Shown here: piece after piece, positions 1-39,275 of the stretch
Layout of the letters: each line of letters opens with the position of its first letter
Numbering within the stretch: position 1 is the first letter of the stretch
From: a virus
DNA: 39,275 nt
Direction: 5' to 3' (one strand)
Virus record (IMG/VR): IMGVR_UViG_3300008108_000179
Span: 1 to 39,275 of that record
Made by a program: the position numbers and the translations under genes
The notes under the pieces: model-generated
What the model was told of the DNA's origin: nothing
The model's input: the letters and a program-made list of their open reading frames with translations, nothing else
The model's database searches: none

Positions 1-3000
1 CCAATCTTCTATTTCTTCTTTAAATCTTCTTGCAGATGTATTTCTACCAACTCTCCAAGTAGATAGTGATATTTCCATACCTCTAATCGTACCTCCACCA
101 GGACTACCAACATTATTTAATATAATTGCAGGTCTAACTCCACCATCAACATAAGTTGTTATTATACCAGAATTACCTCCAGGATTCCAATTTATAGCTC
201 CACTACCCAATTCAATATTATTGCCATTCATAGCAATTTTACCAGTACTAGCTGCTATATCAATAGCAGTTCCACCAGTTGTGCCACTTAATCCTAAAAT
301 TGAATTTGTACCATCACCAACTAAAGTAATCCTGCCTTGCCCTGATAAAATAGGTAAAGCAGAATTTCTTTCTAATTTAATATATCTCGTTTGTGATGTT
401 GCGATTTGAATACCATCATTTGTAAGTTCCGTAACATCAATATTTTTTGAAGCTCCTATTGCTGGTGTGTTTATATAAAAATATACGTTAAACGTATCAC
501 CACCAAAACCACCTCCAGTTAGGTATTGATAACCTTCTACTTCTATAAACCATTTTAGTTCATATTGAGTTGATGCTTCTTCTGGTGCGGTAAAACTAAA
601 ATTACCACTATATCCATTAATTGTGGATGAATATTCACCAACACCACCATTCCAATAAGTACTAGCTATATAACCCGTTGCAACTAAAGAACTATCAGAA
701 ACTTTATATATATGATATCCCCAATATGCGTTTACATATCCTGTTCTGTTATTTGAATAAATAAAATCATAAAAAGATGGATATGTCACAACAGAATCAA
801 AATATGTACCACCCGTAACTGTAAATGTACCAGCAGAAATTTCATATACCTCATTCAAAGTTACACCTGAGGTAAAGTTATCAGAATCAGAAAAAGATAC
901 TGAACTTATATTTAATGTACCTCCTGCTAAATTTGTTAGCGTACCTGCGTTTATTTTTAATTGAGTAACTCCTGCTGTTTTTAACTCAATACCCGGTAAG
1001 TTTGGATTTAAAAATATTCGATTTCCATTATCTTTTAAATTTTGGTTTTCATCAACTTCCCAGTTTCCAATTTCTCCAGCAGTTGCAAATACTTTACCAG
1101 ACATTGTTACATCGGTAACAGAAAGACCTGTGTGTCTTAGTGCAAAGTTAGGTCCAACTAAACTTCCTGTACCATTTGCATCAAGCAATAAAGCCACACC
1201 AGCACTACCCGTTCCAACTTGAACCGAATCTCTAAATATACCACTCGCTCCATTAATATTTCCCCTAAAATATGCATTACCAGATGAATCTACTGCAAAT
1301 CCTTGCGTTCTAATTGAACTTCCAGCTAAATTAATAAAAGTACCAACCGATGAAAAATATGGATGCGAACCTGCTACATAATTTGTAGATTGAATAGCAG
1401 TACCAGCAAACATATTTGCAACAATAACACCAGGTCCAATAAATGTTGTAGCATTACCACTATTAATAGAATTAATAGCTGCCATAGCACCCAATGAACC
1501 ACTTAATGCATTTACAGCTACTGCCGTTTGTACAGCTGCCACACCTATTGATGTTGCCGAACCAGAAGCAACCGAACCACTAACTGCATTTTGCGTTGCT
1601 GCATTACCGCCCGTTACTGTTATATCTCCTGCAATTTCCAATCCACTACCATTCCATTTTAGGTATCTATCTTGTGCGCCATTTACAATAGAGAATCTAC
1701 CAGTAGTACCACCAGACCCAATTGGTTGTTCATAAATTCCTAAGAATATACCCGGTCTAGCATAACCAATAACAGCCTGCCCAGTAGTATAATTTCCACC
1801 GGGATTTAAAGTTGTACCAGCAGTACCAGATGTACCAACCGTTGCATTTTGTCCAATAGCAATATATGGGTCAGTTCTACCACCAGCAATTACAATGTTT
1901 GCAAATGCACCAGTACCATTTACAGTACCAACGTTAATCGTATTCTTAACATAAGATTCTTCAAATATTGCAATCTTAGCTGCTACGAAAAATTCTTCTT
2001 GTCCTAAAAATTCCCAAAAATCAGGTTGTGTATCAGGCTGCTTTGCTCCAATTAAATTAAATCCGCCAGGAGGAGATGCACCAACATAAAATGTGGATGT
2101 TGTTGGATTTACATATGTGTTTGGACCCGAACCACTAACTGCTGCGTAGTAATTTGTAGTACCAGGAACTGCGTTATAAATTACAGCATCTCTACGATTA
2201 TTTGTTGTTTCAACTTGTCCAATATAATCAGTTTGATTACTCCACTCACCTCTCATTACAATACCAGGCCCTACAGCGCCTTCAAATTGAATTGATAAAG
2301 ATTGTGTTTTATATAAAAGTTGTCTTCCTTCACAATTAATTTCATAAACAATTTCTGCTGTTGGATTACTATCAGGATCTGTCCATCCAACAATACCAGG
2401 GAATGTTGCCGGATTGCCCGGAACTAATGAGTTTGGTGCTAATGCACCACCTAAAGTTATATGAGATGATTTTGAATAAATTTCAACTTGACATTGATTT
2501 TTATATCCCCAATTTCCATAAGCATCTCTTTGTGTAGTCCCCCACCCAGTAGGTCTATGTGTTAATTCTTGATTACCTCTATAAACTCTTATTATATTAG
2601 ATGTACTTCCAAATTCTAACTCACCAGAAACTCTATATACAATTGATGAGTTTTCATTTTGCATTTTTACATCATACGGAGCGGGTGGTGTAAACTGAAC
2701 AGATATTGATTGTGTTACAAAATCAATTTGTCTTGCTTTTTCATAATCAACTTTATAAACAATTTGTGCAGAAGTATTAGTTGCCCAGCCATCCCAATCA
2801 TATAAATCACCAATTGTTGCTGGGTTGGATGGTGGAAATTTAGTTTCACCAATTGGAGAACCAACTGCACCAGACATTGTTACGAAGCCCGGTTTTGAAA
2901 ATATTGATGCTGATGAGAACCCTAAATTACCGATAAAATTACCTAAATAATCATAAACTTCTTGAGAAGGTACATAAGATGATGTATTATTTAATTGATT

Positions 3001-6000
3001 AATTCCTTTAAATGTGGTTATTTTTATACCAGTTCCAGTTAAAGTTTTATCCCATAAATCTCCAGTAATTGAGCAGTTTTCATTTGTAGCAGATAATTTG
3101 TAAGCATCTGCTCCAGCTTTTACACCAACTATTGTAAGTGATGATTGTGCTCGTATTGGTGCGGTTGATGCATTATTACCATCCCTAATTCTTACAGTCC
3201 AAGTTGAATTTTCACCCGGCCCAGTAATATCACCACCACCAACTTCTAATGTTGCGTATTTAGAATTTGGAGCATCTTCTCCCACAATACCAGAATAATC
3301 AATATCATCTTTAAAAAACTGAAACCAAACTGCTCCAGTTGTATTTGTTGCTGTTGCTGTTAATGTAATTGGGTCCAATGGAGCCGTTACAACACCATCT
3401 CTATCAAAGTTTACAGTTTCATAAGTTGCTTTTAAATCTACATTTCTAGCGTTTGGTGGCGCAACGTTTTTAGTAAATGTTTGAGTTCTTTGATATATTG
3501 ATGATGTGTATAAATGCCCAGCACCCAATGCAAATGGATATACTTGAATAGTATAAACTGCACTTCCGGATACATAAGGATAATCAAATCTATTGAAATT
3601 TAATGTAGCTGTACTCAATGAAGATGATGATAATGAACCTGTTCTTATATTCCAAATTCCACTATTTCGTGTTTCAACAGAATTTATTCTCCAAGTTCCT
3701 GGTGCTACTGAGCGAGTTGTGAAAGTAAGAAAATCATCACCTTCTTTTACTGTTATTGTAGTATTGGCGTTTGTATAAGTTGAAATATAACCAACTTCAT
3801 CCGCAGGTATCGCAACTGATGTAGGTGATATTACAATTTGAATTGGTGGCGCACCTTCTAAAGTTTTATTATATTGTTGTACAAAACTACCCGTATAAAC
3901 AGAAGATGTATAATATGGTTGTATCTCTAAATTATATGTAACACTTCCACTCAACTGAGTCATATCTGATGCTGGTCCAATTCTTAATGAACCAGTATTA
4001 TCTGCATTAAATCCAATTGGTGAAAGTGAATTTAAAACTGTACCGGGAGTTATAGAACTTCCTGTAATTGATGATTGCGCTACCCAGAAAGTACCCGCTA
4101 CTCTACTTGATGTAAACGAAAGGTATCTTGAACCTTGCTTAATTTTTATATCAGTAATTGATGCAGAATAACTTGTTACTATACCTCTTGAGTTAGCATT
4201 AAGGTTTACTACCGCAGGACTAACTTCATAAATAATTGTTTCATCACCAGGTTTACCTTCTGGTACAATACTAAATACTTTTGTTACGTTTACTGACTCA
4301 GATGAGTATGGTTCTAAATAAGTTGCCGTTACCGTAAGTGTTTTACTTTGTGATAATGGAGAACGTACATATGAACCCAAAGGTAATGATGGTATTATAA
4401 AATTATTATCATCAGTTGCTACAACACTAATATCCGCATTTACACTTGATGTATAATAATACATCCAATATTCAGGAACAAAATCCTTATTAATTGACAT
4501 TGATGGGAATACAAATACTGATGCTGATATTGGATATAAATTTGTACCCCTTCTATAAAATGATGCAGTTGCTGATGCTGATGGTGGTGTAAATGTATTT
4601 GATAATCTTGGATTAATTGTAAATGTATCATTATCATAAACAAATACACCCGCATCCAATCCATCTAACAAATCAGTAAGTGTCAACGTTGTTAAAATAG
4701 AAGCTGAGTAATTTATTGAACTAGATGGTATTAAATAAATTGTTCTCTGACCATCTATTGAATCTCTATTAAATGTAGCGTTGTAATTTAATTCTTTAGA
4801 ACCACTCACACCCGGATAAACTCCTTTTAAAAAACCACTAGCCGATGCTTCACTTAACAAAAGATATTTAGAACCAGACAAAACGTGCATTTGAACCAAA
4901 GAACGACCAGATGGTAATCCTGCTCTTAAATTAATTTCATTAATACCATCTATACGAATTGCCTGTACCTCTAGCGAACCGGATGGGTCATTGTTTCGTA
5001 TTGTTGTTCCTCTATAAGGTCTAATTTCAAAATTCACACCACCTTTACCATCAACAACTCTTGTAATAACAATAGTATCGGTTACACCTTCACATTCTCC
5101 AGTAAATTCAATAAATTGAACAGGTATATCTTCTCTTGAACCTGTAAAGTTTTCTACCGTTAATCTTACCGTATCCAATTCTCTATCTAATAATAGTCCG
5201 GGAAATTGACCAGGCGTATATTGAGATTGTGATAATTCATTATTAAAAAAGTCAAAAGAACGTGATGTAAAGTTTACTGAACCTGTTAAATAACTTTTTA
5301 CAATATCAATGAATATTGTTGTTGGTGGAACTGGATTACCAAATCCAGAACCAGAATCAAATTGAAAATATAATGAAGATGGTATTAGTTGTAAATCTTT
5401 ATTAATTACATTTAAATTACCACCATCAAATGTTTTACTTTCTTCAACAAGAACAGGAATGTAATTATTGTTTATATCATAAAATTGAAATCTAAAATCA
5501 AATGTTTCTCTTGGTAAAGTTCTTGGTATTGGTTGTACAAAAGATATTTCGTTTGGTGAGAATGAACTTTCTTGAGATGCTCTTAAACTCACATCTGATA
5601 AATGCCATCCTAACCCTTTTACTTCAACATATAATTTTGCATTATCAATTTGTTCAGATTGAAAATTAGCTGTTATTTGCGATTTTTGCAATAAACTATT
5701 ATCAGATGTTACTGTTAAAATATTTTGAGATACTCCTGTTGTTACATTATTTGATGTTCTAGAGCCACTTATAAAAAATTTAATATAGTTTGCTTTAGAT
5801 AAATTTTGTGTAAGTCTTGTATTAAAAGTTAAAGTATATTCCGTATTTTGTGTTACATCAATTGATTTGGATGTAAAGAAATTATATGCATTTGCACCAT
5901 TACCATCTAATTTAACCGAATTAAATAAGAATGTTTGATTAAATGATGTTTGTAAATCATTTGATGATGTTATCCAATAATTTTTAAAATTAAATTGGTC

Positions 6001-7047
6001 AAATATACCATAAAATTCTTCGTTCTTTGTAGTGGACTCTAAATCTTTTAATAATTCATTTGATTCTAATTGAATTTCTTGAATGAATTGATAATCCGCT
6101 AAATCGGATTGAGATTTTCTATAAATTTTTACTCTAGCAACATCACCAACAAATGTTTCTAAATCGCTTATTGTAATTTTTGCAAAAGAACCTGTTAAAG
6201 CCGTTTTTAAATTATCAACACCTTCTACATAATTAAAAGATGCTGTATATCTTGTATTATCAAAATCCGATACAACTCCATTTGGAGCATAGGGTGAAGC
6301 TACTCTTAAATTTGTTTTATTTACAACATCATCAGCTAATAATGATACACCTAAATCAGTAAACTCCACATATGTTCCAGCTACAGATCCAGTCCAAGCA
6401 CTATTATCTGTTGTTGTTACTAAATAAGATGTTGGTAAAGTATAATCTGAAAGTTTTGTACCAATTGTAGGAGTTTGTGCAGTTCCTACCGCAAAACCTT
6501 TTTGAATAATAGGTGTTACTATGTTACTAAAAATTGGTTTTACAATTTCGTTAATTGAAATTTCCGGTCTTCTATAAAATCTTACTCTATCTTCGTTTGC
6601 TAATAATCTATTAATTGTAAATTCTCTTTCCCACTTTAGGTTATAAACATTTTTCCATTCTTCTGGTATTTGCTGTAATATTCCATTTTCATCAACATAT
6701 GTTTTTAACTCACCTAAAATTGTAATTTTAGCATTTCCAATTGGAGTATCTTCATAAACATAAACAGCAATTAATTTTGATACACCTTCATAATATTCAG
6801 GTATACCATTACCGGGTTCATAATAAACTGGATTTCCGTTTACATCTAAAATTTCAATTTTAATTTCAGTTGATTCTTTTAAGTGTTCAGAACCCTCTAT
6901 TAAGAATCCATTTTTACCTCCAGTGAAAATATCTTTAAACTCGGTAACTCTAAAATACTTAGAATTTACATCCGTATCAGTAATGTATGTCTGAAATAAA
7001 GTTAAATTTTGTGTTAAAACTTCTGGGTATTTTTTTATTATCGCCAT
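1..7047 (-). CDS. Giant tail fibre / receptor-binding protein (3' end cut by window)
   Basis: An uninterrupted reading frame of 2,349 codons starts at ATG 7047-7045 and is still open at position 1. The N-terminal 200 or so residues are non-repetitive and probably attach to the baseplate. The middle is a chain of Ser/Thr/Gly-rich beta-sandwich-like modules. Two are related at about residues 940-1060 and 1060-1180, and another related pair lies near residues 1395-1450 and 1530-1590. Around residue 1,797 comes Y-L-K-W-N-G-S-G-L-E-I-x-G-D-I-T-V, a motif common in the distal part of phage host-specificity fibres. The last visible residues, T-S-A-R-R-F-K-E-E-I-E-D-W, resemble the start of a peptidase S74 intramolecular chaperone, which trimerises fibres and then cuts itself off. 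That domain lies outside the window, so this part is inference. The product is probably exposed on the virion and sets host range. It is the only gene of its transcription unit visible here. Confidence 0.85.
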   Translation of the reverse strand, partial: MAIIKKYPEVLTQNLTLFQTYITDTDVNSKYFRVTEFKDIFTGGKNGFLIEGSEHLKESTEIKIEILDVNGNPVYYEPGNGIPEYYEGVSKLIAVYVYEDTPIGNAKITILGELKTYVDENGILQQIPEEWKNVYNLKWEREFTINRLLANEDRVRFYRRPEISINEIVKPIFSNIVTPIIQKGFAVGTAQTPTIGTKLSDYTLPTSYLVTTTDNSAWTGSVAGTYVEFTDLGVSLLADDVVNKTNLRVASPYAPNGVVSDFDNTRYTASFNYVEGVDNLKTALTGSFAKITISDLETFVGDVARVKIYRKSQSDLADYQFIQEIQLESNELLKDLESTTKNEEFYGIFDQFNFKNYWITSSNDLQTSFNQTFLFNSVKLDGNGANAYNFFTSKSIDVTQNTEYTLTFNTRLTQNLSKANYIKFFISGSRTSNNVTTGVSQNILTVTSDNSLLQKSQITANFQSEQIDNAKLYVEVKGLGWHLSDVSLRASQESSFSPNEISFVQPIPRTLPRETFDFRFQFYDINNNYIPVLVEESKTFDGGNLNVINKDLQLIPSSLYFQFDSGSGFGNPVPPTTIFIDIVKSYLTGSVNFTSRSFDFFNNELSQSQYTPGQFPGLLLDRELDTVRLTVENFTGSREDIPVQFIEFTGECEGVTDTIVITRVVDGKGGVNFEIRPYRGTTIRNNDPSGSLEVQAIRIDGINEINLRAGLPSGRSLVQMHVLSGSKYLLLSEASASGFLKGVYPGVSGSKELNYNATFNRDSIDGQRTIYLIPSSSINYSASILTTLTLTDLLDGLDAGVFVYDNDTFTINPRLSNTFTPPSASATASFYRRGTNLYPISASVFVFPSMSINKDFVPEYWMYYYTSSVNADISVVATDDNNFIIPSLPLGSYVRSPLSQSKTLTVTATYLEPYSSESVNVTKVFSIVPEGKPGDETIIYEVSPAVVNLNANSRGIVTSYSASITDIKIKQGSRYLSFTSSRVAGTFWVAQSSITGSSITPGTVLNSLSPIGFNADNTGSLRIGPASDMTQLSGSVTYNLEIQPYYTSSVYTGSFVQQYNKTLEGAPPIQIVISPTSVAIPADEVGYISTYTNANTTITVKEGDDFLTFTTRSVAPGTWRINSVETRNSGIWNIRTGSLSSSSLSTATLNFNRFDYPYVSGSAVYTIQVYPFALGAGHLYTSSIYQRTQTFTKNVAPPNARNVDLKATYETVNFDRDGVVTAPLDPITLTATATNTTGAVWFQFFKDDIDYSGIVGEDAPNSKYATLEVGGGDITGPGENSTWTVRIRDGNNASTAPIRAQSSLTIVGVKAGADAYKLSATNENCSITGDLWDKTLTGTGIKITTFKGINQLNNTSSYVPSQEVYDYLGNFIGNLGFSSASIFSKPGFVTMSGAVGSPIGETKFPPSNPATIGDLYDWDGWATNTSAQIVYKVDYEKARQIDFVTQSISVQFTPPAPYDVKMQNENSSIVYRVSGELEFGSTSNIIRVYRGNQELTHRPTGWGTTQRDAYGNWGYKNQCQVEIYSKSSHITLGGALAPNSLVPGNPATFPGIVGWTDPDSNPTAEIVYEINCEGRQLLYKTQSLSIQFEGAVGPGIVMRGEWSNQTDYIGQVETTNNRRDAVIYNAVPGTTNYYAAVSGSGPNTYVNPTTSTFYVGASPPGGFNLIGAKQPDTQPDFWEFLGQEEFFVAAKIAIFEESYVKNTINVGTVNGTGAFANIVIAGGRTDPYIAIGQNATVGTSGTAGTTLNPGGNYTTGQAVIGYARPGIFLGIYEQPIGSGGTTGRFSIVNGAQDRYLKWNGSGLEIAGDITVTGGNAATQNAVSGSVASGSATSIGVAAVQTAVAVNALSGSLGAMAAINSINSGNATTFIGPGVIVANMFAGTAIQSTNYVAGSHPYFSSVGTFINLAGSSIRTQGFAVDSSGNAYFRGNINGASGIFRDSVQVGTGSAGVALLLDANGTGSLVGPNFALRHTGLSVTDVTMSGKVFATAGEIGNWEVDENQNLKDNGNRIFLNPNLPGIELKTAGVTQLKINAGTLTNLAGGTLNISSVSFSDSDNFTSGVTLNEVYEISAGTFTVTGGTYFDSVVTYPSFYDFIYSNNRTGYVNAYWGYHIYKVSDSSLVATGYIASTYWNGGVGEYSSTINGYSGNFSFTAPEEASTQYELKWFIEVEGYQYLTGGGFGGDTFNVYFYINTPAIGASKNIDVTELTNDGIQIATSQTRYIKLERNSALPILSGQGRITLVGDGTNSILGLSGTTGGTAIDIAASTGKIAMNGNNIELGSGAINWNPGGNSGIITTYVDGGVRPAIILNNVGSPGGGTIRGMEISLSTWRVGRNTSARRFKEEIEDW

Positions 7048-7068
7048 TAAGTTATTTGATTATATAAA

Positions 7069-7076
7069 ATAAATAT
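7069..7076 (-). promoter_or_regulatory. Putative phage promoter element (ATATTTAT) for the tail fibre gene
   Basis: The minus strand reads CTCA-ATATTTAT-TTTATATAA, with the octamer ending 22 nt before the tail-fibre ATG. The same octamer precedes eight other minus-strand transcription units in this window. It overlaps by two bases the inverted repeat at 7074-7099, so a repressor bound there could block it. Confidence 0.5.
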
Positions 7077-7099
7077 TGAGATTATTTTTTATCTCAATA
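7074..7099. promoter_or_regulatory. 9-bp inverted repeat between divergent genes, possible operator
   Basis: TATTGAGAT and its exact complement ATCTCAATA flank an 8-nt T-rich spacer, between the divergently transcribed tail-fibre and ribbon-helix-helix genes. It overlaps the fibre promoter element. RHH regulators commonly bind palindromes or short direct repeats near their own promoters, so an operator is plausible. A hairpin in the 5' leader of the plus-strand transcript is an alternative. It is unlikely to be a terminator because no gene ends just before it on either strand. Confidence 0.4.
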
Positions 7100-7114
7100 A
7101 TTATATATAGAATT

Positions 7115-7132
7115 CTAAAGAAAACTAAAGAA
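7115..7132 (+). repeat. Tandem CTAAAGAA repeats just upstream of the RHH gene
   Basis: Two perfect copies of CTAAAGAA, at 7115-7122 and 7125-7132, are spaced exactly 10 nt apart, one turn of the helix. They end 4 nt before the ATG at 7137. They could be a direct-repeat operator for the RHH product, and the second AAAGAA could also help ribosome binding. A TTATATATA stretch at 7101-7109 could be the -10 region of the plus-strand promoter. Confidence 0.35.
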
Positions 7133-7136
7133 CTAT

Positions 7137-7313
7137 ATGAAAAAATACGCAATGATACAAATTGATGCCGAAATACATCAATTATTAAAGGATTTTTGTA
7201 AAGAGAAAGGATATAAAATAAATGGGCTTGTGGAAACCCTTATAAAAGAAAAAGTGGAATCCGTTAAAAAGATTCCACCAAAAAATATATTACCAGTTAA
7301 TTCTAAAACTTAA
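7137..7313 (+). CDS. Small ribbon-helix-helix (RHH) DNA-binding protein
   Basis: ATG 7137 opens a 58-residue frame ending at TAA 7311-7313, the only gene I support on the plus strand. The N-terminus has the RHH pattern: a short beta strand (Y-A-M-I-Q-I-D), a first helix (A-E-I-H-Q-L-L-K-D-F-C-K-E-K-G), a turn, and a second helix (I-N-G-L-V-E-T-L-I-K-E-K). A lysine- and proline-rich tail follows. RHH proteins are dimeric transcription regulators whose strand inserts into the major groove. It lies divergent from the tail fibre gene and its 3' end overlaps the convergent nuclease gene by 11 nt. The upstream inverted and direct repeats are candidate self-binding sites. The fold call comes from pattern only. 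An alternative start at Met6 is possible but would remove part of the strand. Confidence 0.62.
   Translation: MKKYAMIQIDAEIHQLLKDFCKEKGYKINGLVETLIKEKVESVKKIPPKNILPVNSKT
7254..7278 (-). terminator. Intrinsic terminator of the primase-nuclease operon
   Basis: On the minus strand GTGGAATC, a 9-nt loop and GATTCCAC are followed by TTTTTCTTTT, a perfect 8-bp stem with a U-rich tail. It lies 25 nt past the TAG of the nuclease gene. It sits inside the 3' coding part of the convergent RHH gene, so the same bases serve both. Confidence 0.7.
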
Positions 7314-10300
7314 TCTTAGAGAATCCGTGCTCTTTCTTAATCTCAATCAATCCATCCACAATATCTCTCATTTGTTCCAAGTGAGAAATTACCCAAATAA
7401 AATCAAATTGAGTTTTTAGATATTGCATCATCATAAAGAGAGAAGATAAGTTATCTGCATCTAAAGTTCCGAATCCTTCATCTATTACTAAGAAGTTAGG
7501 TCTAGGAAGTCCGCATATGTTAATTAGAGCCACTCTAATCGCTAGTCCCGATATGAACTTCTCCATACCACTACACATCTCTAGAGTCCACTCCTGGTCT
7601 TCATAAACGATTTTAGCATTAATGTTCTTTCCATCCGTATCCATTAAAAGAGAGAAATCCACAACCTGTGCTAAGATATTATTCACTTCGTTCTCAATAA
7701 CCGGCATTGCTTTAGAAATTAATTCATAAGGAACACCATCCTTCTTTACCGCATCTAAGTAGTAAGTGTAAAGGTTACTTTTAGATTCCAATTCCTTAAC
7801 TTCTTCCATTTGTTTCTTTGTAGAATCAATGAAAGCCTGAATAGAACCTATCTTCATTGTAGATGCCGTAATCTTTTTGTTTAATTCCGTAATCTTTTTA
7901 TCAACTTCTTTTTTATCAAACTCTAATAATTTGATTTGGTTGTTTATTTCTATATTCTTTTGGATAGTTGCTTCACTTTCATAGTACTTTGCTATATCAG
8001 CTTCAGTAGTATCTAATTGATTTTGGAGTAACTGCTTTTGAGTTTCCAATGTTCCCAATTCCGCTTCAGCCTTTTCTCTAACCACAACCCCTTTATGATA
8101 TTTGTTACGAAGTTCTACCAACTTAGTCCAAACATCATCTACTTCTGAATATGGTTCAGTACTCTTAATTAACATTTGGTGTGATAAATTAAGAACTTCT
8201 AATTGAGATTCTTGTGTTTTAACAATTTCTTTAGTTGCAATAGCATCCTTAACAAATACATTGTTCATACAAAACTGACAATTTGGGTCATACTCATGTT
8301 GTTCCAAATGTTTAAGTTTCTCTAAATTAGATTCGTATTGAGATTCCAATTTATCTATTTGCGTTTGTATATCTGCTATCTTACCCTTAGCCAAATCCCA
8401 TTCTTTTTTAGCATCATCAATATCCATTCCGTTTACTACTGCATGTTGGTTGATTGATTGGGATACCTCTCCTAATAACTCACCATATTCGTTTATTTTG
8501 CTTCTTTTACTTTCCTTATCAGTTTCATTGGTTTGGATTTTGGATTCAATAGTGCTCTTAGAAACACCCAATGCTTTGATATCTAACTTAGTATCAATTG
8601 GTGTTAGGGATTCCTTTAAATCAGATATTCCGTTTTGAATTCCTTCTTTATCTTTGTTTAAAGTTTTAGATTGGGATTCCAAGTCGGATAACTCTTTTTT
8701 GGTTTCTTTTAAGTCGGTCTCTTTTTGGGCTAATTCAGTCGTAAAATCCGTCCTTTTGAAATTTCTGATTAGTACGGCCACTTCCTTAATCTCATTTGAT
8801 GCAGCCTCATACAGCTTATCAAATATGTCCAATCCCATAAATTGTGCAAGTAAGTCCTTCCTTTCCGATTGTGATTTATCAATGAATAGAGCATTGTTAC
8901 CTTGCAAACTTAGTGCAGTCATAACGAAATCTTCATACCTTCCCACATATCCTTCAATGACTTGGTTTGTATCTCTACGTTCCGTTCCGTTTAAGGATTC
9001 CGTTACCCCATCTACCACTCTCCAAAATTGTACATCTACCTTTACGTTCTTTCCCTTATTAATAGTACGTGCTTCCCTACGGATGAAGTATTGTACACCT
9101 TCTACTTCAAAATCTAATTGGCAATGGAAGTCAGCCTTTCTATTGTTCATAATGTGAGATGCCTTATAGGCTCTACTACACTTATCGAACAGGCAGAATG
9201 ATATTGCGTCAAACAAAGATGATTTACCTGCTGCGTTTGGTGCGAATAATCCCATCAGTCCGTTTACTTTGCTGAAGTTAATTACATTATCTTCACCATA
9301 TGAGAACATATTAGAGAATTCAAATCTTACCGGCTTCCATTTTACGTTTCTTGTCAGTTCATCTAATTCTATCCTTCCGTTTATCTCTTTGTTAAGGGAT
9401 TGTATGCCTTGGATTTCTTCATCAGTCACAAATGGCATCATCCTTCCTATGTAATCCGTTATTAAGGAGTTTTGGTAGGTTATATCCGTAATATCTTCTA
9501 ACTCTAATTGATTATCTCTATCACCGGTCTTTTTCTTTGCCAATGAATCAGTACGAATTGTTGTAAAGTCCTCAACACCATACTTCACTTTGATTTCGGT
9601 GATTGCTTTCTTAGTATCAACCGCATCGGTATTAGAGAATCTTACCCTAAGCCTTGGATACAAAGGTAAATCAGTAACGTCAGGTACAACTCCTCCGATA
9701 ATATCCATAGTGTAGTACCCATAATCATTTTTAATATCAACTTCTTCATATGTTAATGTTTCTAAATCCCAAACTAAGAAACCATGCTTATCTAAAGTTT
9801 CTCCAAAGTTTTGTTGCACCAACGAACCTGCGTAAACACACTTACAACCTTTAGGGGAGATTAGTTCTTGTCTTTTGTGGATATCACCTAACAATGCTAA
9901 ATGGAAACCATCAAACATATCGGTTGTGAAATGACGAGAAGATACAACGTATCCTACATCAGTTTGAGAATGGTCAACAGGTCCGTGGAAAAGTGCAACT
10001 TTTAATCGTGCGGATGAAAGACTGAAATCATCAGCCATTATCCAATTATCTTTATTATCAAAAATACTAAATACTGAAAATGCTACTCCATCTAACCAAA
10101 ATGTTTGTGTATCTTTTAGATAGTGGAAGTTTTCTAAATTCAAAGCCTCTACGATTGGAGTTAATACATCCAAACGGTCAGAGTTATTCATATTACAATC
10201 GTGATTACCAGCGATTAGGATTGTAGGACAGTGTTTTGTACATTCGGTAAACAACCAACTAATCTCTTTCACCAATTCAGGTGACATTTCTAATTTAGCA

Positions 10301-10455
10301 TGTGCAATATCGCCTGCCAAATAAATGATTGAATCTTCCGTACCTCTACTACGGATTTCTTCAAACATCTTTTCAAATACACCTCTAAATTCTTTGTGCC
10401 TCTTTACGTTACGGATGTGTATATCCGCTATATGATAAATTCTTTTTAAATTCAT
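7303..10455 (-). CDS. Single-chain Mre11-Rad50 (SbcD-SbcC; T4 gp47-gp46) recombination nuclease
   Basis: This 1,050-residue protein joins both halves of the Mre11-Rad50 complex, which processes DNA ends for recombination-dependent replication. Residues 1 to about 370 are the metallophosphoesterase: D11-x-H13, G-D49, G-N84-H85-D, H157-G, G-D191-x-H193, then S-L-V-Q-Q-N-F-G-E typical of Mre11. Residues from about 375 are Rad50-like: Walker A A-P-N-A-A-G-K-S-S (405-413), coiled coil, zinc-hook-like C726-Q-F-C729, returning coiled coil, signature C-S-G-M-E (961-965) and Walker B F-L-V-I-D-E-G-F-G-T-L-D (988-999). In T4 and most bacteria these are two genes, and here no stop or restart separates them. 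Its start overlaps the primase stop (ATGA), so translation is coupled. All catalytic motifs are present, so it is probably active. Confidence 0.95.
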   Translation of the reverse strand: MNLKRIYHIADIHIRNVKRHKEFRGVFEKMFEEIRSRGTEDSIIYLAGDIAHAKLEMSPELVKEISWLFTECTKHCPTILIAGNHDCNMNNSDRLDVLTPIVEALNLENFHYLKDTQTFWLDGVAFSVFSIFDNKDNWIMADDFSLSSARLKVALFHGPVDHSQTDVGYVVSSRHFTTDMFDGFHLALLGDIHKRQELISPKGCKCVYAGSLVQQNFGETLDKHGFLVWDLETLTYEEVDIKNDYGYYTMDIIGGVVPDVTDLPLYPRLRVRFSNTDAVDTKKAITEIKVKYGVEDFTTIRTDSLAKKKTGDRDNQLELEDITDITYQNSLITDYIGRMMPFVTDEEIQGIQSLNKEINGRIELDELTRNVKWKPVRFEFSNMFSYGEDNVINFSKVNGLMGLFAPNAAGKSSLFDAISFCLFDKCSRAYKASHIMNNRKADFHCQLDFEVEGVQYFIRREARTINKGKNVKVDVQFWRVVDGVTESLNGTERRDTNQVIEGYVGRYEDFVMTALSLQGNNALFIDKSQSERKDLLAQFMGLDIFDKLYEAASNEIKEVAVLIRNFKRTDFTTELAQKETDLKETKKELSDLESQSKTLNKDKEGIQNGISDLKESLTPIDTKLDIKALGVSKSTIESKIQTNETDKESKRSKINEYGELLGEVSQSINQHAVVNGMDIDDAKKEWDLAKGKIADIQTQIDKLESQYESNLEKLKHLEQHEYDPNCQFCMNNVFVKDAIATKEIVKTQESQLEVLNLSHQMLIKSTEPYSEVDDVWTKLVELRNKYHKGVVVREKAEAELGTLETQKQLLQNQLDTTEADIAKYYESEATIQKNIEINNQIKLLEFDKKEVDKKITELNKKITASTMKIGSIQAFIDSTKKQMEEVKELESKSNLYTYYLDAVKKDGVPYELISKAMPVIENEVNNILAQVVDFSLLMDTDGKNINAKIVYEDQEWTLEMCSGMEKFISGLAIRVALINICGLPRPNFLVIDEGFGTLDADNLSSLFMMMQYLKTQFDFIWVISHLEQMRDIVDGLIEIKKEHGFSKIKF

Positions 10456-11387
10456 ATATTATTTAGTTTTGCCATCATCAAGTCTTCCCACGAAGTTTCT
10501 TTGGCATCTTTTAAAATTTCATTTACTTTTTGAAAACCCATCTCACCAGCATCTTTATCGGTTGGAATGATATTACGAACTCTTATACCATTCTTCATAA
10601 ACCAATCAGTATGTTTAGTGGAATCTTCAACGGCATCAGAATCTAACATAATCGTTACATCCTTAACACCTTTCTCTAATATTTTATTCTTTAATTTACT
10701 TAGCAAGAACTTGCCTAATAACGGAATTACATTTCTCTTTACCGAGAATGAATCAAATACACCTTCAACGAGGGTAATTGGTTCGTTCCAATTAATCATA
10801 TTCTCAAATACAATTACATCTCTGCTAATTGGTGGGTTCTTATACTTCATTTTATCATCTTCATAGAATGAACGAGCTACAAAGTAATTAAGGTCACCAT
10901 TATCATCGTAAGAAGGTATAATAACTCTGCCACCATAAAGTCCATCTTCACAATATCCGATGTTATACTTTACAATATCAGCTTTAGTGATACCCCTTTT
11001 ATTTAAATAGTGTATAGCTTGATTATATGAAGGATTGATACCCTTTGGTTTGAAGTATAGTTGTTTAAATTCTTTTGGTAGTTGTAATTTGGCTACATAT
11101 TCCTCTTTGGAATCGTATTCAGGTTCGTCACCATATACATCCTTTACAACTGCTATATCCCTAAGGTCTACATTTAATTTACGAAGAAGTGAACTTATAC
11201 TTCTACCCTTAGAATCACATACCCAACAATGCCATCTTTGAGTATCTAAGTTTACTTGCAACTTCTTTTTGTGGTGGTTACAAAACGGACAATGGTGTGC
11301 CTGCTCATTTCCCTTTAAGGATGAACCCACTCCTAATGCCGAGTCTAATATGGTGATTATTTTTAATTTGTTTCTACCCGATAGCAT
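10452..11387 (-). CDS. DNA primase, DnaG/T4 gp61-like
   Basis: This 311-residue protein makes RNA primers for lagging-strand synthesis. The N-terminus has a four-cysteine zinc ribbon (C33-P-F-C36 and C54-W-V-C57) that recognises template. The C-terminal half has a TOPRIM core with the catalytic glutamate in T-L-V-E208-G-V-F-D and the acidic metal-binding motif I-M-L-D249-S-D251. The length is close to T4 gp61 and much shorter than bacterial DnaG, because the helicase-binding C-terminal domain is absent. It is the first gene of a two-gene unit with the Mre11-Rad50 fusion and overlaps it by 4 nt. No replicative helicase is visible nearby. Confidence 0.92.
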   Translation of the reverse strand: MLSGRNKLKIITILDSALGVGSSLKGNEQAHHCPFCNHHKKKLQVNLDTQRWHCWVCDSKGRSISSLLRKLNVDLRDIAVVKDVYGDEPEYDSKEEYVAKLQLPKEFKQLYFKPKGINPSYNQAIHYLNKRGITKADIVKYNIGYCEDGLYGGRVIIPSYDDNGDLNYFVARSFYEDDKMKYKNPPISRDVIVFENMINWNEPITLVEGVFDSFSVKRNVIPLLGKFLLSKLKNKILEKGVKDVTIMLDSDAVEDSTKHTDWFMKNGIRVRNIIPTDKDAGEMGFQKVNEILKDAKETSWEDLMMAKLNNI

Positions 11388-11414
11388 ATTTTAGATTATA
11401 TCCACAAAAACTAC

Positions 11415-11422
11415 GTAAATAT
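11415..11422 (-). promoter_or_regulatory. Variant promoter element (ATATTTAC) before the primase
   Basis: The minus strand reads TTGT-ATATTTAC-GTAG, 28 nt before the primase ATG. It differs from the window consensus ATATTTAT at the last base only. It is the sole variant and precedes the only replication/recombination operon here, so it may be timed differently from the structural units. Confidence 0.4.
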
Positions 11423-11452
11423 ACAACATTTTTCGGATATATCCAAATTATT

Positions 11453-11656
11453 TTAGCCCCAATTTGAATTTTTAACATCGGATAAGAAATCTGCCAAAAA
11501 TTGAAGTTTATTTGCAATTTCTTGTCTAGGTTTATCCGATAATACCATACCTTTAAGGTCTATTAGTGATGCAGCTGCAATAGAATGTGCATCATCTTTT
11601 GAGTTTAAATATGCATCTGAAATGCCATATTTTTTACAAATTTCAGTAAGTGTCAT
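11453..11656 (-). CDS. Small hypothetical protein (67 aa)
   Basis: I do not recognise this 67-residue, probably all-helical protein. It has no signal peptide, no membrane segment and no metal-binding cluster. The N-terminal stretch T-E-I-C-K-K-Y-G-I-S-D-A-Y resembles the short helix-turn-helix of small phage regulators, but is too short to call. It follows the GIY-YIG gene after 12 nt and ends 65 nt before the primase start, so it is the last gene of a three-gene unit beginning at 12271. Coding potential is supported by the operon position and the lack of any competing frame. Confidence 0.6.
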   Translation of the reverse strand: MTLTEICKKYGISDAYLNSKDDAHSIAAASLIDLKGMVLSDKPRQEIANKLQFLADFLSDVKNSNWG

Positions 11657-11668
11657 AACGTGTGTTTA

Positions 11669-12076
11669 TTAATATATATCCTTTCGGAAGAATTTTCCTA
11701 AGATATTTTCGTTTAAGGAATTAGGGTCAGATAAGACTTCCATCTTAAACTGCCACCAAACTTCCCAATAAGTCAATGATTTTTTAGAAAAGCAAAATTG
11801 TATAATTTCTCTTTCAAAGTCCTCAGCTCTACCTTCTTTTATTTCGTTTTTAATCCATTCGTTTGATGAATAGTACTTCTCCCAATCGGATGCTTTACGA
11901 ACTACTCTTTTACGAACCTTTCCCTTTAGAGGTTTTAGGCGGCGGACTTGATTTAATGATTTTTTACCAATATAGGTTTTACCAGTAGGGATGTGTGTAA
12001 TCTTATAGACAAAACCTATCGCACCCTCTGGAGTGTTTTCTTCTGTAACATTATTTCCCTTAAATTTCCAAGACAT
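11669..12076 (-). CDS. GIY-YIG family endonuclease
   Basis: This 135-residue protein carries the GIY-YIG core near its N-terminus: G21-F-V-Y24-K-I-T followed by T-G-K-T-Y35-I-G37-K-K. Downstream are basic residues (R45-R46) and an acidic F-E-R-E-I-I-Q segment (about 88-93) that could supply the metal-binding glutamate. The spacing Y-Y-S-S-N-E-W-I-K near residues 68-76 matches small stand-alone GIY-YIG proteins of T4-like marine phages. Family members cut DNA as homing endonucleases, host-DNA-degrading enzymes or repair nucleases, and I cannot tell which applies. It lies between two small unknown genes, 3 nt from the upstream one. There is no intron or split gene nearby to suggest homing at this locus. 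Confidence 0.82.
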   Translation of the reverse strand: MSWKFKGNNVTEENTPEGAIGFVYKITHIPTGKTYIGKKSLNQVRRLKPLKGKVRKRVVRKASDWEKYYSSNEWIKNEIKEGRAEDFEREIIQFCFSKKSLTYWEVWWQFKMEVLSDPNSLNENILGKFFRKDIY

Positions 12077-12079
12077 TAA

Positions 12080-12271
12080 TTATTTCTTTGTAATACTATC
12101 AGAGTATTTCTTTTCATTTAATGTACCACCTCTAGCTTTAAATAATGCTTTATCATCTTTAGATAAATTAAGACCACCATCAGCTTCAATTTTTGTTTTA
12201 TCTCCACCTTTGGTATCAGCCTTTCCAGTTTTTGGAAGGGATTTTTCGTACATTTCTAAAATACTTGCCAT
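12080..12271 (-). CDS. Small hydrophilic hypothetical protein (63 aa)
   Basis: This 63-residue protein is lysine- and aspartate-rich and probably mostly disordered after a short N-terminal helix (A-S-I-L-E-M-Y-E-K-S-L). It has no cysteine, no membrane segment and no motif I recognise. It is the first gene after the promoter-like octamer at 12295-12302 and is followed after 3 nt by the GIY-YIG gene. It could be a minor virion or regulatory protein. No function is assigned. Confidence 0.6.
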   Translation of the reverse strand: MASILEMYEKSLPKTGKADTKGGDKTKIEADGGLNLSKDDKALFKARGGTLNEKKYSDSITKK

Positions 12272-12294
12272 TTTATATAATATTAGTTTCCAGT

Positions 12295-12302
12295 ATAAAT
12301 AT
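12295..12302 (-). promoter_or_regulatory. Putative phage promoter element (ATATTTAT)
   Basis: The minus strand reads GGTT-ATATTTAT-ACTGG, 24 nt before the ATG at 12271. The flanking GGTT is shared with the copy at 15266-15273. It starts the unit 12271-11453. Part of it overlaps nothing coding: the next gene upstream stops at 12307. Confidence 0.5.
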
Positions 12303-12306
12303 AACC

Positions 12307-13248
12307 TTATGTATCAAAACGAATGATAAAATTTAATGGATAATCAGGTAAACACTTTATAGGTTGTGGTAATTTTGCGATAGCAATCATATCCAAATTA
12401 TTATCATATAATCCAATTGTGGTAATAAATGGTGCTAAATAAGAACCAGTTGGGTCTAAAGAACTACTGTACTCATAATCATCAAAACTACCATAAATAT
12501 CTTTATTTACCACAGATTGGTATGGATATTTTGAATCTCTAATCCATTTAACGCCGGCATCATAATAAGATGATGTAACTAAATCTCCTATTCTAGTAGA
12601 ACCAGGTCTTTGAATAATTTCAGTTTTTTTACTCCCCCCATCTTCATAAACCGCAGATGGGTTTTGTGAAACATTAAATTCACTTTCCAATACTGAAATA
12701 AATACTTCATTTTCGTATATGGTTTTTGTAGAACGATAATTTAATGTGAATTGAGAAAATACAGATTGAGAAACTATATCTCTTGTCATTACTATTAAAC
12801 CTCTATCGTAAAAAATATTTCCAGCAACATTACTTCCAGAATCTAATAAATTAGAGTAACCATCATCAGTATAAATTTTTCCAGTTTGTTCATCTTGCAA
12901 TTCAACAGTACCATTTTTTATACCCTCACCATAATATTTTTGAGGAATACTAAATATAGTAATATCATCATTTATAACTCTTTCATTAGTGGATGCATAT
13001 GATTTTCTTCTACCAACTTCAAACAAAACAGAAGCAGTAGCTGAATTTGTGTAAAATTGAGATTTGATAGATTCGTAAATTACTTTTTTATTGAATCCTT
13101 GACTTTTTTCATCGTTATCAATATCAATTAATGTATTATTTGGGTTTTTACCAAATATAGGGTAGACATCGTTTTCATCCAATGTCCATTCTTTATAAAC
13201 CTTTAAAGGTCTATTAATTATATCTGATTTTGGGATTTCCTTAAACAT
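12307..13248 (-). CDS. Virion structural protein, paralogue of the next gene upstream (313 aa)
   Basis: The C-terminus I-T-T-I-G-L-Y-D-N-N-x-x-M-I-A-I-A-K-x-x-Q-P-I is a signature I associate with structural proteins of T4-like marine phages. It matches the C-terminus of the 421-residue neighbour (13327-14592) position by position. Two further blocks occur in the same order in both: F-Y-D-R-G-L-I-V-M here and F-Y-P-D-R-G-I-I-V-L there, then E-F-N-V-S-Q-N-P-S here and E-F-N-Y-S-N-N-P-T there. The sequence is beta-rich with no signal peptide. Likely location is the tail or baseplate periphery, but the exact position is unknown. It has its own promoter-like octamer and lies just past a strong terminator, so it is expressed separately from its paralogue. 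Confidence 0.75.
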   Translation of the reverse strand: MFKEIPKSDIINRPLKVYKEWTLDENDVYPIFGKNPNNTLIDIDNDEKSQGFNKKVIYESIKSQFYTNSATASVLFEVGRRKSYASTNERVINDDITIFSIPQKYYGEGIKNGTVELQDEQTGKIYTDDGYSNLLDSGSNVAGNIFYDRGLIVMTRDIVSQSVFSQFTLNYRSTKTIYENEVFISVLESEFNVSQNPSAVYEDGGSKKTEIIQRPGSTRIGDLVTSSYYDAGVKWIRDSKYPYQSVVNKDIYGSFDDYEYSSSLDPTGSYLAPFITTIGLYDNNLDMIAIAKLPQPIKCLPDYPLNFIIRFDT

Positions 13249-13264
13249 TAATTTTGTGTTTTAT

Positions 13265-13272
13265 ATAAATAT
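13265..13272 (-). promoter_or_regulatory. Putative phage promoter element (ATATTTAT)
   Basis: The minus strand reads AGAA-ATATTTAT-ATAAAACAC, 17 nt before the ATG at 13248, the shortest distance in the window. It begins 12 nt downstream of the terminator stem at 13285-13304. A terminator followed at once by this octamer is good evidence that the octamer starts transcripts. Confidence 0.55.
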
Positions 13273-13284
13273 TTCTTAAACGAA

Positions 13285-13304
13285 AAACCCCCTTTCGGGG
13301 GTTT
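13285..13304 (-). terminator. Strong intrinsic terminator with GAAA tetraloop
   Basis: The minus strand reads AAACCCCC-GAAA-GGGGGTTT followed by TTCGTTT, a perfect 8-bp stem with five G-C pairs and a stable tetraloop in otherwise very A/T-rich DNA. It lies 22 nt after the stop of the 421-residue structural gene and ends that unit. Confidence 0.9.
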
Positions 13305-13326
13305 CTATATTAAAGTTTAAGTTTTA

Positions 13327-14592
13327 TTAGAATGAAAGTTTAACTTTTATTAATACTTCTTTATCAAATGATTTTACAATTGGTTGAGAAGTTTTTGCTA
13401 CTGCAATTAATTCATTTGCATCATTATACAATCCGATTGTTGTAATATAAGTTTGCGGGTCAGTTTCAAATGTAGATTCAATAAAGAAACCATCTGCATC
13501 AATATATGTTGGATTATTTGAATAGTTAAATTCTCTATTAGTAGCTCTTACAAAGAAATGTTGAGTAGAGATATTTTCGGTTCTACGTGCTTCAAAATCA
13601 CCACCTGCTTCTATTGCTTTGTGTAATCTAAATTGATTAAATTGCTCTCTATCTTGGTTGATTGAACCACTTAAACTTCCACTTAGTAAATAAGAACCAT
13701 CTTTTGTATAAACTCTGAATGCATCAATTGAACCAACAACTGAACCTATTGCTTTTGCGTTCAATACTATAATACCTCTATCAGGATAGAATAAACCATA
13801 TCCTTCTCCTGTTGCTGGTTTTCCTACTGCTAAATCTGTTGCTGTATCTGCTGTGTTTTTGATTGTAGCTTCACTTTCAGTTCCTAAGTTTAGAGAACCA
13901 GAAACAACTTTGAATGTTCTACCACTCAATCCTAAATCATCACCAAACTTTTTACCACTATTATCAATAAAAGTAAATTTACCATTTGAACCCTGTAATT
14001 TAAGAGACCAGTTACCGGCATCCATTTTTTCTCTAAATCTACCTCTTGCTACGTTAATAACATAGATTCCGTTAGCATCGGTTGAAATACCAGAAGAATT
14101 TTCAAATGAAAACTTTGTATCGGTTGGGTCTAATAACATTGAACGATATTGAGCGTATGTTGCTTTTGTTGCTAACAATGCATTATCATTATCTGCTAAA
14201 TTCATAGAACCGCTACCATTAACATGCCCATATGCAATAGCATATTGAATTTCTGCTGTATCGGCGTATGCTATCGGGTTATAATCGTAAATGTTTGTAT
14301 AATAATATCCACTTGTTCCTAATGTTTGTGAGGAAGCAGTGTAGAATTGATTAAGTGAACCAGAATCACCAGTCCACAAACCAGTTGTTACAACTTCTAC
14401 TTTAGCGTTTACTTTATCAAAGTCACCAAATCTTTTGTACACACCAGTTGTAAAACCGGCATTAGTTGCGATTTGCTGACCAGCTGGTAGCACACTATTA
14501 AGAAGTGTTACTAATTGGTTTGAATCAATTGTACCCGTATTAGCTAAATCCCTAATTTGGGCGGTTATGTTTGGATCTGTAATTAATGCCAT
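13327..14592 (-). CDS. Virion structural protein (421 aa), paralogue of the downstream gene
   Basis: This is a beta-rich 421-residue protein without signal peptide. The N-terminal 60 residues are helical (D-P-N-I-T-A-Q-I-R-D-L-A). The rest is rich in Gly, Ser and aromatic residues, as in tail or baseplate decoration proteins. Near the C-terminus it has F-Y-P-D-R-G-I-I-V-L, E-F-N-Y-S-N-N-P-T-Y and I-T-T-I-G-L-Y-N-D-A-N-E-L-I-A-V-A-K, all shared in order with the 313-residue neighbour, so the pair arose by duplication. I recall this C-terminal block in uncharacterised structural proteins of T4-like phages of marine bacteria. It is second in a two-gene unit after 14607-15233 and is followed by a strong terminator. 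Confidence 0.8.
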   Translation of the reverse strand: MALITDPNITAQIRDLANTGTIDSNQLVTLLNSVLPAGQQIATNAGFTTGVYKRFGDFDKVNAKVEVVTTGLWTGDSGSLNQFYTASSQTLGTSGYYYTNIYDYNPIAYADTAEIQYAIAYGHVNGSGSMNLADNDNALLATKATYAQYRSMLLDPTDTKFSFENSSGISTDANGIYVINVARGRFREKMDAGNWSLKLQGSNGKFTFIDNSGKKFGDDLGLSGRTFKVVSGSLNLGTESEATIKNTADTATDLAVGKPATGEGYGLFYPDRGIIVLNAKAIGSVVGSIDAFRVYTKDGSYLLSGSLSGSINQDREQFNQFRLHKAIEAGGDFEARRTENISTQHFFVRATNREFNYSNNPTYIDADGFFIESTFETDPQTYITTIGLYNDANELIAVAKTSQPIVKSFDKEVLIKVKLSF

Positions 14593-14606
14593 TTTATATA
14601 TCTATT

Positions 14607-15233
14607 TTATGCTTTATAAGTTACTGTTACAGGGATTGTTTGAGAACCTCCAGTTTCATTTCCATAAACAGTAATAGTTGTTGCAATATCAATTGTTAAG
14701 TTTGGATTAGGAGTAAAGTTAAATCTCTTACCACTTACAACTTGTGCAGTTGTTGTAATTTCTTCTCCTAAGAATACAGGCACAGTTCCGTTTCCAGCTG
14801 TTGCTCCTTCTGTTGCAACAATTGTTCCTGCTCTTTGGTCTGCTAATACTACAGTGTAACCAGCACTTGAGTTACCAGTTGGTGTAGTTGTTGGTGTTAA
14901 TGGAACAACACCTTCGTTTTGATTTACAGCTATTTGAGGATATCCCAATCTTACGGTTGGAATTTGTGTAGTTCCTTTTGGAAGAGTCACCAATTTATAT
15001 CTCAATACTTGAGTTTCATCAGGTGATGCTTCAGTTACAGGAATAGCTCTAATTGCTGAATCGTAATAAGCTGAACCCTTTGGGTGAGCTGGTTCGTAAA
15101 GTGTATAATCAATTTCGTCATCTCCCAAAGCGAATTTGGTGATGTTAAGAGATTGACCGGATGCTAGTTTTTGTCTACCTTTTTTGGTAAGGATTGCATC
15201 TACGGTAATTTCGGTATTATCTAAATATGCCAT
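14607..15233 (-). CDS. Virion structural protein (208 aa)
   Basis: The N-terminus M-A-Y-L-D-N-T-E-I-T-V-D-A-I-L-T-K-K-G-R and the following I-T-K-F-A-L-G-D-D-E-I-D-Y-T-L-Y are strongly reminiscent of a conserved structural protein of T4-like phages of marine bacteria, whose exact place in the virion I do not know. The C-terminal half (from about residue 105) is beta-rich and looks like a separate small domain. There is no signal peptide. It is first in its unit, 33 nt after the promoter-like octamer, and is followed after 14 nt by the 421-residue structural gene. Confidence 0.78.
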   Translation of the reverse strand: MAYLDNTEITVDAILTKKGRQKLASGQSLNITKFALGDDEIDYTLYEPAHPKGSAYYDSAIRAIPVTEASPDETQVLRYKLVTLPKGTTQIPTVRLGYPQIAVNQNEGVVPLTPTTTPTGNSSAGYTVVLADQRAGTIVATEGATAGNGTVPVFLGEEITTTAQVVSGKRFNFTPNPNLTIDIATTITVYGNETGGSQTIPVTVTYKA

Positions 15234-15265
15234 TTGATATTGTTTTTTAATGCTTTATTTCTAAA

Positions 15266-15273
15266 ATAAATAT
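15266..15273 (-). promoter_or_regulatory. Putative phage promoter element (ATATTTAT)
   Basis: The minus strand reads GGTT-ATATTTAT-TTTAG, 33 nt before the ATG at 15233. It lies in the 61-nt gap after the 1,754-residue gene. I see no hairpin terminator in that gap, so read-through from the baseplate operon is possible. Confidence 0.5.
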
Positions 15274-15294
15274 AACCATTTAGTATTTTCAATC

Positions 15295-18200
15295 TTAATC
15301 AACTTCAAGTATTGGTTCACCACTACCTCTACCAGTCTTAGCCACTCTAAGAATGTTAGGATTTGTTGTAAATGTTTCTACTGGAGATAATCCGTCCGGC
15401 GTTGTTGCTGCTGTTTGCTGCGAACCTTTCCAAAATGAACGTATCATACCTTCTGCCAAATTATTTTTAAATTTATAGTGAGATGGTAAGTAACCATTTA
15501 CTGATTGTACCTCAACTACATCATTTCCTATTTGAACACTTCCACTAAAAGGTAAAGTTGACACTCTATATTTGTATTTTGTAACAGGTTGTTTTTTATA
15601 TTTTACTTGGTCTCCCGGTTGGTATCCAGAAACAGGATATCCAGATATTTGCTCATTAACAAATTCTGTATATTGCTCTTTTACTAAGAATATAGATTTT
15701 CTACTTCCCGTAAGTTGACAATTTCCAAACACTCCTTCCCAATTTCTTACAATACCATTACCTTTCTTTGCATACAAACCAAATCCCGCATTTGCTAAAG
15801 AATCTTTTTCCATTCCAATTTGTGTAGAAGTAAATACATCCACACTTCCCAACAATGTTTCACCCAATGGGAATGTAATATTAATTGAGCCTGTATTTGG
15901 ATATGTAGGATATGCAGTTTCAATTAAATTATCAAAACTATAATTTATTTTAGAATCATAGGTTGGATTTGTACTTTCTAAGATTACTATATTATTTGCA
16001 TCAACCGATGTATCATAATTTGGTAAATCAACTAAAAATGATGTTACTTCTTCATTATTAATAAAAGCATTCTTTACTGAATATTCTAATTCAATTTGAT
16101 TATCATCTGCTGTATTTATTTTTGTTTCGTAGTCATTTCTTAAAGATTCCGGTTTACTCCATTTAGTTTTACTTCTTTCCAAATAGTGAGGTTCAATTAA
16201 TAAACCTTTAGATATTTTTGCTCTAGCTGGTGCTAAATCAGCAAGAACTTCAAATAAAGATTTATCAATGTATTTTATTAATCTAATATATTCGTAAATG
16301 TCTCTGTTTTCAAGTCTTTCAAAATAGTAACTTCTTAAATCATCTAAAGTTTTATATCTATCTCTATAATCATCCGATGGGTCACCTATATAGTTATCAA
16401 TATTAAAATCACCAAACGCTTTTAATATATCCATATTCAACTCCTTAATTGGAGAGAAAAATAATCCTAAACGAGATGAATCAATAGGGGCTTGGTCAAA
16501 AGATTTTTTAGTTGCTCTTGTTTTATAAGAAAGGTCAGTTACTAATGATGCGGATTCAAAACGAATTTTATTTGAATATGTAAATCCTAAAGATGGAACT
16601 GTTGCTGTTACAGTTCTATCGTATGGTGTATATTGATATGGATATGTTGATGCAGAATACATCATACTTGCTGATGCGAACTTAACATCATAGCTTGTAT
16701 TTATAGATACGTTTTTAATACCAATATCAGATGTTCTATCTTTTGGATATTCAAAATCTAAACGGAATACTAAATCAGCGGTCGATGCTGTATATGAGTT
16801 TCCATTTATTGCGTCTGGAAATAATGTATGGTTTTCAAATTTACTTCTTAACAATGGTGTTTTCCATAAACGGAATTCATCCACATTACCTTCATAGTTA
16901 TTTCCACCAATTTGTAAGAATGAACCAGTTTCCCATTCGGTATCATCTGTTTGTAAAGACATACTAACAAATGTTGTAATTCTTGTACCATTTGTAGTTG
17001 CATATAATACTTCAAACCACGAAGAGGAATCTGGATTATTATGTCTATTAATTAAAACATTTGAATAGTATTCAGTTGAAACAGGAAAATGTAAACTTCC
17101 AGTTTTATAATCAGGTCCATATGCATAAGGTTCATCATTTATATATTCAATATAAACAGTTGAAACAAATGGAGAACCACTTACAAATGGTTCATCAAAG
17201 TATGTACTTGTTGATTTATCACCACCAAAGTTTAATTCTAATTTAGCAAATGAACCGGTAGTTTTTACTAAATCCAAACTCCACTCACTACCTGATATTA
17301 GAGTGTATATTGGATTTGGTGTATATGTTGGTTTAATTCTAAATTCAACTGCATTTGGGTAATCTCCAAAGCCAGTAATAGTTTTCCAAGGTATTTTTAC
17401 ATTTGCATCATCTTTTAAATAAATTGCTGCTGTTCTATCATCAAATGTAAATTGAGATGATGCACCTTTAGTTGGGTCTTGCGGTCCACCAAATTCCATA
17501 ATCGTTAACATGGATTGTGGTACACCATAACAAGCCATTACAGCTTTCATTGCTCTTGCTGTACCTTTATGTTTTAACAAATATGGTAAGTTATTTAAAA
17601 TTCTTCTCCACACTTCGTTATTGGCATCCTCTAAACTTCTTCCATATTTATAACCACCTTCTTTTGATGTTCCTAAAACATATTCCCACAAAAATTGAGA
17701 ATCAAATGCTCTTTTACCTTTCCAACCCAACGAATCCAACATTTGATATACCATAGCATTTGATATACCAACATCTTGCTTATGTTCTAAATTTTTATTT
17801 GCTTTTAATGCGTTTATATAACACCACAATATATCAAAGTGTTGACCAACCATATCTAAGAATAACAAAAATTCTGCATTTTGATAGTCTTCGATAATAT
17901 GTTCAGGCATATTGTTTTTCATAGAGTGTGGATTATCCACATCATAAATTGCTCCAGAGTTTGAAGCAAAATCTAGCCAACTTTGAGCTTGAGAAGTTTG
18001 CCATCCTCTAACAACTCTAAAAACAACTCCGTTTGGTGCTATATAATTTTCTTTTGGAAATGCTAAATAATGCTCTGTTTTGTATAGCCATTTTTCAAAT
18101 CCATCGAAACTTTTTATTAAATTATTAATTTTATTAGCTAAGGATTCCAGTTCTTCAGTTTGTGATAATCCTTGCTGTAAATAAACTTCCCAATTTAATG

Positions 18201-20559
18201 AATATAATGCATCTTCAGTTTGTATTTCTTCATTACCATCTATTTCGGGAGTACCAGCGCCACCAACATCTTCAGTCAATAATGCAGCTTGCAAATATTC
18301 ATAAGGTGGTGTAAAAGTTTCTGCATAAAGAGTTTTATATTTTATTGTTAAATTTTCTAAAACTTTTAATTTATAAAAGAAATTATTAACTCTTTCTTCA
18401 GCCGAACCAAAGTGTACATAGTTATCCCACACATAATCAGAACCACTTACATATTGAATGTTTAATTTTTCTGTATCAATTGTGTTTTGTTCTGCGAATT
18501 TATTAATTAATTCTGCGGATGTATTAGAACCGCTTGCTATTAATTCATCAAAAACTTTAAATCCAATCCCATTATCAGGCTCTAATGAAAAATTAGGTCC
18601 TTTTAATGGTGGGCAATAAGAAGTATCAACGCCACTTATTGTGATTGTTTCTACAATAGGATTTGCTTGTAATTTTGAAATCCAAACTTGTTGGTTTGGT
18701 TGTACCGAGGTTGGTAATGGTTCGTATAGTTTTAAAATTAAAGAACCTTTATGTCCTGTCCAAGTAGTAATTACTTTATTATCACCTCCACCTAAATGTA
18801 ATAAGTGAGTTAAATATTTAGATGTATCTATGTTAAATACACTATCATTAAATTGATTAATAAATCCTTCAATAATTCTATTGATAGCTAAATCTCTAGG
18901 TATTGTTAAATCACCTTTATCAAACTTAATAGTAATTATTTCTTCTTTTCCAGTTACTACTTCGTTTCCTTCTTCATTATAAGGTACTAATTTTAAAACA
19001 ACAGATATTTTATCTACATCATCAAAATTTGATGAACCATCTAGTAATAAAAGTTGTTCAAAATTTAAATCAATTTTTCCACTAGGTGCAGCTTTTATAA
19101 ATTTATCAGTTCCTACTTTATAAATTCTTACATAATCAGTATTTACCGAATCGTATGATATTGAAAAATCAACATTTGTACCTACATAATCAGGTCCAAA
19201 TAATTCAGATGGATATGTTATATTTCTTATATCAGGAACACCAACATAAAATTCATCAACAACATTAATTGTTAATTCTAAAAACTCACCATCTCCTCTT
19301 GTATTAGATGGTAAAAGTAAAACCTTATATGCTCCTAATCTAGTAAAATTGTTAGATGGTATAGAAATTATAAATTCATTTGTTTGTGGTACATTGAACT
19401 CTATTTCTTTTTCATTTATATAAACTTTTAAATTAGAAACAGTTGTAAGTTTTCTTAATCCAATTGGTATATCTGAATTAGAATTTATATTATACTCTCT
19501 GCTTGTTTCCGAATTAATAAATTCTAATTTTGCAAAATCATCTAATTGTACAACAGGCACTTCTTCTACAACTAAATTTATAATATCTCCAGCTGCAGGT
19601 GAATACGTTAAACTTAAACTTTCTGTTGGTAATGCAGTTTTATCTTCATTAAAATTATTAATTGTAGAAATGTATTGTAAAGAAGAAATCCTATATGTTC
19701 TATTTGTTGCCTTTAAAATATATGTTGTATTAGTATCTAATGATAATTCATTTGTACCAACTGATAAATTTAATGGCGTTCTTCTAATTGATATCCCAGA
19801 TGGTGCTATTTCAGCAGAACCATCTATACCTTTTAAATTTATTTTAACATTTACAAAATTATCCACCGGCGGAGTATCAATTGGTGGTGTATCTTTTGGT
19901 ATTTCTTTTGTTACTTTTGTAAATTCTAATATTTTTAATAACGAATCTATATTATATGGATATTCTTCAATAGTATTTTCATCACTATAATATAAAATCT
20001 TAACTGTCCATAATGGTGTATTAGAGTATGCAATATTTGAGTTTGATATATCAATAATTCCTCTATTTGCATATCCAAATAAACTATCAAACGGATTTAT
20101 ATTTAAATTTAAATTAAAATTTGGATTTTCAACAACTGTAATTACAAATTTTTCTTTTGATGTATAACCTAATTTTTCTAATGTAACTTCAATAGGGTTT
20201 ACTAAAATTTCACTTATTTTTTTAGAAAATGTATGTGGCGTTGTTTGAAATGTATTTTCTTTATTAAAAAATACAGAAGCTCCTTCAATATTAGATGAAA
20301 CTCTAAATCTATAAAAAATATCAGATGTTGCCGTACCACTTTGCTCTGTAATTGGAAGGTATCCTAAATTAGTTGATTCTCCTTTTGGTGATGTGATAAC
20401 AGTATCGGTTGTATATGGTACAGCTACTCCGGTAAAATTATAGTTATCTCCACCCACCACACTTGGGCCGGCAAATCCAGATCCGCCACCAAAAGAAACA
20501 CCGTTTCTAAATGGTACTGCATCATCTAAGAGATAACTATTGAATTCCTTTTCTATCAT
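15295..20559 (-). CDS. Very large baseplate/tail protein with gpI-like and LamG-like regions (1,754 aa)
   Basis: This is the last gene of the baseplate operon. Residues 1-870 are mainly beta, with proline-rich spacers (T-P-P-I-D-T-P-P-V-D near 225) and several Ig-like stretches. Residues about 870-1030 are helical and contain E-V-W-R-R-I-L-N-N-L-P-Y-L-L-K-H-K-G-T-A and the following R-A-M-K-A-V-M-A-C-Y-G-V-P. This resembles the phage P2 gpI / tail protein I family (wedge-to-fibre adaptor), where a chain of short helices ends in a K/R-G-T motif. Residues about 1050-1280 look like a concanavalin-A/LamG jelly roll ending in G-N-V-D-E-F-R-L-W-K-T-P-L. The remainder (1280-1754) is unassigned. I infer an adaptor linking wedge and fibres with a sugar-binding module inserted. 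The gpI and LamG assignments are by eye. Confidence 0.78.
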   Translation of the reverse strand: MIEKEFNSYLLDDAVPFRNGVSFGGGSGFAGPSVVGGDNYNFTGVAVPYTTDTVITSPKGESTNLGYLPITEQSGTATSDIFYRFRVSSNIEGASVFFNKENTFQTTPHTFSKKISEILVNPIEVTLEKLGYTSKEKFVITVVENPNFNLNLNINPFDSLFGYANRGIIDISNSNIAYSNTPLWTVKILYYSDENTIEEYPYNIDSLLKILEFTKVTKEIPKDTPPIDTPPVDNFVNVKINLKGIDGSAEIAPSGISIRRTPLNLSVGTNELSLDTNTTYILKATNRTYRISSLQYISTINNFNEDKTALPTESLSLTYSPAAGDIINLVVEEVPVVQLDDFAKLEFINSETSREYNINSNSDIPIGLRKLTTVSNLKVYINEKEIEFNVPQTNEFIISIPSNNFTRLGAYKVLLLPSNTRGDGEFLELTINVVDEFYVGVPDIRNITYPSELFGPDYVGTNVDFSISYDSVNTDYVRIYKVGTDKFIKAAPSGKIDLNFEQLLLLDGSSNFDDVDKISVVLKLVPYNEEGNEVVTGKEEIITIKFDKGDLTIPRDLAINRIIEGFINQFNDSVFNIDTSKYLTHLLHLGGGDNKVITTWTGHKGSLILKLYEPLPTSVQPNQQVWISKLQANPIVETITISGVDTSYCPPLKGPNFSLEPDNGIGFKVFDELIASGSNTSAELINKFAEQNTIDTEKLNIQYVSGSDYVWDNYVHFGSAEERVNNFFYKLKVLENLTIKYKTLYAETFTPPYEYLQAALLTEDVGGAGTPEIDGNEEIQTEDALYSLNWEVYLQQGLSQTEELESLANKINNLIKSFDGFEKWLYKTEHYLAFPKENYIAPNGVVFRVVRGWQTSQAQSWLDFASNSGAIYDVDNPHSMKNNMPEHIIEDYQNAEFLLFLDMVGQHFDILWCYINALKANKNLEHKQDVGISNAMVYQMLDSLGWKGKRAFDSQFLWEYVLGTSKEGGYKYGRSLEDANNEVWRRILNNLPYLLKHKGTARAMKAVMACYGVPQSMLTIMEFGGPQDPTKGASSQFTFDDRTAAIYLKDDANVKIPWKTITGFGDYPNAVEFRIKPTYTPNPIYTLISGSEWSLDLVKTTGSFAKLELNFGGDKSTSTYFDEPFVSGSPFVSTVYIEYINDEPYAYGPDYKTGSLHFPVSTEYYSNVLINRHNNPDSSSWFEVLYATTNGTRITTFVSMSLQTDDTEWETGSFLQIGGNNYEGNVDEFRLWKTPLLRSKFENHTLFPDAINGNSYTASTADLVFRLDFEYPKDRTSDIGIKNVSINTSYDVKFASASMMYSASTYPYQYTPYDRTVTATVPSLGFTYSNKIRFESASLVTDLSYKTRATKKSFDQAPIDSSRLGLFFSPIKELNMDILKAFGDFNIDNYIGDPSDDYRDRYKTLDDLRSYYFERLENRDIYEYIRLIKYIDKSLFEVLADLAPARAKISKGLLIEPHYLERSKTKWSKPESLRNDYETKINTADDNQIELEYSVKNAFINNEEVTSFLVDLPNYDTSVDANNIVILESTNPTYDSKINYSFDNLIETAYPTYPNTGSINITFPLGETLLGSVDVFTSTQIGMEKDSLANAGFGLYAKKGNGIVRNWEGVFGNCQLTGSRKSIFLVKEQYTEFVNEQISGYPVSGYQPGDQVKYKKQPVTKYKYRVSTLPFSGSVQIGNDVVEVQSVNGYLPSHYKFKNNLAEGMIRSFWKGSQQTAATTPDGLSPVETFTTNPNILRVAKTGRGSGEPILEVD

Positions 20560-20568
20560 TATAATTTT

Positions 20569-22143
20569 TTATAAATCATTTGTTGTTCTTATTTCTTCAA
20601 TAACTACTTCACCAGAAGGATTTTCATATTCTACTGTTCTTGTTTTTACCGAAGAACCCCCACTCATATATTTTACAGGTTCTTCATCACCACCCATTGC
20701 TCTTTTTGGATTTGTTGTAATAACAATTGGAGTATCACTTGATGGTTTTGGAACTTCAACCACCGGCAATGGTATCTCAACAGCAGGAACTGGTGTTTCT
20801 AATTGTGGAGTTAAAATTATTGGTGGTGGTGAGTCTGTCTCAATTAATATTGGTATTTCTTTTTTTGCAACATAAATTGGTTCTTCCTCCCTAGCCGGCG
20901 GAAAATATACTTGTATATCTCCTGCAGGAGTTGATATTATCGGTGGTGGTGAATCTTCTTCAATTATTATTGGTATTTGTTTTTTAGGAACAGGTACCTC
21001 TATAACAACTGGGTCAGGCTCATAATATGGTGGTGATTCAATAGGAGTTTCGATTGGAATATCAATCACTGGTGGTGGGTCATCCACTTCTACCGGATTG
21101 GGTAATTCCTTTTTAAGCTTTCTTTTGAACTCTAATAATTTATCAGAAATTTCTGGCTTTTCTATCTTAACAATTTTTTTCTCAGGCATTGAAGTATCTA
21201 CTTTTGTACTTGCAGTATATCTCTTTAGTACATTAGTTACGTCATCCATACTAGCATCTGTTTGCGATTTGAATGTTGCTGTTTTCTTAACCTCTAATCT
21301 AGTAAGATAAAAATCAGTTGCGTTTGCTAATAATTGTTTACAAATTTCTTTTACTTCATTTTTAGATAAATCAAGTTTTGGTTTTGCTTTAGATGGTTTT
21401 CCATAATTTAAACTACCAACAATTGAATTTCTATTAGTAAAAGCATAGGTTGCAGATTCTATAAATTTTTTATATATATCGTTTACTAATACATCAAAAT
21501 TTTTTATTTTATATTCAGATTTTAATTTTTCAAGCCAAGCGTCACTATATTTTGATTTAATAAATTCTTGAATTTTAGATGGGGTAATTTGTTCTATAAA
21601 AATAAATGCAGCATTAATTACATCATCTCTAAAATGTTGATTTGCCACAAACATATTATATCTTTTCTCTAACTCTGGGTTACTATAAGATGCGTTTCTT
21701 ATTGGAAAAAGTCTTACCTCAGTTCTTGAAGGTGAGATTTCTGAAATCCATAATTTGTTTTGGTTTTCATTACTTCCTACTCTTTTATTTATTAAAGTAA
21801 TTTGTGTTTTAAAAATACCATTATCATACCCAGATTCTCTTAAAATTCTTTCCACATCTACAAAATATTCAGATGGGAATTGGTTTTGCTGAAACAACGT
21901 ACCTTCTGCTATTAAAAAATAATCTGCAATATTCTCTGTTGTCATAGGAATATACCTTACTAACTCATCATTAATTTGTGGTAATTGATTATCGTTTATA
22001 TCATATACTACAAATTCAATAGCATCACTTTCACCAAATCCAAAAAATGTCTGAAGATTTCCTTCTTCAAAAATTTTTCTATCTTTTGAATTTATACGAT
22101 AGCCTTTGTTATTGATAATATCTTTAAAAGTTTTTAATGCCAT
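20569..22143 (-). CDS. Tail/baseplate-associated protein with proline-rich repeat stalk (524 aa)
   Basis: Residues 1 to about 150 are globular, including I-S-E-I-S-P-S-R-T-E-V-R-L, a phrase common in fibre and baseplate proteins of T4-like phages. Residues about 150-330 are mainly helical and lysine-rich. From about residue 345 to 475 comes an extended Pro/Ile/Glu region with D-S-P-P-P-I-I repeated in a unit of exactly 40 residues. The C-terminal 40 residues are polar, with G-G-D-E-E-P-V-K-Y-M-S-G-G. There is no signal peptide. It lies between the 1,754-residue adaptor (9 nt) and the coiled-coil protein (11 nt) in the wedge operon. It is probably a virion protein with a rigid extended spacer. 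No close family recognised. Confidence 0.65.
   Translation of the reverse strand: MALKTFKDIINNKGYRINSKDRKIFEEGNLQTFFGFGESDAIEFVVYDINDNQLPQINDELVRYIPMTTENIADYFLIAEGTLFQQNQFPSEYFVDVERILRESGYDNGIFKTQITLINKRVGSNENQNKLWISEISPSRTEVRLFPIRNASYSNPELEKRYNMFVANQHFRDDVINAAFIFIEQITPSKIQEFIKSKYSDAWLEKLKSEYKIKNFDVLVNDIYKKFIESATYAFTNRNSIVGSLNYGKPSKAKPKLDLSKNEVKEICKQLLANATDFYLTRLEVKKTATFKSQTDASMDDVTNVLKRYTASTKVDTSMPEKKIVKIEKPEISDKLLEFKRKLKKELPNPVEVDDPPPVIDIPIETPIESPPYYEPDPVVIEVPVPKKQIPIIIEEDSPPPIISTPAGDIQVYFPPAREEEPIYVAKKEIPILIETDSPPPIILTPQLETPVPAVEIPLPVVEVPKPSSDTPIVITTNPKRAMGGDEEPVKYMSGGSSVKTRTVEYENPSGEVVIEEIRTTNDL
20815..20988 (-). repeat. 40-residue (120-nt) tandem repeat in the proline-rich stalk
   Basis: The segments 20815-20868 and 20935-20988 are similar in DNA and are offset by exactly 120 nt. 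They encode K-K-E-I-P-I-L-I-E-T-D-S-P-P-P-I-I-L-T-P and K-K-Q-I-P-I-I-I-E-E-D-S-P-P-P-I-I-S-T-P. The match is mostly at the DNA level, so duplication was recent. Slippage or recombination here would change stalk length in frame. Confidence 0.75.
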
Positions 22144-22154
22144 TTTTATTTATT

Positions 22155-23168
22155 TTAACCCCATTGGTCTCCTCTTTGTTTTTGTAAAGCAACAGGAATA
22201 TTAAGTGTACCAACTGCTGATTTTAAAATAAGATTGCCATTATATTCAGTATCACCAATTAATCCAAATCCTGCGCTAGGGCTAAATCCGTCTACTTTAC
22301 TATCTATTGTTTCAACTTTAAGTCCTTTATTTTCACCAGGTTGTAATGTAATAGAAGGTATTGGTTTAAATATACCCTTTATATCTCCATCTTGGGTAAA
22401 CGATATAGTTACGGGTTTTTTTGTAAAATTAGAAACTCTAAGCTCAGGACCATTAATAAATCTACCCCTACCATCATCTTTAGCTCTACCTCTAAACGTT
22501 AAATCAGGATATTGTTTATCCGATATATTAACAACTTTTGCTGCGAAATCATCTGATACTTTAAATCCTTCTTGTATTTTTGCAGCTTTTCCAAATAATT
22601 CTTCTCTTAGTGCTTCAATTTGTTTTTCCAATGATTGATTAATTGCAAATAAAGATGCTCTTTGTATTGATTCAGCTGTTGCTTTTTGTATAGAATTTTG
22701 TAACTCCACAATTGTGCTTGACACTTTTGAATTTGCTTGTTGTGTTTGATTTTCAGCAACAGCTACTATTAATTCTTTACCATCAATTTCTACTCTTAAA
22801 CTTTGACTTACTATTTCTAATTCTTTTACTTTTGCTCTTAAATCTAATATATTAGCATTTAGTTGTGTAATTATAACATCTCTATTAGCTATTTCTTGAA
22901 GTGCCGCATCATACAAACTTTTTAAAACCATTTCCGGCAAAACAGGTGGTTCTACCGGAATCAATTCTATAATCGTTGTATCAATTGATTTTAATAGTTC
23001 TGATTCTTTGTATTTTGGTTTTGTCAATACTCCAGCAACAATACCATCATCTACAACAGATCCACTAAATACATGGACACCAAAATTGTTTTTAGTTTTA
23101 ATGGCTAAAGAACCACTAACTAAAATTTCACCAACTTTTTCTTCATTTCTTAGACCTGTTTTAATCAT
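22155..23168 (-). CDS. Coiled-coil virion-associated protein with C-terminal beta domain (337 aa)
   Basis: Residues 1-60 are beta-rich and include two Ser-Gly-Ser turns. Residues about 75-215 are a long helical region with heptad-like spacing (I-A-N-R-D-V-I-I-T-Q-L-N-A-N-I-L-D-L and onwards), probably a coiled coil. Residues about 225-337 look like an immunoglobulin-like beta sandwich (V-S-N-F-T-K-K-P-V-T-I-S-F-T, I-T-L-Q-P-G-E-N-K-G) and end in G-D-Q-W-G. No signal peptide. The design of shaft plus terminal beta domain suits a short trimeric fibre or whisker, an inference from shape alone. It follows the DNRLRE-like gene after 2 nt, so translation is probably coupled. Confidence 0.65.
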   Translation of the reverse strand: MIKTGLRNEEKVGEILVSGSLAIKTKNNFGVHVFSGSVVDDGIVAGVLTKPKYKESELLKSIDTTIIELIPVEPPVLPEMVLKSLYDAALQEIANRDVIITQLNANILDLRAKVKELEIVSQSLRVEIDGKELIVAVAENQTQQANSKVSSTIVELQNSIQKATAESIQRASLFAINQSLEKQIEALREELFGKAAKIQEGFKVSDDFAAKVVNISDKQYPDLTFRGRAKDDGRGRFINGPELRVSNFTKKPVTISFTQDGDIKGIFKPIPSITLQPGENKGLKVETIDSKVDGFSPSAGFGLIGDTEYNGNLILKSAVGTLNIPVALQKQRGDQWG

Positions 23169-23170
23169 TT

Positions 23171-24256
23171 TTAATTATTAACAAGTTTAAACGTTATATC
23201 ATCATCAAAATATTGCACATCACCATCATTTTCAACTTTAAATTCAATTTTGTAAACTCTGTTTGATTCCCAATTTGAAAAATTTGGTTTTATAAAATTA
23301 CCATTAGAATCACAACTTATTTTTGAGTAGTTTCCAAATGGTATAATAATATCATTAGATTCAAAATCTCTTATTTGATAATACGATGTGATTGGTAAAT
23401 ATTTTGTAGTATTATATGAAAAAGAATTACTAAATGTTCTTAAAGGATACAATTCTCTAGCAAATATAGATAGTTTAGGTTCTGACCCTACTTTGTATTC
23501 TTTTTTTAAATTGGTAACTCCTATTTTAATATCGTTTGCTGTAAGTTCGTTTAAAGAACCTGTTGTATAAGTTTGCGAATCCCACCCAATTCTAATTTTT
23601 GGTTGGTATATTGTATGAGTTTCTTTACTGAACAATTTAATAATACCATAATCAGCTGTATTTGATTCTACATCATTTGAATTATCAAAATTTGCATATT
23701 TTAATATAAATCCATCATTTGGTTTTGAACCACTCATCCAAACCTGTAAAAGTGATTTAACATCCATTTCAATATCTGCTGATTGGTAATCAAAATTTTG
23801 TGATGCTCCATGCTGAGTCCACCAAGTTCCACCACCACCATTATTTTGGCTTGCTGTTGTATATGAATTAAAATTATTTTCTAACCATTCTAATTTACTA
23901 TCACCTTCTCTATAATTCCAAGTTACCCCTTGAGTTGAAATATTATCAAATCTAGTTCCTTTACCCATTTCCCAACTTCCACTCAAAGGTGATGCATAAA
24001 TTGTATATTTTAATGCAATTTCTTCAGTTTCAGTTTCTTTAAGTAATAATTTTGCATCACTCATTTTTATAGACGTATCTGATAAAGATGCTGATAGATA
24101 TCCTAATTCAAATTTTATTAAAGCATGGGATACATCTTTTATGTTTCCATAATATACTTTACTTATTTCCAAAATTTCATCTAAACCAGTATTCTGATTA
24201 GGTTGTTGGAGATATATCGTTGCATCTTTTGATGCTGTTAAAAAATAGTATGCCAT
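23171..24256 (-). CDS. Virion protein with DNRLRE-like (CBM-type) beta-sandwich (361 aa)
   Basis: Residues 1 to about 215 follow the order of DNRLRE modules, which are beta-sandwich domains of secreted bacterial proteins: A-S-K-D-A-T-I-Y-L, then H-A-L-I-K-F-E-L with S-D-A-K-L-L-L-K, then G-V-T-W-N-Y-R and D-V-K-S-L-L-Q-V-W-M-S-G and D-G-F-I-L-K-Y. In cell-surface proteins these modules are linked to adhesion or carbohydrate binding. Residues about 225-361 form another beta-rich domain. The start ATG shares one base with the stop of the gp6-like gene (TAATG). In a baseplate operon it is probably a peripheral baseplate or fibre protein. The DNRLRE assignment is from motif order and needs profile confirmation. 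Confidence 0.7.
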   Translation of the reverse strand: MAYYFLTASKDATIYLQQPNQNTGLDEILEISKVYYGNIKDVSHALIKFELGYLSASLSDTSIKMSDAKLLLKETETEEIALKYTIYASPLSGSWEMGKGTRFDNISTQGVTWNYREGDSKLEWLENNFNSYTTASQNNGGGGTWWTQHGASQNFDYQSADIEMDVKSLLQVWMSGSKPNDGFILKYANFDNSNDVESNTADYGIIKLFSKETHTIYQPKIRIGWDSQTYTTGSLNELTANDIKIGVTNLKKEYKVGSEPKLSIFARELYPLRTFSNSFSYNTTKYLPITSYYQIRDFESNDIIIPFGNYSKISCDSNGNFIKPNFSNWESNRVYKIEFKVENDGDVQYFDDDITFKLVNN

Positions 24257-26292
24257 TATCTTACTCTACCTTTAATGTCTGAATCAGGAAACTTTATTTC
24301 AAAAACTGAAGGGTCTAAAGATGGATAAATAATTTTATCTTTAGTAGCTGCTTCAATATTATAAGAATTGGAAGAATACTTTCCTCCGCATTTATTTGTA
24401 AATTTTAACATTGGTACAGATGAAACACCTTCTACATTTGCTATTAACAATTCTACCTCACTCAAATTAATTGTCTGATTAAATGTCCAATTATCGATAT
24501 TAAAATAATCTTTAAGTTCGTTTATTACTTTTAAAAGAATTTCACTTTTATTGTAATTTCCATAAACAACAATTTCAAAATCTAAACCAATATTAATTAC
24601 AAATCCATCATTTATGTTAATACCATCTGTTAAAATTCTATATTCATTTAAGTAAGTTTTAAGATTTTCTTTGACACCTCTATTAAGGTTTGTTAAGTTT
24701 CCTCTATTATCATATCCCAACAAATACAAATTTATTGCAAACGGATTATTTTTTTCATTTTCATTTGAAGTTTTGCCAATTAAATATTTTGTTATTTCTT
24801 CTTTTATACTTTGTTGAGTTGGTTCTTCAGCATCAGGCTTATTAACAAAACTCATTACTAAATCAGTAAATTCTTGCAAATGATTTGGTGATGCTAATAT
24901 AGAAGATGGTGAGTTATTATCTAATGTACCATCTGCTACAGCGTATGCTTTTGCAATAGCACCATATTTTGCAGGCATTGATAACGTTCTTACTTGATAA
25001 TCTTTTGCAGTTACTGCTCTATTTTGTGCTCCAAAGAAAGCTAAAGCGTTTTGTCTAATTTCTTCTAAACTTTCAGCACTTCTACCACCAGTAGCTGGTA
25101 CTTCATTATCAATTGCTACTGAAGCTTTGATTGTATTGTAAATTGCTTTTTCTGCAGTTGTAAAAGCGTCTGTATCTTCATCCAATTCAATCTTACTTAT
25201 TCTAGTAAGTTGTCCTACTGCTATATTAGATTGAACACCTCCGCCAACTAAATACTTTACAGTCATTGTTGTATTTGATGGGGATGTACCATAAGTTTTT
25301 GTTTTTAGAAAGTTAGTAGGGTCAAATGATTCATCTAATCTATCTATTGAGTTTGGTAAACCAAGTCCTACATTTTTTAAATTTGGTATTAATTGTTCAT
25401 CACTAGCTGATGAATCGCCTGCACCAAATTGTATTGTTGTTGTATTATTTTGATTTACTTTTGAAACATATCGTCTTGATGTCTTTATAGTTTTTAAGAT
25501 ATAAGGAACAGTAGATTTAAATTGATACAAATCAGGATCATTTTTTTCTAAATTAGGTTCATCTAAAAAAACCATTTCTTGAGCTAAATATGGAACTTCA
25601 TACCATTTGTTTCCATTACCATCTCTTACATCATAAATTTGTATAACATTTGTATCATCTAAAGTAATTTTTTGGAAAGGGGAGTATGCATCAAAAGTAA
25701 CTGATTTTTGTTTCAGTTCTCCAGATATTGCTTGAACGTATTTTTTAACTAAATAAAATAAAGGTTCACCAGTATTAGCATCTCTTTGATATATTGTAAT
25801 TTCTCTATTTGTTTCATCTGAAAAATCTACAACATCAGTTGTTCTAAATGTTATAGCTGCTTTGTTTGATTTTGTTATTAATCCTTCTTTAATTCTTAAA
25901 TAATATTTTGAATCAGGAATGTTATTAATACCAGTTCCAATTGATGGAACTAACTGATATATACTTAAATTTGTAACAGCTGGCGCAGATACTTTTGGTT
26001 TATATCCCAAATATTGTGCCAATGCTAAAACACTTTGAGGGTCTTCCGCATACACCATTAATGATTCTTTTAAAGTATCATCAATATAATATGATAATGA
26101 ATCACCTATGTACGATGCCATTTCAATAAACATCATACCGGGTGATGATTCATTAAAATCTGAATAAGTTTTAGGAAAATACGTTTTAGCAAATTCTATT
26201 AAGTTGTTTCTAAATGATACAAAATCTTTATTAAGATACTTAATATCTTTTCCTTTATTTTTAAAATTTTTATTTGTAATTGTTACTGACAT
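24256..26292 (-). CDS. Baseplate wedge protein, T4 gp6 / gpJ-like
   Basis: This 678-residue protein has the features of the gp6/baseplate J family, which forms the ring of wedge dimers around the hub. The N-terminus contains Y-L-N-K-D-F-V-S-F-R, then S-S-P-G-M-M-F-I-E-M-A-S-Y-I-G-D, then D-P-Q-S-V-L-A-L-A-Q-Y-L-G-Y. The middle has the typical A-x-N-R-A-V-T-A-K-D-Y motif (about 415-426), with M-P-A-K-Y-G-A-I-A-K-A. The length is close to T4 gp6 (about 660). It is immediately downstream of the gp25-like gene (10 nt), the same order as in many contractile injection systems. Confidence 0.92.
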   Translation of the reverse strand: MSVTITNKNFKNKGKDIKYLNKDFVSFRNNLIEFAKTYFPKTYSDFNESSPGMMFIEMASYIGDSLSYYIDDTLKESLMVYAEDPQSVLALAQYLGYKPKVSAPAVTNLSIYQLVPSIGTGINNIPDSKYYLRIKEGLITKSNKAAITFRTTDVVDFSDETNREITIYQRDANTGEPLFYLVKKYVQAISGELKQKSVTFDAYSPFQKITLDDTNVIQIYDVRDGNGNKWYEVPYLAQEMVFLDEPNLEKNDPDLYQFKSTVPYILKTIKTSRRYVSKVNQNNTTTIQFGAGDSSASDEQLIPNLKNVGLGLPNSIDRLDESFDPTNFLKTKTYGTSPSNTTMTVKYLVGGGVQSNIAVGQLTRISKIELDEDTDAFTTAEKAIYNTIKASVAIDNEVPATGGRSAESLEEIRQNALAFFGAQNRAVTAKDYQVRTLSMPAKYGAIAKAYAVADGTLDNNSPSSILASPNHLQEFTDLVMSFVNKPDAEEPTQQSIKEEITKYLIGKTSNENEKNNPFAINLYLLGYDNRGNLTNLNRGVKENLKTYLNEYRILTDGININDGFVINIGLDFEIVVYGNYNKSEILLKVINELKDYFNIDNWTFNQTINLSEVELLIANVEGVSSVPMLKFTNKCGGKYSSNSYNIEAATKDKIIYPSLDPSVFEIKFPDSDIKGRVR

Positions 26293-26302
26293 ACTTTATA
26301 AA

Positions 26303-26731
26303 TTATGCTGCTACGTTAAATGTTACTGTATTTAAATTTGCGTTACCCAAAACATTAAATTGAATTGATACTTTTACTGTATTTGTATCTTTATCATAAT
26401 TTGTTGCTTCAACATCTATTTGTTGAATTGTTATATAAGGTAACCAAGTTGTAACCGCATTATTGATTGTTTCTTCAATTTTTCCTGCTAATTCATCATC
26501 ATTAAAATCAAATAACAATTCTTGCAATCCACTACCAAATTCAGGTTGCATAATTCTTTCACCTCTTTTAGTTAGTAATAAATTTTTTATATTAGAACTT
26601 GCTTGTTCAGCTGTTTTAAATGATTGATTAAAAGCAGTATTACCTATTTGAATAGGTAGTGTTATACCAACAGCATAATCATCAAATTTTTTTGTATCTT
26701 GTACAAGCTTTTGTCCTAATACTACTGCCAT
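26303..26731 (-). CDS. Baseplate wedge protein, gp25/GPW-like
   Basis: This 142-residue protein has the gp25/GPW fold motifs: a start with G-I-T-L-P-I-Q-I-G, a helix with S-N-I-K-N-L-L-L-T-K-R-G-E-R, then M-Q-P-E-F-G-S-G-L-Q-E-L-L-F-D and an E-E-T-I-N-N-A-V-T-T-W helix. In T4 and related systems gp25 joins wedge to hub and contacts the sheath initiator ring. Members are historically labelled lysozyme-like, but this is probably a structural role only. The length is typical (T4 gp25 is 132). Its ATG overlaps the stop of the upstream gene by one base. Confidence 0.93.
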   Translation of the reverse strand: MAVVLGQKLVQDTKKFDDYAVGITLPIQIGNTAFNQSFKTAEQASSNIKNLLLTKRGERIMQPEFGSGLQELLFDFNDDELAGKIEETINNAVTTWLPYITIQQIDVEATNYDKDTNTVKVSIQFNVLGNANLNTVTFNVAA

Positions 26732-27201
26732 TACTTCTTAAATCTTTTGACAAGCTCAGAATAATCTCTATTCAATGCTTTGTCTAATTCAGCTACACCA
26801 GTTTGAACCCCCAATCCAGTCTTTTGAGGTCCACCACCAGCGAAATCACCATAACCCATTTTTTCAGCAATTGCTGTTCTACCTACTATTGAACCCATAT
26901 CACCTTGTCCAAAACTCATAGTTCTATAACCACCATCGTTTGATACTGCGGCTCTAGTTTCGTTAAGGATTTGATTAATCATTGGGTTTTTAGTATAAGT
27001 TTTTTGTTCTGCTAATTTAGGTTCATCATCACCTAAAATAGCTTTAGCCATACTCAAACCAGTATTTTTAGGTTGCTTTTGTTCAGCTAATACCTTTTTC
27101 ATTTCAGCTCTTACAGCTTCCTTAATTATACCAGAAAGTTGTTGTTTAACTTCTTCTTTAACTAAGATTTGGATGGCTTGTAATAATTTATCAGTATTCA
27201 T
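26731..27201 (-). CDS. Hypothetical protein at the head of the baseplate operon (156 aa)
   Basis: I do not recognise a named family. Residues 1-45 are one amphipathic helix (K-L-L-Q-A-I-Q-I-L-V-K-E-E-V-K-Q-Q). The middle is glycine-rich and polar (S-F-G-Q-G-D-M-G-S-I-V-G). The C-terminus A-L-N-R-D-Y-S-E-L-V-K-R-F-K-K resembles other uncharacterised phage proteins. It is first after a promoter-like octamer and ends in TAATG overlap with the gp25-like gene. A wedge-assembly or chaperone role is possible from position alone. I found no membrane segment or catalytic motif. Confidence 0.65.
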   Translation of the reverse strand: MNTDKLLQAIQILVKEEVKQQLSGIIKEAVRAEMKKVLAEQKQPKNTGLSMAKAILGDDEPKLAEQKTYTKNPMINQILNETRAAVSNDGGYRTMSFGQGDMGSIVGRTAIAEKMGYGDFAGGGPQKTGLGVQTGVAELDKALNRDYSELVKRFKK

Positions 27202-27222
27202 ACATTATCGTTTGTTATGTTT

Positions 27223-27230
27223 ATAAATAT
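27223..27230 (-). promoter_or_regulatory. Putative phage promoter element (ATATTTAT) of the baseplate wedge operon
   Basis: The minus strand reads TGAA-ATATTTAT-AAACAT, 22 nt before the ATG at 27201. It is the only octamer before a seven-gene unit that runs to 15295, more than 11 kb, so this unit is probably one transcript. No terminator hairpin was seen in the gap. Confidence 0.5.
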
Positions 27231-27252
27231 TTCAATTGATTATTTTTGGGTT

Positions 27253-28221
27253 TTATGCCCATAATGTGTTATCTTTTTGCAAATCTGTCCAATACAATGT
27301 AAATTTCTTAATTCTGTCATCCAATCCATTATATCCACCATTAATACGTTTTGTTACAACTTTAATTGTTGTGGTTGATGAATCTACACATTTAGCACCC
27401 AATTTATTTGCTTTCCAAAATAAACAAGCTGTGTCAGCGAAGTATTTTGTACCTACTATTGTTGGATTACTTTCAAAATCAGCTCCAGCAACAGGTCCAA
27501 ACTTTCTATAATTAGCTCTACCTGTTAATTGAATATATCCTCTACCTTTGTATCTAGGTCCATCACCAGGTTGAGTATTTCCCAAATCTTTTCTACCTTC
27601 GTATGCTTTTCCAGATGCAATTTCTTCTTTATATATAAAATTACCTGATTCGTGATTTGTTTGTGCTAAAAAATGTGCTCTTTCCAAAGGTGTTCTACCT
27701 ACACTATATTTTCTCATTGCTAAAACCAATTCATTTGGTACTTTAAGTTTACTTTTATAATTTGGTTCTTTTGGTATATCATTTTTAGGTTTTTCCTCAT
27801 CTGTTAATGGTGGGTCTGGTGTATTACCTGCCTCTTGTTCTAATTGTTTTTCTATTTCTTCTAATTGTGCAGTAACATTTTCTGTTTCTTCCGGTGTAGC
27901 TGGTTCAACAACTACTTCTTCATCAAATGCAACCGCTGTTGCTTCGTTTATATCAGCGCCTTCTAAAGTTGCTTCTTCTGATGCTAATAATTGTGCATCG
28001 GTCATTTCAATTTCTTCAGTACTAACTGTTGTGGTAGATGGATTTGGTGGTTCTACATTATATCCCTGCCAATTAGCTATACCAGGTCCTGGTGTATTGG
28101 CTGGTGGATATGTTGATACCGTATTAACAATACCACTAACTGTGGTTAAATGCTGCTGGGCATACCTAATAAATTCATCAATTAATAATTCGTAATTTTT
28201 AGTAGGAGGTATTGCTGCCAT
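27253..28221 (-). CDS. GH19-family lysozyme/chitinase-like protein, probable baseplate hub enzyme (322 aa)
   Basis: The C-terminal domain (about 160-315) has GH19 hallmarks: R-A-H-F-L-A-Q-T-N-H-E191-S-G-N-F with a candidate catalytic E191 and second glutamates at E199/E200, then Y-K-G-R-G-Y-I-Q-L-T-G-R-A-N-Y (224-238), and T-K-R-I-N-G-G-Y-N-G-L-D-D-R (290-303). Phage GH19 enzymes cleave the peptidoglycan glycan chain. Residues 1-60 form a small N-terminal region rich in Pro and Tyr. Residues 65-150 are an acidic Glu/Asp/Pro linker. There is no signal peptide. It lies 1 nt after the M15 peptidase gene and in a unit with the gp5-like spike. This suggests a tail-borne enzyme for penetrating the cell wall, though an endolysin role at lysis is not excluded. 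Confidence 0.85.
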   Translation of the reverse strand: MAAIPPTKNYELLIDEFIRYAQQHLTTVSGIVNTVSTYPPANTPGPGIANWQGYNVEPPNPSTTTVSTEEIEMTDAQLLASEEATLEGADINEATAVAFDEEVVVEPATPEETENVTAQLEEIEKQLEQEAGNTPDPPLTDEEKPKNDIPKEPNYKSKLKVPNELVLAMRKYSVGRTPLERAHFLAQTNHESGNFIYKEEIASGKAYEGRKDLGNTQPGDGPRYKGRGYIQLTGRANYRKFGPVAGADFESNPTIVGTKYFADTACLFWKANKLGAKCVDSSTTTIKVVTKRINGGYNGLDDRIKKFTLYWTDLQKDNTLWA

Positions 28222-28222
28222 A

Positions 28223-29899
28223 TTATGCTTCTCTTTGTTGTTTTGTCAATGTTTGAAATCCCCAATATTCCCAATGCCAAGCTTCATCACACCCCTGCCC
28301 ATCTGCTAGTCTATATGGATTATACCAACCAAATGCAGGTCCATTCTTTGCTAACCATTGATAAATTTTAGAGTTTTCTCTGGTATATTTTGCTGGAGCT
28401 GGTTTTGCTCTACCAACGCCCAATTGTTTTGCTTTAGCCTCTTGCATACCACATATCTCACCAAAATCTAAAGATAATCCCCAACCATGTGGTGATGAAC
28501 CTGGCTTAGCAGCACTGCTGGGTCCATACTTTTCATAACAAGCAAGTTGACCAGCATAGTCTCTATATGTAGATGATACTCTCCATTTTATTCCATCTTT
28601 TTTTGCTCTAGCAATAAGTTTGTTATACATTTTTGCAGCCTCAACGTGCAATATACCACTACCATAAGATGAATCAATATTTCCTAATTTATCTTTTGGA
28701 ATTTTACCATTTCCAAAGCTAGCTAAACCTGGAGGTGGTGGTGGTGCAGTTGCTCCAACATTTGTTGCAATTTTAGGAGGGTCTCCACCTTCTGATACTG
28801 TTGTTGGCTTTCTTTCTGTTGTTACTAAATTTGCTTTTTCTTTTCCAACATATGTAAGAGAACCCCAATGACTTATTCCGCTTGGTGTTTTTGAAGTACC
28901 ACTTATAGCACTACCTCTAGCTTCGGTAGGACCTGAATAAACATTTAGTATTGGTACACCATTTTTTATTGCATTTAAAATTATTTCTTTTGTATTTGCA
29001 GATTCGGTAAATGGTTCTATTATAAATAATTTTGATTTATCAACAATTTCACTATTCGATAATTCAAAAGCTCTAACACATCCTGCACTAAATAAAAATA
29101 CAGGAACTTTAGGACTATTTTTCATACCCAAAATTACTTCAGCTGAAGTTGTTGTATATCTAAATCCTTTTACTTTTTTATTTTTTCCAAAACCATCTTT
29201 AAATAATTCAACTTGCTTATCAATATTATAATCACCATCTCTATAATCTAATCCACCAACTAAAATTGCATCAAATTCTGGTAGCGGTTCTGTTTCTTCA
29301 ACTGGTTCTTCTTTTACTTCACCAATTTCTACTTCTTGTGGTTCATAAAGTTCAACAGTAACTTCTTCTACAGATTCAACTTCTACCGCAACATCATCAA
29401 TTGGTACTTCACCTAAAATTTCTTCCGTTTCGCCAATTTCAACTTCAGGCATATCATCATCTTTTTCATTTTCATTTCTTATATCAGGTTCTTCTCCCAA
29501 AACTGGTTGCTGCCAAGTTCCAGCATTTGTACAAGTCATACTTACAATTTGAATATTTTGCACTGCGCCTGTTGCTGGTGGTGTTTGTGGTGGATTTTGT
29601 ATTGATGTTGGGTCTAATTGAGCCCCATTCCAATATGCTAATACACCCTTTCCCATTTCTCCTACCAAATCATATGGTTCTGTCTGAGAATTTCCTTTTT
29701 CTAAAGCTAATTTAAATAAATCTTTTAATGAGCCGGAATTACCCATTTTAAATTTAGCTTGAAACAAATTATCTTTTCCTCTTTTTATTGCTTCATCATA
29801 TTCAGTTGCATAAGCTGTTGCAACCACTTCAATATCGTTTATTGATTCTGGATTTTGTGCTAATCTTAATATATTTTGCTTAAAAGTTTCCCAAGACAT
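28223..29899 (-). CDS. M15-family peptidoglycan peptidase with extra alpha/beta domain (558 aa)
   Basis: The C-terminus (about 405-550) is a VanY/M15 D,D- or L,D-peptidase: W-R-V-S-S-T-Y-R-D, S-P-H471-G-W-G-L-S-L-D478-F with zinc ligands H471 and D478, and D-E-A-W-H542-W-E-Y giving the third ligand and catalytic acid. M15 enzymes cut the peptide stems of peptidoglycan. Residues 1-100 are a helical N-terminal region. Residues 135-207 are a highly acidic linker similar in style to the one in the downstream GH19 gene. Residues 207-350 are an alpha/beta domain I do not recognise, containing V-P-V-F-L-F-S-A-G-C. No signal peptide. The start follows the spike-gene stop as TAAAATG. Confidence 0.85.
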   Translation of the reverse strand: MSWETFKQNILRLAQNPESINDIEVVATAYATEYDEAIKRGKDNLFQAKFKMGNSGSLKDLFKLALEKGNSQTEPYDLVGEMGKGVLAYWNGAQLDPTSIQNPPQTPPATGAVQNIQIVSMTCTNAGTWQQPVLGEEPDIRNENEKDDDMPEVEIGETEEILGEVPIDDVAVEVESVEEVTVELYEPQEVEIGEVKEEPVEETEPLPEFDAILVGGLDYRDGDYNIDKQVELFKDGFGKNKKVKGFRYTTTSAEVILGMKNSPKVPVFLFSAGCVRAFELSNSEIVDKSKLFIIEPFTESANTKEIILNAIKNGVPILNVYSGPTEARGSAISGTSKTPSGISHWGSLTYVGKEKANLVTTERKPTTVSEGGDPPKIATNVGATAPPPPPGLASFGNGKIPKDKLGNIDSSYGSGILHVEAAKMYNKLIARAKKDGIKWRVSSTYRDYAGQLACYEKYGPSSAAKPGSSPHGWGLSLDFGEICGMQEAKAKQLGVGRAKPAPAKYTRENSKIYQWLAKNGPAFGWYNPYRLADGQGCDEAWHWEYWGFQTLTKQQREA

Positions 29900-29900
29900 T

Positions 29901-31151
29901 TTAAGATGTTTTATTAAGTTCGCTCAATACTGATTTTAATTTGGATTTGATTGTATTAAATTTAGGAACATTTGTTGGTCCTGTTGCAGATGGACCTGCT
30001 GGTGTTAAGAATACTTGTTGAACTATTGCATCTATTAATTCTTCCATCAATGAAACCCAAGCATCACCTTTTACCAATGGTTCTAATTTTGTATTTCCCA
30101 AATTAATTTTTCCATTACCAGTATTTAAATTTATATCTCTATCGTTAGTATTATAATTTGTAGAATCACCAACGTTTACATCAACTCCTAATTTATTATC
30201 AATAGAAAGAGAACCATCTGAAATAAATCCATAATTTTTCTTTGAATAAAAAATCATTTCAGCGTTTTTAGCCGAAAGAATAATTCTTCCAGAATTTATT
30301 AATATTTGGTCTCCAATTAATTTAGATGGATACGCTTTAAACGTATTTGGTTTCGTTTCAAAATCAGTAGAACCTTTATCATCAACAGTTCCAGGTTGAA
30401 ATGGTAATTGATATTGATTTGATGATAAAACAATTATACTACCATCTCTATTAATATCTTCTTCAGTAGAAACCTTTAATTCTTTCTTTTTTGATTCAGC
30501 ATTTTCAGAATTTCTTATAATAGTTGTTGGAGAAAATATTTTTTGAGAATTGTTATATCCACTAAATCTTATAGATTGTCCAAATCTTGTCTCTATTAAA
30601 CTATCACCTTCATATAATTTTAATTTATGAATTCCAGCTTCACCTTCAAAATAATTTCCATATTTGTCATACTTTGATGATTCTTTTACGTTAGTTTTTG
30701 GCGTATTGGTTTCTGCTGTTGTTTTATATGATGTATTTTTGTCTTCTGGAATTTGGGTTGGCGGAAATGTTTCAGAAATTATTGTTTTTTTAGCATCAAC
30801 ATTTGGTGTTTTTTCTTGACCAATTCTTTTATAATATGATGTACCACCATTTTGAAATATTTCTACCGATTCATTTATTAATGGTAGTGTTTTAAAATTT
30901 TTATCAAAAGGAAATGCAACTGGTAAAGATGCATCATCTGAAGATGGTTGTCCAACTAATCTATATTGAACTGCTCCTATATAAGATGTTTCTCCAAAAA
31001 ATTCTAAATCTTTATCACCAACGTGCTTAATATACTCATGCGTTTCATCAAGTATGATAGAATACACTATTCCAAACCCCTTTGGTGCACCAGATCCCGC
31101 CGTTTGTGCCGATTGAGCCGCTGCTGATTGTGGACTTGATAATTCTGCCAT
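29901..31151 (-). CDS. Baseplate hub spike, T4 gp5-like without lysozyme domain (416 aa)
   Basis: The N-terminal third (from G-F-G-I-V-Y-S-I-I-L-D-E to about residue 110) looks like the OB-fold of gp5/VgrG spikes. The C-terminal half has the repeated strand pattern of a beta-helix needle (G-D-Q-I-L-I-N-S-G-R-I-I-L-S-A-K-N-A, then D-I-N-L-N-T-G-N-G-K-I-N-L-G). It ends with the E-P-L-V-K-G-D-A-W-V-S-L-M-E-E-L-I-D-A-I helix and P-x-G-P-S-x-T-G-P-T-N-V-P found in gp5 proteins of T4-like marine phages. The lysozyme domain that T4 gp5 carries between these parts is missing. Muralytic activity is supplied by the two adjacent genes instead. The start is coupled to the upstream coiled-coil gene (TAAAATG). 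Confidence 0.83.
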   Translation of the reverse strand: MAELSSPQSAAAQSAQTAGSGAPKGFGIVYSIILDETHEYIKHVGDKDLEFFGETSYIGAVQYRLVGQPSSDDASLPVAFPFDKNFKTLPLINESVEIFQNGGTSYYKRIGQEKTPNVDAKKTIISETFPPTQIPEDKNTSYKTTAETNTPKTNVKESSKYDKYGNYFEGEAGIHKLKLYEGDSLIETRFGQSIRFSGYNNSQKIFSPTTIIRNSENAESKKKELKVSTEEDINRDGSIIVLSSNQYQLPFQPGTVDDKGSTDFETKPNTFKAYPSKLIGDQILINSGRIILSAKNAEMIFYSKKNYGFISDGSLSIDNKLGVDVNVGDSTNYNTNDRDINLNTGNGKINLGNTKLEPLVKGDAWVSLMEELIDAIVQQVFLTPAGPSATGPTNVPKFNTIKSKLKSVLSELNKTS

Positions 31152-31152
31152 T

Positions 31153-31545
31153 TTACTTTATTGATTTTTTAAGTTCTTCTAATTCAAACTCCAAATCATC
31201 CACTCTTTCAACTTCTTGCTTAGTTTCTTCCAACTCTTTAAGTAGTTGATTTTTTTCAAATTCCGTAAGAAATCCATCCTGTCCTTCAGTCTTTTTATCA
31301 GCTGCTATAATCTTTGTTGCAATAGTTGCTAACTTAACTAATTGGTCATCATTCTTTACAGAACTATCAATAAGCGAAGATAGTACAGGTCCTACGGTAG
31401 CAACATCACCTGCATGCTTTACCATTTTTTTCAGTTCTTCTATAAGACCTGATATTTTTTGTTTTTTGGAAAGTTGGTTGTTATAGATATCCTCAAATAG
31501 AGAACTTAGGTTTTTTCCTTTAAATAACTCGAATTCTGTTGACAT
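31153..31545 (-). CDS. Small coiled-coil protein of the hub operon (130 aa)
   Basis: A 130-residue, almost entirely helical, highly charged protein. Residues about 95-130 form a Glu/Lys-rich coiled coil (L-L-K-E-L-E-E-T-K-Q-E-V-E-R-V-D-D-L-E-F), and an earlier helix spans 15-50. No cysteine, no signal peptide, no enzyme motif. It opens the hub unit, 24 nt after a promoter-like octamer, and is coupled to the spike gene. It could be a hub assembly factor or minor virion protein, a position-based guess. No family recognised. Confidence 0.65.
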   Translation of the reverse strand: MSTEFELFKGKNLSSLFEDIYNNQLSKKQKISGLIEELKKMVKHAGDVATVGPVLSSLIDSSVKNDDQLVKLATIATKIIAADKKTEGQDGFLTEFEKNQLLKELEETKQEVERVDDLEFELEELKKSIK

Positions 31546-31568
31546 ACTTTTAGTTTTAATGTACGTCT

Positions 31569-31576
31569 ATAAATAT
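31569..31576 (-). promoter_or_regulatory. Putative phage promoter element (ATATTTAT) of the hub operon
   Basis: The minus strand reads ATAC-ATATTTAT-AGACG, 24 nt before the ATG at 31545, in the 51-nt gap after the Ntn-hydrolase-like gene. It starts a four-gene unit (31545-27253) of hub components. The gap shows no convincing hairpin. Confidence 0.5.
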
Positions 31577-31596
31577 GTATTATGAAAAAAGTGGGG

Positions 31597-32409
31597 TTAT
31601 TCTGCGATTACCTCAATCTTAATCTTTGGTTGATAATCTTTTGGTAATTTGTTAGTAATACCTTTAAATTCTTTTACTTTGTTCTTAAAATAAGTAATTT
31701 GTAAGATTTTATCAGTAAGATTCATTACAGTCTGAGAAGAAGTTGACATCTCATTTGTATCTCTTTTCATATTCAATTGAGGTCTTTTTGGGAAGAACTC
31801 TTTTCTCATAGCTGCTGCTATTTCTTTCCAATCTTCAACTCTATCAACTGATTTTTCAGCTGATATCTTTCTCATTTTTGATGATAGGTATTTCTCACCA
31901 TGTGTGTATCCGGCATCAGTAAAAAGATGTCCGTGATTTGTACGAACAACTGGTGATTCGGAGTTTTGAAGTTTAACATCAGGCTTATGCTTTGATGTAG
32001 TTTCAATACTAATCAAATGTTTTGGTGATGATACGAAAGTGTGACCTTTAAGAGATAAACCACTACTACCTTTATAAGATATTGCAGCTCTAACGGCTTT
32101 TATTAGTGTAGGTTGTTTAATAATATTTCTCATCTTATCACCATCAGGACCCGGCTTACCACCTTTCTTTACTATCTTAGCTTCTGCTTCATCATGTCCA
32201 ACAAGTAATGCTGAGTTTACTACACCAATACCATGTTCATTCAAACCTTCACTCCAATCAGTAATTAAATCATGCAAATACGCAACTTCTACACCATCAA
32301 TAATGGTATGGACAATTTCAAGTTCTGGATTATACATTCTATCCCTATTTTTAGCAAGGATAAATTTATCACCAACTTCTTTTGATACAATAATACATTC
32401 GTTTATCAT
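31597..32409 (-). CDS. Ntn-hydrolase-like protein (acyl-transferase/C45-type)
   Basis: This 270-residue protein resembles N-terminal-nucleophile hydrolases that cleave linear amide bonds (acyl-CoA:6-aminopenicillanate acyltransferase and relatives). C5 in M-I-N-E-C-I-I-V could become the nucleophile if the first four residues were removed. It is followed by F-I-L-A-K-N21-R22-D23-R, typical after the active-site Cys, then S-E-G-L-N-E-H-G-I-G-V-V-N and V-V-R-T-N158-H-G-H, where the Asn fits the family's oxyanion position. The substrate is unknown. I recall similar uncharacterised proteins in T4-like phages. It is the last gene of the tagged-protein operon and overlaps the preceding gene by 4 nt, but itself lacks the 10-residue leader. 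Confidence 0.75.
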   Translation of the reverse strand: MINECIIVSKEVGDKFILAKNRDRMYNPELEIVHTIIDGVEVAYLHDLITDWSEGLNEHGIGVVNSALLVGHDEAEAKIVKKGGKPGPDGDKMRNIIKQPTLIKAVRAAISYKGSSGLSLKGHTFVSSPKHLISIETTSKHKPDVKLQNSESPVVRTNHGHLFTDAGYTHGEKYLSSKMRKISAEKSVDRVEDWKEIAAAMRKEFFPKRPQLNMKRDTNEMSTSSQTVMNLTDKILQITYFKNKVKEFKGITNKLPKDYQPKIKIEVIAE

Positions 32410-32639
32410 CTTACAGTACTGCTAAATGCTTTTTTTAAATCGTATGTTTGTGAAAGGTCTATAACCTGGACTCTTAATTTTGTCAAACCATGTTTTTGTT
32501 TAAGAATATCCATTACCTTCTTAGCTTCAGGCATACTCTTAGCTTTTGTATATGCTACAACTTCATCTCTTTCACCAGGAGGAACTCCCCAAATGATGAA
32601 TTCTTTTTCTTCTTTTAATAATGATTTAAGAGTTATCAT
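32406..32639 (-). CDS. Small leader-tagged protein, candidate internal head protein (77 aa)
   Basis: The N-terminus M-I-T-L-K-S-L-L-K-E is nearly identical to those of the next genes upstream. After the leader, the 67-residue body is a small alpha/beta protein (E-F-I-I-W-G-V-P-P-G, V-V-A-Y-T-K-A-K-S, L-R-V-Q-V-I-D-L-S). No membrane segment or enzyme motif recognised. L-K-E at residues 8-10 fits the (L/I)-x-E cleavage rule of T4-type prohead proteases, so mature protein would begin at Glu11. It overlaps neighbours on both sides by 4 nt (ATGA). Function unknown. Confidence 0.72.
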   Translation of the reverse strand: MITLKSLLKEEKEFIIWGVPPGERDEVVAYTKAKSMPEAKKVMDILKQKHGLTKLRVQVIDLSQTYDLKKAFSSTVR

Positions 32640-33184
32640 ATAGTTTGTAGCCCTTGTTTTTCTGCGTATTGATTAATAAAACCTTTTACTTGTCCACTTT
32701 TTAAAACATCGGTAAATTCTTCAACTGCTTTATTTAATGTATTTAATTTCCATTGTGAATATGTAAGTTCTAATTTTGTATCACCAGGTATATCCTTTGA
32801 ATTTTTATCTTTAGATGGATATAATTCTTTAAACACTTTATCTAACTCATCTTCTGCAGGCTTACTTGTCAACCATTTTTTAACTAATGATTTTTCATAA
32901 ACAAAAGCCTCAAAGTTAAACTTACCATCTTTTGATTTTGATTCTAAACTTTTTAGCTTATTATCATTTTTTAAAGTGTAGTAAACAAACTTATTAAACT
33001 TATCATTTTTATCTAATCTATCTAACCACTTTAAATAAGCTTTACCAATTTCTTTTTCTTTTACCGAACCACTTCTGAATGAAAGGATAGCTTGTTTAAT
33101 TGCCCATATAGCAGCGGTTACTGCTATATTAATTAATATAGTTGTAGTGATATCTTCTTTTAAAAGTGATTTAAGTTTTATCAT
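32636..33184 (-). CDS. Leader-tagged protein with one hydrophobic segment, candidate internal head protein (182 aa)
   Basis: The leader M-I-K-L-K-S-L-L-K-E is followed by D-I-T-T-T and a hydrophobic stretch at about residues 15-34 (T-I-L-I-N-I-A-V-T-A-A-I-W-A-I-K-Q-A-I-L), long enough for one membrane span. The remaining 145 residues are lysine-rich and helical (K-A-Y-L-K-W-L-D-R-L-D, S-L-V-K-K-W-L). If the leader is cut at Glu10, the hydrophobic segment would lie at the new N-terminus. That would suit a protein that enters the host membrane on injection, which is inference. Its ATG shares a base with the upstream stop (TAATG). Confidence 0.72.
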   Translation of the reverse strand: MIKLKSLLKEDITTTILINIAVTAAIWAIKQAILSFRSGSVKEKEIGKAYLKWLDRLDKNDKFNKFVYYTLKNDNKLKSLESKSKDGKFNFEAFVYEKSLVKKWLTSKPAEDELDKVFKELYPSKDKNSKDIPGDTKLELTYSQWKLNTLNKAVEEFTDVLKSGQVKGFINQYAEKQGLQTI

Positions 33185-33666
33185 TATCCTTTACAGGTTT
33201 TCCAGCCACCACCTTTTGATTTGTAATTTTTTGCAGCCCAACCATTTGCGTAAGCCGATGGATATACATCAAACTTTCTTTTTGCTGCTGCTTTTGATGC
33301 TGACCATTTTGCTGGGTCAGTTGGACAATTCTTTTCTAAGAATAATTCTATTGCTTCTTCAACAACTTCTCTTTTCTTTCTACCCTGACAATGTGCTTTT
33401 TGAGAAAATCCTTTTGGGTTATTACAATCAATAGAACGTTTATAAGATGTACTCCATTTTTCATTCATTTCACCAAGCCCACATCTTTCCATAAACTCAT
33501 CGGCGTTTACATCAATACCTTCTTTTTTGAAATCTCTTAATCTATCCAATGCCATTTGTTTGCGGTTATCTATATCTTTAACCTGAACTAGCATTTCAAC
33601 AATACCATCAATCATTTCTTTTTGATGAGGTTGTTCTTCTTTTAATAAATTACTTAACTTAATCAT
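33184..33666 (-). CDS. Leader-tagged basic protein, candidate internal head protein (160 aa)
   Basis: The leader M-I-K-L-S-N-L-L-K-E is followed by an acidic helical segment to about residue 60. Then comes a Cys/Lys-rich region: S-I-D-C81-N-N-P-K-G-F-S-Q-K-A-H-C93-Q-G-R-K-K, then C114-P-T-D-P, then S-K-A-A-A-K-R-K-F-D-V-Y-P-S-A-Y-A and N-G-W-A-A-K-N-Y-K-S-K-G-G-G-W-K-T-C158. I recall the D-V-Y-P-S-A-Y-A-N-G-W-A-A-K motif in uncharacterised proteins of marine phages. The four cysteines might bind zinc. The C-terminal half is strongly basic, fitting an association with packaged DNA. The start overlaps the upstream stop by one base. Confidence 0.74.
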   Translation of the reverse strand: MIKLSNLLKEEQPHQKEMIDGIVEMLVQVKDIDNRKQMALDRLRDFKKEGIDVNADEFMERCGLGEMNEKWSTSYKRSIDCNNPKGFSQKAHCQGRKKREVVEEAIELFLEKNCPTDPAKWSASKAAAKRKFDVYPSAYANGWAAKNYKSKGGGWKTCKG

Positions 33667-33980
33667 TATGCACCTGTTTTAACAAATGTTGGTTTTTGGC
33701 CTTTTGATTTTTCGCCACCTTTCTTAACATCTCCTGCTTTAGATTGTGCTGCTCTTTTTCTTTTTACAAATGCTGCTCTACCATCGGGTCCTAACTTAGC
33801 TGCTTTTTCTTTTGATAAACAAGCTGCATAAGATGAACCTTCTTTACTATCACCACATTTACCTACCTTCTCACCTTTAGAGTTATATCTATCCCAACCA
33901 CCACCGGTAGTAGAACCAGTCTTACCTTTACCAAACCACTTACGAAGGTCTTCAGCCATTATGTCTCTTAGTAGTATCAT
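33666..33980 (-). CDS. Leader-tagged, strongly basic DUF5872-like protein (104 aa)
   Basis: The body D-L-R-K-W-F-G-K-G-K-T-G-S-T-T-G-G-G-W-D followed by R-Y-N-S-K-G-E and R-A-A-F-V-K-R-K-R-A-A-Q-S-K matches my memory of a small basic protein common in large marine phages (labelled DUF5872 as far as I recall). Those usually start with a Met directly before D-L-R-K-W. Here the frame opens seven residues earlier, giving M-I-L-L-R-D-I-M-A-E ahead of D-L-R-K-W. The leader diverges most from its neighbours' but keeps M-I-x-L and ends in M-x-E. The protein is rich in Lys, Arg and Gly. It is coupled to both neighbours by one-base stop/start overlaps. An alternative start at Met8 would remove the leader. 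Confidence 0.74.
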   Translation of the reverse strand: MILLRDIMAEDLRKWFGKGKTGSTTGGGWDRYNSKGEKVGKCGDSKEGSSYAACLSKEKAAKLGPDGRAAFVKRKRAAQSKAGDVKKGGEKSKGQKPTFVKTGA

Positions 33981-35032
33981 TATTGGATATAGGCATTTAA
34001 TTCATAAGAATTCTTCATACCATAAACCTGAATATGTAGCATTTTTCTTTGAGGTTTACCATCTTTAGTTAATTCAATAGAAAATCTATTTGTTTTTCCC
34101 GGTGATGGTTTTCTAGGACCTACACCTATTTTTGTAAAAGCATCATCATTGTTTATTTCATATCCTTTTTTCTCCGCATAATTTCTAGCTGCTTCAATAG
34201 CTGATGTATATGATTTATGATATACTTCGTAATCCGATTTTGCTTCACTAACTACTTTCTTACTTGGAAATGATACCGTTGGTATATTTCCAAATGTTTT
34301 ATCAATTTTAGCATCAATACCAAATTTTGATTTTAACATCTTTACAACATCATTACCAAACTTTATATCAGTAAGTTTAAGATAAATGTAATTTCTATTA
34401 GGTGCATTTTCAACATGTCCTTTTACCATTTTTGCAGCATCGTATGATGTAAATACATCCTTAAATACTCCCGTACCCTGTCCTCTACCTTTGTTATATC
34501 CAACATAATATTTCCCATCTGATACGTTTACTCCTTGTAAGTAAGTACCCATACTATCGGAATATTGCATAATATATTTAGTACCATCCTGTCCAATGTG
34601 TTTATTATATTTAGGTATTCTATCCCACTCTTGCTTAGAGATGGTTTTTTTAAGCTTAACAGTTGCTTCGTTTACTAAATTTTCAAATTCCTCTCTTAGA
34701 TATGCAGGTGAATACTTATCATATTTTGCAGTACCATTCAGAATATTACCTCTAGCGTTTTTAGCAGGAGTGTTATATCCTGCTGCTTTTAATAGGTCTC
34801 CTTTTTGGAATCCTTTGGATGGGTTATCAACTAATGCAATAAATCCCCAAGCAGATTCCTGTCCACCTTTTCTATTTTTGTGAGTAATTCTTGCATACTT
34901 ACCACCACCAGAAGATACAGTGTATTCTTGGTCTGGAAATTGTTTGTTTAACTTATCAATAAACTTATCAATATCTCTTTTGATATCTTCGTTTAATGTT
35001 CCTTCGATTAATAATGATTTTAAAGATATCAT
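33980..35032 (-). CDS. Leader-tagged three-module protein, candidate internal head protein (350 aa)
   Basis: The leader M-I-S-L-K-S-L-L-I-E precedes three distinct modules. Module 1 (11-120) includes Y-T-V-S-S-G-G-G-K-Y-A-R-I and W-G-F-I-A-L-V-D. Module 2 (about 123-260) starts L-K-K-T-I-S-K-Q-E-W-D and includes D-G-T-K-Y-I-M-Q-Y. Module 3 (about 264-350) starts K-S-D-Y-E-V-Y-H-K-S-Y-T-S-A-I-E-A-A-R and ends L-H-I-Q-V-Y-G-M-K-N-S-Y-E-L-N. I recall modules like 2 and 3 as separate proteins in marine phages. Each junction carries a Glu-Ala step (L-V-N-E122-A and V-V-S-E263-A) resembling the leader's end, so this may be a fusion of once-separate tagged proteins. No enzyme motif found. Confidence 0.74.
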   Translation of the reverse strand: MISLKSLLIEGTLNEDIKRDIDKFIDKLNKQFPDQEYTVSSGGGKYARITHKNRKGGQESAWGFIALVDNPSKGFQKGDLLKAAGYNTPAKNARGNILNGTAKYDKYSPAYLREEFENLVNEATVKLKKTISKQEWDRIPKYNKHIGQDGTKYIMQYSDSMGTYLQGVNVSDGKYYVGYNKGRGQGTGVFKDVFTSYDAAKMVKGHVENAPNRNYIYLKLTDIKFGNDVVKMLKSKFGIDAKIDKTFGNIPTVSFPSKKVVSEAKSDYEVYHKSYTSAIEAARNYAEKKGYEINNDDAFTKIGVGPRKPSPGKTNRFSIELTKDGKPQRKMLHIQVYGMKNSYELNAYIQ

Positions 35033-35033
35033 T

Positions 35034-35690
35034 TTATTTCTTTACTTTGATTTTCCAATATGTACCAAATCCAACATAAGGTGAGAATGCTCCATTAGTT
35101 CCATCGGTAGTTCTATTATTAACACCAATACCCAATTGGTAGATTTTATCCTTCTTAGTTTTAAGTATTACACCAGCTCCAATTGCCGATACATAATCTT
35201 CTTTATTAAATCCTGCATTCAAACCATAATATACTTGATTCTTTGCAGGCTCTTTAACAATAAGTTCTTCTTTGATTACTCTTTCCTTTACTTTAGCATC
35301 CCAAGTTCTACCTAAGATTCTATTCTTTGTAATAGTATCGGTAAGAGCGATAGTTCCCAATCCACCATCTAATACCAATGTATCTTTGTAAACGATTTTA
35401 GCTAAGTAATCTTTTAGGATTGCTGCGCTATCTACATTTACCAATTCTTTAAGTACTAAAGTATCTACATCAATTACTTCATGTACAATATCTTTTCCTT
35501 TTTTAGTAACAACCTTTACTTTTTCAACTTCTACAGTATCTATTGTGTGTTTAATTACTTCATATTTTTTACCATCAATTCTGATAGTTCTTCCACCCGG
35601 CATAACTCCACCTGGGTTAAACCACTGTAATAAAATCCAAATTACCAATGCTACAATGGCAATATTCTTAAAATTAACGTATTTTTTCAT
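35034..35690 (-). CDS. Inner-membrane-anchored periplasmic protein with beta-rich C-terminus (218 aa)
   Basis: The N-terminus has a short basic stretch (M-K-K-Y) and one hydrophobic span at about residues 8-24 (K-N-I-A-I-V-A-L-V-I-W-I-L-L-Q-W-F), without a clear signal peptidase site, so it probably stays as an N-in anchor. Residues 35-145 are charged, with many Val/Asp/Lys and possible coiled-coil (V-E-K-V-K-V-V-T-K-K-G-K). The C-terminal 70 residues contain about four amphipathic strands with alternating Gly/aromatic residues (Y-Y-G-L-N-A-G-F; P-Y-V-G-F-G-T-Y-W), like part of an outer-membrane barrel. A protein spanning the periplasm could be a spanin-like lysis factor, but this is only topology. 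It heads the tagged-protein operon. Confidence 0.68.
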   Translation of the reverse strand: MKKYVNFKNIAIVALVIWILLQWFNPGGVMPGGRTIRIDGKKYEVIKHTIDTVEVEKVKVVTKKGKDIVHEVIDVDTLVLKELVNVDSAAILKDYLAKIVYKDTLVLDGGLGTIALTDTITKNRILGRTWDAKVKERVIKEELIVKEPAKNQVYYGLNAGFNKEDYVSAIGAGVILKTKKDKIYQLGIGVNNRTTDGTNGAFSPYVGFGTYWKIKVKK

Positions 35691-35708
35691 AATGTATTAT
35701 TTTTGTGT

Positions 35709-35716
35709 ATAAATAT
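35709..35716 (-). promoter_or_regulatory. Putative phage promoter element (ATATTTAT) of the tagged-protein operon
   Basis: The minus strand reads TTAA-ATATTTAT-ACACA, 19 nt before the ATG at 35690. It abuts the stop codon of the upstream gene, filling a 26-nt gap, the shortest gap to hold the element. It starts a seven-gene unit to 31597. Confidence 0.5.
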
Positions 35717-37186
35717 TTAAAAAACCATTTTAGAACCAATTTGGAAGTTATTCATCAAATTAAACTTTGGTTCTAATGACATAACCGCTTTATAGGATGC
35801 AGAAAATGCAAATCTTCTACTTAATCGGTAATCAAATCCGCTACCCACTATAAAACCAGGTGTTCTGGTTACCATAGTTGCCTGTGTGAATGTATTAAAA
35901 CTAATTGGAGAATTCATAAAGAAAACTTGCGGAGATATAGTAATCTTTTTATTGTATTGATATGGTTTAGTCCAAAATGCCACAAAAGATGTCATCAAAC
36001 TCAAGTCATAACCACTGCCATCCATCTTCTTCATCTCTAATCCAATTAAACCCACATTATAACCGTATGTTCCGTATTTTGGATGTGGTTTGATATAAGT
36101 GTATCCCAACATCTGCATTAACGTTCCTTTAAGGTATGCAGCCGTTACTGAGTATGAATGTATTGCGTTTAGTTTACCCTCTTCAAAGTCCATCTTTGTC
36201 ATACCACCACTTAATGCAAATTGGTCTAAGGTACTCCAAACTAATGCCGTAGCTGAATATGATTTATCACCCATTAGAGATGATTTAGAAATACCAGCAC
36301 TCATCATTACGGCATACTTTCCTTCCGCATCTTCCGTACCTGCTAAATCAGATGAAAGCATCATTGGATTAGCTCCAACTTTTTTCTCTTTCTTTTTTTC
36401 TTCTTTTTTCTTTTCTTCCTTCTTCTCCTCTTTCTTTTCCTCTTTAGATTCCTCTTTCTTTTCTTCCTTTTTTTCTTCCGATTTTGATTCTTCTTTCTTT
36501 TCCTCACTCTTGCTTTCGGATTTTGATTCTTCTTTAGATTCGGATTTACTTTCTGATTTTGTTTCAGATTTAGTTTCACTCTTTTGTTCCGATGAAGATG
36601 AACTACCTCCGCTAGATGAACTTCCCTCCGATGATGAACCACCACCTCCGGATGAAGATGATGAACTACTTGATGATGAACTACTACTTGAAGATGAAGC
36701 GGTTGAACCACTACTTGCTGGCGGTGGTGAAGATGATGTTGGTGGTGGAGTTGATGCCGCCGATGAAGCCGCTGCTGATGATGCTGAACTACTTGCGGCA
36801 GAACTTGCTGATGAAGATGCTGCTGAACTTGCAGCCGATGAAGCTGCAGAAGCGGCTGCTGATGCAGCTTGAGAAGTTGCCTGATTTACAGTTTGGTTTA
36901 CTGTCTGCTGAACAACTTGGTTTGTAGGACATCCCATAGTTGAGTATGCTGCATAAACTCCATTTAACCAAGCCTGAACTACCCCACTTTGAACTTCGGT
37001 TGGTGTGAATACTCGGACTTGATTATAAAAAGAAACTACCGCATTACCATTTATGTATTGGGTAGTTACTAATTTAATTTCACCTGTACACTTATCCTTA
37101 TACGTTTGGGTATAAGTTTGCCCTATCGCGTGTGAGCATAAAAATATTAGTGTGAATAGACAAAATAACGCTTTAAGTGTTTTCAA
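35717..37186 (-). CDS. Secreted Ser/Ala- and Lys/Glu-rich protein with C-terminal outer-membrane barrel (489 aa)
   Basis: Translation starts at TTG 37186-37184, preceded by AAAGGA with 6-nt spacing. No ATG precedes the signal peptide (residues 1-22, L-K-A-L-F-C-L-F-T-L-I-F-L-C-S-H-A-I-G before Gln). Residues 23-95 form a small domain with cysteines C33 and C86 that may pair. Residues about 100-280 are low complexity in blocks: Ala/Ser, a proline patch, a run of more than 15 Ser, Gly/Ser, then alternating Lys/Glu/Ser that could form a single charged helix. Residues 285-489 are a beta-rich domain with alternating strands ending in K-M-V-F, the terminal Phe typical of outer-membrane barrels. I infer an outer-membrane protein made during infection, with a long flexible segment. 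A role in blocking other phages is possible but unproven. Confidence 0.78.
   Translation of the reverse strand: MKTLKALFCLFTLIFLCSHAIGQTYTQTYKDKCTGEIKLVTTQYINGNAVVSFYNQVRVFTPTEVQSGVVQAWLNGVYAAYSTMGCPTNQVVQQTVNQTVNQATSQAASAAASAASSAASSAASSSASSAASSSASSAAASSAASTPPPTSSSPPPASSGSTASSSSSSSSSSSSSSSSGGGGSSSEGSSSSGGSSSSSEQKSETKSETKSESKSESKEESKSESKSEEKKEESKSEEKKEEKKEESKEEKKEEKKEEKKKEEKKKEKKVGANPMMLSSDLAGTEDAEGKYAVMMSAGISKSSLMGDKSYSATALVWSTLDQFALSGGMTKMDFEEGKLNAIHSYSVTAAYLKGTLMQMLGYTYIKPHPKYGTYGYNVGLIGLEMKKMDGSGYDLSLMTSFVAFWTKPYQYNKKITISPQVFFMNSPISFNTFTQATMVTRTPGFIVGSGFDYRLSRRFAFSASYKAVMSLEPKFNLMNNFQIGSKMVF
36379..36479 (-). repeat. Homopurine tract (minus strand) encoding the Lys/Glu block
   Basis: The minus strand is uninterrupted purine for 67 nt (36379-36445), then, after a 3-nt break, for another 31 nt (36449-36479). 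On the plus strand it is C/T only. This follows from AAA/AAG/GAA/GAG codons, but such mirror-like purine runs can form triplex DNA and slip during replication, so the length may vary between isolates. Confidence 0.85.
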
Positions 37187-37200
37187 AATTTATCCTTTGC

Positions 37201-38031
37201 TTAGAAATTCAAACCAACTCCAAATTGAGAATAACCTCTAATTGGTTCGTGGTCTAATTTCAAAGTAAAGTTTTTGAAATCTCTCATAGCTCCAATCTTA
37301 ATTGATGCAAACTCTGAATAAGATTTAGGGAAGGTGATTTCTCCAACAGCATCTTTGCCTCTCCATCTTACTCTTTCATTTCCAAAACCTAACATAGCAT
37401 GAACACCAGTTCTGCCAAATCTTTTACCAGCACCTAAATATATGCTTCTTTTTTTAACTAAATCATTTATTAATGGAAAATCAACTCTGGTGATTGTTCC
37501 ATAAGGAAAGAAAGTTGAACGGTCTATTTCATAAGTTGAACTGAAGTCCATTACAAAATATCCTCTATTACCAATTGTGAAGAAACCACCAATTTGTCTA
37601 TCAGTTGTTTTATGCAAACCAAAACTGATAATTGGTTTCTTACCTCTTATTGTATCTCTCTTACCATCTTCGTAAACATAAATTCTTTGTGGTTGACGGT
37701 AACCCCAATCATTCCAATAAAATGAAGGTGTGTAAAAGTTCCAACCAAATGCAGGTGCTCCCCACATATTCCATCTATTGAAACCCCATCCCCAACCCCA
37801 ATCATTCCATAACCAAGGGTTATTATTAATGATTATGTTAGAGCCAGGCTTTGTTTGTTGTGGTCTATTGAACTCTCTAGGTCCATCATTTCTCCACATA
37901 CTAATATCACTTCTCTGCCCTTGTACGGAAGGAGTTGATACTCTAGGTTGTGGTGGATTGCTTCTCCAAGAAGATACTTGGGAAAATGCTACCATAGGTA
38001 GTAACATTATTAATAATAAAATGTTTTTCAT
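37201..38031 (-). CDS. Secreted Trp-rich protein with C-terminal outer-membrane barrel (276 aa)
   Basis: A clear signal peptide (M-K-N-I-L-L-L-I-M-L-L-P-M-V-A-F-S before Gln18) leads to a Pro/Arg/Asn-rich, probably disordered stretch. Next is a Trp/Gly/Asn segment at about residues 70-115 (N-N-P-W-L-W-N-D-W-G-W-G-W-G-F-N-R-W). From about residue 130 there are roughly eight alternating strands (I-I-S-F-G-L-H-K, G-G-F-F-T-I-G, R-S-I-Y-L-G-A-G-K-R-F, A-M-L-G-F-G) ending in G-V-G-L-N-F with a C-terminal Phe, like a small outer-membrane barrel. A strong Shine-Dalgarno AGGAGG (38036-38041) lies 4 nt before the ATG, unusual in this window. It is first in a two-gene unit with 35717-37186. I recognise no specific family. 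Confidence 0.75.
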   Translation of the reverse strand: MKNILLLIMLLPMVAFSQVSSWRSNPPQPRVSTPSVQGQRSDISMWRNDGPREFNRPQQTKPGSNIIINNNPWLWNDWGWGWGFNRWNMWGAPAFGWNFYTPSFYWNDWGYRQPQRIYVYEDGKRDTIRGKKPIISFGLHKTTDRQIGGFFTIGNRGYFVMDFSSTYEIDRSTFFPYGTITRVDFPLINDLVKKRSIYLGAGKRFGRTGVHAMLGFGNERVRWRGKDAVGEITFPKSYSEFASIKIGAMRDFKNFTLKLDHEPIRGYSQFGVGLNF

Positions 38032-38035
38032 AGGT

Positions 38036-38041
38036 CCTCCT
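38036..38041 (-). promoter_or_regulatory. Strong Shine-Dalgarno site (AGGAGG)
   Basis: The minus strand reads AAAAAAGGAGGACCT directly before the ATG at 38031, with only 4 nt of spacing. Most genes here have A/T-rich leaders with no such site. The next gene in the unit also has one (AAAGGA, 37193-37198). Confidence 0.75.
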
Positions 38042-38054
38042 TTTTTAGTTACCT

Positions 38055-38062
38055 ATAAATAT
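38055..38062 (-). promoter_or_regulatory. Putative phage promoter element (ATATTTAT) of the outer-membrane protein unit
   Basis: The minus strand reads TTTT-ATATTTAT-AGGTAAC, 24 nt before the ATG at 38031, immediately after the terminator stem at 38067-38089. As at 13265, terminator then octamer marks a transcription-unit boundary. Confidence 0.55.
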
Positions 38063-38066
38063 AAAA

Positions 38067-38089
38067 AAAGGGAGTTTAATACTCCCTTT
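38067..38089 (-). terminator. Intrinsic terminator after the lipoprotein gene
   Basis: The minus strand reads AAAGGGAGT, a 5-nt loop and ACTCCCTTT followed by TTTTATATT: a perfect 9-bp stem with a 7-nt T run in total. It lies 7 nt after the lipoprotein stop at 38096. On the plus strand it is also followed by a T-rich stretch and might work in both directions. Confidence 0.85.
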
Positions 38090-38095
38090 ATTTTG

Positions 38096-39275
38096 TTAAT
38101 TACCTTTTGTTGGAAACCTAGTCCAACCATTTACCCATACAGGCTTATCTAATTCAGGTATTACAACATCTATCTCTTTATTATTCTTTGAAAGTGCCAA
38201 TGTTTTTAATTGTTCACTTGTTAAGATTGTAGTTGCTTTACTGATAAAGTTTAGTGTTGGATTGAATGTTCCTACTGAATTGTTTTCAAATACAGAAATC
38301 CCATCTTTTAGAAATCCTGCGGTTTCGTTACTTTCCAAACTTAAACCACCTTTCATCCAACCCCAAATTACACTATTCTTCATAGTAAATTGTGTACCTC
38401 TCCTAAATCTTAAACCTAAATTGTGGTTTGATAAAGAAGAAGCGTTATTAGGCCCCACTAAAATCATATTATAAAGTTTCGGATGAGTGTAAGGTTGAGC
38501 AGGTGAACCTGTTCCATCGTTGTCACATTCTACACCATTTCCAGCATCACCATTATCTACGAATTGTGGGTCTCTCTTTGCCACACCATTTGTGATTGTT
38601 CCAGTGAATCCAAAATCAAAATCAAAATCATCATCTGCGGTTGCAAATGCGTATAAGTTTCTAGGTGATACAGTTCCACCAAAGAATTCAAATGCATCAT
38701 CGTTAGCGTAAATAGTTTGAACATTCTCAATGATTGTTCCACTACCAACTCCACCTAATGTTAGTGCGTTAATTTCAGAGTTTGGCATTGCTGCAATACC
38801 AGCATATTCGATTCTTACAAAACGAAGAACCCCACTATTATCTAAATCGTTTGTTCCTCCAAATGGTCTACCAATACCACCTTCAATAGTTGGTTCAGTA
38901 GCTCTATTGGTTTTAGCCATACCCAATATTACAATACCACCCCAATCACCAGGTGCTCTTTGTCCTTCCGGTTTGCCTGATGTAAATACGATTGGTTTTG
39001 TTGGAGTTCCTTCTGCGATAATTTGTGCACCTCTTTCAATAATCAATGCACCTTTTTCAGCAATATCAGATACAATTGTTGTACCTGGCTGAATGATAAG
39101 ACGAGAACCATTTGTAATGTAAACATATCCTTTTAATGTCCACACTTTGTCTGAGGTTAAGGTGATAGTTTCTTGGTAAGTTCCGTTAAGTGTTGTTGTA
39201 AGTGGAACATTGATTGGTCTATCATCACCACCCAAGTCCTTATTACAACTTGCAAATAATCCTAATGCTAAAATA
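38096..39275 (-). CDS. Bacteroidota-type outer-membrane lipoprotein, right-handed beta-helix family (5' end cut by window)
   Basis: The frame is open at the right edge. The first visible residues, I-L-A-L-G-L-F-A-S-C-N-K-D, are the end of a lipoprotein signal peptide with lipobox L-F-A-S before the acylated Cys, so the start lies outside the window. The TTG at 39235 that would give a shorter product is internal. The body resembles a secreted family common in Bacteroidota: W-T-L-K-G-Y-V-Y-I-T-N-G-S, G-A-L-I-I-E-R-G-A-Q-I-I-A-E-G-T, P-I-V-F-T-S, G-D-W-G-G-I-V-I-L-G, E-I-N-A-L-T-L-G-G-V-G-S-G-T, A-F-E-F-F-G-G-T-V, likely parallel beta-helix turns. Role unknown; attachment at the outer membrane is inferred. 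It is the most host-like gene here. Confidence 0.85.
   Translation of the reverse strand, partial: ILALGLFASCNKDLGGDDRPINVPLTTTLNGTYQETITLTSDKVWTLKGYVYITNGSRLIIQPGTTIVSDIAEKGALIIERGAQIIAEGTPTKPIVFTSGKPEGQRAPGDWGGIVILGMAKTNRATEPTIEGGIGRPFGGTNDLDNSGVLRFVRIEYAGIAAMPNSEINALTLGGVGSGTIIENVQTIYANDDAFEFFGGTVSPRNLYAFATADDDFDFDFGFTGTITNGVAKRDPQFVDNGDAGNGVECDNDGTGSPAQPYTHPKLYNMILVGPNNASSLSNHNLGLRFRRGTQFTMKNSVIWGWMKGGLSLESNETAGFLKDGISVFENNSVGTFNPTLNFISKATTILTSEQLKTLALSKNNKEIDVVIPELDKPVWVNGWTRFPTKGN

Follow-up and report, generated by a model that had tools for sequence, protein, structure and literature searches.

A probable Mimivirus R555-type single-chain Mre11/Rad50 nuclease encoded by a large tailed phage infecting aquatic bacteria

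Introduction

Proteins in which Mre11 and Rad50 are fused were described in 2011 by Yoshida, Claverie and Ogata, who started from the Mimivirus protein R555 and listed twelve further fusions, found in bacteria, plasmids, eukaryotes and Bacillus phage 0305phi8-36 (PMC3175470). The Mre11-then-Rad50 order with a linker of 9–12 residues was noted to fit the T. maritima complex, where the gap is about 28 Å, and R555 was reported to depart from characterised enzymes at two sites, the third Asp of GDxxD being replaced by His, and His206 of P. furiosus Mre11 by Asp (PMC3175470). Using a wider sample, the same authors concluded that fusion, or splitting, had occurred repeatedly, and proposed that the R555 relatives in aquatic metagenomes, whose scaffolds also carry phage primase genes, are mostly viral, probably phages (PMC3175470). 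Our literature search for later accounts of SbcCD fusions in phages found none beyond this paper. Among the two-gene systems, T4 gp46/gp47 resect DNA ends for recombination-dependent replication (PMC3016280).

Results

The gene under study occupies positions 7303–10455 on the minus strand of the window, by which we mean the whole stretch of 39,275 nucleotides that was analysed. It is a single open frame of 1050 codons, with the ATG at 10455 and the stop ending at 7303, and encodes a protein of 1050 residues. The initial annotation had delimited this frame properly but left the strand unstated; the plus strand of the same interval is riddled with stops. Pfam assigns residues 4–171 to Metallophos, the calcineurin-like phosphoesterases (E 8e-9), and residues 380–600 to the Rad50/SMC-like AAA_23 (E 2e-16), with a weak match to SbcC_Walker_B at residues 957–1009 which falls under the cut-off. 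Against PHROGs the protein matches the SbcC-like phrog_77 (E 2e-56), and in PDB sequence comparisons the N-terminal part matches Mre11 and the C-terminal part Rad50 and SbcC. The domain layout of R555, with an N-terminal Metallophos/Mre11 region and a C-terminal Rad50/SbcC ATPase in one frame, is present, and the assignment as a single-chain Mre11/Rad50 (SbcD/SbcC) gene draws further on 136 uninterrupted homologous loci (see below).

The features expected of Mre11-Rad50/SbcCD proteins, namely five phosphoesterase motifs, Walker A, signature, Walker B, D-loop, H-loop and an apical CxxC, are all found, and every motif that the initial annotation had listed for this frame (the phosphoesterase set, Walker A, hook, signature and Walker B) could be read directly. 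All coordinates given for them refer to the minus strand. The Mre11 phosphodiesterase domain (residues 1–240; 9736–10455), delimited from the Metallophos match and a fold match to T. maritima Mre11, contains motif I, DIH (11–13; 10417–10425), whose D11 and H13 are invariant in the alignments, motif II, GDIAH (48–52; 10300–10314), motif III, GNHD (83–86; 10198–10209), which is conserved in relatives, the motif IV histidine H157 (9985–9987), invariant in both alignments, and motif V, GDIH (190–193; 9877–9888). Both departures described for R555 are found here, as motif II has the form GDxxH in 135 of the 136 loci and motif V, with Asp where P. furiosus Mre11 has His206, reads GDIH in every one of them. 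The first of these, the histidine that ends motif II, is common in archaeal and eukaryotic Mre11, and the GDxH form of motif V also occurs in T5-like and Vibrio phages whose Mre11 is encoded by a gene of its own; since both traits are thus found outside the R555 type, they favour a link to R555 but are no proof of it.

Beyond the nuclease, a predicted Mre11 capping domain (about residues 241–316; 9508–9735) is suggested by a predicted strand-helix-strand arrangement and by Mre11 anatomy, residues 300–320 being of low confidence, and is followed by a predicted helix-loop-helix Rad50-binding domain (residues 325–359; 9379–9483), modelled as helices 325–339 and 345–359 with pLDDT of about 76–90. 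The interdomain linker (about residues 360–372; 9340–9378) is a predicted coil, partly with pLDDT below 50, and is ungapped among the IMG/VR rows of the alignment. Lobe I of the Rad50 ATPase (about residues 373–542; 8830–9339), delimited from AAA_23 and from sequence matches to Rad50 structures, carries the Walker A motif APNAAGKS (405–412; 9220–9243), in which A405, N407, A408, G410, K411 and S412 are invariant in 27 relatives. Two stretches of predicted helices, an ascending coiled coil (about residues 543–719; 8299–8829) and a descending one (about residues 734–903; 7747–8256), lead to lobe II (about residues 908–1050; 7306–7734), which has the signature CSGME (961–965), the Walker B motif FLVIDEG (988–994), a D-loop and the H-loop histidine H1025, and which aligns with Rad50 3aux and SbcC 6s6v. 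In comparison with characterised enzymes, three variants stand out: GDIH in motif V (His206-x-His208 in P. furiosus Mre11), Ala for the first Gly of Walker A, and SGME for SGGE in the signature. As relatives show them with little or no variation, they are traits of the clade and not errors.

The AlphaFold2 model of the single chain reaches medium confidence (mean pLDDT 71, pTM 0.40), and its domain packing, as well as any dimer, is unreliable. The modelled order is phosphodiesterase, capping domain, helix-loop-helix, linker of about 12 residues, lobe I with its first ATPase strand from residue 374, coil, hook, coil and lobe II; the predicted helix-loop-helix and short linker, which are those of the R555 type, agree with the published estimate of 9–12 residues (PMC3175470). 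Searches of the PDB with the model returned Rad50 and Mre11 chains, among them T. maritima Mre11 2q8u with a TM-score, normalised by target length, of 0.64. Among viral proteins, those closest in fold to the model are giant-virus DNA repair proteins of the R555 kind and of comparable length, from Tupanvirus (25% identity), Harvfovirus, Yasminevirus and Catovirus, with Megavirus and Klosneuvirus lower among the viral matches.

The zinc-hook motif CQFC (726–729; 8269–8280) lies between the predicted coils, and both of its cysteines, C726 and C729, are invariant in the alignments. The initial annotation had drawn attention to CQFC in place of CPxC; the difference is real, yet it is not peculiar to this protein, as a CxxC without proline is found in all 136 loci (65 CKFC, 33 CNFC, 10 CQFC, 8 CEFC, and others), the CPxC hook being that of XacN1 and of the seven split phage pairs examined. 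By its published definition the hook is a CxxC, and in P. furiosus the hook residue Pro445 adds stability in peptides (PMC5093744). Judging from that definition, CQFC should still bind zinc, possibly as a weaker hook for lack of the proline.

To define the set of relatives, a first IMG/VR scan returned at least 597 contig stretches encoding one, and a second scan with an alignment-based query added further loci, down to 47% identity. Among the loci fetched, 136 hold the fusion in one uninterrupted frame, corresponding to 109 distinct proteins as some contigs were fetched twice, and 21 are cut by a contig end. GTDB genomes gave 30 loci, mostly separate Mre11-like genes of Lachnospiraceae/Clostridia. 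One of these loci, on a deltaproteobacterial MAG contig which is possibly a phage (L161), has a primase and a fusion cut by the contig end. A Bacteroidales MAG contig (L162) carries at 5976–6828 a stand-alone Mre11-like frame of 284 residues, 34% identical to the N-terminus of the fusion; a primase homologue precedes it, and no adjoining Rad50 was detected. The plasmid collection, searched with the fusion as query, yielded short matches to Rad50 lobes only, with no fusion closely resembling this one, and the plasmid cases of 2011 were not recovered.

A DNA primase gene (10452–11387, minus strand; phrog_47, E 4e-50) lies directly upstream and overlaps the fusion start codon by 4 nt. A primase homologue is upstream in 131 of the 134 loci with enough sequence, 72 of which have the 4-nt frame overlap; in LR756508 a primase-like gene also overlaps the fusion copy, and in Microcystis phage Mel-JY01 a "DNA primase-like" gene is close upstream, with one small gene between. 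Baseplate wedge, tail and endolysin genes in the rest of the window indicate a tailed phage. The longest related record measures 274 kb, and among ten large records the fused protein is the only Rad50-like protein that covers phrog_77, other phosphoesterase matches being short stand-alone frames of about 200–300 residues. No recombinase partners were seen within the window, which spans only part of the genome.

Other genes of the window were noted in passing. A 58-residue frame at 7137–7313 on the plus strand converges on the fusion gene, overlapping its 3' end by 11 nt, and has a weak, sub-threshold match to RepB-RCR_reg. Near the primase, a SegE-type GIY-YIG endonuclease is encoded at 11669–12076 on the minus strand, likely a homing endonuclease, and among the structural genes a protein of 1754 residues (15295–20559, minus strand) matches nothing in PHROGs and nothing above threshold in Pfam, where its matches are all sub-threshold.

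In a maximum-likelihood tree of 18 proteins, either fused or concatenated from split genes, the protein of the window clusters with relatives from IMG/VR, with Mel-JY01 and with the huge-phage copy LR756508, and also with LR756501 and RHph_Y65, both of which have long branches and are unsure in placement. The fused protein of XacN1 falls within the split genes of jumbo phages, where Erwinia phage pEa_SNUABM_12 is its sister. The fused state needs at least two changes on this tree, which means that fusion, or splitting, took place more than once in phages. At 5570–6640 of LR756508.1, some 1 kb with a 305-residue TnsA-like endonuclease frame interrupts the fusion copy immediately downstream of motif V (GDIHKRQ). 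This looks like a homing-endonuclease insertion or an intron in the region of the nuclease active site; an Rfam search of the locus for an intron gave no match.

Discussion

The product of 7303–10455 is, with high confidence, a Mimivirus R555-type single-chain Mre11/Rad50 (SbcD/SbcC) nuclease of a large tailed phage infecting aquatic bacteria, the nuclease function being assigned by homology. The initial annotation had proposed the joining of the two activities in one chain, which is borne out, and had considered that its novelty would fall if many phages with the same fusion were already described. This is largely the case, as the 2011 paper includes a phage and aquatic viromes, and relatives are plentiful in IMG/VR. 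The single-chain type is one known since 2011, common in aquatic phages, and ordinary for this group.

The initial annotation had also feared an assembly error near residue 370, that is, adjacent sbcD and sbcC genes joined into one frame by assembly or sequencing. There is a precedent in Listeria phage LMTA-57, which has a single frame of 1009 residues (2917–5946) where phage A511 has the separate genes gp114 and gp115, one A being missing at the junction, just before the first stop. In the present clade, however, the junction (residues 360–373, about 9340–9378) is open in every complete relative examined and throughout the 136 loci, including relatives at about 39% identity (Mel-JY01) and below; its sequence is conserved and without intergenic signal, and two further IMG/VR contigs encode the same protein with 100% identity over the full length. 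As the same open junction is conserved across relatives, an assembly artefact was rejected, and we consider its probability negligible. LMTA-57 itself was set aside as a supporting case, being the A511 pair minus one base beside the first stop; by comparison of the two sequences, its single frame probably stems from a sequencing error or else from a recent mutation, and a library of predicted structures also carries this chain as one protein. A real frame might still give rise to separate Mre11 and Rad50 parts, by processing of the chain or by internal restart, so that the fusion would be only genomic. The predicted unstructured linker could serve as a protease site, but we found no other support for this, and the clade relatives have no stop, frameshift or interrupting open reading frame at the junction, with a linker of constant length among the IMG/VR rows of the alignment, which renders such separation highly improbable.

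It is slightly less improbable, although still very unlikely, that the fusion is real and does not resect ends, acting instead as a non-nuclease or regulatory chain, for example as a DNA tether or clamp. The Asp at the His206 position and the altered Walker A and signature, found in all relatives, would agree with such a role. Yet all metal-binding motifs are kept, and the acidic residue at the changed position can bind metal; the GDxH form is shared with the split Mre11 genes mentioned above; D11, H13, D49, N84, H85, H157, D191, H193 and Walker B are strongly conserved; and the ten large related records contain no second full Rad50-like protein. An active single-chain nuclease therefore stays the preferred reading, with the reservation that the departures in motif V, Walker A and the signature mean that rates or control could differ from those of characterised enzymes. 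We also entertain, as a rather doubtful proposition, that in a large phage clade the single chain, with its altered Walker A and signature and its proline-less hook, is the sole Mre11-Rad50 enzyme, and that the covalent link alters control of the ATP-driven open/closed cycle; if true, the covalently linked enzyme of this clade would be an end-resection enzyme with its own regulation.

By analogy with T4, the role of the active single-chain enzyme is likely the resection of phage DNA ends. Two fused chains would pair through both their nuclease and their ATPase domains, giving the usual M2R2 assembly, and each helix-loop-helix would dock where the coil of the same chain begins, at its base, a cis arrangement suggested by the published complex together with the short linker. 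ATP would then open and close the nuclease onto DNA ends, and the resected double-strand ends would serve the linear phage genome in its repair and in recombination-dependent replication, as with gp46/gp47. A natural single chain with a fixed 1:1 ratio could ease biochemical and structural work on Mre11-Rad50.

Compared with known systems, the protein shares with R555 the domain order, GDxxH, the Asp for His206, the helix-loop-helix, the short linker, an aquatic viral source and nearby primase genes, and differs from it in length (1050 residues against 1351) and in belonging to a tailed phage and not to Mimivirus; the likeness rests on the published description and on the fold match to the Tupanvirus protein at 25% identity. 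Also related is WWT39521.1 of the cultured cyanophage Mel-JY01, named "AAA domain containing protein", a full-length fusion with 39% identity over 100% of the query and a CKHC hook instead of CQFC. The T4 gp47/gp46, T5-like, SPO1-like and E. coli SbcD/SbcC systems have the same activities, domain content and nuclease-first gene order, but are encoded by two genes and lie on separate branches from the fusion clade, whereas ORF305 (1099 residues) of Xanthomonas phage XacN1, likewise a cultured phage, is a single chain with the same domain order that arose by a separate fusion event. The long contigs bear out the suggestion made in 2011 from short reads that aquatic R555-type fusions are largely phage-borne; the picture of the Mre11/Rad50 fusion family is unchanged by this member, which adds to it a placement in large tailed phages of aquatic samples.
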